Below, piece after piece: positions 1-64,000 of a stretch of DNA of 64,000 nt. The stretch spans positions 248,001-312,000 of the forward strand of contig NZ_AP018724.1 in the NCBI RefSeq assembly GCF_004001245.1. Reading direction: 5' to 3'. Made by a program: the position numbers and the translations under genes. The stretch is from Sulfurivermis fontis (GTDB lineage: Bacteria > Pseudomonadota > Gammaproteobacteria > Thiohalomonadales > Thiohalomonadaceae). Under the pieces are notes generated by a model. It was not told the origin of the DNA, made no database searches, and saw only the letters and a list, made by a program, of their open reading frames with translations. Every line of letters begins with the position of its first letter. Within the stretch, counting starts at the first letter, position 1.

Positions 1-16
1 ACCGAGGAATACGACC

Positions 17-760
17 ATGTCCCTGCCATCCACCGCAGATATCGCCGCACTCGCGCACGACTATCACTACACCGAGCCGGAAGACATCCTGACACTTGCC
101 TTCGAACGTCACGCCAATATCGCCATCTCCTTCAGCGGCGCGGAAGACGTCGTGCTGATCGATATGGCCTCGCGCCTGCGCCGCGAATTCAGCGTGTTTT
201 CCCTCGATACCGGCCGTCTGCATCCGGAGACCTATCGCTTCATCGAGGAAGTGCGGAAGCAGTACGGCATCGTCATCGATGTGCTGTCGCCGGATGCGGC
301 GGCAGTGGAGGCGCTGGTGCATGACAAGGGCCTGTACAGTTTTTACGGCGATGGCCACAAGGAGTGCTGCGCGGTGCGCAAGGTCGCGCCGCTGCGCCGC
401 AAGCTGGCAGGGCTCGACGCCTGGATTACCGGTCAGCGCGAAGATCAGAGCAGCGGCACGCGCAGCGGCCTGCCGGTGATCCAGAACGACACGGCGTTTT
501 CCACGCCGGAACATGCGCTGGTGAAGTACAACCCGCTGGCACGCTGGAGTTCGGCCCAGGTGTGGGACTATATCCGCCGCCACGATGTGCCCTACAACGC
601 CCTGCACCGCCAGGGCTATATCAGCATCGGCTGCGAACCCTGCACGCGACCGGTGTTGCCCAACCAGCACGAGCGCGAGGGGCGCTGGTGGTGGGAGGAC
701 GCGGCGGACAAGGAGTGCGGCCTGCACGCGGGCAACGTCGTCGCCGCGGCGGGGAGGTGA
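17..760 (+). CDS. cysH: APS/PAPS reductase, [4Fe-4S] type
   Basis: Reduces adenylylated sulfate to sulfite in cytoplasmic sulfate assimilation. The 247-residue protein has the PP-loop nucleotide-binding signature SFSGAEDVV near residue 38, the iron-sulfur cysteine pairs ECC (about 115-117) and GCEPC (about 209-213), and the C-terminal catalytic ECGLH. Two Cys pairs indicate the cluster-containing form, which normally prefers APS; this preference is inferred. The start has a GAGGAA upstream. It is followed after 3 bp by a thioredoxin-like gene and then by cysDN, so it heads a sulfate-activation operon that may begin left of the window. Confidence 0.95.
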
Positions 761-763
761 ACC

Positions 764-1081
764 ATGCGCCGTATCACCCTGGTATACAAGCTCAAGAGCG
801 ACGGCCAACCATGCCGCGCCTGCGGCGAGCTGTTGGCGTCGCTGCGCCGCGGTGGTCAGCGGGCGTATATCGACCGGATGGTGGCGGCCGACGAACGCGA
901 TCCGGCGGGGGAAGGATGGGAGCTGGCGCGCCGTTACGGTGCACGCAGCGCTCCGTTCTTTATCGTCGAGCAGGACGCCACCACGCGCGTCTACACCGAC
1001 TATCCGCAACTGCTGCGGGAGGTGCTGCATGCAGCACCGCGACCCGGCAGCGCGGCAACCGCCGGAGTCCGCTCATCATGA
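764..1081 (+). CDS. thioredoxin/glutaredoxin-like protein
   Basis: A 105-residue protein with the redox motif CRAC near residue 17 and a cis-Pro-like SAPFF segment near residue 62, consistent with a short thioredoxin fold. It lies between cysH and cysD, and its stop overlaps the cysD start (ATGA). Position suggests an electron donor for CysH, since APS/PAPS reductases need a dithiol donor. That role is inferred from neighbourhood only. The C-terminal 20 residues are low complexity and probably disordered. Confidence 0.7.
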
Positions 1082-2118
1082 CGGCCAGTGCGTCCATGTG
1101 TCTGGCACCTGCGCTGCCGGCACTGACCCACCTGCAGCGGTTGGAGGCCGAGAGTATCCATATCATGCGTGAAGTGGTGGCCGAGGCGGAACGGCCGGTG
1201 ATGCTGTATTCCATCGGCAAGGACAGCGCGGTGATGCTGCACCTGGCGCGCAAGGCGTTCTATCCGGCGCCGCCGCCGTTTCCTCTGCTGCACGTGGACA
1301 CCACGTGGAAGTTCCGCGAGATGTATGCGTCGCGCGAGCGCATGGCACGGGAGAGTGGCATGGAACTCATCGTCCACGTCAACCAGGAGGGACTGGCCCA
1401 GGGCATCAACCCCTTCGACCACGGTTCGGCGCTGTATACCGACGTGATGAAGACCGAGGGGTTGAAGCAGGCGTTGGACAAGCACGGCTTCGATGCGGCC
1501 TTCGGCGGTGCGCGCCGCGATGAGGAAAAGTCGCGCGCCAAGGAACGTATCTTCTCGTTCCGCAGCGCCGCCCACCGCTGGGATCCGAAGAATCAGCGCC
1601 CGGAGCTATGGCGGCTGTACAACGCGCGCAAGCGCAGGGGCGAATCGGTGCGGGTGTTTCCGCTTTCCAACTGGACCGAGCTGGATATCTGGCAGTACAT
1701 CCATCTGGAGAACATACCCATCGTCCCGCTCTACTTCGCCGCCGAGCGGCCGGTGGTGGAGCGTGATGGCACGCTGCTCATGGTGGACGACGAACGCTTG
1801 CCGCTGCGGCCCGGCGAAGTGCCGGTCCGGCGCCAGGTGCGGTTCCGCACCCTGGGCTGCTATCCGCTCACCGGCGCCGTGGTGTCCACGGCCTCAACCC
1901 TGCCGGAGATCATCCGCGAGACACTGCTGGCGCACACCTCCGAGCGGCAGGGGCGCCTGATCGACCATGACGGCGCCACGTCGATGGAGAAGAAGAAACA
2001 GGAGGCTATTTCTGATGCACCGCGCACACGCATTGAGCGTCGACGATATCGAGGCGTACCTGCATCAGCACCAGCACCAGACCCTGCTGCGTTTCATTAC
2101 CTGCGGCAGCGTCGATGA
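1078..2118 (+). CDS. cysD: sulfate adenylyltransferase subunit 2, shifted C-terminus
   Basis: The catalytic subunit of ATP sulfurylase, making APS from ATP and sulfate with CysN. The ATG at 1078 overlaps the preceding stop. Family motifs are intact: the PP-loop [29 protein letters not shown] and [12 protein letters not shown]. The protein should end EGYF with a TGA overlapping the cysN ATG at 2015. Here the codons after KKKQE read GCT ATT TCT GAT: one G is missing near 2003 relative to GAG GGC TAT TTC TGA. Translation therefore runs about 34 codons further in the wrong frame, to 2118 inside cysN. The core fold may still work. A sequencing error cannot be excluded. Confidence 0.85.
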
Positions 2119-2527
2119 CGGCAAGAGCACGCTCATCGGCCGGTTGCTGTACGAGTCCAAGGCGCTGTTCGAGGATCAGCTGGCTGCCGCCGCGCCGGCC
2201 GCCGTGACCGGCCACCTCGCGGCCACCCTGGCCTGGATGAGTGAGCGGCCGCTGCAGCCGGGACAGCGCTACCTGATGAAGCTCGCTACCGCTACGGTCG
2301 CCGCCACGGTGACGGTGTTGCGCGACCAGGTGGATGTGAACACCCTGGAACGGGTGCCGGCGGCGGTGCTGCCACTCAACGGCATCGGCCATGTAGAACT
2401 GATGCTGGACTGCCCGGTCGCCTGCGATCCCTACCGCGACAACCGCGATACCGGCGGCTTTATTCTCATCGACCGTATCGGCAACGATACCGTGGCGGCA
2501 GGCCTGATCGAGTCCCCGTATCTGTAA
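2015..2527 (+). pseudogene. cysN: sulfate adenylyltransferase subunit 1, internal deletion
   Basis: CysN is the regulatory GTPase of ATP sulfurylase, normally about 470 residues or more. This frame encodes only about 170. The N-terminus is normal, with [20 protein letters not shown] (the G1 loop) and LFEDQLA. It then jumps in frame, near 2185-2220, to the C-terminal beta-barrel ([37 protein letters not shown]). The switch regions, DxxGH, NKxD and barrel domain II, roughly 275 residues, are missing, so it cannot be a functional GTPase. The ATG at 2015 sits in a TGATG that would overlap the ancestral cysD stop. Confidence 0.85.
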
Positions 2528-2735
2528 CGGCCCAATCCTGCGCCGGGCGGGGCGGAGCAAAATCCAGGGCTTGCGGGTCCGATGGGCCGGCGGCGGCCAT
2601 GGCCGTTACGGCATCAAATTTGCTATATCTCCTTTTACCGCACCTCGCTGCGGCACGAGGAACTCCGGCCCGCGTCCCGCGCATTCGGGCCCATCTGCCA
2701 GGGCCGGTACAACATCTCAACCCTGGCTAGAAGAA

Positions 2736-4349
2736 ATGAAAAAACTCTATGACCTCCCCATTTGGCTCCGTCTTCTGGTCACCATCTGGCTGCTGCTGGT
2801 GGTGGCCTGGACGGCGCTGATCGGCTGGGCCGCCTGGGAGCAGCGCGCCACGGCGCTGCGCCAGGCCGAAAACTTCTCCCGCTCCGTGCACGAAATGACC
2901 TTTGCCGGCCTGACCACGCTGATGCTCACCGGCAAGATGGACGAACGGGAGCAGTTTCTCGGCCAGATCCGCGACCTCGGCAGCATCAGCCAACTGCGCG
3001 TCCTGCGCGGCGCGCCGGTGGCTGCGCTGTTCGGTGCCGGCGATGCGGCGGAGCAGCCGCATGACGATATCGAGCGCCGGGTGCTGGCAACCGGCGAGCC
3101 CTACCTGCGTATCGATGCCGACGGCAATATGCGCGCGGTCACCCCGGTCAGGGCCAGCCGCAATTATCTGGGCAAGAACTGTCTGATGTGTCACGCCAAT
3201 GCGCGCGAGGGCGAGGTGCTGGGTGCGACCAGCATGGTCCTGCGGATGGACGAGGTCCGCCGCGACGTGGTGCATTTCGGCATCAAGCTGTATGCCGCGG
3301 CGGTGGGCGTGAGCATGCCGCTGCTGTTGGCGGTGTTTCTGTTCATCCGCGTCTTTGTCACCCGTCCCCTCGCCGGGATGACCGCCGGGCTGCGCGGCAT
3401 GGCGGCGGGCGAGGGCGATCTGACGCGCCGCCTGCCGGTCCGCGGCCGGGACGAGATCGGCGCGGCCTCGACGGCGTTCAATGCGATGCTGGACAGTTTC
3501 CGCGACATCATCGTCCGCGTGCTCGACTCGACGCGCCGCCTGAGCAGCGCGGCCGGCGAGCTGGGGCAGGCGGCGGAACGCACCGATGCCGGTATCGAGC
3601 GCCAGCGCGACGAAATCGCCCGACTGGCCGCGGCGATGAACCAGATGGCCGCCACGGCACAGACGGTGGCGCGCAATAGTCAGCATGGCGCCGACGCCGC
3701 GCAGGAGGTCTATGCGGCGGCGCAGCGCGGCGCGGAAACCGTTGTGCGGACGCGCGAGATCGTGGAATCCCTCAATACCGGCATCGGCGCGGCCGTCGGG
3801 GTGATCCGCCGCTTGGACGCCGACAGCGAAAATATCGGCACCATACTCGATGTGATACGCAACATCGCAGAGCAGACCAACCTATTGGCGCTCAACGCGG
3901 CCATCGAGGCGGCGCGCGCCGGCGAGCAGGGGCGCGGCTTCGCGGTGGTCGCCGACGAGGTGCGCGCCCTGGCCAACCGCACGCAGCAATCCACCCACGA
4001 AATCCAGGCCCTGATCGGACGTTTGCAGGCGGCGAGCCGCGAGGCCAGCGCCGCCATGGAGCAGGCGCGCGCCGGAGTTGAGGCCAATGTCGGCGCCATC
4101 AACGATACCGGCGCGGCGCTGGACGGCATCCACGCCGCCGTGGATACCATCGCCGATCTGAACCGGCAGATCGCCAGTGCGGCGGAGGAGCAAAGCGCGG
4201 TGGCCGAGGAGATCAACCGCAACGTGAGCAACATCAGCGGCGCCGCGGAGCACAATGCGGGCGCGGCCCGCGGTACGGCGCGTGCGGCGGAGGATATGGC
4301 CCGGCTGGCCGATGAACTGGCCGAGCTGGTGGGCCGTTTCCGGGTTTAG
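2736..4349 (+). CDS. methyl-accepting chemotaxis protein with haem-c sensor domain
   Basis: A 537-residue chemoreceptor. A transmembrane segment lies at about residues 8-30, then a periplasmic domain containing C149-L-M-C-H153, a CxxCH covalent haem motif, a second membrane span at about 185-208, a HAMP domain, and a cytoplasmic signalling domain with the conserved tip [18 protein letters not shown]. Haem-c periplasmic sensors of this layout are known from Geobacter chemoreceptors and from DUF3365-type domains. A redox or gas stimulus is inferred. The ATG at 2736 was chosen because the open frame upstream (to 2571) is GC-rich non-coding sequence and [10 protein letters not shown] fits the membrane anchor. 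Confidence 0.88.
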
Positions 4350-4385
4350 CCGCAGCCGTATCGTTACCGCTGCGTTACCCCCCAC

Positions 4386-4614
4386 GGCACTCACTGAGTG
4401 CCTGAGCGGTAACTACGCGGCTAAGGAAGCTCTGAATGAGTTCAGAGCTTCCGCGGCACAGGGATGTGCCGCCATTTTCCAATGACGATAAGTCGTTGGA
4501 AAATGAAGCCAATCGAAAATCACACTTTTCGATTGGCGTGGTTCTGTCCACGGATGGACTTATGTCGCGCAGCCCAGGGAGGGGCGGGAGCGACCTGAGA
4601 AGTCCAGGATGGAC
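4386..4614. repeat. cluster of consecutive perfect hairpins
   Basis: Back-to-back inverted repeats fill the gap after the chemoreceptor gene. They are: GGCACTC/GAGTGCC (4386-4402); GGAAGCTCTGAA, loop TGAG, TTCAGAGCTTCC (4425-4452); GCGGCACA, loop GGGA, TGTGCCGC (4453-4472); a 14-bp stem with one G-U pair starting CATTTTCCAA (4473-4505); GCCAATCGAAAA, loop TCACAC, TTTTCGATTGGC (4508-4537); then GTCCA/TGGAC twice (4546-4559 and 4602-4614). The arms are unrelated to each other, unlike tandem REPs. No gene was seen here. It may be a palindromic mobile element or a structured RNA; the first hairpins could also end transcription. Confidence 0.75.
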
Positions 4615-4689
4615 ATATTCAGACCTTCCCTAAGGATAAGGCGTAACTCATTGACGGTCCCCCGATAAGGCACTACCCCGCTTACTGGC

Positions 4690-4899
4690 ATGGAATTGGC
4701 TAGCGTACCGGACAAGGACTCGGGCTGGACCATAGCTATGGAGCAGGAACAGGACGAACTATTGCAGCCGCTGTACGATCTGCTGCGCAAGATGGGAATC
4801 ATCGGTAAGGTCATAGCGCTGCTGGCTACGGCGCTGTCCGTGTTTGTGGTCGACTACTACGTGTTCCGCCCCCTGGCCGGCGCGTTCAAGAACGCCTGA
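4690..4899 (+). pseudogene. chemoreceptor remnant
   Basis: A 69-residue frame that reads like the segment of a dCache chemoreceptor spanning the end of the sensor domain and the second membrane helix: DSGWTIAMEQEQDELLQPL, then a hydrophobic span ending VFRPLAGAF. The intact receptor at 24428-26464 has the matching stretch [19 protein letters not shown] followed by a membrane helix and GPLGHL. HAMP and signalling domains are absent, and the sequence before it is the palindrome cluster. It is best read as debris of a deleted receptor. Expression as a small membrane protein is possible but unsupported. Confidence 0.6.
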
Positions 4900-4916
4900 A
4901 CATCAGGGCGTGGCCG

Positions 4917-5399
4917 ATGAAGCCGGGTGCGATACCGCGCAAGACGGGGCAGGGACGGGAGGAGATCGCCACCCGCGCGCGCGGCCTGTCCGCGCGCCTG
5001 CGCCAGCTGCTGATCAGGATCGATGGTTCCATGAGTGCCGACGCCATCGCCTATGGGCATGCCAGTCCCGAAGAGATCTTTGCCCTGCTGGAAGAGCTGC
5101 AGATGCTGGGACTCATCAGCAGCGGGGACGACACCGAGGTTGTCCCCGCCGCCGTTGCGCCGGTACTCGGGCTCGATACCGAGCGCATGGTCCTGGCCCG
5201 GCGCTGGCTGATCGAGTTCGCGCAGAACACCCTGGGAGGCGCCGCCGGCGATGCGGTGGAGCGTATCCAGCGTTGTACGACCTATGCCGAACTGGATGTG
5301 CTCGCCAAGTCTTGTGGCGAGGTGGTTGCCGCAGTGGCCGGGCGGCACAAGGCGGAACAGTTTCTGGCAGAGTGGCGCCGCGTGTTCGCGCCGTCGTGA
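4917..5399 (+). CDS. uncharacterised protein, possible winged-helix N-terminus
   Basis: A 160-residue soluble protein. The first 70 residues (GREEIATRARGLSARLRQLLIRIDG, here read as two helices, then SPEEIFALLEELQMLGLI) resemble the helix-turn-helix-like N-terminus of uncharacterised proteobacterial proteins in which a test of identity is followed by a short alpha-helical domain. The remaining half is predicted alpha-helical from its composition. No catalytic motif was seen. It lies between a receptor remnant and convergent cysB, with no evident operon partner. Function unknown. Confidence 0.6.
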   Translation: MKPGAIPRKTGQGREEIATRARGLSARLRQLLIRIDGSMSADAIAYGHASPEEIFALLEELQMLGLISSGDDTEVVPAAVAPVLGLDTERMVLARRWLIEFAQNTLGGAAGDAVERIQRCTTYAELDVLAKSCGEVVAAVAGRHKAEQFLAEWRRVFAPS

Positions 5400-5463
5400 A
5401 TGGCGTCAGCGCGGCGCCCGCAAGCCGTCAGCAGCAGACCTGCCCGCCGTGCCGGCACGGTAT

Positions 5464-6438
5464 TCACAGGCTGGGCAGGGACAGGGGGGTGAACAGGGCG
5501 TCGCATGCGGTGTGGGAAGTGGTTGCCATGGCGGCGTCGACCCGCGCGCGCGTCAGGTGCGGGGCGAACTCGGCAATGAAGTCGTACATGTAGCCACGCA
5601 GCGTGATCCCGCGGCGCAGGCCAATCCGGGTGGTGCTCGGTTCGAACAGATGGCTGGCGTCGAGGGCGCACAGGTCGGTGTCGATGTCGGGGGCGTAGGC
5701 CATGCGCGCCACGATGCCGACACCGAGGCCGAGACGGACATAGGTCTTGATCACGTCGGCGTCGGTGGCGGTGAACACCACGTGCGGTTGCAGACCGCGC
5801 TGCCTGAAGGCGGTATCCAGTTGCGAGCGGCCGGTGAAGCCGAACACGTAGGTGAGGATGGGATACTCCGCCACCGCCTCCAGGGTCAGTGGCTGTACCT
5901 CGCGCAGGGGATGGTCGCAGGGGGTGATGATGGCGCGGTTCCAGTGGTAGCAGGGCAGCATCACCAGATTCTCGAAGTGCTCCATGGCCTCGGTGGCGAT
6001 GGCGAAATCCACGGCGCCGTCGGCCGCCAGTTCCGCGATCTGCATCGGCGTGCCCTGGTGCAGGTGCAGCGTAACCGCGGGGTAGCGACGGACAAAGCGG
6101 CTCACCACCCGCGGCAGCGCGTAGCGCGCCTGGGTGTGGGTGGTGGCGATGGACAGGGTGCCCTTGTCCGGGGCCCGGAACTCCTGTGCCGTGCGGCGGA
6201 TCTGTTCGAGATCGACCAGGGCGCGCTGCGCCAGGGCCAGCACCGCCTCGCCGGCGGCGGTGACGCGGACCAGCTGTTTGCCGCGGCGCTCGAAGATCTG
6301 CACGCCGAGTTCGTCTTCCAGCTGGCGGATCTGCCGGCTCACGCCCGGTTGTGACGTGAACAACCGTTCCGCGGCCATCGATATATTCAACCCTTCGCGT
6401 GCTACGGCGGTGATGTAGCGGAGTTGTTGCAGATTCAT
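5464..6438 (-). CDS. cysB: LysR-type regulator of sulfur assimilation, CysB family
   Basis: A 324-residue LysR-type activator. The N-terminal helix-turn-helix (MNLQQLRYITAVAREGLNIS, AERLFTSQPGVSRQIRQLE) is typical of CysB/Cbl, and the ligand-binding domain has family signatures TTHTQARYALP (sulfate/acetylserine pocket region) and FGFTGRSQLDTAF. CysB normally activates sulfate-reduction genes when acetylserine accumulates. It is divergent from the TauE-type exporter across about 190 bp, which probably contains its own operator. No specific site was assigned. Confidence 0.9.
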   Translation of the reverse strand: MNLQQLRYITAVAREGLNISMAAERLFTSQPGVSRQIRQLEDELGVQIFERRGKQLVRVTAAGEAVLALAQRALVDLEQIRRTAQEFRAPDKGTLSIATTHTQARYALPRVVSRFVRRYPAVTLHLHQGTPMQIAELAADGAVDFAIATEAMEHFENLVMLPCYHWNRAIITPCDHPLREVQPLTLEAVAEYPILTYVFGFTGRSQLDTAFRQRGLQPHVVFTATDADVIKTYVRLGLGVGIVARMAYAPDIDTDLCALDASHLFEPSTTRIGLRRGITLRGYMYDFIAEFAPHLTRARVDAAMATTSHTACDALFTPLSLPSL

Positions 6439-6627
6439 GGCGAAGCCCTCGTTTCATCCCGTGCCGCACATGCCGCAGCGTGCGCAGCTCCCTGATGCGA
6501 GTTTCGCAGGGAGGGCGCGTCTTTGTATCGCTTTTGCTTAGAACACCGAGTCATAGGGATATGAAAACTGGTTCCTTCCCGCCGCCTGCGGCGCGAAATA
6601 CGCTTCATCTCCATAGCGCACTTGGAG

Positions 6628-7425
6628 ATGCCCGTGGAATTGCATTACGCCTACAGCGTCGCCGCATTTGCGGTCGGCGCCCTGGTTGGCCTGACCGGCG
6701 TCGGCGGCGGCGCGCTGATGACGCCGATCCTGCTCGCCCTCGGCGTGCAGCCCGCCACGGCGGTGGGCACCGATTTGCTCTATGCCGCGATCACCAAGAG
6801 CTGCGCTATCCCGGTCCATCAGCGCCGCCGCACCGTGCAGTGGCCGGTGGTCGGCCGGCTGGCCCTGGGCAGCGTGCCGGGCGCCGTGCTGGCGCTGTGG
6901 TGGCTGCGCGATCTGGCCGCACACACGCCGCTGCTGGAACGGCGGCTGCTCGCGGTGCTCGGCGCGGCCCTGTTGTTGACCGCAGCGGCGATGCTGTTGC
7001 ACGAGCCGTTGCGCCGGCGCCGCGCCCGTAATGGCGGATCGACTGCATCAATCGTGCCGGAACGCTGGCTGGCGCCGGCCACGGTGGCGGCGGGCGCGGT
7101 GCTCGGCGTACTGGTCACCCTGTCCTCGGTAGGTGCCGGCGCGCTTGGCGCAATGGCCCTGTACCTGCTGTATCCGCGCCTGCCGACGGCGGCCATCGTC
7201 GGCACCGACATCGCCCATGCGGTGCCGCTGGCACTGGTGGCGGGCCTGGGGCACCTGCAACTGGGCAATGTGGACGGTACGTTGCTGGCCAGCCTGCTAC
7301 TCGGTTCGGTGCCGGGCATCGTGCTCGGTACCCGCCTGGGCCTGCGCCTGCCGGAGCACGTCGTGCGGCCGTTGCTGGCAAGTTTTTTGTTGTTTATCGG
7401 TGCCGGTCTGGTGCTGCGCGCGTGA
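6628..7425 (+). CDS. TauE/SafE-family anion exporter
   Basis: An integral membrane protein of about 265 residues with eight hydrophobic segments in two repeated halves (the glycine-rich VGALVGLTGVGGGALMTPIL near residue 15 and LGVLVTLSSVGAGALGAMAL near residue 160). Family members export sulfite, sulfoacetate or related C2 sulfur anions. Its position between cysB and sulfite reductase fits sulfite handling. The ATG at 6628 directly follows GGAG, while TTG at 6622 is an alternative start, so the exact start is uncertain. Confidence 0.82.
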   Translation: MPVELHYAYSVAAFAVGALVGLTGVGGGALMTPILLALGVQPATAVGTDLLYAAITKSCAIPVHQRRRTVQWPVVGRLALGSVPGAVLALWWLRDLAAHTPLLERRLLAVLGAALLLTAAAMLLHEPLRRRRARNGGSTASIVPERWLAPATVAAGAVLGVLVTLSSVGAGALGAMALYLLYPRLPTAAIVGTDIAHAVPLALVAGLGHLQLGNVDGTLLASLLLGSVPGIVLGTRLGLRLPEHVVRPLLASFLLFIGAGLVLRA

Positions 7426-7459
7426 GCGGGCCGGCGCGGTACGTTACAGGAGAAGAGTG

Positions 7460-9460
7460 ATGATCGACCAGGCAGTGCTCGACCGCTATCAAAGCGACGT
7501 GACGGATTTTCTCGCCGGCATTCTCGATGCCGAGCGCTTCGCCGCGCGGCGTCTGCATCAGGGCATCTATGCCCAACTGCAGGATGGCTACTACATGCTG
7601 CGCACCAAGCTGCCGGCCGGCCGCCTGCAAGCGCAGCAGTTGATCGGCGTCGCCGAGGTGGTGGAGAACTACTGCCAGGAGGGCCACAAGGTGATCCACC
7701 TCACCACGCGCCAGGACATCCAGTTCCATTTCCTGCGGCTGGAGGACACCCCCGCGGTGTTGCGTCACCTGGCGCGCTACGGCATCACCAGCCGTGAGGC
7801 CTCGGGCAATACCGTGCGCAACATCACCGCCTGCCCGCTGGCCGGCGTCTGCCCGCGCGAGCACACCGACGTCAATCGTCACGTCGGCGCCGCCGCGCGG
7901 CATTTTCTCGGCCACCCGCTGACCCAGCAGTTGCCGCGTAAATTCAAGATCGGTTTCTCCGGCTGCGGTGCCGACTGCGCCTTGGGGGCGATCAACGATG
8001 TGGCGCTGATCGCCACCCTCCGCGATGGCCGCGGCGGCTTCCGCCTGTACGGCTTCGGCGGTCTGGGGGCCAAGCCCTACGCGGCGGTGGAGATCGATCC
8101 ATTCGTGCCGGAGGAACATGTGTTGCCGGCCATCGAGGCGGTGCTGAGCCTGCATCACCGCCACTCCGAGCGCAGCAACCGCTCGCGCGCCCGCATCAAA
8201 TTCCTGCGTGATCGCTTCGACCTGGAGCAGCTGCGCGCCATGTACCGTGAGGAGCTGCGCCGTTGCCTGTTGCAACCGCACATGCTGCCGGCGGGTGAAT
8301 GGCGCGAAGGCAGTGGTGAGGTGCCGTGCCGGCAGGGTGTGGTGCGCGGCGTGGTCGCGCAGCGCCAGGCGGGTCTGTACGCCGTGCCGGTGAGCGTGCG
8401 CCTGGGGCAGTTGTGCAACCGCCAGTTGCGCGGCCTGGCCGAATTGCTCGCCGCGTTGGAACTGCCCGAGCTGCGCACCACCTTGAACCAGAATCTGCTG
8501 ATCCCGGACGTGCCGCAGGAAACGCGCGCTGCGCTGCAAGAGGGGCTGGCCCGCTTCGGCCTCGGTGTGCCCCAGTCCGGTGACGATGTCGTCAACTGCC
8601 CGGGGGCTGCGCTGTGCCCGCTGGCGATCACCACGTCGCAGCCGCTGGCGGCGCGTATTCACGGCGGTGTGTGCGATCTGCGCATCCGCGTCAACGGCTG
8701 CCAGAACAGTTGCGCGCAATCCGATACCGCCGATATCGGCCTGTACGGTGTCGCGCGGCGGCATCACGGCACGCTGCTGCCCAGCTACGTGTTGCAACTG
8801 GGCGGCAGTGGTGTGGTGGATGGCGCTTTCGCCGGCGCGGGACCCGTGGTGCCGGCGCGGCGTGTGCCCGACGCGGTGCGGCGGCTGCACGACGCCTATT
8901 CCGCTGGGCGTCTGCCGGCAGAGGATTTCGGCGCCTACGTACGGCGCGTCGGGCCGGCATATTTCGACGCATTGCTGGCGGATCTGACGGCGGTAGAGCC
9001 ACAGGACATCCCGCTGCTGGCGCGTGATCTGGGCGTGACCGCTTCGTTCCGTTCCGGCCAGCGCGGTATCGGCGAATGCGCCGGTTCGCGCACGGATCCG
9101 CTGCTGCTGCTGGACGCGGAACTGGTTTATCAGCGCAACAGCCGCAACGCCTTTTTGCAGGAGGGAAATTTCGCCGAGGCGCGCGCCTGCGTCGCGGCCG
9201 CCTTGCGCGCGACCCTGGCCGCTGTCGAGGATTTACCGGCCAGTAATGGTGCGTTGGACGATCCGGCACGCCATGGCGCGTTGCTGCGGCGCCGTTTCCC
9301 CCAGCGGCCTGAATTCGCCGTGGCCCTGGAAGCGATCCATGCCGACCACGGTGACGACATCGCCGCGTGGGTGCGGCAGGCCGACGACTGGATTGCCCGG
9401 GTGCGTGCGGCGCTGGTGGAGGTGCGCAGGTTGCCGCCGGCCAGCGTTACTGTTTCGTGA
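7460..9460 (+). CDS. ferredoxin-type sulfite/nitrite reductase
   Basis: Six-electron reduction of sulfite to sulfide. About 666 residues with two ferredoxin-like halves typical of the haemoprotein subunit. The sirohaem/[4Fe-4S] ligands are C-P-G-A-A-L-C (C-x5-C) and C-Q-N-S-C (C-x3-C), with RVNGCQNSCAQ. GAGAAGAGTG precedes the ATG at 7460; a longer open frame to 7133 overlaps the exporter gene and was rejected. A family member could also reduce nitrite, but the cysH and cysB context favours sulfite. A C-terminal helical extension of about 130 residues lies beyond the reductase core. Confidence 0.85.
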   Translation: MIDQAVLDRYQSDVTDFLAGILDAERFAARRLHQGIYAQLQDGYYMLRTKLPAGRLQAQQLIGVAEVVENYCQEGHKVIHLTTRQDIQFHFLRLEDTPAVLRHLARYGITSREASGNTVRNITACPLAGVCPREHTDVNRHVGAAARHFLGHPLTQQLPRKFKIGFSGCGADCALGAINDVALIATLRDGRGGFRLYGFGGLGAKPYAAVEIDPFVPEEHVLPAIEAVLSLHHRHSERSNRSRARIKFLRDRFDLEQLRAMYREELRRCLLQPHMLPAGEWREGSGEVPCRQGVVRGVVAQRQAGLYAVPVSVRLGQLCNRQLRGLAELLAALELPELRTTLNQNLLIPDVPQETRAALQEGLARFGLGVPQSGDDVVNCPGAALCPLAITTSQPLAARIHGGVCDLRIRVNGCQNSCAQSDTADIGLYGVARRHHGTLLPSYVLQLGGSGVVDGAFAGAGPVVPARRVPDAVRRLHDAYSAGRLPAEDFGAYVRRVGPAYFDALLADLTAVEPQDIPLLARDLGVTASFRSGQRGIGECAGSRTDPLLLLDAELVYQRNSRNAFLQEGNFAEARACVAAALRATLAAVEDLPASNGALDDPARHGALLRRRFPQRPEFAVALEAIHADHGDDIAAWVRQADDWIARVRAALVEVRRLPPASVTVS

Positions 9461-9611
9461 CCGGATGGGGATGACGGTCATTACCGGGGCGTAACCGATA
9501 CAGGCTCCACGGGCGCCAAAGGCGGGTTTGCGGCCGGGCACGGCGCCTGGTCCAAATCCTGCAAACAGGAGCGAATCGGTGGAACCAACCAACAGGAGCG
9601 GGGCAGAAAGA

Positions 9612-9986
9612 ATGGGCAGCGCGGAACTCTGCTTGATCGATGACGTTACAGCGCGTGCCGCCCGGCGCGCGCCGGGGCACGCGGGCGGGGGACAGGAAGA
9701 GAAAACGGCGGCGCACAACGGTGTGCTGATCAAGGGCATCACCAGCGCGGGGCATGTGTTCCGACCCAGCGACTGGGCGCAGCGCATGGCAGCGGCGGCG
9801 ACGGTGAATTGCGGCTATTGCGGCGGCCGCGGCGAGGGACGCTACAATCCCCACGTGCGCGTGCTGTACGTGGACGGTTTGACCTGCCTGTGGGTGGATA
9901 CGGTGTTGCAGGAGATCGATGCGCCGTTGCACATGTTCATCATGCGTTTCGCCAGCGACAACCACCTCAAGGTGGTCGAGGCCTGA
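9612..9986 (+). CDS. DUF3579 family protein
   Basis: A 124-residue protein whose C-terminal 85 residues match the DUF3579 pattern: IKGITSAGHVFRPSDWAQRM, then VRVLYVDGLTCLWVDTVLQE and FASDNHLKVVEA. The family is common in beta- and gammaproteobacteria and has no established function. The first 40 residues are poorly conserved. The ATG at 9612 follows AGAAAGA and was preferred to an upstream in-frame start at 9528. It probably stands alone or follows the sulfite reductase with a 150 bp gap. Confidence 0.7.
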   Translation: MGSAELCLIDDVTARAARRAPGHAGGGQEEKTAAHNGVLIKGITSAGHVFRPSDWAQRMAAAATVNCGYCGGRGEGRYNPHVRVLYVDGLTCLWVDTVLQEIDAPLHMFIMRFASDNHLKVVEA

Positions 9987-10005
9987 AAGCAGACACATGA
10001 GCAAA

Positions 10006-10108
10006 GAGTAACGATACAAGAGAAGGCACGCGCTATGCCCGTAGCGTCTCGGATACAAACGTGCGCGTAGCGCACTCATCCACTTGTATCTTTACGCTTG
10101 TATCTGCC
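10006..10108. repeat. inverted oligomer repeat, GATACAAG family
   Basis: The left arm (10006-10026) reads AGTAACGATACAAGAGAAGGC. The right arm (10083-10108) carries CTTGTATC twice, so the reverse complement gives GATACAAG units. About 55 bp of unrelated sequence separates them. The right arm ends exactly at the stop codon of the leftward gene that follows. It belongs to the same GATAC(G/A)AG group as repeats at 39259-39392 and 40590-40714. Confidence 0.65.
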
Positions 10109-11371
10109 TTATCCCGTAGTGACGCACACGGTGGCGAAGCCGCCGCCGGGCGTGCGGAAGTTGGTGGTCTGGCCGCGGTAGAGGCGGGCGGCGATGAGCT
10201 GGATGGCGCCATCGTAGACGTAGCAGCGCACGTCGGCCTTCAGTTCCACCACCTCGTTGTCCACCACCGCATGGCGCAGCGACGGCGCCACCATCTCCTG
10301 CGCCACGTAATCCGCGTGCAGCAGTTTCTCGAATACCGTGCGGGTCAGCTTGGCGCCCTCGTAGGTGCCGTGGCTGCCGTAGGCCGCCACCGGCTTGAAG
10401 AACAGGCGGCGGCGGTGGCGCCACAGTTCGTCGGCCAACGCCGGGCTGACGCGGCGGGTGGGCGGCACGTGGGCGGTGATCTGCGCGATGTCCGCGGCGT
10501 CGGCGCCGAGCGATGCCAGCCGGGCGGCATCGGACAGCCGCGCCAGGTGGCGCTTGTCGGCGTACAGGGCATGGCTGCGCGGGTGCGGCGTGAGGACGAC
10601 ACGGCCGGTGAGATACGCTTCACGCAGGATGGCGAGGTGCGGCGCCTCCAGATAGAAGTCGGTCAGACGGTTGTAGATGAGGTCGATGGCTGCGCCCTTC
10701 ACGGTGAGGCCGTCGGCGCCGGCCTGCAATTCGCGCGGATCGCAAATCAGCGTTTCTATACCGGCGCGGGCGAACAGCTCGACGAAGCGCAGAAACTCGG
10801 GAAACAGATACTGCTGCGGTGGATTCTCGTCGACGATGGCGATGCGGCGCAGCGGCTGGTCACCGCGTGCCAGACGCCATTCGCGCAAAAAACTGTCGAG
10901 GATCGCCTGCTCCGCCGCGGTTGCCTCCAGTGCCGGTGCGGCACCGTGCAGTTCGCGGCAGCAGGAGTTCTGCGCCGCCAGCAGGGCGGTGCTGATCAGG
11001 GCGCCGCCGGCGTTGCTGTTGATCTCGATGAGTTGCGGTCGCTCGGTGCCCAGATGAAAGTCATAACCGTACAGCACGCCGGGATGGCCCGGATCGAAGG
11101 CGGCACTGGCCGGCGCCTCCGCCAGGGCCTGTGTCCGCCAGTCCGGCAGGGCGGCGACGCGATGGATGGCGGCGATGGTGTCGCGCATGGCGGCAAAGGC
11201 GGCCTGCGGGATATACAGCGGCGCCGCCGCCTGGCGCGGATAGGTCTCGTCCACCTGCAACGACTGCTGCGGGCAGAGACAGAAACGGTTCAGCCGCGCG
11301 GCGCTGTGCACGGTGGCCTCGCCGGCGTCGTCGGTGAAGGACGGGGCGGATGTGTTGGACGGGGCGGTCAT
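10109..11371 (-). CDS. ATP-grasp-like protein of unknown function
   Basis: A 420-residue cytoplasmic protein. PQLIEINSNAGG near residue 120 and LFFKPVAAYGSHGTYEG near residue 330, followed by ELKADVRCYVYDG, look like nucleotide- and metal-binding elements of the ATP-grasp superfamily, as in glutathione-synthase-like ligases. The substrate is unknown. The ATG at 11371 (MTAPSNTS) was chosen over a GTG at 11383. It has no obvious operon partner: arsM lies upstream with a 90 bp gap, on the same strand. The ligase role is an inference from weak motif similarity. Confidence 0.6.
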   Translation of the reverse strand: MTAPSNTSAPSFTDDAGEATVHSAARLNRFCLCPQQSLQVDETYPRQAAAPLYIPQAAFAAMRDTIAAIHRVAALPDWRTQALAEAPASAAFDPGHPGVLYGYDFHLGTERPQLIEINSNAGGALISTALLAAQNSCCRELHGAAPALEATAAEQAILDSFLREWRLARGDQPLRRIAIVDENPPQQYLFPEFLRFVELFARAGIETLICDPRELQAGADGLTVKGAAIDLIYNRLTDFYLEAPHLAILREAYLTGRVVLTPHPRSHALYADKRHLARLSDAARLASLGADAADIAQITAHVPPTRRVSPALADELWRHRRRLFFKPVAAYGSHGTYEGAKLTRTVFEKLLHADYVAQEMVAPSLRHAVVDNEVVELKADVRCYVYDGAIQLIAARLYRGQTTNFRTPGGGFATVCVTTG

Positions 11372-11461
11372 CGGATTAACCACGGCAAGGGAACGCCACG
11401 GCGGATGCCGGGCTGCAATAGCTTAGCGCACGGCGCGCGTGGTGTCCCTCGCTGTGCCGGC

Positions 11462-12265
11462 TTACAGGGGCGTCTTGTGCCCCGGCTTACGGGCCTCGAT
11501 GGTGGCGGAGATGACGTAGTCCTCGATGCCGCGTCCCGGCGCCCAGGTACGGATGAACTCGCGGCTTTCATCCTTGGGCCGGATGGCGATTGCGCCGAAC
11601 CCCGCATCGCGCATCATCGCCTCCAGCGCGTCGATGGTCGAGGCGCCGGCCATGCAGCCGGTGTAGAGGGCGAGGTCCTGGCGCGCCTCGGGCGGCAGTT
11701 CGGCGCTGGCAACGATGTCGGAGATGGCGAGCCGTCCGCCCGGCTTGAGCACGCGGAAGGCCTCGGCAAAGACGCGCGCCTTTTCCGGCGACAGGTTGAT
11801 GACGCAGTTGGAGATGATCACGTCGACGCTGCTATCGTCCACCGGCAGCTGCTCGATGTGGCCGCTGCGGAACTCCACGTTGGCGTAGCCGCCCTTCTGT
11901 GCATTGGCGCGCGCCTTGGCGATCATCTCGGGCGTCATGTCGACGCCGATCACCTTGCCCTGTTCGCCCACCGCGCGTGCGGCGAGAAAGGCGTCGAAGC
12001 CGGCGCCGCTGCCGAGGTCCAGCACCGTCTCGCCGGGTTGCAGCGCGGCGATGGCTTGCGGGTTGCCGCAGCCCAGGCCGAGGTTGGCGCCGGCGGGAAC
12101 GACGCTCACATCTTCGGTCGAATAGCCGAGCCCCTGTGATACCGCGGAGGCCGGTGCCGGTGCGCAGCAATCGCCGCTGCGGCAGCCGCCGCCGCCCTGC
12201 AACGCCACCTGGGCGTAGCTTTCGCGCACGGCGGCGCGGATGTCATCGTGCTTGTCCGGGTTCAT
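11462..12265 (-). CDS. arsM: arsenite S-adenosylmethionine methyltransferase
   Basis: Methylates As(III) to volatile or less toxic species. About 267 residues with the SAM motif VLDLGSGAGFDAFLAAR and the three conserved arsenic-binding cysteine regions: GCRSGDCC near the N-terminus, SNCVINLSPEK and YTGCMAGAS. The ATG at 12265 was chosen because AGGAG sits 6 nt upstream; an earlier frame start at 12361 adds an implausible 32-residue extension. It lies well apart from the main arsenic island at 28-39 kb. Confidence 0.9.
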   Translation of the reverse strand: MNPDKHDDIRAAVRESYAQVALQGGGGCRSGDCCAPAPASAVSQGLGYSTEDVSVVPAGANLGLGCGNPQAIAALQPGETVLDLGSGAGFDAFLAARAVGEQGKVIGVDMTPEMIAKARANAQKGGYANVEFRSGHIEQLPVDDSSVDVIISNCVINLSPEKARVFAEAFRVLKPGGRLAISDIVASAELPPEARQDLALYTGCMAGASTIDALEAMMRDAGFGAIAIRPKDESREFIRTWAPGRGIEDYVISATIEARKPGHKTPL

Positions 12266-12380
12266 GGTCATCTCCTGGGTAGTGGGTGTCCCATGGTTAA
12301 ACGGACGTGGTGTGCAAAAGACGCAGAAATGTTTTTTGCCCGGACGCCGGTGCCGCGCCACGCAGCCGGCAACGGACTCC

Positions 12381-12683
12381 TCAGCGTTGCTGACCGGGGG
12401 ACCGGCGTTGCAGTGCCTCGTTCATTTCCGCTTCGCTGATGCGCCCGTCATGGTCGCTGTCGATCTCGTCGAAGCCGAGCACGCGCGGTGCATTGCGCAG
12501 CTGCCGTCCCGCGGCGGCGCGCTCCGCCTGGCGGCGCGCACGGAAGGCATCGAACTCCGCGCGGCTGATGTAGCCGTCGCCGTCGGTGTCATGGACCGAA
12601 AACGGCGGCGGCGTGTCGGCGGCAAACGGTGCCGTCACCGGCAGCAGGGCAAACAGCAACAGCGCAATGATGCGGCCACTCAT
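12381..12683 (-). CDS. secreted EF-hand protein
   Basis: A 100-residue protein with an N-terminal signal peptide (MSGRIIALLLFALLPVTAPFAA) and two EF-hand calcium loops, DTDGDGYISRAEF and DSDHDGRISEAEM. Its ATG overlaps the stop of the hydrogenase-like gene, so the two are co-translated. Periplasmic calcium binding is supported by the loops; a role as a partner of the upstream redox protein is inferred from the overlap. Confidence 0.8.
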   Translation of the reverse strand: MSGRIIALLLFALLPVTAPFAADTPPPFSVHDTDGDGYISRAEFDAFRARRQAERAAAGRQLRNAPRVLGFDEIDSDHDGRISEAEMNEALQRRSPGQQR

Positions 12684-13828
12684 GGCTTGGCCTCCTTCAG
12701 GTACTCGGTCAGTGCGGCGAGATCGTCCTCGCCGAGTTTGAAGCGATGGGCGCGCACGCTGTTGCCGCGCAGTAGCTCCGCCACCTGATCGGGCAGGGTG
12801 CGCAGGCGCGTGGGGTCGGCGTCGTGGCAATACACGCAGTTGCCCTCGTACAGGGCGCGTCCCTGCTCGGCGCGGGTGGCGCCGCTGGCGGCGGGTGTGG
12901 GCTGGGCGTAGAAGCTGCCGTGATCCCAGAAGCCCGGTTCGGCGCAGCCGAGACAGGGATGGCCGGATTCGATGGGGGTACTGGTGCCGCCGTTCCACTT
13001 GCGCGTGGCGCAGGCGTTGTAGGTGGTGATGCCCTTGCAGCCCAGTTCGTACAGGCACCAGCCGGCGCGCGCGCCCTCGTCGTCGAACTGCTTGGCGAAG
13101 CGGCCCGCCTCGTAGTGGCCGCGACGCGAGCAGCGTTCGTGCACCGTCTCGCCGTACAGCGCCAGCGGCCGCGCGCGATCGTCCAGCTCGGGCAGGTGGC
13201 CGAAGGCGACCCGATGGGCGAGCACGGCGCTGATCACCTCCGGCACCGGCGGGCAGCCGGGCAGGTTCACCAGCGGCCGCAGCGGCACCTTGCCCTGCGC
13301 CATCAGGTCGGCCACGCCCATGGCGCCGGTGGGATTGGGCGCGGCGGCGGGCAGGCCGCCGAAGGCCGCGCAGGTTCCCACCGCCACCACCGCCTCGGCC
13401 GCCTCCAGGCAGCGGCCGAGCAGGCTCAGGTTGCTCTCGCCGGCGATGGTGGAACAGGCGCCGTGCAACGCCGTCGGCACCGAACCGTCGACCACCAGCA
13501 GCAGGCGTCCGGCGTGTTCTTTCAGAGTGCGCTCGCGCGCGGCCTCCGCCGCCGCACCGGCGGCGGCCTGCAGGGTGTGGTGATAGTCGAGGGAGATGAT
13601 CTCGAACAGCAGCCGTTCCAGGGACGGCGCCTCGCTGCGGGTGAGCGCTTCGGTGCAGCCGGTGCATTCCTGGAACGACAGCCACACCAGCGGCAGGCGC
13701 GGCGTGCGCGCCAGGGCGGCGGCCATCAGCCGGGCGGCGCCCGGCGGCAGCGCCAGCAGGGCGGCGGCCTGGGCGCAAAATTTCAGAAAGGCACGGCGGC
13801 TCAGGCGGGGTGTGCGAGGCGAGGCCAT
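12680..13828 (-). CDS. [NiFe]-hydrogenase small subunit with C-terminal cytochrome c motif, orphan
   Basis: A 382-residue protein starting at an ATG preceded by AGGAGG. It has a Tat signal (LSRRAFLKF), then the small-subunit signatures ECTGCTEAL, VGTCAAFGG and LPGCPP (proximal [4Fe-4S] ligands), HERC plus later cysteines GWCLYELGC, NAC and CLGC (distal and medial clusters). After residue 300 a short domain with CVYCH provides a c-type haem site. All expected cluster ligands are present. No large subunit or maturation gene lies nearby, which is unusual; it may pair with a distant subunit or act as an electron-transfer protein. Confidence 0.85.
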   Translation of the reverse strand: MASPRTPRLSRRAFLKFCAQAAALLALPPGAARLMAAALARTPRLPLVWLSFQECTGCTEALTRSEAPSLERLLFEIISLDYHHTLQAAAGAAAEAARERTLKEHAGRLLLVVDGSVPTALHGACSTIAGESNLSLLGRCLEAAEAVVAVGTCAAFGGLPAAAPNPTGAMGVADLMAQGKVPLRPLVNLPGCPPVPEVISAVLAHRVAFGHLPELDDRARPLALYGETVHERCSRRGHYEAGRFAKQFDDEGARAGWCLYELGCKGITTYNACATRKWNGGTSTPIESGHPCLGCAEPGFWDHGSFYAQPTPAASGATRAEQGRALYEGNCVYCHDADPTRLRTLPDQVAELLRGNSVRAHRFKLGEDDLAALTEYLKEAKP

Positions 13829-13868
13829 CTTAACCTCCTGTGCCGGGGTAGGCGGCGCCGGCAGGAGC

Positions 13869-13889
13869 CTACAGTGTATGCCACTGTAG
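13869..13889. other. inverted repeat upstream of hydrogenase-like gene
   Basis: CTACAGTG, loop TATGC, CACTGTAG: a perfect 8-bp inverted repeat about 40 bp before the start of the leftward hydrogenase-like gene. No T-tract follows on either strand, so an operator or leader hairpin is more likely than a terminator. Unproven. Confidence 0.35.
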
Positions 13890-14091
13890 CGGCACAGGTC
13901 GCGTGTTCCCAGGCGTCGATTTGCCCGGTGCGCGCTAGCCCGCTGGATAGGTGTCACCCGGATGGTAGATAACACCGTCTGCTTCGACGGTGATCGCGCT
14001 GACATCCTCCCGGCTGGAGTGCAGAAGCTTGGTTCATGGGTTGATCTCGCCTGCGGAACCGGCAGCCCCATGTTGTGCAGGGTGGAGCGGA

Positions 14092-14268
14092 TCAGGCGGT
14101 GAGCTTTCTGGTCAGAGGTATGGTCAGCCATGACTCGATCTGCCAACGGGTCGGAATGCCTCCGCTATAGACCAGCACGCCGTCCACGATGACAGCGGGA
14201 ACGGTAAGGATGCGACAGGCCGCCATGCGGGCAGGGGCGTCCACTCTCTCCACATGGATGGTGAGTTT
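14092..14268 (-). pseudogene. 5'-truncated thioredoxin-like protein remnant
   Basis: An open frame on the minus strand, bounded upstream by an in-frame TGA, that reads CRILTVPAVIVDGVLVYSGG and then IPTRWQIESWL before a TGA at 14092-14094. This matches the C-terminal half of the small thioredoxin-like proteins at 28488-28733 and 33292-33522 (STPGVVIDGKVVHAGGVP). The N-terminal half with the CxxC motif is not present. It lies in the 600 bp gap between the hydrogenase-like and sulfurtransferase genes. Confidence 0.5.
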
Positions 14269-14344
14269 TCAATTCAGTCAGATATTGACCTTCTCCAGGC
14301 GCCCGCGCCACCAACGGAACATTGTCGCCAGTGGTTAAAAAAGA

Positions 14345-14364
14345 GGCCACCCCGGAGGGTGGCC
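14345..14364 (-). terminator. Rho-independent terminator of the sulfurtransferase gene
   Basis: GGCCACCC, loop, GGGTGGCC: an 8-bp perfect stem with a 4-nt loop, followed on the minus strand by TCTTTTTTAA. It lies about 95 bp after the stop of the leftward sulfurtransferase gene. Confidence 0.88.
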
Positions 14365-14457
14365 ATAAATGGTGCGGAAAACGGTCAGACCGGGAAGGGT
14401 TGGACTGACCGCAGGAGGGGGTCCGAGGATCCTTCCACACCAGTTCCCACAAAAAAC

Positions 14458-15402
14458 TCAGTTGCCGGTGATGGAAACCACGCGCTTGTTGCGCGCGGGA
14501 TCCTTGGTCCAGGCGTGCATGGAGCCGTCGTAGACCGCCACCTTTTTGTTGCCGAGGATTTCGGACAGCACGAACCAGTGGCCGGTGCTCAGGTGGCCGC
14601 TGTCGCAGTAGGTGATGGTCGGCTTGTCCAGCGCCACGCCCTTGGCCTTGGCCACCGCCTTCAATGTCGCGGCGTCGTGGAACGGCGCGGACTTGCCGCC
14701 GTTCTTGGCGTCCACCACCAGCATGTAGGGCTGCAGATTGATGGCGCCGTCGATGTGGCCCTTGGCGGAGACGTAGGTGCGGTGGCCGAGGCCGAGGAAC
14801 TGCGCTTCGTCGCGGCCGTCGATGATCTGGGTGTCGCCGCGGTTCAAGGCGTCGACGACGTCCTTGGTGGTGGCGAGCAGTTCGCGGCGCTCGGCGCGGG
14901 CGGTGAAATTGCCTTTGCCGGGGTTGCGGGCGTTGGGCACCAGCTGGCGCTTTTCGTTGGCCCATTTGGCGGCGCCGCCGTCGAGCAGGGCCATGTTGTC
15001 ATGGCCGTAATATTTGAGAGTCCAGTAGACGCGGGTACCCCAGGTCACTTCGCCGGAATCGGTCCCCGGAGTGACGATGACCACGGCGCTGTCGTTGCTG
15101 ACGCCGCGCTCCTGCATCAGCTTCTCGAAGTCGGCCTTGGAGGGCAGCAGGTCGTCGTGCACCTCGCCGTCCTTGTCGGTCTGATTCTTCACGCGCACCT
15201 GCTTCCACGGCAGCTGCACCGCGCCGGGAATGTACTGCATGCCGTCGTGGCTGCTGCGCACATCGAGGATCACCACGTTCTGCAGGTTGTTCTGCAGCCA
15301 GTCGGTGCTGACCAGCGGGCCAGGGACTTTGGCCGCATGGGCCGCCGAGACGGCGCCGAGCAGCAGCGCCGCTACGGACAACAGTCGTTTCATCGTATTC
15401 AT
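14458..15402 (-). CDS. periplasmic thiosulfate sulfurtransferase (rhodanese)
   Basis: A 314-residue exported protein with a signal peptide (KRLLSVAALLLGAVSAAHA) and two rhodanese domains: an N-terminal one with VVILDVRSS and no catalytic Cys, and a C-terminal one with the active-site loop CDSGHLST near residue 268. It transfers sulfane sulfur from thiosulfate or a similar donor to a thiophilic acceptor. The ATG at 15402 follows GAGAGGAG. It is divergent from the sulfur-relay operon and has its own near-consensus sigma-54 promoter at 15475-15489. Confidence 0.88.
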   Translation of the reverse strand: MNTMKRLLSVAALLLGAVSAAHAAKVPGPLVSTDWLQNNLQNVVILDVRSSHDGMQYIPGAVQLPWKQVRVKNQTDKDGEVHDDLLPSKADFEKLMQERGVSNDSAVVIVTPGTDSGEVTWGTRVYWTLKYYGHDNMALLDGGAAKWANEKRQLVPNARNPGKGNFTARAERRELLATTKDVVDALNRGDTQIIDGRDEAQFLGLGHRTYVSAKGHIDGAINLQPYMLVVDAKNGGKSAPFHDAATLKAVAKAKGVALDKPTITYCDSGHLSTGHWFVLSEILGNKKVAVYDGSMHAWTKDPARNKRVVSITGN

Positions 15403-15474
15403 ATCGACTCCTCTCTCGTGATTTTGATTTGTTCAGACGGCGCGGTGGGGCGCGATATCTGGCAAATGTCATTC

Positions 15475-15489
15475 GCAAGCATCGTGCCA
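15475..15489 (-). promoter_or_regulatory. sigma-54 promoter of the sulfurtransferase gene
   Basis: Read leftward, the sequence is TGGCACGATGCTTGC: GG and GC are separated by exactly 10 bases and both boxes (TGGCAC, TTGC) match the -24/-12 consensus. The predicted start near 15464 leaves about a 60-nt leader before the ATG at 15402. A gene for a sigma-54-dependent activator lies 5 kb away at 20568-21920. Confidence 0.75.
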
Positions 15490-15500
15490 CTGTCGCGTGT

Positions 15501-15524
15501 GCCTGCGCCGCTAGCGGCGCAGGC
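15501..15524. promoter_or_regulatory. perfect 24-bp palindrome between divergent promoters
   Basis: An uninterrupted palindrome whose half is GCCTGCGCCGCT. It has no T-tract. It lies between two divergent sigma-54 promoters, 12 bp upstream of the leftward one. It could be an operator or enhancer, or a hairpin insulating the two units; function is inferred only from position. Confidence 0.5.
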
Positions 15525-15592
15525 CATGTAAAGCAAGGAGTTAGCGTGCGTGCATGCGATGCCCGAGGCCGTGCGTAGGCGGTGTTGATCCG

Positions 15593-15605
15593 TGGCAATG
15601 TGCCA
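15593..15605. promoter_or_regulatory. candidate enhancer dyad
   Basis: TGGCA-ATG-TGCCA, a 5-3-5 inverted repeat roughly midway between the two divergent sigma-54 promoters, about 110-125 bp from each -24/-12 box. That distance is usual for NtrC-type activator sites. The repeat is short, so this is a guess to be tested rather than a firm site. Confidence 0.3.
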
Positions 15606-15715
15606 GAGTCTGGCGATTTGCAACGGTCTTGCAGGCGGGCGCCGCGCTGGAGCGGGCAGTACAAAACCGACGCAGGTTGCTGTGTGGACGGAAGTTTTTG
15701 CCTGGACAGAGAAAC

Positions 15716-15731
15716 TGGCACCTGCTTTGCA
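15716..15731 (+). promoter_or_regulatory. sigma-54 promoter of the sulfur-relay operon
   Basis: TGGCACCTGCTTTGCA matches the -24/-12 consensus, with GG and GC 10 bases apart. The predicted transcript starts near 15743, about 47 nt before the ATG at 15790. It points into the eleven-gene operon ending at 20298. Confidence 0.8.
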
Positions 15732-15789
15732 CTTGACTGGCTGTATACGGAGCAAAGAACTCCGGACACACGCCAACCACGGAGACCCC

Positions 15790-16281
15790 ATGGAACTGTT
15801 CAAGAAGACCATCGATCCCGTCACCGCCCTGATCCTCATCGGCATCGCCAACGTGTTCATGTTTCTCGTCGTCGGTGCATGGACCGTGGGCGGCGGTGAA
15901 ACCATGATGACCGGCCTGATGGCGCAGGCGGTGCTGGGCGAGCAACTCAACCGCGTGCCGTTCTGGGAGCTGGTGTTCCAGCCCTTCATCGGCGACTGGC
16001 GCATGTATCTGAGCCTCGGCATGCTGAGCGGCGCCTTCATCGCGGCGGTGTTGTCCAAGGAGTTCTATCTGCGCCTGCCGCGCAGCCTGTCGGAGTGGGT
16101 GATGATCACCGTCGGCGGCCTGCTCATGGGCATCGGCATCCGTCTCGCCTTCGTCTGCAACGTCAGCACCTTCTTCGGCCTGTCCAACCAGATGAACCTG
16201 GGCGGCTATCTGGCCATCTCCGGCATCATCGCCGGCTGCTACGTCGGTTCCATGATCTACAAGCGCATCCTGGAGGGTTGA
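15790..16281 (+). CDS. YeeE/YedE-family sulfur transport protein, half 1
   Basis: A 163-residue membrane protein with about four hydrophobic segments and the family cysteine in FVCNVSTFFGLSN. YeeE/YedE (TsuA-like) proteins import thiosulfate or sulfane sulfur through conserved cysteines. Here the transporter is split into two proteins, this one and the next, separated by 1 bp. The ATG at 15790 was chosen for its position after GGAGACCCC; the frame is open further upstream, across the promoter. It is the first gene of the relay operon. Confidence 0.82.
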   Translation: MELFKKTIDPVTALILIGIANVFMFLVVGAWTVGGGETMMTGLMAQAVLGEQLNRVPFWELVFQPFIGDWRMYLSLGMLSGAFIAAVLSKEFYLRLPRSLSEWVMITVGGLLMGIGIRLAFVCNVSTFFGLSNQMNLGGYLAISGIIAGCYVGSMIYKRILEG

Positions 16282-16282
16282 G

Positions 16283-16879
16283 ATGAGTATCGTCGGGCAA
16301 TGTCTGGTCGGATTTCTGTTCGGCGCCATCGTCGGCGTGCTGGTGCAGCGCTCGCGCTTCTGCAACGTGGCGGCGCTGCGTGATGCCATGCTGTTCAAGA
16401 GCTATCGCAACACCAAGGCCCTGCTCGCCGGCATGATGGTGATGACCCTGGGGTTCACCCTGTTCATGAGCTTCGGCGACGGCAAGCCGCTGCGCTTCGA
16501 CGTCGGCCTCAACACCCTCATCGGCCTGTTCATCTTCGGCGTCGGCATGGTGCTGGCCGGCGCCTGCACCGTGTCCACCTGGGTCAAGGCGGGCGAGGGC
16601 AACGTCGGCGCAGTGTGGGCGCTGCTGTTCACCTTCATCGGCATGTTCCTGTTCTCGCTGGTGTGGTCCTTCACCTATTGGCCGCCGGCGCCTTCCACCA
16701 TGACCGGCGAGCCCAACCTGGCCGGCCTGCAACTGGGGCTGTCCAATGCGGCCACGCTACAGGAGAAATTCGGCGTGCCGGCCATCGTGTTCGGTCTCAT
16801 CCAGGCCGGCGTGCTCTACGCGATCTACCGTGCCGTGCTGCGCAAGGAGCGGCAGGTGGCGGCGGAACGCGGCGGCTGA
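16283..16879 (+). CDS. YeeE/YedE-family sulfur transport protein, half 2
   Basis: A 198-residue membrane protein with about five hydrophobic segments. It carries RSRFCNVAALRD near residue 25 and AGACTVSTWVKAGEGN near residue 92, the cysteine-containing loops typical of YeeE/YedE proteins. With the preceding gene it probably forms one transporter. Substrate (thiosulfate, sulfane sulfur) is inferred from the family and from the TusA-like gene that follows. Confidence 0.85.
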   Translation: MSIVGQCLVGFLFGAIVGVLVQRSRFCNVAALRDAMLFKSYRNTKALLAGMMVMTLGFTLFMSFGDGKPLRFDVGLNTLIGLFIFGVGMVLAGACTVSTWVKAGEGNVGAVWALLFTFIGMFLFSLVWSFTYWPPAPSTMTGEPNLAGLQLGLSNAATLQEKFGVPAIVFGLIQAGVLYAIYRAVLRKERQVAAERGG

Positions 16880-16980
16880 GCCGGCAGCGGTTGCAGCGCG
16901 CATACGATTCATTCCTGCGCACGGGCACACGACAGATTTCTAACCGCTCGATACATCGAGCCCTGATTGGAGAAATGCAC

Positions 16981-17286
16981 ATGGGACTTTTCGGCAAGAA
17001 GAAAGAGCCGGCCGCGGTCGAGGCCGGCGGTTCGGTGACCCTGGCGGACGGCAGCACCCACGAGGTGGGCCGCGTGGTGGATGCGGTGGGCGACTCCTGC
17101 CCGCGTCCGCAGCTCAAGACCAAGAAGGCGCTGGCGGATGCCGCCCCGGGTACCGTGGTCGAGGTGCGCATCGACAACCCCACCTCGATGGAGGCGATCC
17201 CGCCGATGATGCCGGAGGTGGGCGGCACCCATCTCGGCACGGTCAAGGCCGAGCGCTACTGGCGCGTCATCGTGCGCAAGAACTGA
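16981..17286 (+). CDS. TusA-like sulfur carrier protein
   Basis: A 101-residue cytoplasmic protein. Residues 28-101 form a TusA/SirA fold with the Cys-Pro-x-Pro signature SCPRPQLKTKKAL (Cys40) that carries a persulfide. An N-terminal extension MGLFGKKKEPAAVEAGG, which is charged and then flexible, is not usual for TusA. ATG 16981 lies 8 nt after GGAG; an in-frame ATG at 16975 is too close to it. Positioned after the two transporter genes, it would accept imported sulfur on the cytoplasmic face. Confidence 0.88.
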   Translation: MGLFGKKKEPAAVEAGGSVTLADGSTHEVGRVVDAVGDSCPRPQLKTKKALADAAPGTVVEVRIDNPTSMEAIPPMMPEVGGTHLGTVKAERYWRVIVRKN

Positions 17287-17296
17287 GGACGGCGCG

Positions 17297-17533
17297 ATGA
17301 CTTCCGGCCAATGGCAACTGGGCGTGTTTTCGGCACTGGTGGGAATCACTGCCCTCGCAACCCTGGTCTATGTGCTGGTCGCAGGCCCCGACTATCTCGC
17401 CTACTCGCGCGATGGCGTGCCGCATCTGACGCCCAAGGTGGCGCATCCGCAAACCGGCGAGGCGCTGGAGATGGGCATGCTGATCAAGCACTACAAGGGC
17501 GAGTTGGAAAACGGCGCCAAGGTCTATTACTGA
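17297..17533 (+). CDS. small membrane-anchored protein of unknown function
   Basis: A 78-residue protein with one hydrophobic segment (about residues 9-30) and a hydrophilic C-terminal part rich in charged residues (HYKGELENGAKVYY). No family was recognised. It follows the TusA-like gene by 10 bp and is followed by two more small membrane proteins, so it is probably a subunit of the same membrane complex. Confidence 0.6.
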   Translation: MTSGQWQLGVFSALVGITALATLVYVLVAGPDYLAYSRDGVPHLTPKVAHPQTGEALEMGMLIKHYKGELENGAKVYY

Positions 17534-17546
17534 CGGAGGCACGGTG

Positions 17547-17642
17547 ATGGAAGCACTCGATCTCAAGACGCTGATCCACATCGGCATGTTCTTCCTGGCG
17601 TTCTATCTGATGTACGTCAGCTTCACCAAGGACCCGTTCTGA
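17547..17642 (+). CDS. 31-residue single-span membrane peptide
   Basis: ATG at 17547 preceded by CGGAGG. The 31 codons read MEALDLKTLIHIGMFFLAFY and then LMYVSFTKDPF, a single hydrophobic helix with short polar ends. It lies 13 bp after the previous gene and 10 bp before the next, all in the same direction, with good ribosome-binding sites, so it is probably real although below the usual size cut-off. It resembles small subunits of membrane complexes; function unknown. Confidence 0.6.
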   Translation: MEALDLKTLIHIGMFFLAFYLMYVSFTKDPF

Positions 17643-17652
17643 GGAGGCGCCG

Positions 17653-17937
17653 ATGAGTGATTCGATGAGCAATACCCAGATCCTGCTGTTCTGCGGCGTT
17701 TCCCTCGCCCTCACCCTCGGGGCGGCGGCCGTGCTGTTTCCCTATGCCGCGATGAGCGATGAGCAACGTGCGCGTCTCGACACGCCACAGCCGGCGGAGA
17801 CGCTGGGCGCGATCGATCTCGGTGGTTACTTCGGCTCGGTGCCGGTCACCGACCTGGTGCATTACTACGTGACCAATCCGCCTCATGGCGGTACGGCACC
17901 CACGGCCGTCAAGGCGGATCGCTTCGGCGGTTGCTGA
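17653..17937 (+). CDS. small membrane protein of unknown function
   Basis: A 94-residue protein with one hydrophobic segment (about residues 9-32) and a C-terminal tail containing YFGSVPVTDLVHYYVTNPP and ending RFGGC. The ATG is preceded by GAGGAGG. The stop overlaps the next start (TGATG). No family was recognised. A C-terminal Cys in a sulfur-handling operon is noteworthy and might bind sulfur, but nothing in the sequence proves it. Confidence 0.6.
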   Translation: MSDSMSNTQILLFCGVSLALTLGAAAVLFPYAAMSDEQRARLDTPQPAETLGAIDLGGYFGSVPVTDLVHYYVTNPPHGGTAPTAVKADRFGGC

Positions 17938-18878
17938 TGGTGTATGGCATGGTGCGGCTGTCACTGTGGCTGACTTTGCTGCTGCTCTGTAGCGGCGCGG
18001 CGGCGGAGTTTCGCTATGCGGCGACGCTGCCGGAAGAGGGTGTGGTTGTGGATGCCCGTCCCTTGGAGCAGTGCCGTGCCATGAGCCTGGTGGGTGCACG
18101 CTGCCTGCCTGCTGCGGATTTACTCGGCCCGCACCGCAGGCTGCCGAGCTTCCGGGATATTTTATGGGTGTTTGGCACCGCCGGCCTGCGCGGCGACGAG
18201 ACGCTGACGGTCGTGGGTGGCGATCCCCTGGAACGCGATTATGTCGCCGCCTTGCTCTACCTCGCAGGCCAACGTGAGGTCGTGGTCCTGACCGAACCGG
18301 TACCCCGCCTGATTGCCGCCGGTGCGGGCGCCGCGCCCGGCATGCAACGCGGCATGATCCGCGATCCCATCTATCGTGCTGCCATGCGCGAGCATCTGCT
18401 GGTACTGCGTGATGAGTTGTGGACCGAGTTGCGCAGCACCAGGCCGCCGGCGCTGTTCGACGGCCGCAGCGATGCGGAGTATCGCGGCGAGCGGGTGCGG
18501 GCACAGCGCGGCGGGCGTCTGCCGGGCGCGCTGTCATGGCCTGACCATGAATTGCGCACGTCGCTGACACGCGAGGTGCGCCAATCCCGCTCCGCGGTCG
18601 TTGCCTATGGCCATGATCCGCTGGAGTCCCTGGCCTATTTCACCCTGCTGCGTGCCGGTGCCCGCTTTGACGCGCGCGTCTATGTCCAGGGCTGGCGCGA
18701 GTGGGCCGCGCGCGGTGAATTGCCGGTGGATCATGAAACCTTGCCCGAGCCCGTTGCCGCCGCGGCACCGCCGATGGTGCAGGGGAGCCCGCCATGGCTG
18801 TGGCTGGCCACGGCGCTGGCCATTGCATCTATTGCCGTACTTTTTGCCGCCCGAAGGAGTCACCGATGGACCTCTTGA
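17937..18878 (+). CDS. membrane-anchored rhodanese-like protein lacking the catalytic Cys
   Basis: A 313-residue protein with a signal peptide (LSLWLTLLLLCSGAAA), two rhodanese-like domains and a C-terminal membrane helix (WLWLATALAIASIAVLF) followed by arginines. The second domain has the fold signatures LFDGRSDAEYRGER and VYVQGWREW, but the active-site loop reads VVAYGHDPLES, with Gly where rhodaneses have Cys. It is therefore probably a binding or docking protein on the periplasmic face. The ATG at 17937 overlaps the previous stop. Confidence 0.72.
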   Translation: MVYGMVRLSLWLTLLLLCSGAAAEFRYAATLPEEGVVVDARPLEQCRAMSLVGARCLPAADLLGPHRRLPSFRDILWVFGTAGLRGDETLTVVGGDPLERDYVAALLYLAGQREVVVLTEPVPRLIAAGAGAAPGMQRGMIRDPIYRAAMREHLLVLRDELWTELRSTRPPALFDGRSDAEYRGERVRAQRGGRLPGALSWPDHELRTSLTREVRQSRSAVVAYGHDPLESLAYFTLLRAGARFDARVYVQGWREWAARGELPVDHETLPEPVAAAAPPMVQGSPPWLWLATALAIASIAVLFAARRSHRWTS

Positions 18879-19156
18879 TTGACGTATCCACCCCCGATGC
18901 TGCCCCCGTGCTGGTGCCGCTGTTGCAGGCGCTGCACCGGCGCGGCAGCGAGTGGGCGATATTTTTCACCAACGACGGCGTCAAGGCGCTGAGCGATCCG
19001 CAGCTGGCCGGCCTGCTGCACCTGGCGGAGCAGGCCGTTGCCTGCGAGTTCTCCTGGGAACGCCACATGGGCCACGCACCGTGTCCCGTTACCATCGGCA
19101 GCCAGACCAATCACAGCATGCTGGCGGCCAACGCCGCCCGCATCATCGGCCTGTAG
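18866..19156 (+). CDS. DsrE-like protein
   Basis: A 96-residue cytoplasmic protein resembling the DsrE/DsrF fold: MDLLIDVSTPDAAPVLVPLL, then WAIFFTNDGVKALSDP and a cysteine-containing stretch VACEFSWERHMGHAPCP. DsrE-type proteins pass sulfane sulfur between TusA-like carriers and oxidation enzymes. The start overlaps the preceding gene by 13 bp. Assignment to the superfamily rests on overall pattern, not on a diagnostic motif. Confidence 0.65.
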   Translation: MDLLIDVSTPDAAPVLVPLLQALHRRGSEWAIFFTNDGVKALSDPQLAGLLHLAEQAVACEFSWERHMGHAPCPVTIGSQTNHSMLAANAARIIGL

Positions 19157-19168
19157 GGGAGCGTATTC

Positions 19169-19447
19169 ATGAGTGCAGGAAAGAAATCCTTGCTGCTGTT
19201 GGCGCGCCGCGATCACACCGAGGCGATGCGCGTGGCTGCCGGCCTCACCATCTTCGGCCACGCGGTGCGCCTGGTATTCATGACCGGGCCGGTGGCCGAC
19301 ACGGCGGAGAACGCCGAGCAGGCGGAGATGCTGGAGCTGTCCGACATCGCGCCGGAGACCACCGTCGCCGGGCAGGACCTGCCGCACCTGGAACCCGGCG
19401 CCCTGGCCCTCGCCATGGCGGAAGCCGACGCCGTCATCAGCCTGTGA
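19169..19447 (+). CDS. DsrE/DsrF-like protein without conserved Cys
   Basis: A 92-residue protein with a DsrE/F-like alpha/beta pattern: SLLLLARRDHTEAMRVAAG, GHAVRLVFMTG and AMAEADAVISL. It contains no cysteine, so it cannot itself carry a persulfide and may be the structural partner of a hetero-oligomer, as DsrF and DsrH accompany DsrE. That partner role is inferred. Confidence 0.6.
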   Translation: MSAGKKSLLLLARRDHTEAMRVAAGLTIFGHAVRLVFMTGPVADTAENAEQAEMLELSDIAPETTVAGQDLPHLEPGALALAMAEADAVISL

Positions 19448-19456
19448 GGTAACGCC

Positions 19457-19642
19457 ATGAACATCGCCATACTCGATAGCGGACTGTTTCCCGATCGCGC
19501 CACCATGGACGAGGCGGTCAACTACTTCGAACCCCATTACAACTTCTACCGCTGGAACCTGCGCGCGCCGGAGTTGACGCGCGACGACTGGGACCGCATC
19601 GTCGACGAGTTGTTGAGCGCCGATCGGGTGATCGTGATCTGA
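19457..19642 (+). CDS. small cytoplasmic protein, possible third DsrE-like partner
   Basis: A 61-residue protein (NIAILDSGLFPDRATMDEAV at the N-terminus, LLSADRVIVI at the end) with an alpha/beta pattern that resembles the end of DsrE-like proteins. It lacks cysteine. It follows the preceding gene by 9 bp and is followed by the cytochrome gene after 5 bp. Function unknown. Confidence 0.5.
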   Translation: MNIAILDSGLFPDRATMDEAVNYFEPHYNFYRWNLRAPELTRDDWDRIVDELLSADRVIVI

Positions 19643-19647
19643 CGACG

Positions 19648-20298
19648 ATGTTGCGGCCTTGCCTGCTCGCGTTGCTGCTGCTGATCGGCGCCGGTCCGGT
19701 CCATGCGGTGGGCGAGCACGGCCGGCGCTTTGCGGCGGAGATCGCCGTGATGCTGGGCGACGCTGAAAAGCTGCTGGCGGCCGATACACTGCCCCTGCAT
19801 CGCCGCGGCCTGGAGGCGCGGCTGGAGAGCAGCCTCAGCCTGCTCGGCATACTGGCACGTGAACAGGCACAGGAACGCGGCAGTGCGCCGTCAGCGTTGC
19901 TTGCCCGCGTGAATACCCTGCGCGACGACTACCGCAGCGGCCGGCTACAACGCCTGCGCGATGATCTGCGCGCGCTGGTGCAGGACCATCCGCTGCACCT
20001 GCCCGAGTGGCGACAACCCGAAGCGACGGCGGCCCGCCTCGCCGCCGGCCGCACGCTGTACGAAACCCTGTGCCTGGCCTGCCACCACCAGCCTTACCAG
20101 GAACGGGAAAACCCGCCTTACAATCTGTTCCGCCAGGCGCGCAGCGAAGCGCGCGAAATATTCGCCGCACGCCTCTATGGCGGGGTGCGTGGCGTGCCCG
20201 CCACCTCGCTGGATAATCCCCTGTCGCTGGAAGAGATGACCGCGCTGCTGGTCTGGCTGCTGGAGGCGCCGGACGATCAGATCGGCAACGCCGAGTGA
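19648..20298 (+). CDS. periplasmic c-type cytochrome
   Basis: A 216-residue protein with a signal peptide (LRPCLLALLLLIGAGPVHA), an alpha-helical central part of about 100 residues, and a C-terminal cytochrome c domain with C142-L-A-C-H146 and a later VPATSLDNPLSLEEM that could supply an axial ligand region. It is the last gene of the relay operon and suggests that the pathway removes or donates electrons in the periplasm. Confidence 0.82.
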   Translation: MLRPCLLALLLLIGAGPVHAVGEHGRRFAAEIAVMLGDAEKLLAADTLPLHRRGLEARLESSLSLLGILAREQAQERGSAPSALLARVNTLRDDYRSGRLQRLRDDLRALVQDHPLHLPEWRQPEATAARLAAGRTLYETLCLACHHQPYQERENPPYNLFRQARSEAREIFAARLYGGVRGVPATSLDNPLSLEEMTALLVWLLEAPDDQIGNAE

Positions 20299-20358
20299 TG
20301 CGAAAGCCCCGACAGGTTGTTGCACCGTTACTTACCCTCCCAGGAAGGCATAAACACA

Positions 20359-20513
20359 AAAAGCGTTAAACGCGAAGACGCAAAGGACGCCAAGGCCGCC
20401 AAGGCCGCAAATGGCTACCGGCATCCTGCCTTATGTTCATGGATGGCCGGGGGCGGCGTTTCGCATCATTCCCCTTTGCGTTCTTCGCGTCCTTTGCGTT
20501 GAAGGCTTTTGAC
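20359..20513. repeat. inverted oligomer repeat, AACGCAAAGRCGC family
   Basis: The left arm begins AAAAGCGTTAAACGCGAAGA and continues with CGC(A/C)AAGG-type units to about 20411. The right arm (20471-20513) is its approximate reverse complement, ending GAAGGCTTTTGAC. It fills the gap between the cytochrome gene and the convergent response-regulator gene. Other copies are at 36963-37142, 38092-38266 and 50563-50831. Confidence 0.8.
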
Positions 20514-20567
20514 TCTACGGGTCAGCAGCCTGCCCCTGATGGCCTCGCTGGCCGACTGATGGCGGCC

Positions 20568-21901
<1,334 letters not shown>

Positions 21902-21920
<19 letters not shown>

Positions 21921-23344
21921 GAAGTGATCTTCTCCGATTCCGGCAACGGCTGGCCGGGCTGGGGATTGTCCATCGGCAGGCGCAGGCGGAACAGGGTGCG
22001 CCCGGGGCGGCTCTCCGCCAGGCAGATGCCGCCCTGCATGGCGTGCAGCAGGGTCATGCACAGATAGAGTCCGAGGCCGGTGCCCTCGCCGGCGGGCTTG
22101 CTGCTGACGAAGGGCTCGAACAGGGTGTCGTGCATGGTCTCCGGGATGCCCGGGCCGTTGTCTTCCACCTCCAGCCAGGCCAGGCCGTCCTCACTGTAGG
22201 CACGCAGGATGAGGGCGGTACAACCGGCGTGGGTGGCATTGCTCAGCAGGTTGAACAGCACGTGCTCCAGCGCCGCCGGATCGGCCCAGGCCGGCACCTG
22301 CGCGTCGCCTTCCACGGCCACGTTCTCTACGCCGCGTTCCTGCATCAGTGGTCGGGTGAGTTGCACCACGTCGCGTGCCAGGGCGGCCAGATCGACGCGT
22401 TGGCCCACCGGGTTGGGCTGGTGCGCCGCGGTGAGCAGGCTGCTGACGATGCCGGTGCAGGTGGCGGCCTGTTTTTCGATCACCTCCAGCCGCTCGCGCA
22501 GTTCCTGGTCTGCGGTCTGGCGCCGCGCCATTTGCGCATAGCCCTTGATGTTGCCCAGCGGCGTATTGAGGCCGTGGGCCAGCCCCGCCGCCAGTTGGCC
22601 GATGGCGGCCAGGCGCTGCTCGCGGCACAGGCGCTCGGTCGCGGCGCGGGTGAGCTGGTTGGCACGCTCCACCTGGTCGATGTGTTCGGCTACCTCGCTG
22701 CGCAGGCGGGCGAAGGTGGCCGCCAGTTGTTCCACTTCCTGCGGCGCGTCGGCGGGAATCGGCGCCGGCGGCTGTTCGCTGAGCGGATTGATTTGGGCGG
22801 CCAGCTGCTGGATGGGGCGGATCATGCGCCGTTGCAGCAGATTTCTCAGCAGCACGAACAGCGCCAGGGTGACGGCAAAGATGCCGATGATGCCCAGCAC
22901 GCGCAGTTGCAGGATCATGGCATCGGCGCGGCCGCTGTCGTACTCGACCGTGACATCGCCGATGCGGTTGTGCAGCAGCATGATCGGTTCCTCCACGGTG
23001 CCGCGATGGCTGGCGCGGGCGCGCTCGGCGACATTCTCCGCCTGGCCGAGGATTTCGCCGTCGTCGCGGCGGATGCGGATATAGAGCACGTCGCGGTGTT
23101 TGACCAGGTCCTCCACATAGCGGGCCAGGGTGCCGTAGTCGCGCATCAGCACCGCGTCGAGGCTGACCACGGCGAGCTGCCGCGCCAGGGCCTGCGCCTT
23201 GTCGTGCAGCGCCCCTTCGACGAAGGTGCTGACGCCTTGCTGGACGATGAAGCCGAACAGGCTGGCGAGCAGGAACAGGCCGCCGCCCGCATAGAGACTG
23301 ATCAGCCGCGACAGCGATCTGCGCCGGGTTGGTTTGCTCACCAT
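21902..23344 (-). CDS. membrane sensor histidine kinase
   Basis: A 480-residue kinase with two membrane spans (about residues 20-38 and 172-192) enclosing a periplasmic domain, then a HAMP-like linker, a DHp helix with LAAGLAHGLNTPLGNIKG (the phosphorylated His) and an HATPase with NLLSNATHA, VEDNGPGIP and GEGTGLGLYL. The ATG at 23344 overlaps the upstream stop (ATGGTGA). It forms a co-translated trio with the response regulator downstream and the PhnD-like lipoprotein upstream. Confidence 0.92.
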
Positions 23345-24246
23345 GGCAGGGGCTGGCAGCCGCAATCGCGATCCAGGCTGTCCACCAGTTGGCGCGCGAA
23401 GTCGTAGCGCGCGTCGTCGACGGCAATGAAGTGCCGGCCGGGTTGCAGCGTTTCGATGGCGCTGCGGCCGGCGGCGTCCGGTTCGATCAGCGCACGGCGC
23501 ACGGCCTCCACCGTGGTGCCGTCCAGTCCGGGCCGCGCCACGATCACATGGGGCGGCAGCGGCGGCGACTCGGCGATGATGCGCAGGCCGCTGCCCTGGG
23601 CGAGATATTGCTCGGCGATCTCGCGCCGCACGCCACCGGCGTGGTAGTCACCGTACAGCACCGCCAGCGCCACGCGCTCGTGCCGGCCGAGATAGCTGAA
23701 ATCGGCCAGGTCGGCCAGGGTCACCCCGGCCTTGCGCAGCATGCCGCGCGGCACGTAGTGACCGCTGAAGGATTTGTGCGAGCCGAAGGCCATGGTACGG
23801 CCCCGGAGTTCGGCCAGCGTGCGTATCTCGCTGTCGGCGCGCGTGATGATCACGCTGAAATAAGTGTCTTCCGCGGCGATGATCTGTACCCGCGCCGCCT
23901 TGCCGGCGCCATAGCCGTCGTGGGCGCGCAGATACGGGGTCGGTCCCAGGTAAGCGAAGTCGGCGCCGTCGCCGGCAATGCGGCGGATGTGATCCTCGTA
24001 GCTGCTGGCGATGTAGAACTCCACCGGGCGCCCGAGCCTGGCGGCGATGTAATCGACCAGTGGCTGGAAGTGGGCTACCAGACGTGTTGGCGTGTCGTAG
24101 GGATAGACGGCGAATACCAGCGCCCGCTCCGGCACGGCGGCCGGGTCGCCGGATGCCGTCTGCGGCGTGCGATCGCAGGCTGCCAGCAGCAACAGAAGCA
24201 GGAGCGGAAGCAGAGCCGGTGCGATACGGTAAACGGAGGGCGTCAT
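23338..24246 (-). CDS. PhnD-like periplasmic binding lipoprotein, sensor component
   Basis: A 302-residue lipoprotein with a lipobox (LLLLLLLAAC) and a PhnD/phosphate-phosphonate type solute-binding fold (VFAVYPYDTPTRLVAHFQPL, DFAYLGPTPYL, MAFGSHKSFSGHYVP). There is no ABC transporter gene near; instead it is co-translated with a histidine kinase. The same fold forms the sensor half of the tetrathionate kinase TtrS, so it may sense a sulfur oxyanion here. The ATG at 24246 was preferred to 24282 because the signal peptide starts there. Confidence 0.82.
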   Translation of the reverse strand: MTPSVYRIAPALLPLLLLLLLAACDRTPQTASGDPAAVPERALVFAVYPYDTPTRLVAHFQPLVDYIAARLGRPVEFYIASSYEDHIRRIAGDGADFAYLGPTPYLRAHDGYGAGKAARVQIIAAEDTYFSVIITRADSEIRTLAELRGRTMAFGSHKSFSGHYVPRGMLRKAGVTLADLADFSYLGRHERVALAVLYGDYHAGGVRREIAEQYLAQGSGLRIIAESPPLPPHVIVARPGLDGTTVEAVRRALIEPDAAGRSAIETLQPGRHFIAVDDARYDFARQLVDSLDRDCGCQPLPW

Positions 24247-24427
24247 GGAACGATTTATCGCACGAGTACGCGTGCGCTGCAAAGAGGAAATTGCCGCGCA
24301 GAGTGGGTAGGCAGTGATTCACGCACCAACAGCGCGCACATGCACGCCGCAGCGGCGCAAAGGTCTGGGGCCGGAGGCATTGTGGGTCGGGCTGAAGTCC
24401 GACCCACAGGTGGGGTGCGGCGTCCCG

Positions 24428-26464
24428 TCAGGTCCGGAAATGCGCCACCGCCTGTTGCAGTTGCTGCGCCAGCTCCTGCAACTGCGCGGCGGCCGCGGCG
24501 GTCTGTTCGGCGGTGGCGTTGTTGGCCTCCGCCATGCGCGCAATGGCCTCGACGTTGGCTGCCACCTCGTCGCTGGCGGCACTCTGGGCGTGGGTGGCGT
24601 CGGCGATTTCGTGCACCTTGCCGGCGGTCTGCTGTGCGCTGGCACCGATGCCCGACAGCGCCTGCTGCACCTGGGTGACCATGCTGACACCCTGCTCGGC
24701 CTGGCCGCGGGTCTGTTCCATGCCGGCGACGGTGGCCTCCACTTCGTTGTGAATGGCGTCGATGAGGCCGCTGATCTCGCTGGTGGCCTGCTGGGTGCGG
24801 GCGGCGAGGGCGCGCACCTCGTCGGCCACCACGGCGAAGCCGCGGCCGTTTTCGCCGGCACGCGCCGCCTCGATGGCGGCGTTGAGCGCCAGCAGGTTGG
24901 TCTGTTCGGCGATGCCGCGGATCACCTGCACGATGCCGCCGATCTGGCTGGAGCGTTCGTTGAGGGTGTCGACCAGGCGTGAGGAGTTGGCCACCGATTC
25001 GGCGATGCGTTCCATCTCGCGCGCCGCCCCCTGCGTCACCTGCGCGCCTTCGGCGGCACGCTCCAGGTCCGCGGCGGCGAGACGGCGCGTCTCGCTCGCC
25101 AGTTCCGCCACCTGACCGATGCTGGTGGTGAGCTGTTCCACCGACGAGGCTACGGTGGCGGCACTGTCCATCTGCTGGCGCGAGCTGTGCGCCATTTCAT
25201 CCGAGCTGGACGAGAGTTGGCTGACGGTGGCGCCGAGCCGCTCGGCATCGTTGCGGATGTGTTCGACGATCTTGTGCAGCGAACCGATCAGGGTATCGAA
25301 CACGCGGGAGATTTCGCCGATCTCGTCGCGCCGATCACTTTCGTAGCGGCTGGTGAGGTCAAACTCGCCGCTCTCCGCGGCCATGGCCTGGATGGTGCTG
25401 GTGAGATGGCCCAGCGGCCCGACGATATAGCGGTTGACTACCCAGACGAACAGCAGGAAGGCGGCCAGGCCCGAAATGGCGCCAATGACGATCATGATAT
25501 TGCGCAGTTCGGCGAGCGGTTGCAGCAGTTCATCCGCCTCCTGTTCCACCACGATGGTCCAGCGCGAATCGTAGAATGGCATGGATGCACCCAGCATCAT
25601 CTTGCCCGTCGGGCCCTCGTAGAAACCCATCGCCTCGCGGCAGCCGGTGGTGCAGCCGGCGTTGGTGACGTAGGTGCCGTCCTTGCCGCACATGATGTTG
25701 ATGCTGCGATCCTGCTGCGTCACCCGCCAGGGAAACTCGCTGCCGCGCAGTTTGAGCAGGGCGTCCGGGCGCACCCGCGATTCGGTGAGCATGATGTTGT
25801 CGGTGTTGACGATGTAGTAGTCGAAGGTCTTGCCCACGCCGGCCAGGTAGAAGGCGCCCATGTCACCGGCCAGGTTGCCGATCTCGCCATTGACGATGAG
25901 GGTGAGCATGCGTGCATCGGCGTGCACGTAGACCGTGCCGCCGGCGATGGGCGCACCAAAACTGAGCACCGGTACCTCGCCATCGCGCCAGACGTCGGAA
26001 TAGCCGTGGGTGAGATCGATGTTCTGTGTCCACGCCCGACCTTCCCGCGCCGGGTCCGACGACAGGGCGATGCGCCCGTCGCGTACCACGTCGATGGCGT
26101 GATACACCTGCCAGGTGGGGATGCGGCGCTTGCCGGCCTGGATCTCCTCATGGAAGGGATGCTGCTTCAGATCGAAGCCGTCGGTTTCGATCACTGCACG
26201 CAGGTAGCGGCGTGTCGCCGTGCCGTCGGCCTCCTGCACCAGCACGGCCAGCTGTTGGGCGAATTTCTCGTTCTGGTCCAGAAAGCGGATTACGCCCTGT
26301 TGCTTGGCGTCGACGAAGTTCATCAGGCCGCCGAGGGCGTTGCGCACCTCCAGCCAGTAGATTTGCTGGTAGAAATACAGTGTGCCCGCGGCCATCACCG
26401 GCAGGAATACTGCCGCGGCGACCAGGGTAATCTTCCATTTGATCTTCAAGTCGGCGAAACGCAT
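24428..26464 (-). CDS. methyl-accepting chemotaxis protein, dCache-like sensor
   Basis: A 678-residue receptor. Membrane spans at about residues 11-30 and 325-345 enclose a long periplasmic dCache-like domain, which contains a cysteine-rich stretch [25 protein letters not shown] domain and signalling domain follow, with the tip [18 protein letters not shown]. The ATG at 26464 follows GGAGGGG. It is near the PhnD-like sensor cluster, but a common signal is not established. Part of its sequence matches the remnant at 4690-4899. Confidence 0.9.
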
Positions 26465-26547
26465 CCGATTCCCCTCCGATTGGTATGCGCAGTTTTTATG
26501 ATGTGAATATAAACGCCACACTTAGGGTGGCTGGTGTGAAGCGCTTA

Positions 26548-26563
26548 TGCAATGGACATGCCG
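26548..26563 (-). promoter_or_regulatory. possible sigma-54 promoter of the chemoreceptor gene
   Basis: Leftward the sequence reads CGGCATGTCCATTGCA: GG and GC are 10 bases apart and the TTGCA box is perfect, but TGGCAC is only partly matched. The start would be near 26537, giving about a 73-nt leader. Weaker than the two sites at 15.4-15.7 kb. Confidence 0.35.
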
Positions 26564-26704
26564 CGCGGGAGGGAATATGCCGCGGGAAGATTGTGGATTT
26601 TATGCGGAGCGCGTTACCGAACCGTGACGGCTCCGGGTGGGGACGGTGCGACTCGGTAACCATCGGTAGTGATGGCCGCGCACGGCCACGATGAAAGCGC
26701 CGAG

Positions 26705-27631
26705 TTACGGTGTGCGCCCATGCCGATGCTGCCCGTCGTGTCCCGGCGGCTCGCGCCAGCGCACGGTGCGGGTCATGGGTTCCGGTTGCAGGGTGGCGTG
26801 GTGGATATCGAAGCGTTCGGCCAGCAGGGCGTGGCTCGCCTCCATGACGCCCTCCCAGCGGGCGATGTCCTGCACCACCAGGTGCGCGGTGAGCAGGGTC
26901 TCCCCCGCCTTGACCTGCCAGATGTGCAGGTCGTGCACCGAGCCCACGCCGGGCACGGCGGCCAGCGCCCGGCCGACCTCTTCCGGATCGATATCGAACG
27001 GCGCGCCCTCCATCAGGCCGTGCAGGGTCTCGCGCAGCAGGCGCAGGCTGGAGAAGAGGATCAGTGCGCCGATGGCCAGCGACAGCAGCGGGTCGATGGG
27101 GGTCCAGCCGGTGAAGGCGATGACCAGGCCGGAGAGCAGGGCCGCCACCGAGCCGAGCAGGTCGCCCATGACATGCAGCAGGGCGGCGCGGGTGTTGAGG
27201 TTCTGTTCCCCGCGGGAAAGCAGCCAGGCCACCAGCAGATTGATGCCCAGGCCGATGGCGGCGGTGAGCGAGACCGCCTCGCCCTGCACCGGCTGCGGCG
27301 TCTGCAGGCGCTCCACGGCGGAGACGGTGAGCCAGGCCACCAGCGCCAGCAGGGCCAGGCTGTTGATCAACGCGGCGAGAAATTCGGCGCGGCCCAGGCC
27401 GTAGCTGTGGCGGGACGAGGTCTGCCGGCGCGCCAGCCAGGCCGCGCCCGCGGCCAGGGCCAGGGCGGCGGCATCGTTGACCATGTGGCCGGCATCGGCC
27501 ACCAGGGCCAGCGAGCCGGCCCACAGACCGACCCCGGCCTCGACGGCGGCATAGCCCAGGGTGAGCAGGGTGGCTATGAGCAGGGTATTGCCGCTGCCGC
27601 CGTGGGCGTGATCGTGGTGGTGGTGGCCCAT
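26705..27631 (-). CDS. cation diffusion facilitator, zinc/cobalt exporter type
   Basis: A 308-residue membrane antiporter with a His-rich N-terminus (GHHHHDHAHGG), six hydrophobic segments and the paired metal sites ADAGHMVNDAAAL (HxxxD) and HVMGDLLGS. The C-terminal cytoplasmic domain includes HDLHIWQV. CDF proteins export Zn2+, Co2+ or Cd2+. The ATG at 27631 follows the thioredoxin-like gene's stop by 4 bp on the same strand, so it ends the leftward island operon. Confidence 0.9.
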   Translation of the reverse strand: MGHHHHDHAHGGSGNTLLIATLLTLGYAAVEAGVGLWAGSLALVADAGHMVNDAAALALAAGAAWLARRQTSSRHSYGLGRAEFLAALINSLALLALVAWLTVSAVERLQTPQPVQGEAVSLTAAIGLGINLLVAWLLSRGEQNLNTRAALLHVMGDLLGSVAALLSGLVIAFTGWTPIDPLLSLAIGALILFSSLRLLRETLHGLMEGAPFDIDPEEVGRALAAVPGVGSVHDLHIWQVKAGETLLTAHLVVQDIARWEGVMEASHALLAERFDIHHATLQPEPMTRTVRWREPPGHDGQHRHGRTP

Positions 27632-27635
27632 GGGT

Positions 27636-27917
27636 TCAGTTCTCGTGGGTGAAGGTTGTGTGCAGCCAGGTTTCGATTTCTTCCGTGCGCCGCAGGCCGC
27701 GGAGCATGACCTGTCCATTAAGTAGCACCGCCGGCGTCTGCGCGTAGGGGATGCCCAGCGCCTCGGCGTCCTTGCGGATCTCCAGTTCCAGCCGCAGGCC
27801 CGCCCCGGCGGCGGCGCAGTGCAGGCGTTTTTCCATGCGCAGCAGCGGTTCGCCGCTGCCGACCAGGGTCAGGGCCAGCGTCGGGGCGCCGGGTGACGGC
27901 GAGGCACAGGCGGACAT
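27636..27917 (-). CDS. thioredoxin-like protein without CxxC
   Basis: A 93-residue protein with the glutaredoxin/thioredoxin-like end TPAVLLNGQVMLRGLRRTEE, which resembles the same part of the neighbouring proteins. The usual CxxC position reads GSGEPLL, so it lacks the redox-active pair. It may be a structural or binding paralogue; function unknown. It overlaps or abuts the CDF and OsmC genes. Confidence 0.6.
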   Translation of the reverse strand: MSACASPSPGAPTLALTLVGSGEPLLRMEKRLHCAAAGAGLRLELEIRKDAEALGIPYAQTPAVLLNGQVMLRGLRRTEEIETWLHTTFTHEN

Positions 27918-27922
27918 GGCGC

Positions 27923-28342
27923 TCAGGACGTCTTGCGCCGCAGTACGCCGCGCAGCTCCGTGCCGGGGGCGATGGTGTTGTACACCGTGCCGAACTTGCG
28001 CACGTTGTCATGCAGCCGTTCCAGGCGTGAGTCGGGCTCGTCGCTGTCGACGATGATCTCGTAGCTGATGGATTCCATCTTCGGCGGCATGTCCTGGCGC
28101 ACGCCGTCCAGGCGCACCTCCACCCCGCGCAGCTCGAAGCCGATGATCGGCGTGACCCGCTCGATGCCCTTGATGATGCAGGCGGAGAGGGCGGCCAGCA
28201 GCAGCTCCGCCGGATTGAAGGCGTGCGGGTCGCCGGCGAGATCGGTGTCGAGGTGCAATTCCGCCTGCTTGCAGCGGGCGCGGCTGCCCCCGTCGGCAAG
28301 TTGTACGGTCTCGACGTGAAAGCTCATCTTGGTCTTTTCCAT
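27923..28342 (-). CDS. OsmC-family protein
   Basis: A 139-residue OsmC/Ohr-fold protein (FHVETVQLADGGSRARCKQA, FNPAELLLAALSACIIKGIE). Cys in SACIIKG is the usual redox position of the family, which reduces organic peroxides or binds thiols. The ATG at 28342 was chosen for MEKTKMSF; the longer frame to 28549 is an overlap with other genes. It is part of the leftward island operon, between thioredoxin-like genes. Confidence 0.8.
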   Translation of the reverse strand: MEKTKMSFHVETVQLADGGSRARCKQAELHLDTDLAGDPHAFNPAELLLAALSACIIKGIERVTPIIGFELRGVEVRLDGVRQDMPPKMESISYEIIVDSDEPDSRLERLHDNVRKFGTVYNTIAPGTELRGVLRRKTS

Positions 28343-28377
28343 GGCTTGTTCTCTGCCCGGTCCCCGGGGCGTTGTCG

Positions 28378-28473
28378 TCAGGTGTTCGGTCGGCAGCGGG
28401 TGGTCTCGTCGACCAGCGTGTCGGTCTTGCGGCAGGCGGCGCATTGGCAGCCCAATACCTCGACGTGGTGCAT
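28378..28473 (-). CDS. 31-residue Cys-rich frame
   Basis: A short frame, MHHVEVLGCQCAACRKTDTL, then VDETTRCRPNT. It resembles the N-terminal strand and CxxC helix of the small thioredoxin-like proteins next to it (KVLGTGCANCKTT). It fills the gap between those genes. It may be a degraded thioredoxin-like gene or a metal-binding peptide; expression is not shown. Confidence 0.3.
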   Translation of the reverse strand: MHHVEVLGCQCAACRKTDTLVDETTRCRPNT

Positions 28474-28487
28474 GGCCTTGTGTCCTA

Positions 28488-28733
28488 TCAGACACCCCCG
28501 CCGCTGAGCCAGCCGTCGACCGTATCCCGGGACGGTACGCCGCCGGCATGCACCACCTTGCCGTCGATGACCACGCCGGGCGTCGACATCACGCCGTAGC
28601 TCATGATTTTCTGTATGTCTTCCACCTTCTCCAGCGCGACCTCGACGCCCTTGGCCTTGGCCGCTTCCTCGATCAGCTTGAGGGTGGTCTTGCAGTTGGC
28701 ACAGCCGGTGCCCAGTACCTTGATGTTCTTCAT
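28488..28733 (-). CDS. small thioredoxin-like redox protein
   Basis: An 81-residue protein of the MTH895-like thioredoxin group: KNIKVLGTGCANCKTTLKL (CxxC at residues 11-14) and the cis-Pro part MSTPGVVIDGKVVHAGG. About 70 per cent similar to the protein at 33292-33522 by eye. Such proteins are regularly found with arsenic permeases. It lies between DUF2892 and OsmC genes in the leftward operon. Confidence 0.85.
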   Translation of the reverse strand: MKNIKVLGTGCANCKTTLKLIEEAAKAKGVEVALEKVEDIQKIMSYGVMSTPGVVIDGKVVHAGGVPSRDTVDGWLSGGGV

Positions 28734-28758
28734 CGCCTGTTCCTCGCTCAGTGAAAAA

Positions 28759-28974
28759 TCAGCCGCCGCAGCAACTGCCGCCCTTGCCGCTGCCCATCAG
28801 CTTGCTGGCCGGGCAGAAGCCAGTGAAGGTGGCCTGGAAGGCCATGATGCCGACGAAGCCGGCCAGCCACAGCCAGGTGGGCGCCAGCAGGTTGGCCTGC
28901 CCGCTGAAGTGGGTCAGCGCCAGCGAGATCAGTACCATGACGGAAATCATCCGCGCCATGACGTTGCCTTTCAT
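28759..28974 (-). CDS. DUF2892-type small membrane protein with Cys tail
   Basis: A 71-residue protein with two hydrophobic segments and the family motif [16 protein letters not shown], as in YgaP-like inner membrane domains. It ends GKGGSCCGG, a vicinal cysteine pair. Similar Cys tails end the ArsR and the 101-residue island proteins, so the tail may bind As(III) or sulfur. That interpretation is inferred. Confidence 0.75.
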
Positions 28975-29010
28975 GCAGTTTTTCTCCTGTGGTTAAAGCA
29001 TAGTTTTCCG

Positions 29011-30066
29011 TTACAGCACGGCATTGAACAGATAGCCCACCAGCAGGATGCCGGCGGCCACCACGCCCGCGAAGGTGGCGATGAGGCGCGGCTTGAGCAC
29101 CTTGCGCAGGATGATCATCTCCGGTGCGGACAGGGCGATGACGGCCATCATGAAGGCCAGCACCGTGCCGAGCGCCGCGCCCTTGCCCATCAGCGCCTCG
29201 ACGATGGGGATGATGCCGGCCGCATTGGTGTACATGGGCACGCCGATGAGCACCGCCGCCGGCACCGACCACCACGGCGCGTCCTTGCCCATGATCGAGG
29301 CCATGAAATCCTCCGGCACGTAGCCGTGGATGCCGGCGCCGAGGGCGATGCCGGCGAGGATGTAGGGCCACACCTTGCCGACGATCTCGCGCACATGGTG
29401 GAAACCGTTGTCGATGCGCTCGCCCCAGCCCATCTCTGCGTTGACTGCCGCCGTCGGCGTCGCGGTGTTCTGCATGGCGCGCACCCAGTCTTCCAGATGG
29501 TGTTCCATGCGCAGCTTGCCGATCACCAGGCCGGCGACGATGGCCACCAGCAGCCCCAGCCCCAGGTAGAGCGCCGCCACCTTCCAGCCGAACATGCCGA
29601 ACAGCAGCGCCAGCGCCACCTCGTTGACCATCGGCGCCGAGATCAGGAACGAGAAGGTCACCCCCAGCGGCACGCCGGCCTGCAAAAAGCCGATGAACAG
29701 CGGCACCGCCGAGCAGGAGCAGAACGGCGTGACGATGCCCAGGGAGGCGGCCATGGCGTTGCCGCTGCCCAGGCGCCGGCCGGAGAGCAGGGCGCGGGTG
29801 CGCTCGGGGGAGACGAAGGTGTGCACGATGCCCATCACGAAGACGATGCCGGTGAGCAGCAGCAGCACCTTGGGCGTGTCGTAGAAGAAGAATTGCAGCG
29901 CGCTGCCCAGATGGCTGTCACGCGCCACCGGCAGCGCGGCCACCAGCGCCTCGGAGGCCGGGACCAGGGCCTGGTAGAGCAGAAACCACACCACGGCGGC
30001 CAGGGGCAGGAACAGCAGCGGCTGGGCGCTGGGCCAGTTTTTCAGTCGGGCGGCAAGGGCTTGCAT
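29011..30066 (-). CDS. ArsP/UPF0718-type permease, copy 1
   Basis: A 351-residue membrane permease with about eight hydrophobic segments, in the UPF0718 (DUF318) superfamily to which ArsP belongs. The Cys-containing loop TPFCSCSAVPLFIGF is the key family motif. ArsP exports trivalent organoarsenicals in other bacteria; some members move unknown substrates with thioredoxin-like partners, as here. A second copy lies at 33892-34848. Confidence 0.82.
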   Translation of the reverse strand: MQALAARLKNWPSAQPLLFLPLAAVVWFLLYQALVPASEALVAALPVARDSHLGSALQFFFYDTPKVLLLLTGIVFVMGIVHTFVSPERTRALLSGRRLGSGNAMAASLGIVTPFCSCSAVPLFIGFLQAGVPLGVTFSFLISAPMVNEVALALLFGMFGWKVAALYLGLGLLVAIVAGLVIGKLRMEHHLEDWVRAMQNTATPTAAVNAEMGWGERIDNGFHHVREIVGKVWPYILAGIALGAGIHGYVPEDFMASIMGKDAPWWSVPAAVLIGVPMYTNAAGIIPIVEALMGKGAALGTVLAFMMAVIALSAPEMIILRKVLKPRLIATFAGVVAAGILLVGYLFNAVL

Positions 30067-30144
30067 GGTCGGCTCTCCTCATTCGATGCGGGCGGAAAGG
30101 GGCTCGCAACGGAGGAGACGAACGACGGGGCAAAAGGATGCAGT

Positions 30145-30603
30145 TTATTTGGCCGCGGGGCGGTGTGCGGCGACGAACTCTCCTTCGAATCGCGCGCACA
30201 GGCGGCCGGCGCTGTGCACCTCCGCGTGCAGGGTGAGGCGGGCGCGGCCGCGCCGGGCCAGGGTGCGGGCGAAGCGCGCCCACGCCGCGTCATCGTCGTC
30301 GCAGCGGCACACCGCCTCGGCTGCGTCCGGCATGGGGTGCAGGTAGTGCATGGTGTTGTGCTGGATGACGATTTGACACGGCTTCCCGTCCGCCGCCAGG
30401 CGCAGGTGCAGCAGGCTCCAGGTGGCGAGGATCGCCAGGGTGTTGGCGCTGCCGCCGAACACGGTGTTCATGTGGTTGGCGTTGGGCGCCAGCGGCATGG
30501 CGAGCACCGTGCAGGCGGGGTCGGCCTGCCGCACCGCTAGCTGCATGGCGCGGGACAGCGGGATGTCGCGGTAGAGCGACTCGCGTAACTCGTCGGTAGT
30601 CAT
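30145..30603 (-). CDS. hot-dog thioesterase, YiiD-C-like
   Basis: A 152-residue hot-dog fold protein with NANHMNTVFGGSANTLAI, the typical DUF4442/YiiD C-terminal pattern in which Asn/Gly line an acyl-thioester pocket. Start at 30603 overlaps the upstream stop (ATGA). Its presence in an arsenic operon is unexpected; it may have been recruited by proximity. Substrate unknown. Confidence 0.7.
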   Translation of the reverse strand: MTTDELRESLYRDIPLSRAMQLAVRQADPACTVLAMPLAPNANHMNTVFGGSANTLAILATWSLLHLRLAADGKPCQIVIQHNTMHYLHPMPDAAEAVCRCDDDDAAWARFARTLARRGRARLTLHAEVHSAGRLCARFEGEFVAAHRPAAK

Positions 30604-31034
30604 GCTCCGGCGCGGCGTACCGTGGGCAGCCACTGTTCGATCTGCCGGCGCAGCTGGTCGCGCACCTGGCGGTAGGCCGCCGTCACCGCCGCGGTGGGGC
30701 CGCTGACGTCGGCGGGGTCGGCGCATTCCCAATGCAGGTTGGCGTGGTCGCGGGGAAAGGCCAGACAGCTTTCCTTGGTCTCTTCGCACAGGGTGATGAC
30801 GTAGTCGAACTGCATTGCTTCGTAATCGTCGATGTGGGGTGTGGGCAGGCCGGCGATGTCGATGCCGATCTCCTGCAACGCAGCGATGGCCTGCGGTTGC
30901 GGCGCCGCGGCCTCCAGTCCTGCGCTGTGCACTTCGAAGTCGCTGCCGCCGAGATGGCGCAGCAGGCCGGCGGCCATCTGGGAGCGGGCGGCGTTGCCGT
31001 CGCAAATGAACAGTACGCGCAGGGGAGTGGGCAT
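30600..31034 (-). CDS. arsC: LMW-phosphatase-type arsenate reductase, copy 1
   Basis: A 144-residue member of the low-molecular-weight phosphatase family. The P-loop is FICDGNAARSQMA and a second Cys pair lies in LCEETKESCLAFP, the pattern of thioredoxin-coupled ArsC. It lacks the first serine of the classic CTGNSCRS loop, which here is CDGNAARS, so it may be less arsenate-specific. The ATG at 31034 was preferred. A second copy is at 38264-38695. Confidence 0.8.
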   Translation of the reverse strand: MPTPLRVLFICDGNAARSQMAAGLLRHLGGSDFEVHSAGLEAAAPQPQAIAALQEIGIDIAGLPTPHIDDYEAMQFDYVITLCEETKESCLAFPRDHANLHWECADPADVSGPTAAVTAAYRQVRDQLRRQIEQWLPTVRRAGA

Positions 31035-31072
31035 GGTGGGCTCCGTGGTGTCGGTGTGGTTCAGTGTAGCCA

Positions 31073-31609
31073 TTAACCGCCGCTTGGCGTGCGCGGCACG
31101 AAGCAGCATACCTTGCCCGCCGCGTCGAAGCGCACCTGGCAGGCGCTGGTGAGGTGTTCGCGCAGGCGCTTGCGCGCGCGCTGCACGCGGGACTTGGCGC
31201 CGGGCAGGGTGAGGCCCTTGCGCCGCGCATACTCTTCCTGGGTCAGCCCTTCCAGGTCACACAGCGTGAGGTCCTCGCGATCCTCCGCCGACAGTTCGGC
31301 CAGGGCACGCGGCAGGCACTCGGCCAGGGTCTCCACCGGCACCGGCTCGTCCGTTGCGGCGACCAGGTCGTCGGGCAGTTCCACCTGCTCCTTTTTCAGG
31401 CGCAGGCGATCGGCCACGGCGTTGCGCGCCACCTCGAACAGCCAGGCGCGGGCGTTGGCGATTTCGCAGAACTTCCGTTCCTGGCGCATGGCCTTGAGGA
31501 ACAGCTCTTGCACCATGTCCTCGGCGTCGTGGGGATTGCGCAGCCGGCGTTGCAGCCAGGCGCGCAGCTCGGCCTCGTGCTGGTGCCAGGCGGTCATCAC
31601 GCAGTTCAT
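31073..31609 (-). CDS. ECF sigma factor with Cys-containing C-terminal tail, copy 1
   Basis: A 178-residue ECF (SigZ-like) sigma factor. Region 2 shows PHDAEDMVQELFLKAM and region 4 shows GLTQEEYARRKGLTLPGAKS. The C-terminal tail beyond region 4 contains TSACQVRFDAAGKVCCF, with cysteines that might sense metal or redox. No anti-sigma gene is adjacent. Its start overlaps the stop of the next ECF gene (ATGA). Confidence 0.85.
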   Translation of the reverse strand: MNCVMTAWHQHEAELRAWLQRRLRNPHDAEDMVQELFLKAMRQERKFCEIANARAWLFEVARNAVADRLRLKKEQVELPDDLVAATDEPVPVETLAECLPRALAELSAEDREDLTLCDLEGLTQEEYARRKGLTLPGAKSRVQRARKRLREHLTSACQVRFDAAGKVCCFVPRTPSGG

Positions 31610-32178
31610 GGTGGCCCTTCCCCGGCGACGCCGCTGCACGCCGGGCTGGCCGCCAGCGGCGTGTAGCCGATGAGTGCGTCGGCGTGATCGAAATGGTAGC
31701 GGCAGCAGTGCTGGAACTCCTGTTGCAACAGGTTGCGTGCGCGCTGCACCCGCGACTTGGCGCCCGACAGGCCGATGTTCTGGCGCGCGGCGATCTCCTG
31801 CTGCGGCACGCCGGCCAGGTCCCACAGCAGGGCGGCCCGATACTGCTCGGGCAGCCGCGCGGCCAGCGGCGCGATGCACGGTTCCAGGGTGCGCAGCGCG
31901 GCGGCGCGGTCGCCGTCGTCCGCCGCCAGCGCGTCGTCCACCTCGACCTCGTCGCGCCGGGCGCGATAGTGGTCGACGACGAGGTTACGGGCGGTGCGCA
32001 GCAGCCAGGCGCGCAGCTGTGCCGGCGTTTCGGTCTGCGGCGGCGTGCGATGCAGGCGCAGAAAGGTTTCCTGCACCAGGTCTTCGGCCAGTTCCACGCT
32101 CGGCAGCCGGCGGCGCAGGTAGCGGTAGACGCTGGCGCGGTGCTGTTGCCAGGCGGCGGCGGTGAGTGCGGTGCTCAT
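31606..32178 (-). CDS. ECF sigma factor with Cys-containing tail, copy 2
   Basis: A 190-residue SigZ-like ECF sigma factor: region 2 VELAEDLVQETFLRLHR, region 4 VPQQEIAARQNIGLSGAKSR. The tail includes EFQHCCRYHFDHADALIGY, a vicinal Cys pair. It is co-translated with copy 1 and with CcdA. Two ECF genes in tandem in one operon are uncommon. Both could govern the arsenic island or other genes; targets unknown. Confidence 0.85.
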   Translation of the reverse strand: MSTALTAAAWQQHRASVYRYLRRRLPSVELAEDLVQETFLRLHRTPPQTETPAQLRAWLLRTARNLVVDHYRARRDEVEVDDALAADDGDRAAALRTLEPCIAPLAARLPEQYRAALLWDLAGVPQQEIAARQNIGLSGAKSRVQRARNLLQQEFQHCCRYHFDHADALIGYTPLAASPACSGVAGEGPP

Positions 32179-32876
32179 TGGGCGATCCAGAGGAGGTAGA
32201 GGGCGGCGGCGATGACCAGTACTCCGCAGGCCTGGCGCAGGCGCTGGGTGCCCTGGCTGCGCCCGCTCCAGTCCAGGTAGCGCCGCACCAGTCCGGTGGC
32301 GGAGCCGGCGGCCACGATCACCGCGCAATGGCCCACGCCATAGGCCAGCAGCAGCGCGGCGGAAAACAGCGGCGTGGTGGCGGCGGTGCCGAAGGCCACG
32401 CCCAGCACCGGCGCCATGTAGGCGAAGGTGCAGGGGCCGAGGGCGATGCCGAACACCAGGCCCAGCAACAGCGCCGGCAGCAGGCCCCGGCCCTTGATTG
32501 GCACGCTGCCGGGGGCGGACCAGGGCGCGGGGATCACGTCCAGCAGATACAGCCCCACCAGCAGGAATACCGCGGCGACCAGGTAATAGGCCCAGGCCCC
32601 CAGGTCGCCGGCGATGCGGCCGAGCGCCGCGGTGATCACGCCGATGACGGCAATGGTGATCAGGATGCCGAGGGCGAACAGGCTGGCGAGGGCGACGGCA
32701 CGGCGGGTGCCGACGTTGCCCTGGCCGTTGATGAAGCCGACGATGAGGGGGATGCCGGCGAGATGGCAGGGACTGAGCAGCATGCTGGCCACGCCCCACA
32801 GCGCCGCGGCGGCCAGGGCCCACAGCGGCGCCGCGCCCAGGCCGCTGTTGAGGGCTTCAAACAGGCCCTGGATCAT
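32175..32876 (-). CDS. CcdA/DsbD-type thiol-disulfide electron carrier
   Basis: A 233-residue membrane protein with six hydrophobic segments. The two redox cysteines lie in SPCHLAGIP and LGPCTFAYMAP, the hallmark of CcdA/ScsB-like proteins that carry electrons from cytoplasmic thioredoxin to the periplasm. Start overlaps the downstream end of the thioredoxin gene (4 bp), so both are co-translated, consistent with a periplasmic reductase pair. Confidence 0.88.
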   Translation of the reverse strand: MIQGLFEALNSGLGAAPLWALAAAALWGVASMLLSPCHLAGIPLIVGFINGQGNVGTRRAVALASLFALGILITIAVIGVITAALGRIAGDLGAWAYYLVAAVFLLVGLYLLDVIPAPWSAPGSVPIKGRGLLPALLLGLVFGIALGPCTFAYMAPVLGVAFGTAATTPLFSAALLLAYGVGHCAVIVAAGSATGLVRRYLDWSGRSQGTQRLRQACGVLVIAAALYLLWIAQ

Positions 32877-33292
32877 CGGGTTGCCTCAGTGACGCCGAAA
32901 TCGTAGCCCAGCTCCTGCCACTTGCCGAGGATCTGCTCGCGCGAATAGAAGCCCTCATGGCGGAACAGCTCGCGCCCCTGCGCATCGAAGAATATCTGCG
33001 TCGGGATCACGCGCATGCCGTATTGCTTGCCGGCATCCGGGTGCAGCCACACGTCGATGAAGTGCACTTCGAAGCGGCCGGCGAAATCCTCCCGCAGCTG
33101 ATCGAGGATCGGCGCCATCATGCGGCAGGGGATGCAGGTGGTGGCGCCGAGGTCGACCAGCTGGGGCAGTGCGGTGGCGGGGGTGTTTACCGCCGTCGTT
33201 TCGTTGCGCGGCTTCAACACCAGCACGGCGGCGACGGCGAGCAGCACCGTCGCGACCACGGCAATTCGGCGCTTGTTGTCCATCAGCGGCAT
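32873..33292 (-). CDS. membrane-anchored periplasmic thioredoxin
   Basis: A 139-residue protein with an N-terminal membrane anchor (RIAVVATVLLAVAAVLVL) and a thioredoxin domain with active site ATTCIPCRMMAP and cis-Pro region VIPTQIFF. It would receive electrons from the CcdA protein encoded next. Its stop overlaps the CcdA start and its start touches the small thioredoxin-like gene. Confidence 0.88.
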   Translation of the reverse strand: MPLMDNKRRIAVVATVLLAVAAVLVLKPRNETTAVNTPATALPQLVDLGATTCIPCRMMAPILDQLREDFAGRFEVHFIDVWLHPDAGKQYGMRVIPTQIFFDAQGRELFRHEGFYSREQILGKWQELGYDFGVTEATR

Positions 33293-33522
33293 TACAGCCA
33301 GGAATCGACCTTCTTGCGATCCGGTACGCCGCCGGCATGGACCACCTTGCCGTCGACCACCACGCCCGGCGTGGACATCACGCCGTAGCTCATGATCTGG
33401 CCGAGGTCTTCCACCTTTTCCAGTTCCACGGCCACGCCCTTCTCTTCGGCCGCCTTGCGGATCAGTTCGTAGGTGGTCTGGCAGTTGCGGCAGCCGGTGC
33501 CGAGTACCTTGATGTTTTTCAT
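33292..33522 (-). CDS. small thioredoxin-like redox protein, copy 2
   Basis: A 76-residue paralogue of the protein at 28488-28733 with the same CxxC (LGTGCRNCQTT) and STPGVVVDGKVVHAGG. Its stop overlaps the start of the thioredoxin gene. Usually found with UPF0718-type permeases, as here (33892-34848). Confidence 0.85.
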   Translation of the reverse strand: MKNIKVLGTGCRNCQTTYELIRKAAEEKGVAVELEKVEDLGQIMSYGVMSTPGVVVDGKVVHAGGVPDRKKVDSWL

Positions 33523-33543
33523 GGCAGATATCCTTTATCGGAT

Positions 33544-33849
33544 TCAGCAGCAGGACTGGCCGCTCTTGGTGGGGGTGCAGCCGCAGGCCTCGGCCGGCGC
33601 TGCGGCGACGCTGAAGGTGGGCTTTACCTGCGCGGCCTTTTCGTCGAAGGCGGCATCCAGTTGCTGCGCCGCTTCATCACGGATGTGGCGGGCGATCTCG
33701 ATCACCGCGGCAATCTGGTGTTCCGGCACCTTCATGTCGCGCAGGCGCTGCAATTGGCACTGACCCATGGCCGGATGCTTGGCGGCGATGCCGGCGGCCA
33801 GCGAGATCATGGCGACGATGGAGGAGTGCAGTTGCGGTTGTTCGTTCAT
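33544..33849 (-). CDS. carboxymuconolactone decarboxylase-like protein with Cys tail
   Basis: A 101-residue helical protein. Its core resembles an AhpD/CMD-type helical domain (SSIVAMISLAAGIAAKHPA, then KVPEHQIAAVIEIARHIRDE). The end, EACGCTPTKSGQSCC, carries two cysteine pairs. It is between the small thioredoxin-like gene and the permease. Family assignment is by pattern and moderate only. Confidence 0.6.
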   Translation of the reverse strand: MNEQPQLHSSIVAMISLAAGIAAKHPAMGQCQLQRLRDMKVPEHQIAAVIEIARHIRDEAAQQLDAAFDEKAAQVKPTFSVAAAPAEACGCTPTKSGQSCC

Positions 33850-33891
33850 GGAAGGTTCCTCATATGTGGCTGTGCACGGCGCACCTGCGGC

Positions 33892-34848
33892 TTACGTCAG
33901 CAGGTTGAAGCCCCAGCCGACCAGGATGAAGGCCACGGCCAGGACACCGGAGAAGGCCGCCAGGCCCGGCCATTTGATCACCTTGCGCAGGATGATCAGT
34001 TCCGGCAGCGACAGGGCGGCGATGCTCATCATGAAGGCCAGGGTGGTGCCGACGGCGACGCCCTTGCCCAGCATGGCCTCCGCCACCGGGATCACGCCGG
34101 TGGCGTTGGAATAGAGCGGAATACCGAGCAGCACGGCGCCGGGGACGGCCAGCCAGTTGTCCTTGCTGCCGAGATGTTCGGTAACCCAGCCTTCCGGCAC
34201 GTAGCCGTGGAACAGGGCGCCGACGGCGATGCCGGCGACCACCCACTTCCACAGCCGGCCGACGATCTCCTTCACCTCGTTCCAGGCGTAGCGGTGCCGC
34301 CCGGCCAGCGAGGTGTCCGGTTCCGGCAGGGCCACCTGGCCCATGTGGATCTTCCACACGTAATCCTCCACCCAGCGCTCCGGCTTGAAGCGCTCCATGA
34401 CGATGCCGCCGACGTAGGCCACGGTGAGGCCGGCGGCGACATACATCAGGGTCAGTTCCCAGCCGAGGATGCCGATGAGGATCACCACCGCCACCTCGTT
34501 GATCATCGGCGAGGCGATGAGGAAGGAGAAGGTGACGCCCAGCGGGATACCGGCCTCGACGAAACCGATGAACAGCGGCACCGAGGAGCAGGAGCAGAAC
34601 GGCGTGATGGCGCCCAGGGTGACGGCGGTGCTGCGTGCCAGCCATTTGGGTTTGCCGCGCACGTAGTCACGCACCTTCTCCGGCGACAGCAGCGCACGCA
34701 GCAGGCCCATGACGTAGATGATCACCACCAGCATGACGAAGATCTGCGCCGTGTCCATGACGAAGAAGTGCAGCGCGGCACCGAGGCGGCTGGACGGGTC
34801 GAGCCCCATCCACTGGTAGACGATCAGATTGGCGAGTGCAGCAAACAT
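33892..34848 (-). CDS. ArsP/UPF0718-type permease, copy 2
   Basis: A 318-residue membrane permease with about eight hydrophobic segments and the loop TPFCSCSSVPLFIGF. It is a distant paralogue of the 351-residue copy at 29011-30066. Both sit next to a small thioredoxin-like gene, suggesting a conserved permease-plus-redox-partner module. Substrate probably an arsenical or a thiol-bound species; inferred. Confidence 0.82.
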   Translation of the reverse strand: MFAALANLIVYQWMGLDPSSRLGAALHFFVMDTAQIFVMLVVIIYVMGLLRALLSPEKVRDYVRGKPKWLARSTAVTLGAITPFCSCSSVPLFIGFVEAGIPLGVTFSFLIASPMINEVAVVILIGILGWELTLMYVAAGLTVAYVGGIVMERFKPERWVEDYVWKIHMGQVALPEPDTSLAGRHRYAWNEVKEIVGRLWKWVVAGIAVGALFHGYVPEGWVTEHLGSKDNWLAVPGAVLLGIPLYSNATGVIPVAEAMLGKGVAVGTTLAFMMSIAALSLPELIILRKVIKWPGLAAFSGVLAVAFILVGWGFNLLT

Positions 34849-34882
34849 GGCGTGTGATCAGTCGGTTGGTGGGGATCGGTAA

Positions 34883-35803
34883 TTACAGTGCGTAATCCGC
34901 GTCGTAAGGTTCGTTACCCATCACCGTCGGCAGGGTCAGCTCATTGCCCCAGTGCGACCAGCCGCCGTTGTACAGGCGCACGTCCTTGTAGCCCAGGCTC
35001 CTCAGCTGCATCCAGGCCAGGCCCATGCGGAAGCCGTCGTGGCAGTAGATGTACACGGTGCTGTCCTTGGGTATGGACTGGTACATGGCGGCGAGGCGCT
35101 CGGCGTCGTGCCACTTCTGGCTCTGCGCGTCGGTGCCGTCCAGGCTCACCACGTTGATGGCGCCGGGGATGTGGCCGCCCTGGATGGAGTGGCGGATCAC
35201 CTCGCCGGTGTACATGTCGTGCGGACGGGCATCGAGCAGCACCACCTTGGGATCGCGGCGCGACACCACGTCGTCATAGACGTCGGTCCATTCCACGTAC
35301 AGCTTCTTGTCGGCGTCCTTCAGGGTGACGTTGCCGGGCTTGCGCTTGACCGGGTCGGTGGACAGTTCGTTGAAGGCGCTCCACTCGTTGGTGCCGCCTT
35401 CCAGCACCTTGACGTTCTTCATGTCGTAGCCGTACAGGGCGAGCAGATAGTACAGGCGCGAAGCCAGCGCGGTGCGCGAGTCGTCATAGATGACGATGAG
35501 GGAATCGTTGTTGATGCCCCAGCGGCGCAGGGTGGCCTGGAAGGCCGCTTTGGTGGGGAAGCGCATGATGGGCGAGCCGTGATTGTCACCCAGGTCCTTG
35601 AAGCGCTGCACTTGCACGGCGCCTGCGATATGGCCGACGGTGTAATAGCGGTGCGGGTGGTAGCGCACCTCCAGCACCACGGTCCTGGGATCGTTGATGT
35701 GTTCTTCCAGCCAGGCGGCATCGACCAGGAAGTCGCGTGCCAGCACCGCTTGGGTGAGAGTGAACAGGCAGAGCGCCAGCAAGAGTTTCGTCAAGGTACG
35801 CAT
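34883..35803 (-). CDS. periplasmic thiosulfate sulfurtransferase (rhodanese)
   Basis: A 306-residue exported two-domain rhodanese with a signal peptide (KLLLALCLFTLTQAVLA). Domain 2 has the active site YCHDGFRMGLA and VRLYNGGWSHW; domain 1 lacks a Cys. It sits between ACR3 and the permease in the arsenic island. It is similar in layout to the sulfurtransferase at 14458-15402. The link between arsenic and sulfane sulfur is plausible (thioarsenate), but inferred. Confidence 0.85.
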   Translation of the reverse strand: MRTLTKLLLALCLFTLTQAVLARDFLVDAAWLEEHINDPRTVVLEVRYHPHRYYTVGHIAGAVQVQRFKDLGDNHGSPIMRFPTKAAFQATLRRWGINNDSLIVIYDDSRTALASRLYYLLALYGYDMKNVKVLEGGTNEWSAFNELSTDPVKRKPGNVTLKDADKKLYVEWTDVYDDVVSRRDPKVVLLDARPHDMYTGEVIRHSIQGGHIPGAINVVSLDGTDAQSQKWHDAERLAAMYQSIPKDSTVYIYCHDGFRMGLAWMQLRSLGYKDVRLYNGGWSHWGNELTLPTVMGNEPYDADYAL

Positions 35804-35866
35804 GTAAGGTTCTCCGTTATGTCAGGGCGTAATGGCCACAGTATGCAGATGATGCCGGACGCAGTT

Positions 35867-36949
35867 TCATTCCATGCGCTGCGGACGTTCGTACCAGTCC
35901 TTGCTGGCGTTGACGATCTTCACCACCGACAGCATCACCGGCACCTCGATCAGCACACCGACCACGGTGGCGAGCGCCGCGCCGGAGTTGAAGCCGAACA
36001 GGGCGATGGCGGCGGCCACGGCCAGCTCGAAGAAATTGCTGGCGCCGATGAGCGCCGAAGGCCCGGCCACGCAGTGCGCCACCTTGAACTGGCGGTTGAG
36101 CAGGTAGGCCAGGCCGGAGTTGAAATACACCTGGATCAGGATCGGCACCGCCAGCATGGCGATGATCAGCGGCTGCGCCAGGATCTGTTCGCCCTGGAAG
36201 CCGAACAGCAGCACCAGGGTGGCGAGCAGGGCGATGAGCGAGACGGGATGCAGGCGCTTGAGCAGTGCGTCCAGCGCCGCCTGGCCGCCATTGCGCAACA
36301 CGCGGCCACGCCACCACTGGGCGAACAGCACCGGGATCACGATGTATAGCAGCACCGACAGCAGCAGCGTGTTCCACGGCACGGTGATGGAGGCCAGCCC
36401 GAGCAGCAGGCCGACGATGGGGGCGAAGGCGAACACCATGATCACGTCGTTGAGGGCCACCTGGGTGAGGGTGAAGTGCGGCTCGCCCTTGGTGAGATGG
36501 CTCCACACGAACACCATCGCCGTGCATGGCGCGGCGGCGAGGATGATCAGGCCGGCGATGTAGCTGTCGTGCTGATCGGCGGGCAGGGCGTCGGCGAACA
36601 CGCCGCGGATGAAGATCCAGGCCAGCAGCGCCATGGAGAAGGGCTTCACCGCCCAGTTGATGAACAGGGTGACGCCGATGCCGCGCCAGTGCTCCTTCAC
36701 ATGCGACATGGCGGTGAAGTCGATCTTGAGCAGCATGGGAATGATCATCAGCCAGATGAGCAGTGCCACCGGCAGGTTGACCTGCGCCACCTCCAGGCCG
36801 CCGATGAAGTGGAACGGCGCGGCGAAGAAATGGCCCAGCGTGATGCCGGCAAGAATGCACAGAAACACCCACAGCGTCAGATAACGCTCGAATACGCCCA
36901 GCGGACTGCCGGCGGCCTTCTTGGCGGTGGTTTCACATTGTGCGGACAT
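35867..36949 (-). CDS. arsB: ACR3-family arsenite efflux transporter
   Basis: A 360-residue protein with ten hydrophobic segments. ACR3 signatures include LIILAAAPCTAMVFVWSHLT, with the conserved Cys needed for arsenite transport, and VALNDVIMVF. It uses the proton gradient to export As(III). It lies between the rhodanese and the metallo-beta-lactamase gene. The symbol follows common use for ACR3 (also acr3). Confidence 0.93.
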   Translation of the reverse strand: MSAQCETTAKKAAGSPLGVFERYLTLWVFLCILAGITLGHFFAAPFHFIGGLEVAQVNLPVALLIWLMIIPMLLKIDFTAMSHVKEHWRGIGVTLFINWAVKPFSMALLAWIFIRGVFADALPADQHDSYIAGLIILAAAPCTAMVFVWSHLTKGEPHFTLTQVALNDVIMVFAFAPIVGLLLGLASITVPWNTLLLSVLLYIVIPVLFAQWWRGRVLRNGGQAALDALLKRLHPVSLIALLATLVLLFGFQGEQILAQPLIIAMLAVPILIQVYFNSGLAYLLNRQFKVAHCVAGPSALIGASNFFELAVAAAIALFGFNSGAALATVVGVLIEVPVMLSVVKIVNASKDWYERPQRME

Positions 36950-36962
36950 GGGAACTCCAGAA

Positions 36963-37142
36963 TTTCAAAAGCGTTAAACGCAAAGGCGCAAAGGGCGCCA
37001 AGAGCGCAAAGGTTTTGTGTGCGTTTGGCTGTAGGGCACTTGCAGCATTCGGGATACCCATTCCACGGCAGGATCCGGTTCCCTCATAAGCAATAGACAC
37101 TTTGCGCTCTTCGCGTCTTTGCGTTGAAATCTTTTGACTTGC
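36963..37142. repeat. inverted oligomer repeat, AACGCAAAGRCGC family
   Basis: The left arm reads TTTCAAAAGCGTTAAACGCA and continues with AAGG-CGC units to 37010. The right arm (37101-37142) is roughly its reverse complement (TTTGCGCTCTTCGCGTCTTTG...). About 90 bp unrelated sequence lies between. It fills the gap between ACR3 and the metallo-beta-lactamase gene. Confidence 0.8.
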
Positions 37143-37150
37143 ATGGCGGC

Positions 37151-38083
37151 CTAGCGCTGCTCGAACTCGACGTAAGTGCGGCTGATGTTGGTGCGGTGCC
37201 AGCCGTCGTAGTGTTCCAGGTGTTTGAACTGCGGCGCGTCGCCCAGGCGCTCCACCACCTCGTCCAGCGGTTCCCAGGCGGCCACCGCGGCGCTGATTTC
37301 ATCGGTGAGAAAATCCAGATAGTCGCCGGTGTCGCGCCGCGCCTTGGCCATGTCGCACACGCTGCCGTGACCGGGGACGACGCGCTGTGCGCCGAACTGC
37401 TCCAGCCGGCGGAAGGCGTCGCGCCAGGCGGCGGTGCGGGTGTCGGGCAGCACGCCGAGCATGCGGTCGACGTAGACCAGGTCGCCGGTGAAGACGATCT
37501 TGTCCTGCGGCAGCCACAGCGCGGCATCGCCGGTGAAGTGGCCGCCGCCCAGCCAGTGCAGCTCGAAGTTCACACCGCCCAGGGTGAAGGCCGCGTGATC
37601 GCCGGCGAGCGGCGCCGGGGCGTGGAAAGCTTCCGTGCCGTCGAAGCGGTCCCGCAATGTTTCCCTGAGCGCCGCCATCTGCTGTGCGGCGAAGCTGCGC
37701 TGGCCCTGCACCGTGCGTTGCAGGGCGATCACTTCGGCGCCGCGCGCCGCGAAGTATGCGTTGCCCAGCCAGCGGTGGTCCTGGATGCCGACATTGATCA
37801 CCCAGCGCACCGGTTGCTTGGTTACCCGGGCGATGCTCTGCTCGATGAGCTGCGCGCCGCGGTTGGACGAGCCGGAGTCGATCAATACCACCCCGGCGTC
37901 GGTGACCACGAAGCCGACGTTGTTGTTGAGACCGTAGTTGTCATAGGTGCGCGGCCCGATGGGGCCGACCAGCGCCCACACGCGCTCGTTCACCTGCACC
38001 GTCTGCAAGGCAAAATCGCCGGCGAAGGCCGGCAGGGACAGACACAGCAGCAACAGGGCACGGAACACTTGGTTCATCTCCAT
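37151..38083 (-). CDS. secreted metallo-beta-lactamase-fold protein
   Basis: A 310-residue exported protein (signal LLLLCLSLPAFA) with a metallo-beta-lactamase fold, similar to hydrolases near quinoprotein and sulfur-oxidation genes. The first metal motif reads NVGIQDHRWLGN, lacking the first two histidines of HxHxDH. Later metal residues GGGHFTGDA, FTGDLVYVD and PGHGSV are present. It may bind one metal or use a different chemistry. It is co-located with arsC and ACR3. Confidence 0.78.
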   Translation of the reverse strand: MEMNQVFRALLLLCLSLPAFAGDFALQTVQVNERVWALVGPIGPRTYDNYGLNNNVGFVVTDAGVVLIDSGSSNRGAQLIEQSIARVTKQPVRWVINVGIQDHRWLGNAYFAARGAEVIALQRTVQGQRSFAAQQMAALRETLRDRFDGTEAFHAPAPLAGDHAAFTLGGVNFELHWLGGGHFTGDAALWLPQDKIVFTGDLVYVDRMLGVLPDTRTAAWRDAFRRLEQFGAQRVVPGHGSVCDMAKARRDTGDYLDFLTDEISAAVAAWEPLDEVVERLGDAPQFKHLEHYDGWHRTNISRTYVEFEQR

Positions 38084-38091
38084 AAACAGTC

Positions 38092-38266
38092 AAAGTCAAA
38101 AGCCTTCAACGCCAAGACGCGAAGGGCGCCAAGGGCGCAAAGTTTCTCGTGCGGTTGTGGGAGCCCGGCTCCGCCGGGCGATGGGCCTGTCCGCATGCCG
38201 CCATCGCCAATGTGGCCCCTCACAACAGAACCCTTCGCGTCTTGGCGTTTGACGCTTTGGCCGTTA
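38092..38266. repeat. inverted oligomer repeat, AACGCAAAGRCGC family
   Basis: The left arm reads AAAGTCAAAAGCCTTCAACG and continues with CCAAGACGCGAAGG units to about 38142. The right arm (38230-38266) is its approximate reverse complement and ends at the stop codon of arsC. About 85 bp of unrelated sequence lies between. Fills the gap between arsC and the metallo-beta-lactamase gene. Confidence 0.8.
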
Positions 38267-38695
38267 ATTCTTGCCGGCCAGTTCTTCCACCAGCGCGCGC
38301 ACGCGTTCGCGGATGTCGTCGCGGGCGGCGCGGAACACGGCCATGATCTCCTCTTCCGTGCCGGTGGCCTTGGCCGGGTCGTTGAGCGGCCAGTGGATCT
38401 TGCGGATGGTGGCGGGCAGGGCCGGGCAGTGTTCGTCGGCATGGCCGCAGACGGTGACCACCACGTCGGCGGCGTCGATCATCGCCTGGGTGACCTTGGT
38501 CGATTCCTGGCCGGAGATGTCGATGCCGGCCTCGGCCATCACCTTGATGGCGCGCGGGTTCTTGCCATGGGCCTCGATGCCGGCGGACTGCACTTCGATG
38601 CGGCCGGCGCCGAAGTGTCTGCCCCAGCCTTCGGCGATTTGCGAGCGGCAGGAATTGCCGGTGCAGAGGAACAGCAGGTTGAGTTTCTTGCTCAT
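38264..38695 (-). CDS. arsC: thioredoxin-coupled arsenate reductase
   Basis: A 143-residue ArsC of the low-molecular-weight phosphatase type. The P-loop is FLCTGNSCRSQIAEG and the relay cysteines are in VTVCGHADEHCPALP, the classic Cys triad. It reduces arsenate to arsenite for ACR3 export. ATG 38695 was preferred to a GTG at 38707. Confidence 0.93.
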   Translation of the reverse strand: MSKKLNLLFLCTGNSCRSQIAEGWGRHFGAGRIEVQSAGIEAHGKNPRAIKVMAEAGIDISGQESTKVTQAMIDAADVVVTVCGHADEHCPALPATIRKIHWPLNDPAKATGTEEEIMAVFRAARDDIRERVRALVEELAGKN

Positions 38696-38740
38696 CGTTG
38701 TTTCCACATTGATTAAGGGAGGAAAATCATTGATTTCTAT

Positions 38741-38850
38741 TGGGTCCGCGAATGAACGCGAATGGACGCCAATCAGTCCCCTCCAGGTGCGCTAGGCGAG
38801 GTGAGCGCCTCCAAGTATTCGCGTCCATTGGCGTTTATTGGCGGACTCCA
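38741..38850. repeat. inverted oligomer repeat, GTCCGCGAATGAACGC family
   Basis: The left arm (38741-38772) reads GGGTCCGCGAATGAACGCGA and then ATGGACGCCAAT. The right arm (38818-38850) is its reverse complement with five substitutions. About 45 bp lies between. It fills the gap between arsR and arsC. One copy only in this window. Confidence 0.8.
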
Positions 38851-38855
38851 GCATT

Positions 38856-39209
38856 TCATGCGCAACAGGCAGCGCCGGGACGGTTGGGCATGTCCGCCAG
38901 CGCCTGCCGGTCGGTGGCGTAGGGTGCCTGGCCGGCGACGCCGTCGGTGGTGATGCGCAACACTTCGCGTGCCCACGCGGGCAGTTCCGGGTGCAGGCGG
39001 TAGTAAACCCACAGGCCCTGGCGGCGGTCGGTGACGATGCCGGCCTCGCGCAGCTGGGCCAGGTGGCGGGAAATCTTGGGTTGGGACTCGCCCAGGGCGT
39101 GGGTCAGTTCGCACACGCACAGCTCGCCCTCCCGGTGCAGCAGCAGCAGGCAGCGCAGGCGGGTGGGGTCGGCGAGGGCGCGAAACAGGGCTTCGGTGGA
39201 GAGTGACAT
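38856..39209 (-). CDS. arsR: ArsR-family arsenite-responsive repressor
   Basis: A 117-residue ArsR/SmtB winged-helix repressor. ELCVCELTHALGESQPKISR contains the As(III)-binding C-V-C-x-L site in the recognition-helix region. The C-terminus ends GAACCA, adding a vicinal Cys pair. The ATG at 39209 overlaps a promoter/operator at 39219-39250. It should repress itself and the downstream arsenic genes. Confidence 0.93.
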   Translation of the reverse strand: MSLSTEALFRALADPTRLRCLLLLHREGELCVCELTHALGESQPKISRHLAQLREAGIVTDRRQGLWVYYRLHPELPAWAREVLRITTDGVAGQAPYATDRQALADMPNRPGAACCA

Positions 39210-39218
39210 GGGCAAAAC

Positions 39219-39250
39219 ATACGCCTAAGCATATATATGGTCAAGCGTAT
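39219..39250 (-). promoter_or_regulatory. arsR operator overlapping a sigma-70 promoter
   Basis: Sixteen-base half sites ATACGCCTAAGCATAT and (reverse complement) ATACGCTTGACCATAT form a 32-bp dyad with 13 of 16 matches. Leftward, TTGACC, 17 bases, TATGTT provides -35 and -10 boxes within it. The dyad ends 10 bp upstream of the arsR start. Confidence 0.75.
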
Positions 39251-39258
39251 ATTTGGCC

Positions 39259-39392
39259 AAGGTACGGGATACGAGGGGTGAATGGGGGCATGTGGCTGCG
39301 CTACTTCGCCCGCGGAGCCGGCTCCTACAGGCGCTTCCTTCGTGCGCGCAGCGCACGCCTTCCTCGTATCTCGCTCCTTGTACCTCGTCCCT
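39259..39392. repeat. inverted oligomer repeat, GATACGAGG family
   Basis: The left arm (39259-39280) reads AAGGTACGGGATACGAGGGG. The right arm (39358-39392) is its reverse complement with an additional TACCTCG unit. About 75 bp lies between. It fills the gap between arsR and aroB. Related copies at 10006-10108 and 40590-40714. Confidence 0.75.
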
Positions 39393-39463
39393 GGCCGTTC
39401 GCGCTGGAGGCGGGGCGGCCCCATCCGGTATAGTAGCCGCCTGTTTTCCTTGCTATTCCGCCC

Positions 39464-40549
39464 ATGAAAACCCTACACGTCGACCTGGGGGCGCGCAGCT
39501 ACCCCATATATATCGGCCCCGGCCTGCTGGGCCGTGCCGACCTGGTATTGCCCCACCTCACGGGCACGCAGGTGATGATCGTCAGCAACGAGACGGTGGC
39601 GCCGCTGTACCTGGAGCGCACCCTGGCGGCCTTCAAGGGCATCCGCACCGAGGCGGTGATCCTGCCCGACGGCGAGCAGTACAAGACCCTGGAAACGGTC
39701 AACACTATCTTCGACGCCCTGCTGTCCCACCGTTTCGACCGCAAGTGCACCCTGGTGGCCCTGGGCGGCGGCGTGGTGGGCGACATGACCGGCTTCGCCG
39801 CCGCCTGCTACCAGCGCGGCGTGTCCTTCATCCAGATCCCCACCACCCTGCTGTCGCAGGTGGACTCCTCGGTGGGCGGCAAGACCGGCGTGAACCATCC
39901 GCTCGGCAAGAACATGATCGGCGCCTTCCACCAGCCGCGCTGTGTGCTGGCCGACACCGACACCCTCAACACCCTGGACGAGCGCCAGCTGCGCGCCGGC
40001 ATCGCCGAGGTGATCAAATACGGCCTGATCAACGACCCGGAGTTCTTCGCCTGGCTGGAGCAGAACATGAACGCGCTGCTCTCGCGCGAGCCGGAGGCGC
40101 TGAGCTATGCCATCGAACGCTCCTGCCGCGACAAGGCGGCCATCGTCGCCGCCGACGAGACCGAGGGCGGCGTGCGCGCCCTGCTCAACCTGGGGCACAC
40201 CTACGGCCACGCCATCGAAACCGGCATGGGTTACGGCGAGTGGCTGCACGGCGAGGCCATCGCCGCCGGCATGGTGATGGCGGCGCAGCTGTCGCAGCAC
40301 CTGGGCTGGATGGCGACCGATGACGTGGCGCGGGTACGCAACCTGATCCAGGCCGCCGGCCTGCCGGTGCAGGCGCCGGCGGAGCTGGATGCCGCCCGCT
40401 TTCTGGAACTGATGGCGGTGGACAAGAAGGTGCTGGCGGGCAAGCTGCGGCTCATTCTGCTGCGCGGCATCGGCCAGGCAGTGATCAGCGACAGCGCGAC
40501 GCCGGAACAGATCAGTGCCGGCATCGACCTGCACCGCAGTGGTAGCTGA
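39464..40549 (+). CDS. aroB: 3-dehydroquinate synthase
   Basis: A 361-residue enzyme of the shikimate pathway, turning DAHP into 3-dehydroquinate. The NAD loop [20 protein letters not shown] and zinc ligand [12 protein letters not shown] are intact. A -10-like TATAGT at 39429-39434 precedes it, with no clear -35 box. It usually sits with aroK, which is not in the window. First gene of the rightward housekeeping block. Confidence 0.97.
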
Positions 40550-40589
40550 TGAATCAGTGGTAGGGTAAGCGCACCGCATCCACCAAGCA

Positions 40590-40714
40590 GACAGGTACGA
40601 GGGACAAGATACGAGATACGAGGAAGGGGTGCGCTCTGCGCACGGCCAATTTCGATACGCTACGAGCGTAGCGAGCTCATCCCTCGCAGCTCGTCCCTTG
40701 TATCTCGTACCTCC
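40590..40714. repeat. inverted oligomer repeat, GATACGAGG family
   Basis: The left arm reads GACAGGTACGAGGGACAAGA and continues TACGAGATACGAGG. The right arm (40682-40714) is its reverse complement (TCGTCCCTTGTATCTCGTAC). Between them lies a short hairpin GCGCTCTGCGC. It fills the gap between aroB and dgt. A partial left arm also follows dgt at about 41905-41925. Confidence 0.8.
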
Positions 40715-40747
40715 GTTTCTACTGTTGTCGAATCATGAGGTAACGGG

Positions 40748-41899
40748 ATGAGCAATCTGGCCCCCTACGCAGCCGTCTGCACCCGCTCTCGCGGCCGCCG
40801 TCTCCCCGAACCCGCCCCGCAGTACCGCAGCGAATTCCAGCGCGACCGCGACCGCATCGTGCATTCGTCCGCCTTCCGCCGCCTGGAGTACAAGACCCAG
40901 GTGTTCGTCAATCACGAAGGCGACATGTTCCGCACCCGCCTGACCCACTCCATCGAAGTGGCGCAGATCGGCCGCGCCATCGCCCGTGCGCTGCATCTGA
41001 ACGAGGACCTTACCGAGGCCATCAGCCTGGCCCACGACCTCGGCCATACCCCCTTCGGCCACGCCGGCCAGGACGCCCTCAACGAGTGTATGCGCGATTA
41101 CGGCGGCTTCGAGCACAACCTGCAATCGCTGCGCGTGGTGGACGAACTGGAGGACCGCTATGCCGAGTTCCGCGGTCTCAATCTCACCTTCGAGACGCGC
41201 GAGGGCATCCTCAAGCATTGCTCGCTGGAAAATGCGCGCCAGCTCGGCGAACTGGGGCAACGTTTTCTGGAGAAAGGCCAGCCCAGCCTGGAGGCGCAGA
41301 TCGCCAACATCGCCGATGCCATCGCCTACAACAATCACGACGTGGACGACGGCCTGCGCGCGGGGCTGCTGACGGTGGAGCAGCTGTGCGAGGTGGAGCT
41401 GTTCGCGGCGCAGCATGCCGCCGTGCGCCAGGCCTACCCCGACCTCGACGGCCGCCGCCTGATCCACGAAATCATCCGCCGCATGATCAACCGCCAGGTG
41501 GTGGACCTGCTGGAGACCAGCCGCCGTCTCATCGACGAGGCCGCCCCGGCCGATATCGACGCGGTGCGTGCCCAAAGCGAGCCGCTGCTGCGCTTCAGCG
41601 AGGCGATGCAGCAGCAGCACCAGACCCTCAAGCGCTTCCTGCGCGTCAATCTCTACCAGCACTACCGCGTGCACCGCATGACGGTGAAGTCGCAGCGCAT
41701 CGTGCGTGACCTGTTCGGCGCCATCTTCGACGACCCGCGCCTGCTGCCGGTGCCGCACCAGCACAACGTCGCCGTGCTGGAACAGCGGCACGGCCCCGCC
41801 GGCCGCGCCCGCGCCGTGGCCGACTACATCGCCGGCATGACCGACCGCTACGCCATCGCCGAACACGGCAAGCTGTTCACGCCCACCGAGCTGACATGA
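40748..41899 (+). CDS. dgt: deoxyguanosinetriphosphate triphosphohydrolase-like protein
   Basis: A 383-residue HD-domain dNTP triphosphohydrolase (dgtP-like). The metal ligands are in [15 protein letters not shown] and [18 protein letters not shown] (H...HD...D). It controls dNTP pools. ATG at 40748 with GAGGTAACGGG upstream. Between its stop and the next start (41900-42187) there is a partial copy of the GATACGAGG arm; nothing else was recognised. Confidence 0.95.
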
Positions 41900-42187
41900 C
41901 GGAAGGCACGAGATACGAGGGGTTACGCGGGGCGAACCCGCGGCGCCCTGGCTGTAGCGGATAAACGCTGCTACGGGGCGAGCCCGTCGCTCCCCCTGGT
42001 TTGTGAAGCGAGCGCCCACCAACACACCTTTTGGTGGTCACCATCCCTCCGCAGCACCACATCTTGTGCGCTTATTGGCGTTTCTACCTTGAGAAATCAG
42101 CGTCTTGGCGGCATACTTTCGCCCAATCACGGGCAGCCCTTGCGGGGGCTGACATAACAACACACAGGGAACCCGCGTCATCGGCAC

Positions 42188-42442
42188 ATGCGTATCTACA
42201 TGCAGACACCCGTCACCGATGACAGCCCGCCGCGCTACTACCACCTGTTTCTGCAGGAAGACCTGCTCGGTGGCTGGAACGTGGTGCGTGAATGGGGTTT
42301 CCAGGGGGCTTCCGGGCGCATGGTGCGCGACCATTTCGCGACCCGGGAGGCGGCCGAGTCCGCCATCATCAGCGGGCGTGATGCGCAGCTCAAACGGGGA
42401 TATCGCGTGATGTTCATGCAGGGTGAGGAGCGACCCAGATGA
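42188..42442 (+). CDS. WGR-domain protein
   Basis: An 84-residue WGR domain protein. WGR domains (here WNVVREWGFQGASGR) occur in PARP proteins and in short stand-alone bacterial proteins, where they may bind DNA or act with helicases. It overlaps the start of the next gene (ATGATG). Function in bacteria is poorly known; association with the AAA/SPOR gene is by operon only. Confidence 0.75.
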   Translation: MRIYMQTPVTDDSPPRYYHLFLQEDLLGGWNVVREWGFQGASGRMVRDHFATREAAESAIISGRDAQLKRGYRVMFMQGEERPR

Positions 42443-44379
42443 TGCGGGCCCTACGCCGTAACAAGGACCCGCTGGCTGCCCCGCCCTATCTTTCCCGTTA
42501 CAAACTGCGCGAGAGCCCCTTCGCCAACGGTGCCCGTTTCTTCTACGCCGACCCCGAGCGCGCGCAAACCCTCAACATGCTGCAACACCTGACCCAGTAC
42601 AGCGAGGAGCTGTTGCTGGTGACGGGGCCGGCCGGCAGTGGCAAGAGTACCCTGCTGGAGCAGTACCTGACGCGCGCCGACGAGGACTGGAAGGTGTGCC
42701 GCGTCAGCGCCACCGAAACGCCCGACCCGGGCCAGTTGTTTCTCGCCGCCGCCCGTTGCTTCGGTCTGCACACCGATGGTGTTGCTTCCGACGCCCTGCT
42801 CGGTGCGTTGCAGGAACACCTCAACCGCCTGCAGCAGACCATGACGCCGGTGCTGGTGGTGGACGATGCCGACCGGCTGTCCGACGACGCCCTGGAGATC
42901 GTGGTGCGCCTGGCCGAACTGCCCGGCGAGCACGGCAAGCTGGTGCGCGTCATCCTGTTCGCCGACAGCGCCATCCTGCCGCGTTTCGACAGCGCCCGCT
43001 TCGCCTCCGGACCGCGCCCGCACCGCCTCGACCTCAAACCGCTGGACGAGGCGCAGACCATCGCCTATCTGCAACACCGTCTGGCCACCGCCGGTTTCGC
43101 CGGCGGACCGCTGTTCCTGCCGCGCGACCTGAAGCGCATCCACAAGCAGTCGCTGGGCTGGCCCGGCGGCATCAACCTACAGGCCCATGAGGTTCTGATG
43201 AGCAAACGCAGTGGCAGCAGCATTCCCTGGCCCTATGTCGTCGCCGCACTGGCGGTGGCGGCCGCTGCCGGTACCTGGCTGCAGTTCTCCGGCGGGGACC
43301 ATGTACCGCCGGCCGGCGTCACTCCGCCTCCGTCGCCGGTGGCGGCGGCGCCGGAACGGCCCATCGTGCGCTATGCCGAACCGACGGGGGCGGCGCCGTC
43401 GGCGCTGACGGTGCGCAGCGGCGAGACGGTACAGATCACCTGCCTGGCACCGACGGTCGCCGAATCCCCCCGGCCGTTGCCGCAGCCGATGCTGCGTGAA
43501 GTGGCCCCCGTCGCTGAGCCGCCGGCCGCACCTGCGGCCCCCGTTGCAGCGATGACCGTTCCCGCGGAGCCCGCCCCTGAACCCGCACCCACGGAGCCGG
43601 GCACCGCGCCGCCGGTGGAGGCGCCGGTCGCCGAGCCTGTGGCCCCGTCCGCCCCCGTCGAACCGCCCGCTGCGGCCGAACCCGCCGTCCCGGTGGAAGC
43701 GGTTCCCGCTGTGCCGACACCCGTCATCGAGCGGGTCGAGCCGGACCCGGCCCCGGGCAGCCGCCAGGCGCAGACCCTGACCCTGCACGGCAGGCATTTC
43801 ACGCCGGACAGCCGGGTCACCGTGAGCTGGCGCGGCCGGCGCAAGACCCTGGCGGCCGGGCAGGTCCGGGTGCTGGACGGCGAACGCATCGCCATCACCG
43901 TCACCACCGGCACCACCCCGGATACCTGGTCGGTGGTGGTGGCCGGGGCCGATGGCCGGGCCTCGGCACCGTTCCAGTTCAAGGTCGCCGCGCCGGTCAA
44001 GGCGGCGGCTGCACCCGCAGCCCTCCCTGCCGCCGCCCCGGCGCCGGCAGCGGCCCAGCCGGCCGTGGCCGGGTTCCGTGATGCCGCCTGGTTGCGGGCG
44101 CAGGCGCCGCGCCATTTCACTGTGCAACTGGTGGGGGCCGGCACGGAGGAGGCGGTGCGTGCCCATCTGCGCGGCTACGATGTGCGTGGTGATATCGCCC
44201 TGATCACCGTGCAGCGCGACGGCAAGCCCTGGTTCGTGCTGTTCTGGGGCAATTTCGCCGAGCGTGCCGCCGCCGAGCGTGCCGTGGCCGCCCTGCCGGC
44301 GCCGCTCAAGCGGGTGTCGCCCTGGATCCGCCCCTTTGCCGACGTGCACGCCGAGCTGAACGCCGGGGTCGCCAGGTAG
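42439..44379 (+). CDS. AAA ATPase / TIG / SPOR cell-envelope protein
   Basis: A 646-residue protein of the DamX/ExeA-like type. N-terminal AAA ATPase with GPAGSGKST (Walker A, about residue 60) and LVVDDADR (Walker B); a membrane segment near residue 260 (VVAALAVAAAAGTWL); a long Pro/Ala-rich linker (about residues 280-430); an IPT/TIG-like beta domain (VIERVEPDPAPGS onward); and a C-terminal SPOR domain that binds denuded peptidoglycan. It is between aroB and gltB as in Pseudomonas. TIG domains are not usual in DamX. A cell-division or secretion role is inferred. Confidence 0.8.
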   Translation: MMRALRRNKDPLAAPPYLSRYKLRESPFANGARFFYADPERAQTLNMLQHLTQYSEELLLVTGPAGSGKSTLLEQYLTRADEDWKVCRVSATETPDPGQLFLAAARCFGLHTDGVASDALLGALQEHLNRLQQTMTPVLVVDDADRLSDDALEIVVRLAELPGEHGKLVRVILFADSAILPRFDSARFASGPRPHRLDLKPLDEAQTIAYLQHRLATAGFAGGPLFLPRDLKRIHKQSLGWPGGINLQAHEVLMSKRSGSSIPWPYVVAALAVAAAAGTWLQFSGGDHVPPAGVTPPPSPVAAAPERPIVRYAEPTGAAPSALTVRSGETVQITCLAPTVAESPRPLPQPMLREVAPVAEPPAAPAAPVAAMTVPAEPAPEPAPTEPGTAPPVEAPVAEPVAPSAPVEPPAAAEPAVPVEAVPAVPTPVIERVEPDPAPGSRQAQTLTLHGRHFTPDSRVTVSWRGRRKTLAAGQVRVLDGERIAITVTTGTTPDTWSVVVAGADGRASAPFQFKVAAPVKAAAAPAALPAAAPAPAAAQPAVAGFRDAAWLRAQAPRHFTVQLVGAGTEEAVRAHLRGYDVRGDIALITVQRDGKPWFVLFWGNFAERAAAERAVAALPAPLKRVSPWIRPFADVHAELNAGVAR

Positions 44380-44505
44380 GCGAAGCGTATTCGCGGTACG
44401 GTGCCGGGCTCGAGTGCCGTCCGCGAATGCGCGTCGCTGCGCCCCCGCCTTTTCCGCCAGCGAGTGAAGCCCCGCTAACCTCCCGTCCCGCATGGCTTCT
44501 TTGCA

Positions 44506-44534
44506 TTGAACCTCCCCCCCGAGGGCAGTATACT
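44506..44534 (+). promoter_or_regulatory. sigma-70 promoter of gltBD
   Basis: TTGAAC (44506-44511), a 17-base spacer, then TATACT (44529-44534). The predicted start near 44541 gives a leader of about 95 nt before gltB. Confidence 0.75.
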
Positions 44535-44636
44535 TCTTGACCCTTTTTGCCCGGGGTCCGGGCAAATCGTCATTTTTCGCCCGGTTTTCCGCGAGAACCT
44601 CACTTAAGACTTGTGGCCGTGAACGACAGACAAGAG

Positions 44637-49124
<4,488 letters not shown>

Positions 49125-49139
49125 CTGATACGGGATTAA

Positions 49140-50555
<1,416 letters not shown>

Positions 50556-50562
50556 AGGCGAA

Positions 50563-50831
50563 CGGCGTTAAACGCAAAGACGCGAAGGTCGCAAAGGTGA
50601 TAATTGCGTCCCCGCCATCGTCGGCGCCCGGTTATGCCGTGCGATGGCGGCAAGCGGCAAGACGGGTCTGAAAACATAACATCCAACGCAAAGGCGCAAC
50701 GGACGCAAAGAACGCAAAGGTATTGATGTTGTTTGGAGTGGCGGGTAACGCGATTCCCGGGAAAAGCCATCAGGCAAAGATTTCTCTTTGCGTCCTTTGC
50801 GTCCTTTGCGTCTTTGCGCTGAAGGCTTTTT
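50563..50831. repeat. inverted oligomer repeat with extra arm, AACGCAAAGRCGC family
   Basis: Two forward arms (50563-50597 and 50682-50720) and one reverse arm (50785-50831). The forward arms are AACG(G/C)... CGCAAAGACGCGAAGG types; the reverse arm is TTTCTCTTTGCGTCCTTTGC and continues to GAAGGCTTTT, ending one base before the hemE start codon. Two forward arms suggest nested or duplicated insertion. It fills the gltD-hemE gap. Confidence 0.8.
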
Positions 50832-50832
50832 C

Positions 50833-51897
50833 ATGACTGAACTGAAGAACGATCGTTTCCTGCGCGCCCTGCTCAAAGAGCCGGTGGACGTGACCCCGGT
50901 GTGGATGATGCGCCAGGCCGGGCGTTACCTGCCGGAGTACCGCGCCACCCGCGCCAAGGCCGGCAGCTTCATGGAACTGTGCAAGAACCCGGAGCTGGCC
51001 TGCGAGGTCACCCTCCAGCCGCTCGATCGTTTCCCCCTCGACGCCGCCATCCTGTTTTCCGATATCCTCACCGTGCCCGATGCCATGGGGCTCGGCCTGC
51101 GCTTCGCCGAGGGCGAGGGGCCGATCTTCGATCGCCCGGTGCGCACGGCGTCCGATGTCGACAGGCTGTTCGTGCCCGATCCGGAAGGCGAGCTGAAGTA
51201 TGTGATGGATGCGGTGCGCACCATCCGCCGCGAGCTGGACGGCCGCGTGCCGCTGATCGGTTTTTCCGGCAGTCCGTGGACGCTGGCCACCTACATGGTG
51301 GAGGGTGGTTCCTCCAAGGAGTTCGCCAGGGTGAAGGGCATGCTGTACGACCAGCCGGCCCTGATGCACCAGCTGCTCGACGTGACCGCGCAGGCGCTGA
51401 CGCAGTATCTCAACGCCCAGGTCGACGCCGGCGCCCAGGCGCTGATGATCTTCGATACCTGGGGCGGCGCGCTCACGCCGCGCGATTACCAGGAATTCTC
51501 CCTGCGCTACATGGCGCAGATCGTCGCCGGCCTCAAGCGCGAGGCCGACGGCCGCAAGGTGCCGGTGGTGCTGTTCACCAAGGGCGGCGGCCAGTGGCTG
51601 GAGGCGATGGCCGGGGCCGGTGCCGACGCGCTGGGGCTGGACTGGACCGTGGATATCGGTGCCGCGCGTGCCCGCGTCGGCGACAAGGTGGCCTTGCAGG
51701 GCAACATGGACCCCTGCGTGCTCTATGCCTCGCCCGAGCGTATCCGTGCCGAGGTGGCGGCGATCCTCGCCGCCTACGGCAAGGGCAGCGGTCACGTGTT
51801 CAACCTCGGACACGGTATCCACCAGCATGTGAACCCGGAACATGCCGCGGCCTTCGTCGAAGCCGTGCACCAGTTGAGTACGCCGTACCATCAATAG
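50833..51897 (+). CDS. hemE: uroporphyrinogen decarboxylase
   Basis: A 354-residue enzyme of haem synthesis. Substrate-binding [16 protein letters not shown], the catalytic-Asp segment [15 protein letters not shown] and FDTWGG are intact. The ATG at 50833 was chosen because the repeat arm covers the alternative start at 50788. No ribosome-binding site is visible in the repeat-derived leader, which is odd. Often follows gltD in gammaproteobacteria. Confidence 0.97.
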
Positions 51898-52035
51898 ACG
51901 GGTAGGCGTGGCACTGCACGCGGCAACAATATGGATAGGATGCATTTAAGCATTTAGCCGTTTACTAATAATATTGCGCAGAGACCCGGCTGGCTTTAGT
52001 GTTAAGCCATTCACATAAAAAGGGAGGGGGCGAAC

Positions 52036-52437
52036 ATGCGGATGATCGCGGCGAGGCAACTGCTGGTGTTGCTGGCCGGCATCGCAATGGTTGCCAATGC
52101 CCACGGCGCGGATGACGCCTATCTCAAGGCGCTGCAGGCGGAAACCCAGGCGATCACCAGTGGCGAGGCCGCCGGGGCGGCGGCACAGCCGCCTGCCGCG
52201 GCGGCCGACAGCAAGCCGCAGGCCTGGTCCGCTTCGGGTCAGGGGCTGGCAGAAGAGCTGCCGGTCAATCTGTCGCAGGAACAGTTCGAGGCGGCTCTGA
52301 AGAGCAGTTACTTCGGTACCTTCGTGTTCTATAACAAATTGACCGATGCCGACAAGGCCAAGGTCTACGAAGAGTACAAGGCTAATGCCCAGATCTCCCA
52401 CATTCGGGATACGACGACCAACCTGCTGAAGAAATAG
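52036..52437 (+). CDS. secreted protein of unknown function
   Basis: A 133-residue protein with a signal peptide (RQLLVLLAGIAMVANAHG). The mature part is Ala/Gln-rich and then helical (LPVNLSQEQFEAALKSSYFG, ADKAKVYEEYKAN). It has no cysteine in the mature part. AAGGGAGGGGGCGAAC precedes the ATG. It is co-directional with the rhodanese-like gene 25 bp downstream. Family not recognised. Confidence 0.65.
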   Translation: MRMIAARQLLVLLAGIAMVANAHGADDAYLKALQAETQAITSGEAAGAAAQPPAAAADSKPQAWSASGQGLAEELPVNLSQEQFEAALKSSYFGTFVFYNKLTDADKAKVYEEYKANAQISHIRDTTTNLLKK

Positions 52438-52462
52438 CAGACCAGAGGTCAGGGGAAAGAGG

Positions 52463-53209
52463 ATGGCAAAGATGCGAGTATTGCTGGGTACAGGCGTGGT
52501 GGCGCTGCTGAGCGCGCTGGCAGGCAATGCGCAGGCGCTGGAGGTGAAGATCACCGAGAGCAAGGAAACGGTAACCGTGCAGCATCACGGCAAGCCCTTC
52601 GTGATCCAGCGTGAGCAGGATCCCAATCACATCGTCGACCCCGCTTGGGGCAAGACCTCGCGCAAGTGTCCGCCCTTCTGCCTGCAGCCCAACGTGCCGC
52701 TGCCCGGCATCCACGCCGTGGGCGAGCTGGAGGTGCTGGATTTCATGGAGAAGTTCGTCAATACCGGCAAGGGCGTGCTGATCGATTCGCGCCTGCCGTC
52801 GTGGTATCTGGCGGGCACCATTCCGGGTTCGATAAACATTCCCTTCACCGTGTTCGGCGAAATTCCCACGGCGGCGGATGTGGAAAAGGCCTTCAAGTTG
52901 CTCGGTGCCGTGCGCCGACCCAATGTCGGTGGTCTCCAGCGTTCCCTGGAGCGCAACTTCGGTGACTGGTTCGGCAAGGACAAGACCGCCTACTGGGATT
53001 TCACCAACGCCAAGGAGGTACTGTTGTGGTGCAACGGTCCTTGGTGCGGCCAGTCGCCGCGCGCCATCAAGAATCTGGTGAACCTGGGCTATCCCAAGGA
53101 GCGTATCCACTACTATCGCGGCGGCATGCAGATGTGGAAGGTGCTCGGTTTCCCCACCGTGGTGCCTGATCCGGCCAGCGTGATGTTTGAAGTGAGCGGC
53201 GGCGAATAA
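52463..53209 (+). CDS. secreted rhodanese-like protein
   Basis: A 248-residue exported protein with a signal peptide (VALLSALAGNAQA) and one rhodanese domain (VLIDSRLPSWYLAGTIPGSI, VLLWCNGPWCGQSPRAIKNL with Cys in the active loop, and RGGMQMWKVLG). A conserved KCPPFCLQP before the domain has two cysteines. Related exported rhodaneses occur near cytochrome clusters of sulfur bacteria. Role in periplasmic sulfur transfer is inferred. Confidence 0.78.
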   Translation: MAKMRVLLGTGVVALLSALAGNAQALEVKITESKETVTVQHHGKPFVIQREQDPNHIVDPAWGKTSRKCPPFCLQPNVPLPGIHAVGELEVLDFMEKFVNTGKGVLIDSRLPSWYLAGTIPGSINIPFTVFGEIPTAADVEKAFKLLGAVRRPNVGGLQRSLERNFGDWFGKDKTAYWDFTNAKEVLLWCNGPWCGQSPRAIKNLVNLGYPKERIHYYRGGMQMWKVLGFPTVVPDPASVMFEVSGGE

Positions 53210-53226
53210 GCGCGCTGTCAGCATCG

Positions 53227-53264
53227 CAAACACAAAGGCCGGGTCGCCCCGGCCTTTGTGTTTG
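53227..53264. terminator. strong bidirectional terminator
   Basis: A 17-bp perfect stem (CAAACACAAAGGCCGGG and complement) with a TCGC loop. It lies between the rhodanese-like gene and the convergent fliL-like gene, ending TTTGTGTTTG on the plus strand and symmetrically on the minus. Confidence 0.85.
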
Positions 53265-53278
53265 CGGGTGGCCGATTG

Positions 53279-53686
53279 CTACTGGATGACGAAATCGGTG
53301 AAGTAGATCGCCTCCAACGCTTCGCGCTTCAGGCCAGCATGGGTTTCCAGCACGCTGCGCAGTTCCTCCAGCGCCTGCAGGCGTACCTGTTCGCGCGCTT
53401 GCACGTCGTACATCTGCTCCACGCTCTGCGCCGATAACAGGGTGATGAGGGCATGTCGCACCGGTCCGGTGTGTTCCTTCAGGGCGCTCAGTACGGCAGG
53501 ATCACGGCTCATGGCCTGCACCTTCACCTGCATGAAGCGCACACGCCCTTCACTGCGCAGGTTGACCACGATGGCCGGTTCCAGCGCCAGGTAGGGGCCG
53601 GCAGGGGCGCCGCCTCCGCCGGAGGCCAGCACGGCCGATGAAGCGAGGGAGGTACACAGTAGCAGGGCGGAAAGCAGTCGTTTCAT
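53279..53686 (-). CDS. fliL: FliL-like protein, exported
   Basis: A 135-residue protein with a signal-like N-terminus (KRLLSALLLCTSLASSAVLA) and a FliL-type domain (YLALEPAIVVNLRSEGRVRF, ALITLLSAQSVEQM, then IYFTDFVIQ). FliL assists the flagellar stator. No flagellar genes are next to it, and its N-terminus resembles a cleavable signal rather than a membrane anchor, so it may be a FliL paralogue of other use. Confidence 0.65.
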   Translation of the reverse strand: MKRLLSALLLCTSLASSAVLASGGGGAPAGPYLALEPAIVVNLRSEGRVRFMQVKVQAMSRDPAVLSALKEHTGPVRHALITLLSAQSVEQMYDVQAREQVRLQALEELRSVLETHAGLKREALEAIYFTDFVIQ

Positions 53687-53751
53687 TGCATGCAATCGGT
53701 TGGGTGGGGCTGCCTATGATGCCATGAACGCATGACAGCTGCGAGACACGG

Positions 53752-54663
53752 CTATGCGTCTTTTTTGCGTCGTGCACGCGGATGGGCGGCGTCGTAGACC
53801 TTGGCGAGGTGCTGGAAATCGAGGTGGGTATAGATCTGTGTGGTGGCGATGTTGGCGTGGCCGAGCAGTTCCTGTACCGCGCGCAGGTCGCCGCTGGACT
53901 CCAGCACATGGCTGGCGAAGGAGTGGCGCAGCATGTGTGGATGCACCGGCACCGCCAGGCCCTGGGCGAGGGCGTGGCGGCGCAGCCGCTCCTGCACGGT
54001 GCGGGCGGCGATGCGCTTGCCGCCACGGCCGAGAAACAGGGCGGTGGTACCGGCGGCCCCCTTCTGCAGGTGGCGGCGTTGCAGCCAGTCCTGCAGCGCC
54101 GCCAGGGCCTTGCGGCCGACCGGCAGCACACGGGTCTTGGCGCCCTTGCCGGTGACGCGCACGGTGGCGTCGCTCATGTCGACATCGTTGCAGTCGAGAC
54201 CGACCAGCTCGGCGAGACGCAGACCGGAGGAGTACATCAACTCCATGATGGCGCGGTCGCGCACGGCATCGTCGTCGTCACCCGGGATCTCCAGCAGGCG
54301 CGCCGTCTGATCCACGTCGAGGGTCTGCGGCAGGGTACGGGGACTCTTGGGGGCCGGGATGTCCAGCGCCGGGTTGTGGCCGGTGATGCCCTCGCGCAGC
54401 AGATAGTTGAAGAAGCTGCGGATGGCGGACAGCTCGCGCTGCAGGCTGCTGCCGCCGATGCCGGAGCGGTGGCGCCAGGCGACGTAGGCGCGTATCTGCG
54501 GTGCCTGCAGGGCGCCCCAGTCAGCGATGCCCTGACGGTCGCAGAATTCGCTCAAATGGCGCAGGTCGCGCAGGTAGTTGTCGAGGGTGTGGGGCGACAG
54601 GCGACGCTCGTGGCGCAGATGCTGCGCGTAGCGCTCGAGCCAGTTCAGCGCCGCTTCCTGCAT
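53752..54663 (-). CDS. xerC: tyrosine recombinase XerC
   Basis: A 303-residue site-specific recombinase for dimer resolution at dif. Catalytic residues are visible: Arg in SSGLRLAELVGL, Lys in VTGKGAKTRVLPVG, HxxR in HPHMLRHSFASHVL, His in LLGHANI and Tyr in TTQIYTHLD. ATG 54663 gives the usual MQEAALNWLERYA; the longer frame to 54813 is not part of it. Confidence 0.95.
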   Translation of the reverse strand: MQEAALNWLERYAQHLRHERRLSPHTLDNYLRDLRHLSEFCDRQGIADWGALQAPQIRAYVAWRHRSGIGGSSLQRELSAIRSFFNYLLREGITGHNPALDIPAPKSPRTLPQTLDVDQTARLLEIPGDDDDAVRDRAIMELMYSSGLRLAELVGLDCNDVDMSDATVRVTGKGAKTRVLPVGRKALAALQDWLQRRHLQKGAAGTTALFLGRGGKRIAARTVQERLRRHALAQGLAVPVHPHMLRHSFASHVLESSGDLRAVQELLGHANIATTQIYTHLDFQHLAKVYDAAHPRARRKKDA

Positions 54664-54667
54664 CGGA

Positions 54668-55333
54668 CTAGCCCGATGCCGCCGGACGCAGCAGGCGCGC
54701 CACCACGGCGCCGAGATAGCGCAGAAAGGTGGTGCCCATTTCGGCGTGGAAGCGGCGCGGATCGATGCTGCCGATGCCGAGCACGCCGAGGCACTGTTGC
54801 GACTCTGCCGCAAACAACGGGATCACCGCGCCGGAGGCCAGCTCATCCGCCGCCTTGCCAAACAGATATTGCGCTTGTGGCGGCGCGATGTGGCCGCACA
54901 CCGGTTCGCCGCGCTCGATGACCCGGGTGAAGAGTTCCCGCTCCCGTGCGCTGTCGGTACCGAACAGTTTCAGTTCCACCGCGTCGGCATGGAAGTCCTC
55001 GCGCAGCCCGTCACGCAGGCGGCGCAGCAGCGCCTCGCTGCCGCGTGCCTCCAGCAGGCCGAGGATCAACTGCTCGATGCGTTCCAGCAGGTGCTCGTTG
55101 TCGCGTGCCGTCTGGGTCAGCTGCTGCAGCTTGCGCTTGAGCTCCTGGCGCTGCTCGCGCAGTACCGCCACCTGGCGCTCGATGAGGGATACCGCACCCT
55201 TGGCATCGTGGGGCAGTTCCAGGTCGGTGAGCAGATAGTCGTGGCGCAGAAAGAAGTCGGGGTGGCGGCGCAGGTAGTCGGCGACGCTGGCGTCGCTCAA
55301 TACGCTACTGTCGATATCCGGCTGTGTGCTCAC
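54668..55333 (-). CDS. DUF484 family protein
   Basis: A 221-residue protein with a coiled-coil N-terminal half ([16 protein letters not shown], then [17 protein letters not shown]) and a GAF-like C-terminal domain ([20 protein letters not shown]). DUF484 proteins stand between dapF and xerC in most gammaproteobacteria (E. coli yigA). Starts with GTG at 55333, which overlaps the dapF stop (GTGA). Function unknown. Confidence 0.9.
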
Positions 55334-56160
55334 AGTTCGATTTCCCCCTGAAATACCCGTGTCGCCGGTCCCGTCATCCACAGCGGCTGGTTACCGCCGT
55401 CCCAGTGTATGGTGAGGCTGCCGCCCGGCAGGTCGACGCGCACCGTGTCATCCAGCTCGCCCCAGCGCCGTCCCACGGCGACCGCTGCGCAGGCCCCGGT
55501 GCCGCAGGCCAGGGTCTCGCCGGCGCCGCGCTCGAACACGCGCAGGCGGATATGGCGGCGGTCGACGATCTGCATGAAGCCGACGTTGACCCGGTGCGGA
55601 AAACGCGGGTGTGATTCCAGCAGCGGTCCGAGCCGTTCCACCTCGGCCGTGGCGATGTCTTCCACGCGCAGCACGGCATGGGGATTGCCCATGGAGACGG
55701 CGCCGATGGCGAGTGGTTCGCCGCCGACTTCCAGCGGGTATTTGTCCGCCTCGGCGTCGGCGGTGAACGGAATTTGCTGCGGCTCGAAGCGCGGCGCGCC
55801 CATGTTGACGCGAACCTCGCCGTTGGCCTCCACGTAGAGGGTGATCACGCCGGAGGCGGTTTCCACCACGATGGTGTCCTTGGTGGTGAGGCCCTCGTCG
55901 CGCACGAAACGGGCGAAGCAGCGCGCGCCGTTACCGCACTGCTCCACTTCGCCGCCGTCGGCATTGAAGATGCGGTAGCGGAAGTCGACGCCGTTCTGCG
56001 TGGGTTTCTCCACCAGCAGCACCTGATCGCAGCCGATACCGAAACGGCGGTCGGCGAGGAAGCGTACCTGTGCGCTGTTGAGCCGGACGTCGCGGCGATA
56101 GGCGTCGATGACCACGAAGTCATTGCCCAGACCGTGCATCTTGACGAAGGGAAGGTGCAT
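55330..56160 (-). CDS. dapF: diaminopimelate epimerase
   Basis: A 276-residue enzyme converting LL- to meso-diaminopimelate. Its catalytic cysteines lie in [11 protein letters not shown] and [13 protein letters not shown]. It acts with lysA nearby in lysine and peptidoglycan synthesis. The neighbour genes show the gammaproteobacterial dapF-DUF484-xerC order. Confidence 0.97.
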
Positions 56161-56171
56161 GGCGATTCAGG

Positions 56172-56621
56172 TTACCCCGAGTCGGCGCCGTTGGAAAGGG
56201 CGTTGCCGCAACCCAGCCAGTCCTTGTAGATACAGCGGTCCATCACCACCCAGATACCGGCGGCGCGGGCGCGCTGCGCGGCAGCTGCATTGACCACGCC
56301 TTCTTGTAGCCACAGTGCCGGTACATTCAGCGCGATGCAGGCATCGACGATCTCGTCCACATATTCGGGGGCGCGGAACACGTCCACCAGATCGACGGGG
56401 CCGGGCAGCGCCTGCAGATCGGCACAGGCGGGTTCGCCCAATATGCTGTCCACCGCCGGGCGCACCGGCACGATGCGGCAGCCGAAGCGTTGCAGCGCCT
56501 GCGCCACCACATAACTGGGGCGATCGGACCTGGGCGACAGGCCCACCACGGCCACGGTGCGTATCTGGCGCAGGCGCCGGCAGATTTCCTCGCGGGAGGG
56601 GTTTTCGAAACTGGTGGTCAT
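56172..56621 (-). CDS. CoA-binding domain protein
   Basis: A 149-residue Rossmann-type protein (VAVVGLSPRSDRPSYVVAQAL, ALWLQEGVVNAAAAQRARAAG) of the YccU/CoA-binding group. The C-terminal DRCIYKDW is typical. The overlap with the methyltransferase gene downstream indicates co-translation. Function unknown. Confidence 0.85.
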   Translation of the reverse strand: MTTSFENPSREEICRRLRQIRTVAVVGLSPRSDRPSYVVAQALQRFGCRIVPVRPAVDSILGEPACADLQALPGPVDLVDVFRAPEYVDEIVDACIALNVPALWLQEGVVNAAAAQRARAAGIWVVMDRCIYKDWLGCGNALSNGADSG

Positions 56622-57283
56622 GGCAGATACCCGCTGACGGTGAAGTGGCGATCGCTGACTACGGTGACGGTGAGGTCGAGACCGGCGGCGGCGAGTTGTG
56701 CCGCCACCTCCTCCGGCGTGTAGGCGGCGAGCAGGGAGTGGAAGAAATCATGGCGCAGCACATCCGGCTCGGCGGCGGCGTACTGCTCCACCATGGCTTG
56801 CGCTGCGGTCCGGCTGTGCGGACGCATCAGGTCCATGACGAATACCGCCGCGCCCGGTGCCGCATATCTGAGCATGCTTTGCCACAGGACCAGCGGGTCG
56901 GCCAGATGATGCAGCAGGCTGTTGCTGATCACCACGTCATAGTTCGGCAGAGGCAGCTTCGCACCGGGCAGATAGCCGTGAATGTAGCGAATCCGTCCCT
57001 CCAGGCCGCTGCCCGCCTGCATCGCTTCGGCGTGATGCAGCATGGCGGCGGCAGCGTCGATGCCGTGCACGATGCAGGACGGGTAGGCGCGGGCGAAGCG
57101 GCGCGTGATATCACCGGGCCCGCAGCCGAGGTCGAGCACGCAGCCCTGCGGCGCAAGACCGGGAAACCGCGCGCGGAACAGCTCGATGAAGCGCTGGTGC
57201 GGTACGCTGAAGTCGGCCTCGGCGTAGGCACGCGCCTGGGCCGCCTCGTCCATCAGTTCGGGTTCGGCAATGCGCTCCATCAT
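56618..57283 (-). CDS. class I SAM-dependent methyltransferase
   Basis: A 221-residue methyltransferase with motif I CVLDLGCGPGDITRRFA, motif II IDAAAAMLHHAEAM and post-motif VISNSLLHHL. The substrate is unknown. The ATG at 57283 overlaps the lysA stop (ATGA); a second ATG lies at 57280. Between lysA and the CoA-binding gene, which suggests co-expression rather than function. Confidence 0.82.
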   Translation of the reverse strand: MMERIAEPELMDEAAQARAYAEADFSVPHQRFIELFRARFPGLAPQGCVLDLGCGPGDITRRFARAYPSCIVHGIDAAAAMLHHAEAMQAGSGLEGRIRYIHGYLPGAKLPLPNYDVVISNSLLHHLADPLVLWQSMLRYAAPGAAVFVMDLMRPHSRTAAQAMVEQYAAAEPDVLRHDFFHSLLAAYTPEEVAAQLAAAGLDLTVTVVSDRHFTVSGYLP

Positions 57284-58530
57284 TCCGGCAGCAGGCTTTC
57301 GCCGGCGTACAGCGCGGGCAGCGTCTCGCGCTGCCGCACCAGGAAGCTCTGGCCGCCATCCACCATCACCTCGGCGGCGCGTGGCCGGGTGTTGTAGTTG
57401 GAGCTCATGGAGAAGCCGTAGGCGCCGGCGGAGCGCACGGCGAGCAGGTCGCCCTCGCGCAGGGCGAGCGCGCGGTCCTTGCCGAGGAAGTCGCCGGTTT
57501 CGCAGATGGGGCCGACGATGTCGTAGTGCTGTTCCGGCACGTCGCTGCGCGGTGCGGCCGGGACGATGTCCATCCACGCCTCGTACAGGGTGGGGCGGAT
57601 CAGATCGTTCATCGCCGCATCGACCACGGCGAAGTTCTTGTGCGGCGTATGCTTCAGGTATTCGACGCGGGTGAGCAGCAGGCCGGCGTTGCCGATGATG
57701 GCGCGGCCCGGTTCGATGATCACCTTGAGGTCGCGGCCGGCCAGGCGATCCAGCAGCGGGGCGGCGTAGTCGCCGGGCAGCGGCGGGGTCTCGTCGCGGT
57801 AGGTGATGCCGAGACCACCACCGAGGTCGAGATGGCGCACGGCGATGCCGCGCTGATACAGGGTATCGACCAGCGCCAGCACGCGGTCCAGCGCATCGAC
57901 GAAGGGGCGCGTCTCGGTGATCTGCGAGCCGATGTGGCAATCCACGCCGATGACCTCGATATGGGGCATCTCGGCGGCGCGGGCGTAGACATCGGGTGCA
58001 GCCTGGATGTCGATGCCGAACTTGTTTTCCTTCAGGCCGGTGGAGATGTAGGGATGGGTCTTGGCATCGACATCCGGATTGACGCGCAGCGACACCGGTG
58101 CGCGCAGGCCCAGCTCGCCGGCCACCCGGTTGAGGCGTTCCAGCTCCGGCTCCGATTCGACGTTGAAACAGTGGATGCCCACCTCCAGCGCGCGGCGCAT
58201 CTCGTCGGCGCGTTTGCCGACGCCGGAGAACACCACCCGGGCCGGTTCGCCGCCGGCGGCGAGCACGCGTTCCAGTTCACCCACCGACACGATGTCGAAG
58301 CCGGCGCCGAGGCGCGCCAGCACATTGAGCACGGCGAGATTGGAGTTGGCCTTTACCGCATAGCACACCAGGTGTTCGGTACCGGCCAGGGCGGCGTCGA
58401 AGGCGCGGTAGTGGCGCTCGATGGTGGCGCGGGAGTAGACGTAGCAGGGCGTGCCGTAGCGCTCGGCCAGGATAGTGACGTCGATGTCTTCGGCGTACAG
58501 GCGGCCGTCGCGGAAGGTGAAATGGTCCAT
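57280..58530 (-). CDS. lysA: diaminopimelate decarboxylase
   Basis: A 416-residue PLP enzyme making lysine from meso-diaminopimelate. PLP Lys in CYAVKANSNLAVL, IEPGRAIIGNAG, PICETGDFLGKDR and GAYGFSMSSNYN are present. It lies between lptM and the methyltransferase gene. Confidence 0.97.
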   Translation of the reverse strand: MDHFTFRDGRLYAEDIDVTILAERYGTPCYVYSRATIERHYRAFDAALAGTEHLVCYAVKANSNLAVLNVLARLGAGFDIVSVGELERVLAAGGEPARVVFSGVGKRADEMRRALEVGIHCFNVESEPELERLNRVAGELGLRAPVSLRVNPDVDAKTHPYISTGLKENKFGIDIQAAPDVYARAAEMPHIEVIGVDCHIGSQITETRPFVDALDRVLALVDTLYQRGIAVRHLDLGGGLGITYRDETPPLPGDYAAPLLDRLAGRDLKVIIEPGRAIIGNAGLLLTRVEYLKHTPHKNFAVVDAAMNDLIRPTLYEAWMDIVPAAPRSDVPEQHYDIVGPICETGDFLGKDRALALREGDLLAVRSAGAYGFSMSSNYNTRPRAAEVMVDGGQSFLVRQRETLPALYAGESLLPE

Positions 58531-58549
58531 GGTGCGCAGGGGATCCGGG

Positions 58550-58684
58550 TTATTGTGATTCTTGCTGTTGCGTGTCCTGCGGCAGATAGAGATCGCCGCG
58601 CGCGCCGCATCCGCCCAGCATGCTCATGGCGGCAAGCACGGCGATGACGGCCCACAGGGCGTATTGTCCCCAGCAAAAACGCAT
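58550..58684 (-). CDS. lptM: LPS translocon maturation lipoprotein LptM (YifL-like)
   Basis: A 44-residue lipoprotein, too short for many gene finders. MRFCWGQYALWAVIAVLAAM is followed by the lipobox MLGGC and the conserved end GARGDLYLPQD. LptM helps assemble the LptD outer-membrane complex. It is upstream of lysA and divergent from cyaY, as in other gammaproteobacteria. Confidence 0.88.
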   Translation of the reverse strand: MRFCWGQYALWAVIAVLAAMSMLGGCGARGDLYLPQDTQQQESQ

Positions 58685-58755
58685 GACGGGCAAACCTCGA
58701 TGGTAGAAAGCGGTAGTATACCTGCAACGCGATACCGATTTCAGGAGCCAACCCC

Positions 58756-59082
58756 ATGGAAACCATGAGCGAATCCGATTTCAACCGGCGCATCGACGAT
58801 ACCCTGCGCGCCATCGAGGCGGCGTTGGACGCGGCCGGCAGCGACCTCGATTACGAGAACAGCGGCGGTATCCTCACCGTGCGCTGCGACAACGGCTCGC
58901 AGCTGATCCTCAATCGGCAGACGCCGGTGCGGCAGCTCTGGCTGGCGGCGCGCAGCGGCGGCTTTCACTTCAACTGGGATGCGGCGACGGAGGGTTGGGT
59001 GCGCGACAGCGACGGCGCAGGACTGCTGCCGGTCCTGCAGGAACTGTTTGCCGCGCAATGCGGCGAGAGCGTGTCGCTGTAA
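58756..59082 (+). CDS. cyaY: frataxin-like iron donor CyaY
   Basis: A 108-residue frataxin. The acidic first helix and the beta-sheet segments (ENSGGILTVRCDNGSQLILN, PVRQLWLAARSGGFHF) are typical. It regulates iron-sulfur cluster assembly. The ATG at 58756 follows AGGAG by 8 nt. Divergent from lptM. Confidence 0.93.
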   Translation: METMSESDFNRRIDDTLRAIEAALDAAGSDLDYENSGGILTVRCDNGSQLILNRQTPVRQLWLAARSGGFHFNWDAATEGWVRDSDGAGLLPVLQELFAAQCGESVSL

Positions 59083-59129
59083 CAGCCCGCTTCGCCGGTT
59101 CATCGCCCGGCTCCGGTGCCGGGCGCCGA

Positions 59130-59513
59130 GGCGGCTCGGCTCCTCCAGGGCCTTGGGCCGGATCAGGGTGTGATTGTCCGCCGGTATGGGGTAGTCGCGC
59201 CACAGGCTCATGCCCCTGGCGCGCCAGTTCATCCAGCGCCAGCGGCGGCAGGAGGTTGGCGGCGCCCTCCGCGGCGAGCCAGGCGTGGAGGGCGGGATGG
59301 TTCTCCGCCAGATCGGAGGTCTGTCAGCTGAGCCGGGGGAATTCTGGAGTGAAATCGACCAGCCTGCTGGCCCGTGCCGCTGCCGAGCGCCAGCAGGCGG
59401 CGGCGCCGAGGCAGCACCTCGCGCCATATGCTCAGCATCGGGGCGTGGTTTTGCAGGCAGGACTCCGCGAGCGGCCTCATCGGCTTGTATCCCCAGTTGC
59501 TGTTGGTCGACAA
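59130..59513 (-). pseudogene. DUF938 methyltransferase remnant
   Basis: On the minus strand the first frame reads NWGYKPMRPLAESCLQNHAP and RRRRLLALGSGTGQQAGRF, as in DUF938 SAM methyltransferases. Homology continues in another frame (SDLAENHPALHAWLAAEGAA, NLLPPLALDELA) and jumps to the C-terminal end (GMSLWRDYPIPADNHTLI). The central catalytic part is missing. At least one frameshift and one deletion make it non-functional. It fills the 510 bp between cyaY and the cytochrome gene, in which nothing else was recognised. Confidence 0.75.
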
Positions 59514-59592
59514 TGGGAGCCCCAGGGATATAACTCAATGCCCGCGGCCTTGTTGCCATGCCGGGCGCACAAAGAAATGCGGGGACGATGTG

Positions 59593-60627
59593 ATGCGGTT
59601 TGTCTCGTTTTTGCTGTTGGCTCTGCTGGCTTTGCCACTGGCGGCGGCGCCCCGTGGCGCCGAACTGTATGCCCAGAACTGCGCCGTGTGCCACGGCGCC
59701 GACGGCCGCGGCGGCGTGGGTGTGCCGCTGGCCCTGCCCAGTTTCCTGTCCAGCGTCAGCGACGATTACCTGATTGCCACCATTCGGCATGGCCGCCCCG
59801 GCCGCGTGATGCCGGCCTTCAGCCAGTTGCGCGATGCCGAGGTGCGAGCCATCGTCGCCCACCTGCGCAGCTGGATGCCGGCCGGCAGTACCGTAGTCAA
59901 TCTGGCAAGCGGCCCGGTGAAGGGGGATGCGGCGCGCGGCAAGACACTGTTCGCCGAGCGCTGTGCGGTATGCCATGGCGCCCACGGCGAAGGTGGCCAC
60001 GGCACCGGCGTGACCTTCTCGCGTCCGCGCGACCTGCCCATCATCGCCCCGGCGCTGAACAATCCCGGTTTCCTCGCTTCCGCCTCCGATCAGATGATCA
60101 AGACCACGCTGATGAACGGACGCGACGGTACGCCGATGGTGTCGTTTCTCAAGCAGGGCCTGCAGGAGCGCGACATCGACGACATCGTGACTTATGTGCG
60201 TACCTTTGCCAAAGGTCCCGGCTGGAAGCCCGGCAACGACGATACGCCGGTGCTGGAGATGGACTCGCCCTATACGTTTGCCGAAACGGTGGAGGCGGTG
60301 AAGCGTGCCGCGGTGGGCAAGAATTTCCGCATCATCCGCGAGCAGTCGCTGGAAAATGGCCTGTTTGCCGAGACGGAGGAGACTAAGGAAACGCACATCG
60401 TCTATTTCTGCAATTTCAATTTCATCAACCAGGCGCTGGCGCTGGACCCCCGTGTCGGCCTGTTCATGCCCTGCCGCATCACCGTGGTGGAGCGCGAGGG
60501 CCAGGTGAAGATGATGAGCATCAATCCGAAGTATCTGAGCCGTCTGTTCAACAACGCCGAACTCGACAAGCCGTGCGAGGAGATGTACCAGGTGTACATG
60601 GGCATCATGGAGGAGGCCTCGCTATGA
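59593..60627 (+). CDS. dihaem cytochrome c fused to DUF302
   Basis: A 344-residue exported protein (signal FLLLALLALPLAAA). Two cytochrome c domains have NCAVCHGADGRGG and RCAVCHGAHGEGG. After residue 215 comes a DUF302 domain (YTFAETVEAVKRAAVGKNF, FFCNFN-like HIVYFCNFNF). DUF302 binds unknown ligands and here is joined to electron transfer. Its stop overlaps the start of the second DUF302 gene (CTATGATG). Confidence 0.85.
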   Translation: MRFVSFLLLALLALPLAAAPRGAELYAQNCAVCHGADGRGGVGVPLALPSFLSSVSDDYLIATIRHGRPGRVMPAFSQLRDAEVRAIVAHLRSWMPAGSTVVNLASGPVKGDAARGKTLFAERCAVCHGAHGEGGHGTGVTFSRPRDLPIIAPALNNPGFLASASDQMIKTTLMNGRDGTPMVSFLKQGLQERDIDDIVTYVRTFAKGPGWKPGNDDTPVLEMDSPYTFAETVEAVKRAAVGKNFRIIREQSLENGLFAETEETKETHIVYFCNFNFINQALALDPRVGLFMPCRITVVEREGQVKMMSINPKYLSRLFNNAELDKPCEEMYQVYMGIMEEASL

Positions 60628-61082
60628 TGCGCTGTCGGTCGCTGTTGCTGTCGCTGCTGCTTACGTTCGGACTGAGCGCGGGTGTCGCTGCGGACGAGCT
60701 GTTCATGGTGCGCTCGGATCATGCCTTCCCGGAAACCATGTCCACCCTGCAGGAGGTGATTACGCGCCATGGCTATACCGTCTCGCGCGTGCAGCGCGTG
60801 GACATCGGCCTGACTGACAGCGGTTTCAAGACCGACATGTATCGCCTGGTGTTTTTCGCCAAGCCCGCCGAACTGCGCGATCTGTCGCAGCGCTATCCTC
60901 ATCTCATTCCCTATCTACCATGGCCGATCACCATCTTCGCCGAAGGGGAGGAGACCCTGCTGGTCACCGCCAATCCGGCCGAGCTGCACGCCCTGGCGCA
61001 CAACGACGAGCTGAAGCAGTTGTTCCAGCGCTGGAGCGTGGAGTACCGCGCGATATTGGAAGAGGTGCGGAAGGGGGAATAA
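60624..61082 (+). CDS. exported DUF302-like protein
   Basis: A 152-residue exported protein with a signal peptide (LLLSLLLTFGLSAGVAA). It resembles DUF302 (SDHAFPETMSTLQEVITRHG, then a helical C-terminal half with no haem motif). It is co-translated with the cytochrome-DUF302 fusion, so the two probably act together. Function unknown. ATG 60624 or 60627. Confidence 0.72.
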   Translation: MMRCRSLLLSLLLTFGLSAGVAADELFMVRSDHAFPETMSTLQEVITRHGYTVSRVQRVDIGLTDSGFKTDMYRLVFFAKPAELRDLSQRYPHLIPYLPWPITIFAEGEETLLVTANPAELHALAHNDELKQLFQRWSVEYRAILEEVRKGE

Positions 61083-61091
61083 ACCAGCCGT

Positions 61092-61163
61092 AGGTGACAA
61101 GTTTCAAGTAGCAAGAGAACCCCAAACACTCTTGCTTGTCACTTGTCACTTGTCACTTGTCAC
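61092..61163. repeat. inverted heptamer repeat, TTGTCAC family
   Basis: The left arm (61092-61117) has GGTGACAAGTTTCAAGTAGC and AAGAG; the right arm (61130-61163) is CTCTTGC followed by four tandem TTGTCAC units. About 12 bp lies between. The right end overlaps the cyaA stop codon. The exact tandem copies suggest a recent slippage-type expansion. Confidence 0.8.
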
Positions 61164-64000
61164 TGCTCTTCCAGCAACACCCGGTTCAGTTCGTTCTCGA
61201 TGCGGCGCTTGTAGTTGAGGAAGTGGATAGTCTGCACCTTGCTGACGCCCTGTTCGCCGAGCACCGCGCGCGACATGCCGATGTCGGTGATGTAGATGGG
61301 ATAGTGTTTGCCGCCGCGGCGCAATTCCAACACATGGTGCACTACGGTGCTGAACAGCTCGCTGCCGTATTCCAGGGTGGAAAATTCCCGCTCACCGCAA
61401 TATAGGGTAAACACCGTCGTGCCGTTCTCGTCGTGATCGACGATGACCTGCAGGCTGAGATATTGCTGATAGCTGTTGCGGAATTCCGGCATCTGGCGTT
61501 CCAGGCGGTAGCGGTTTTCGCTGTCGCGGCCGATGAGGAAAAACTCCACGCCCTCCGCCGCGCTGGTCTGCTGGCCTTCCTGCATCAGGAAGTTGATGCG
61601 GTTGAGCACGGCATCGAAGAAGCGGCTGAACTGGCTGAGCAGCAACTTGGCATCGAAGAACGGCAGCGTCTCGTGGAACAGCGAGCCGCGCTCGTCCAGC
61701 ACGTAAACCTCTGCCATCTCCCCCAACGGGCGGTAGAAGAACTGTACCCATCCATTGCGGTTGCGGCTGTAGATCAGAGGCAGCACCGAGTCGACCAGGG
61801 TGTGCGGATCCAGCACCACAGGACGGAAATTGCTGCTGGGACGTCCCAGCGCGGCGTAGAGGCCGTTCTCGCCGGTCACGGCCTCATACTGCAGTGCGTC
61901 GCCTTCAAAGGACAGCAGGTAATAGCCGCGTCCCACCGCCACCACATAGCGGGCGCCCTGCAAGGCTTTGGTGCCGTACCAGGTCGACACCAGATCATGA
62001 AACAGTTTGTCGATGCGCTGTGCGGCAATGTGGCCGCGCTGGGCGCTGGTGCCGAAGACCTGGATGCGCGGCGGCGCCTCGCCGCGCGAGGGCGGTGCCC
62101 ACTTGAAGTATTCGCAGAAGAAGTCCATCAGACCCTTGCCGCGACGGAAGTGATAGGTCAGCACCTCGCGCCAGCTGGTGACGATTACCAGGTCCATGCT
62201 CTGCACCAGATTCTTGCCGGTGCCGCCATAACTCAGGGCGTCGGGGCGGCCACTGGAAATGGATTGCCCCAGACTCAGCGAGGTGAACGAGTCCAGTTCG
62301 TTGTTGACGAACAACGCGCTGTGCACGATGCGCGCCGGACCGGCGTACTCTTCCAGCGAGCGGGTATCGAGACAGCCGGCAGGGAACAGTGCCTGCATGC
62401 GCTCGACGATGGCTTTCAGCTCGTTGGAGGTCAGCTGGGTGATCTTGGGATACAACGCCACCACGGTGTGGCGGTCGATGATGCCGTTGAAGTAGCACCA
62501 GGCCACCAGCTCGATGATGTTGCGTGCACGCTTCAGCGGCGTGGCCAGGCGCATCTCCTCGCTGGTCAGGGTGCCGCGGTACAACAGCCAGCCGGCCTGT
62601 TGCTGATCGTCCAGCAGCTCTTCGATGGTCACCGCCGCCTCGCGCAGGTCGGCATTGATGCCGCGGTTGAGCAGTTCGACCTTGCCGGCCTTGCGCTCGA
62701 AGGCGGCGTACAGTTTGCGCCCCAGCACAGTCAGATCGCGCTGGCTGATCAGCGATAGCCCGGCGTAGCGGCGCGCGAAGTCTGATAGAAAGCGGTAGCT
62801 GGTGGTCAGTGCATCGAACAGTGTGCGTCGCTCTTCCGCTACCCGTTGTACCTTCCAGGTATTACGCGAATCGAGCAGCGTCAGATCGGCCAGCCGCCAG
62901 CCCCAGTTGCGCACCAGCGACAGCAGTAGTTCGCGTTGCCAGGTGCCGTCGCGCTGCTCCTCGCTCAGGCGCTCGCCGACTTTGAAATAGAAGGCGCGGC
63001 GGGCAAGTTCCAGACGCGGCTTGTCGCCCTGCCGCTGCAGATATTCCTCCACCTTCTCCAGCATCATCAGGTAGGGGTCGAGCCGACTGGTGTTTTCCTC
63101 ACCGTCGTACAGCGCCTTCTTGAAGCGCAGGCTGAGCAGATCGATATGCGGATATTCATCGGCGTAGCTTTCGATGAGCAGCAGTTTGAGTGCGGCCTTG
63201 TAGGGTGAGTCGATACCCTTGTAAAGGTGCCACAGCGCGGCGCCGAAGAACTCTTCCGCCGGTACATGGGTCAGACCGCCGAAATTGATGTGGTCGCGCG
63301 CATGGAGGAAGCGCTTTTCCTGTAACTCGCGCACATAGTCGTCATAGTCGCCCTCGCGCGATGGCGGCACCAGCCACCACAGCGGTGCCTGTCCGGCGAT
63401 CAGGATCGCGGTGCGATAAAACTCCTCCAGCAGCAGGTTGTGCTGCGCCGAGCCGGAGCTTTCCTCTGACAGCGGCAGCACCTCGCCGCTGCGGAAGCGG
63501 TCGACGTTGACCAGATAGAAGTGCACCTCCAGGTCCAGCGTCGCCGCCCAGGACTCGATGGCGCTGGCCTTCTGTTGCAGCAGCGCGAGCTGTGCCGGGG
63601 TGAGCGCGGGATCGTGGCATACCCAGATGTCGAAATCGCTCTCTTCGGAATAGGCGATGCTGCCGGGGCTGCCGATCATGTAGAGGGCGAGGATGGGAAA
63701 CTGGCGCAGGCGCTGGCGTTTGTATTCGAAGCTGCGCGCCAGTCGCTTGGCCACCTCCAGCTCGCGCCGGGACGGATCATGGTTGGCCAGTCCGGCCGGC
63801 GCATCCTTGGCGGCGAAGCCGGGCAACATGGGGTGATTGATGTGGAACAGCAGCGGCAGGATGTCCAGCACGTCGCGCTGGCGTTCGCGCAGGGCGTCGT
63901 GAGCGCGCAGCAGACGGGCATGGTTCAGCTTCATGAAGCGGTGCCGCACCGCCTTGAAGTCTATGTCGTTGTCGGAATGCGCCGCTGTGTTGTCGCCGCT
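61160..64000 (-). CDS. cyaA: class I adenylate cyclase (5' part beyond window)
   Basis: A class I adenylate cyclase, making cAMP from ATP. At least 946 residues; the frame is open to the right edge, so the start lies beyond 64000. The catalytic motif GSPGSIAYSEESDFDIWVCH includes the nucleotidyltransferase Gly-Ser and Asp pair. The C-terminal regulatory domain is complete (ends NRVLLEEQ). Convergent with the DUF302 genes; cyaA-cyaY linkage is typical of gammaproteobacteria. Confidence 0.95.
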   Translation of the reverse strand, partial: SGDNTAAHSDNDIDFKAVRHRFMKLNHARLLRAHDALRERQRDVLDILPLLFHINHPMLPGFAAKDAPAGLANHDPSRRELEVAKRLARSFEYKRQRLRQFPILALYMIGSPGSIAYSEESDFDIWVCHDPALTPAQLALLQQKASAIESWAATLDLEVHFYLVNVDRFRSGEVLPLSEESSGSAQHNLLLEEFYRTAILIAGQAPLWWLVPPSREGDYDDYVRELQEKRFLHARDHINFGGLTHVPAEEFFGAALWHLYKGIDSPYKAALKLLLIESYADEYPHIDLLSLRFKKALYDGEENTSRLDPYLMMLEKVEEYLQRQGDKPRLELARRAFYFKVGERLSEEQRDGTWQRELLLSLVRNWGWRLADLTLLDSRNTWKVQRVAEERRTLFDALTTSYRFLSDFARRYAGLSLISQRDLTVLGRKLYAAFERKAGKVELLNRGINADLREAAVTIEELLDDQQQAGWLLYRGTLTSEEMRLATPLKRARNIIELVAWCYFNGIIDRHTVVALYPKITQLTSNELKAIVERMQALFPAGCLDTRSLEEYAGPARIVHSALFVNNELDSFTSLSLGQSISSGRPDALSYGGTGKNLVQSMDLVIVTSWREVLTYHFRRGKGLMDFFCEYFKWAPPSRGEAPPRIQVFGTSAQRGHIAAQRIDKLFHDLVSTWYGTKALQGARYVVAVGRGYYLLSFEGDALQYEAVTGENGLYAALGRPSSNFRPVVLDPHTLVDSVLPLIYSRNRNGWVQFFYRPLGEMAEVYVLDERGSLFHETLPFFDAKLLLSQFSRFFDAVLNRINFLMQEGQQTSAAEGVEFFLIGRDSENRYRLERQMPEFRNSYQQYLSLQVIVDHDENGTTVFTLYCGEREFSTLEYGSELFSTVVHHVLELRRGGKHYPIYITDIGMSRAVLGEQGVSKVQTIHFLNYKRRIENELNRVLLEEQ

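Follow-up and report, generated by a model that had tools for sequence, protein, structure and literature searches.

A divergent sigma-54 control region probably places an exported sulfurtransferase and a sulfur relay operon of Sulfurivermis fontis under one sensor system

Within a 64,000-nucleotide stretch of the Sulfurivermis fontis genome (the window), an exported double-rhodanese sulfurtransferase gene and a sulfur relay operon are read away from each other across a short intergenic stretch. Two sigma-54-type promoter sites stand back to back in this stretch, and a tandem dyad lies almost midway between them and recurs beside relatives of an activator gene encoded in the window. Based on this combination, we consider it quite likely that one sensor system switches on both sulfur gene sets via the shared tandem site.

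Gene content of the locus

The features of the locus are listed by their coordinates within the window:

14458-15402, minus strand: exported double-rhodanese sulfurtransferase Rhd1 (Pfam Rhodanese in two stretches; translation; tree)
15489-15474, minus strand: predicted leftward sigma-54 promoter TGGCACGATGCTTGCG, predicted to serve the exported sulfurtransferase gene
15501-15524, no strand: perfect 24-bp GC-rich palindrome GCCTGCGCCGCTAGCGGCGCAGGC, single in the genome
15593-15623: putative tandem upstream activating site, composed of TGGCA-ATG-TGCCA (15593-15605), a 5-bp spacer and TGGCG-ATT-TGCAA (15611-15623)
15716-15731, plus strand: predicted rightward sigma-54 promoter TGGCACCTGCTTTGCA, predicted to serve the relay operon
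15790-16281, plus strand: YeeE/YedE-type half transporter 1, first gene of the relay operon (Pfam Sulf_transp)
16283-16879, plus strand: YeeE/YedE-type half transporter 2 (Pfam Sulf_transp)
16981-17286, plus strand: TusA sulfur carrier (Pfam TusA)
17297-17533 (sm1), 17547-17642 (sm2) and 17653-17937 (sm3), plus strand: small proteins, membrane-like by eye
17937-18878, plus strand: Rhd2, second rhodanese-domain protein (Pfam Rhodanese on the longer frame 17931-18878)
18866-19156, 19169-19447 and 19457-19642, plus strand: three small genes matched in many related operons
19648-20298, plus strand: exported-looking protein with one CxxCH haem motif (weak Cytochrome_CBB3 match)
20568-21920, minus strand: sigma-54-dependent response regulator (EBP), the proposed activator (Pfam Response_reg, Sigma54_activat, HTH_8)
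21902-23341, minus strand: membrane histidine kinase (Pfam HisKA, HATPase_c)
23338-24246, minus strand: PhnD/PtxB/ArrX-like periplasmic binding lipoprotein, the proposed sensor (Pfam Phosphonate-bd; PDB relatives)

The relay operon thus comprises eleven genes for two half transporters, TusA, small proteins, a rhodanese and a haem protein. Matches to sm1-sm3 are found in many related operons, and a Pfam scan of sm1 and sm3 returned no family. The three small genes between Rhd2 and the haem protein gave 0 Pfam families each, two of them (18866-19156 and 19169-19447) being called DsrE-like by eye. The haem protein reached 21.2 bits with Pfam Cytochrome_CBB3, under the cut-off of 27. The rhodanese usual for this operon is absent from its usual place here, and its best match genome-wide is the divergent Rhd1 (34%), the N-terminus of which is signal-peptide-like by eye. 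A further double-rhodanese protein is encoded at 34883-35803 on the minus strand and is 30% identical to the operon-type rhodanese of one related operon (L036). At 12680-13828, also on the minus strand, a NiFe hydrogenase small subunit (hydA, 370 bits vs a cut-off of 179.5) carries a CxxCH haem motif at its C-terminus, apparently a fused small cytochrome c, in which Pfam recorded no cytochrome domain.

The genes for regulator, kinase and binding lipoprotein make up a minus-strand triad, which is oriented convergently to the relay operon. The regulator shows NtrC-type features, i.e., a receiver, an AAA+ domain with GAFTGA and a Fis-type HTH. Besides it, the genome encodes 13 other activators of the sigma-54 type.

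A bidirectional sigma-54 control region

The intergenic stretch 15403-15789 (387 bp) parts the leftward double-rhodanese gene from the operon starting at 15790. The -24 G and -12 C are found at 15487 and 15475 in the leftward promoter and at 15718 and 15730 in the rightward one; judged by this spacing, the transcripts are predicted to start at about 15463 and 15742, respectively. An initial annotation of this DNA had described two near-perfect -24/-12 sites facing away from each other, both with exact GG-N10-GC spacing, and direct reading confirms the sites as well as the spacing. With the sigma-54 consensus TGGCACG-N4-TTGCW, each site agrees at 11 of the 12 fixed positions. The exact word TGGCAC-N5-TTGC occurs nowhere else in the 64 kb window. 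Across the 3.25-Mb genome it was counted 21 times, these two included, vs 9 occurrences of a reversed control pattern, so that nearly half of such words could be due to chance. For the pair, 5000 dinucleotide shuffles of the 387-bp stretch yielded the rightward site 21 times, the leftward site 11 times and both together 0 times; the paired divergent placement is consequently not explained by chance.

RpoN is encoded in the genome (Sigma54_DBD, 236.7 bits). Neither a sigma-70-like promoter as an alternative within 15393-15800 nor an intrinsic terminator in the promoter region was detected, and a known RNA element was rejected by an Rfam scan of the window at gathering threshold (0 matches). A search for IHF sites between enhancer and promoters led to a single match with one mismatch at 15531, to which we give no weight. 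The reading of 15403-15789 as a bidirectional sigma-54 control region, in which both sites look like sigma-54 promoters, is supported by these data.

Between the promoters, the 5-3-5 dyad of the initial annotation is present as TGGCA-ATG-TGCCA. The second dyad, TGGCG-ATT-TGCAA, had not been recorded there and makes the reported one half of a tandem pair of the overall form TGGCA-N3-TGCCA-N5-TGGCG-N3-TGCAA. According to the coordinates, ~145 bp separate this tandem site from the leftward predicted start and ~134 bp from the rightward one. The dyads of NtrC-type enhancer-binding proteins are usually found 80-200 bp upstream of the promoter, a range into which the position 15593-15623 falls for both promoters.

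A search of the whole genome for further targets had also been suggested, and its outcome fits a one-locus regulator. The pattern search returned no other copy of the window's tandem at 0 or 1 mismatch and two other places at 2, and the 19 remaining strong -24/-12 sites in the genome have no tandem site within 300 bp (≤13/20). Since both searches failed to find a second close copy, the window's activator looks dedicated to this locus. The consensus TTGCA-N3-TGCAA employed for these 19 sites, and for 85 related upstream regions described below, was drawn after reading three orthologous loci (L173-L175); only the 31-mer search of the ortholog loci uses the window's own letters (20 fixed).

Recurrence of the tandem site beside orthologous triads

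A kinase search (E up to 1e-50, at most four candidates scored per genome) matched 6 of 369 class genomes, own included, providing five other loci (L172-L176). In a phylum sample of 398 genomes (E up to 1e-60, at most four candidates per genome), only the own genome was matched. All five other kinase genes adjoin an activator gene, the products of which share 53-69% identity with the window's activator. In four of the five loci (L172-L175), a contiguous binding-protein gene completes the set; in L176, this gene is ~2.4 kb off.

Downstream of the activator gene, a match to the tandem site was detected in four of these five systems, one of them weak (L172). Over the whole fetched stretch, the best 31-mer match scored 18/20 in L173 (TTGCAGAATGCCA-gaccc-TGGCATTCTGCAA, before the sulfurtransferase) and 16/20 in L174 (TTGCAATCTGCAA-ggggc-TTGCAAAATGCAA, just past the activator gene). 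The matches in L175 (TTGCATCCTGCCA-gggtc-TTGCAGATCGCTA, 15/20 and, on the other strand, 16/20) and in L172 (15/20, the next scoring 14) likewise stand just past the activator gene, the contig of L172 ending 98 bp after it; no tandem site was found by the 31-mer search in L176. Among 500 shuffles of each local stretch, the match score was reached by none for L173, L174 and L175 and by three for L172. Within 10 kb of the own genome, a chance match of 16/20 lacking the dyad form was also obtained (L177 8524); the score alone is thus undecisive for L174 and L175, where place and symmetry carry the weight.

A -24/-12 element follows the tandem in L173 (score 0.88), L174 (0.93) and L175 (0.88), with predicted starts at distances of ~97, ~97 and ~108 bp from it as calculated from the coordinates. 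In both L173 and L174, the gene preceded by the tandem and by its own -24/-12 site encodes an exported sulfurtransferase from the clade of Rhd1, with which it shares 41-44% identity. Also downstream, a YeeE/YedE-type transporter with Sulf_transp in two stretches is encoded (its frame in L174 being cut by the contig end). L173 additionally hosts a ~0.6-kb rhodanese-like frame between the activator and the tandem site with its sulfurtransferase. Tandem and promoter stand before a porin gene in L175, and an ACR3 arsenite transporter gene directly follows the activator in L176. In a rhodanese tree of 30 out of 69 collected rows, Rhd1 joins the sulfurtransferases of L173, L174, L083 and L077 (100/100) and is separated from the rhodanese usual for the operon. 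Upstream of the same-clade genes in L083 and L077, neither a tandem nor a good -24/-12 site was present.

The relay operon in other genomes

The first gene of the relay operon was detected in 10 of 369 class genomes, own included (E up to 1e-20). Among 38 near relatives of the host, 0 carry a close copy and 15 show weak matches (≤38% identity, best E 2.5e-11). A pattern scan of 84,980 species genomes revealed 123 relatives of the operon, 80 of which were kept. Together with five of the nine other class genomes, four being dropped as the same contigs, these gave a set of 85 operons, outside of which the window's own operon stands. Their gene order is widely conserved.

Directly upstream of the operon, 14 of the 85 loci carry another triad (in some, the binding protein or kinase is lost at a contig end). 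A -24/-12 site before the first gene was found in 14/14 of these vs 8/71 of the loci that lack an adjacent activator, starting 53-81 bp before the first gene in the 14, and an opposite-strand control gave 0/14 and 1/71. The score weights as well as the thresholds of 0.85 and 0.95 were our own choice, and as a consequence of the near-identical pairs L118/L119, L084/L088 and L036/L054, the 14 correspond to approximately 11 independent cases. Of the eight further operons with a site, one (L110) is followed downstream by an activator from the clade of the 14. L042 shows the same arrangement, yet lacks a -24/-12 site within 300 bp of its first gene, and no site above threshold was scored for L089 and L104, whose activators are of another type.

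The activators of the 14 loci, L042 and L110 form one clade (100/100, 17 rows) from which the window's activator is excluded. The tree thereby rejects the window's activator as an ortholog of the operon-upstream activators elsewhere, and the activators seen beside related operons reach at most about 40% identity to it. The DNA sites differ likewise. Upstream regions of the 14 contain TGTCTC-N5-GAGACA-like tandem dyads scoring 15-22 of 24, in comparison to 12-17 in the others and 13 in the window, and on the consensus scale of the window's tandem the window scores 16/20 vs a highest value of 14 in the 85 related upstream regions. Because sites are found before 14/14 operons elsewhere but with another activator clade and another site type, the relay operon of the window seems to have kept its sigma-54 dependence and changed its activator. 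As a detail of the operon-upstream loci, the TGTCTC-type dyad in L036, L038 and L039 takes its first letters from the TGA stop codon that ends the activator gene upstream.

Discussion

Computation has shown the sites and genes, and that the tandem recurs close to orthologous activator genes and -24/-12 sites before related operons; what we infer is the ligand, the phosphorelay, the binding and that a single site activates the two promoters. The periplasmic binding protein would detect an anion, perhaps a sulfur oxyanion, and signal through the kinase to the response regulator. The phosphorylated regulator would occupy the tandem dyad (15593-15623) as two dimers and, through looping, switch on RpoN polymerase at each of the two promoters, i.e., one enhancer and one activator would make two contacts. 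Exported sulfurtransferase and relay operon would then be made together. A sulfur oxyanion as ligand of the lipoprotein is a guess based on the target genes.

The initial annotation had tied both gene sets to one activator. In favor of this, the tandem recurs with one activator gene type and stands before a same-clade sulfurtransferase in two of the five orthologous systems. Less firm is the rightward half of the claim, in which drive from the same site is presumed and the activators adjacent to related operons represent another clade with another site. Since this operon-linked clade excludes the window's activator, use of the rightward promoter by the latter has no direct parallel. We would give an even chance to the broader reading that non-orthologous triads control the same relay operon in different genomes and that, here, a sulfurtransferase-linked triad captured the operon by way of one shared tandem enhancer.

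Several other explanations have to be weighed. Chance agreement of the -24/-12 sites with the consensus would account for some single sites, considering the 21 genomic words against 9 reversed ones, but is barely credible for this pair, as 0/5000 shuffles contain both sites and related operons that adjoin an activator gene carry -24/-12 sites at the same position. It appears very unlikely that the palindrome is the main operator, e.g., of a separate repressor or activator, with the tandem dyad being secondary. A perfect 24-bp palindrome between the promoters had been correctly reported, whereas the accompanying title, by which the promoters are bracketed by a palindrome, is wrong. It exists in one genomic copy, even if up to 3 mismatches are allowed, and exceeds the longest palindrome of each of 30 window shuffles (the largest being 22). 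However, it sits 11 bp behind the left -24 element, at approximately -38 to -61 of the left promoter and thus close for a typical enhancer site, and no counterpart was seen by eye at the orthologous sites read, where the tandem dyad recurs. A regulatory role for the palindrome is not supported. More weight, though still at a distinctly low probability, goes to a division of labor in which the local triad runs the leftward promoter only and the rightward one is driven by an activator encoded elsewhere in the genome. The different clade and site of the activators adjacent to related operons would agree with this, and a distant one of the 13 other activators could act at this locus. Yet 0 of these 13 fall into the operon-linked clade, the TGTCTC-N5-GAGACA pattern scores 13/24 in the window's intergenic stretch vs 15-22 with that activator and 12-17 in others, and the single tandem site is placed almost midway between both starts.

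A last alternative leaves the anatomy unchanged and concerns the signal only: the triad might sense arsenic in the manner of AioXSR, with arsenic inducing the sulfur genes. We regard this as unlikely, while taking it more seriously than the three alternatives above. Gene order and protein classes are the same as in AioXSR. To the left of the promoters, at a distance of 3 kb, lies an arsenite methyltransferase gene (11462-12361, minus strand, 371 bits vs an NCBIfam cut-off of 263), and on the other side of the locus the window encodes an ArsP-type permease (29011-30066, minus strand). Arsenic-related neighbors are also found at the orthologous systems, namely the ACR3 transporter gene directly after the activator in L176, an ArsP-type permease beside the L174 system, and an ArsR-family regulator together with a low-molecular-weight phosphatase/ArsC-fold protein in L175. 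On the other hand, the residue of the window's binding protein that seems to match AioX Cys106, its position being derived from the ArrX alignment, is a Gly, and the lipoprotein sequence resembles phosphonate/phosphite-binding proteins as well as ArrX (E 1e-19 to 1e-24 against PDB) more closely than AioX (E 0.004-0.007). Furthermore, the gene behind the tandem is a sulfurtransferase and no arsenic gene in L173 and L174, and the L174 binding protein matches phosphite/phosphonate proteins, not ArrX, at E up to 1e-10.

Returning to the proposed control of both sulfur gene sets by one sensor system, several known systems invite comparison. In AioXSR, ArxXSR and ArrX systems, a PhnD-like binding protein, a kinase and a regulator are encoded together and control a nearby operon, an RpoN promoter being described in NT-26 (PMC5908839, PMC6011840, PMC5335332). 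The window likewise encodes binding protein, kinase and sigma-54 regulator together, contiguously also in 4/5 orthologous systems. It differs in that the linked genes are a sulfurtransferase gene and the sulfur relay operon, by the Gly that appears in place of a pocket Cys106 common to AioX, ArxX and ArrX (PMC5908839), and perhaps by the DNA site: GTT-N10-AAC is documented for AioR, whereas the site that recurs in our 31-mer search is a tandem of the TKGCA-N3-TGCMA-like type. The TspS-TspR system of Acidithiobacillus caldus, a sigma-54 two-component control of the sox cluster with the TspR site TGTCCCAAATGGGACA (PMC6335251), shares the sigma-54 response regulator beside thiosulfate-metabolism genes and a palindromic upstream site. 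By its description it is set apart, as a periplasmic binding protein is without mention in the excerpted text of that report. Comparing sites rather than proteins, TGTCCCAAATGGGACA resembles the TGTCTC-N5-GAGACA type of the operon-linked activators and not the window's site.

In terms of gene content, the operon is similar to the YTD cluster of sulfur disproportionators, described in the excerpts of that study as YedE, TusA, DsrE-type and two conserved hypothetical genes (PMC9751629), in having a YedE-type transporter, TusA and small proteins. It is distinguished by two half transporters, a total of eleven genes, a rhodanese and a haem protein, and of the YTD features it yields Pfam matches to Sulf_transp and TusA and none to DsrE. 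The thiocyanate dehydrogenase cluster of Thioalkalivibrio thiocyanoxidans, as far as the excerpted account goes (PMC5744179), also places a kinase and a GAFTGA-type activator beside sulfur-oxidation genes; its target genes are others, and its kinase has a GAF domain.

Among the open-access literature matches listed, nothing addressed this promoter region, this triad with a sulfurtransferase or sigma-54 control of the relay operon. Our analysis provides a named activator, a site and two promoters, all predicted, for a widespread sulfur relay operon without a regulatory study among those matches, and as a consequence the operon's inducing signal becomes directly testable. The promoter type seems to be kept while activator and DNA site differ between lineages, and the binding-protein/kinase/sigma-54 triad would be extended to sulfur genes. 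If the proposal is true, the triads described for arsenic would belong to a broader sensor class that also covers sulfur or other oxyanions.

Two further observations were made in the same genome. A second binding-protein/kinase/sigma-54-activator triad is encoded ~3 kb left of the window (L177 3040-6750, G000:C1:241040-244750). In the activator tree, its regulator falls together with the L104 and L089 activators, whose genes are located within a few kb of relay operons. In addition, a second, divergent RpoN-like DNA-binding domain (33.9 bits) was detected at L140 (G000:C1:21476-21928), ~1.6 kb from a sigma-54 activator at 18686-19870.
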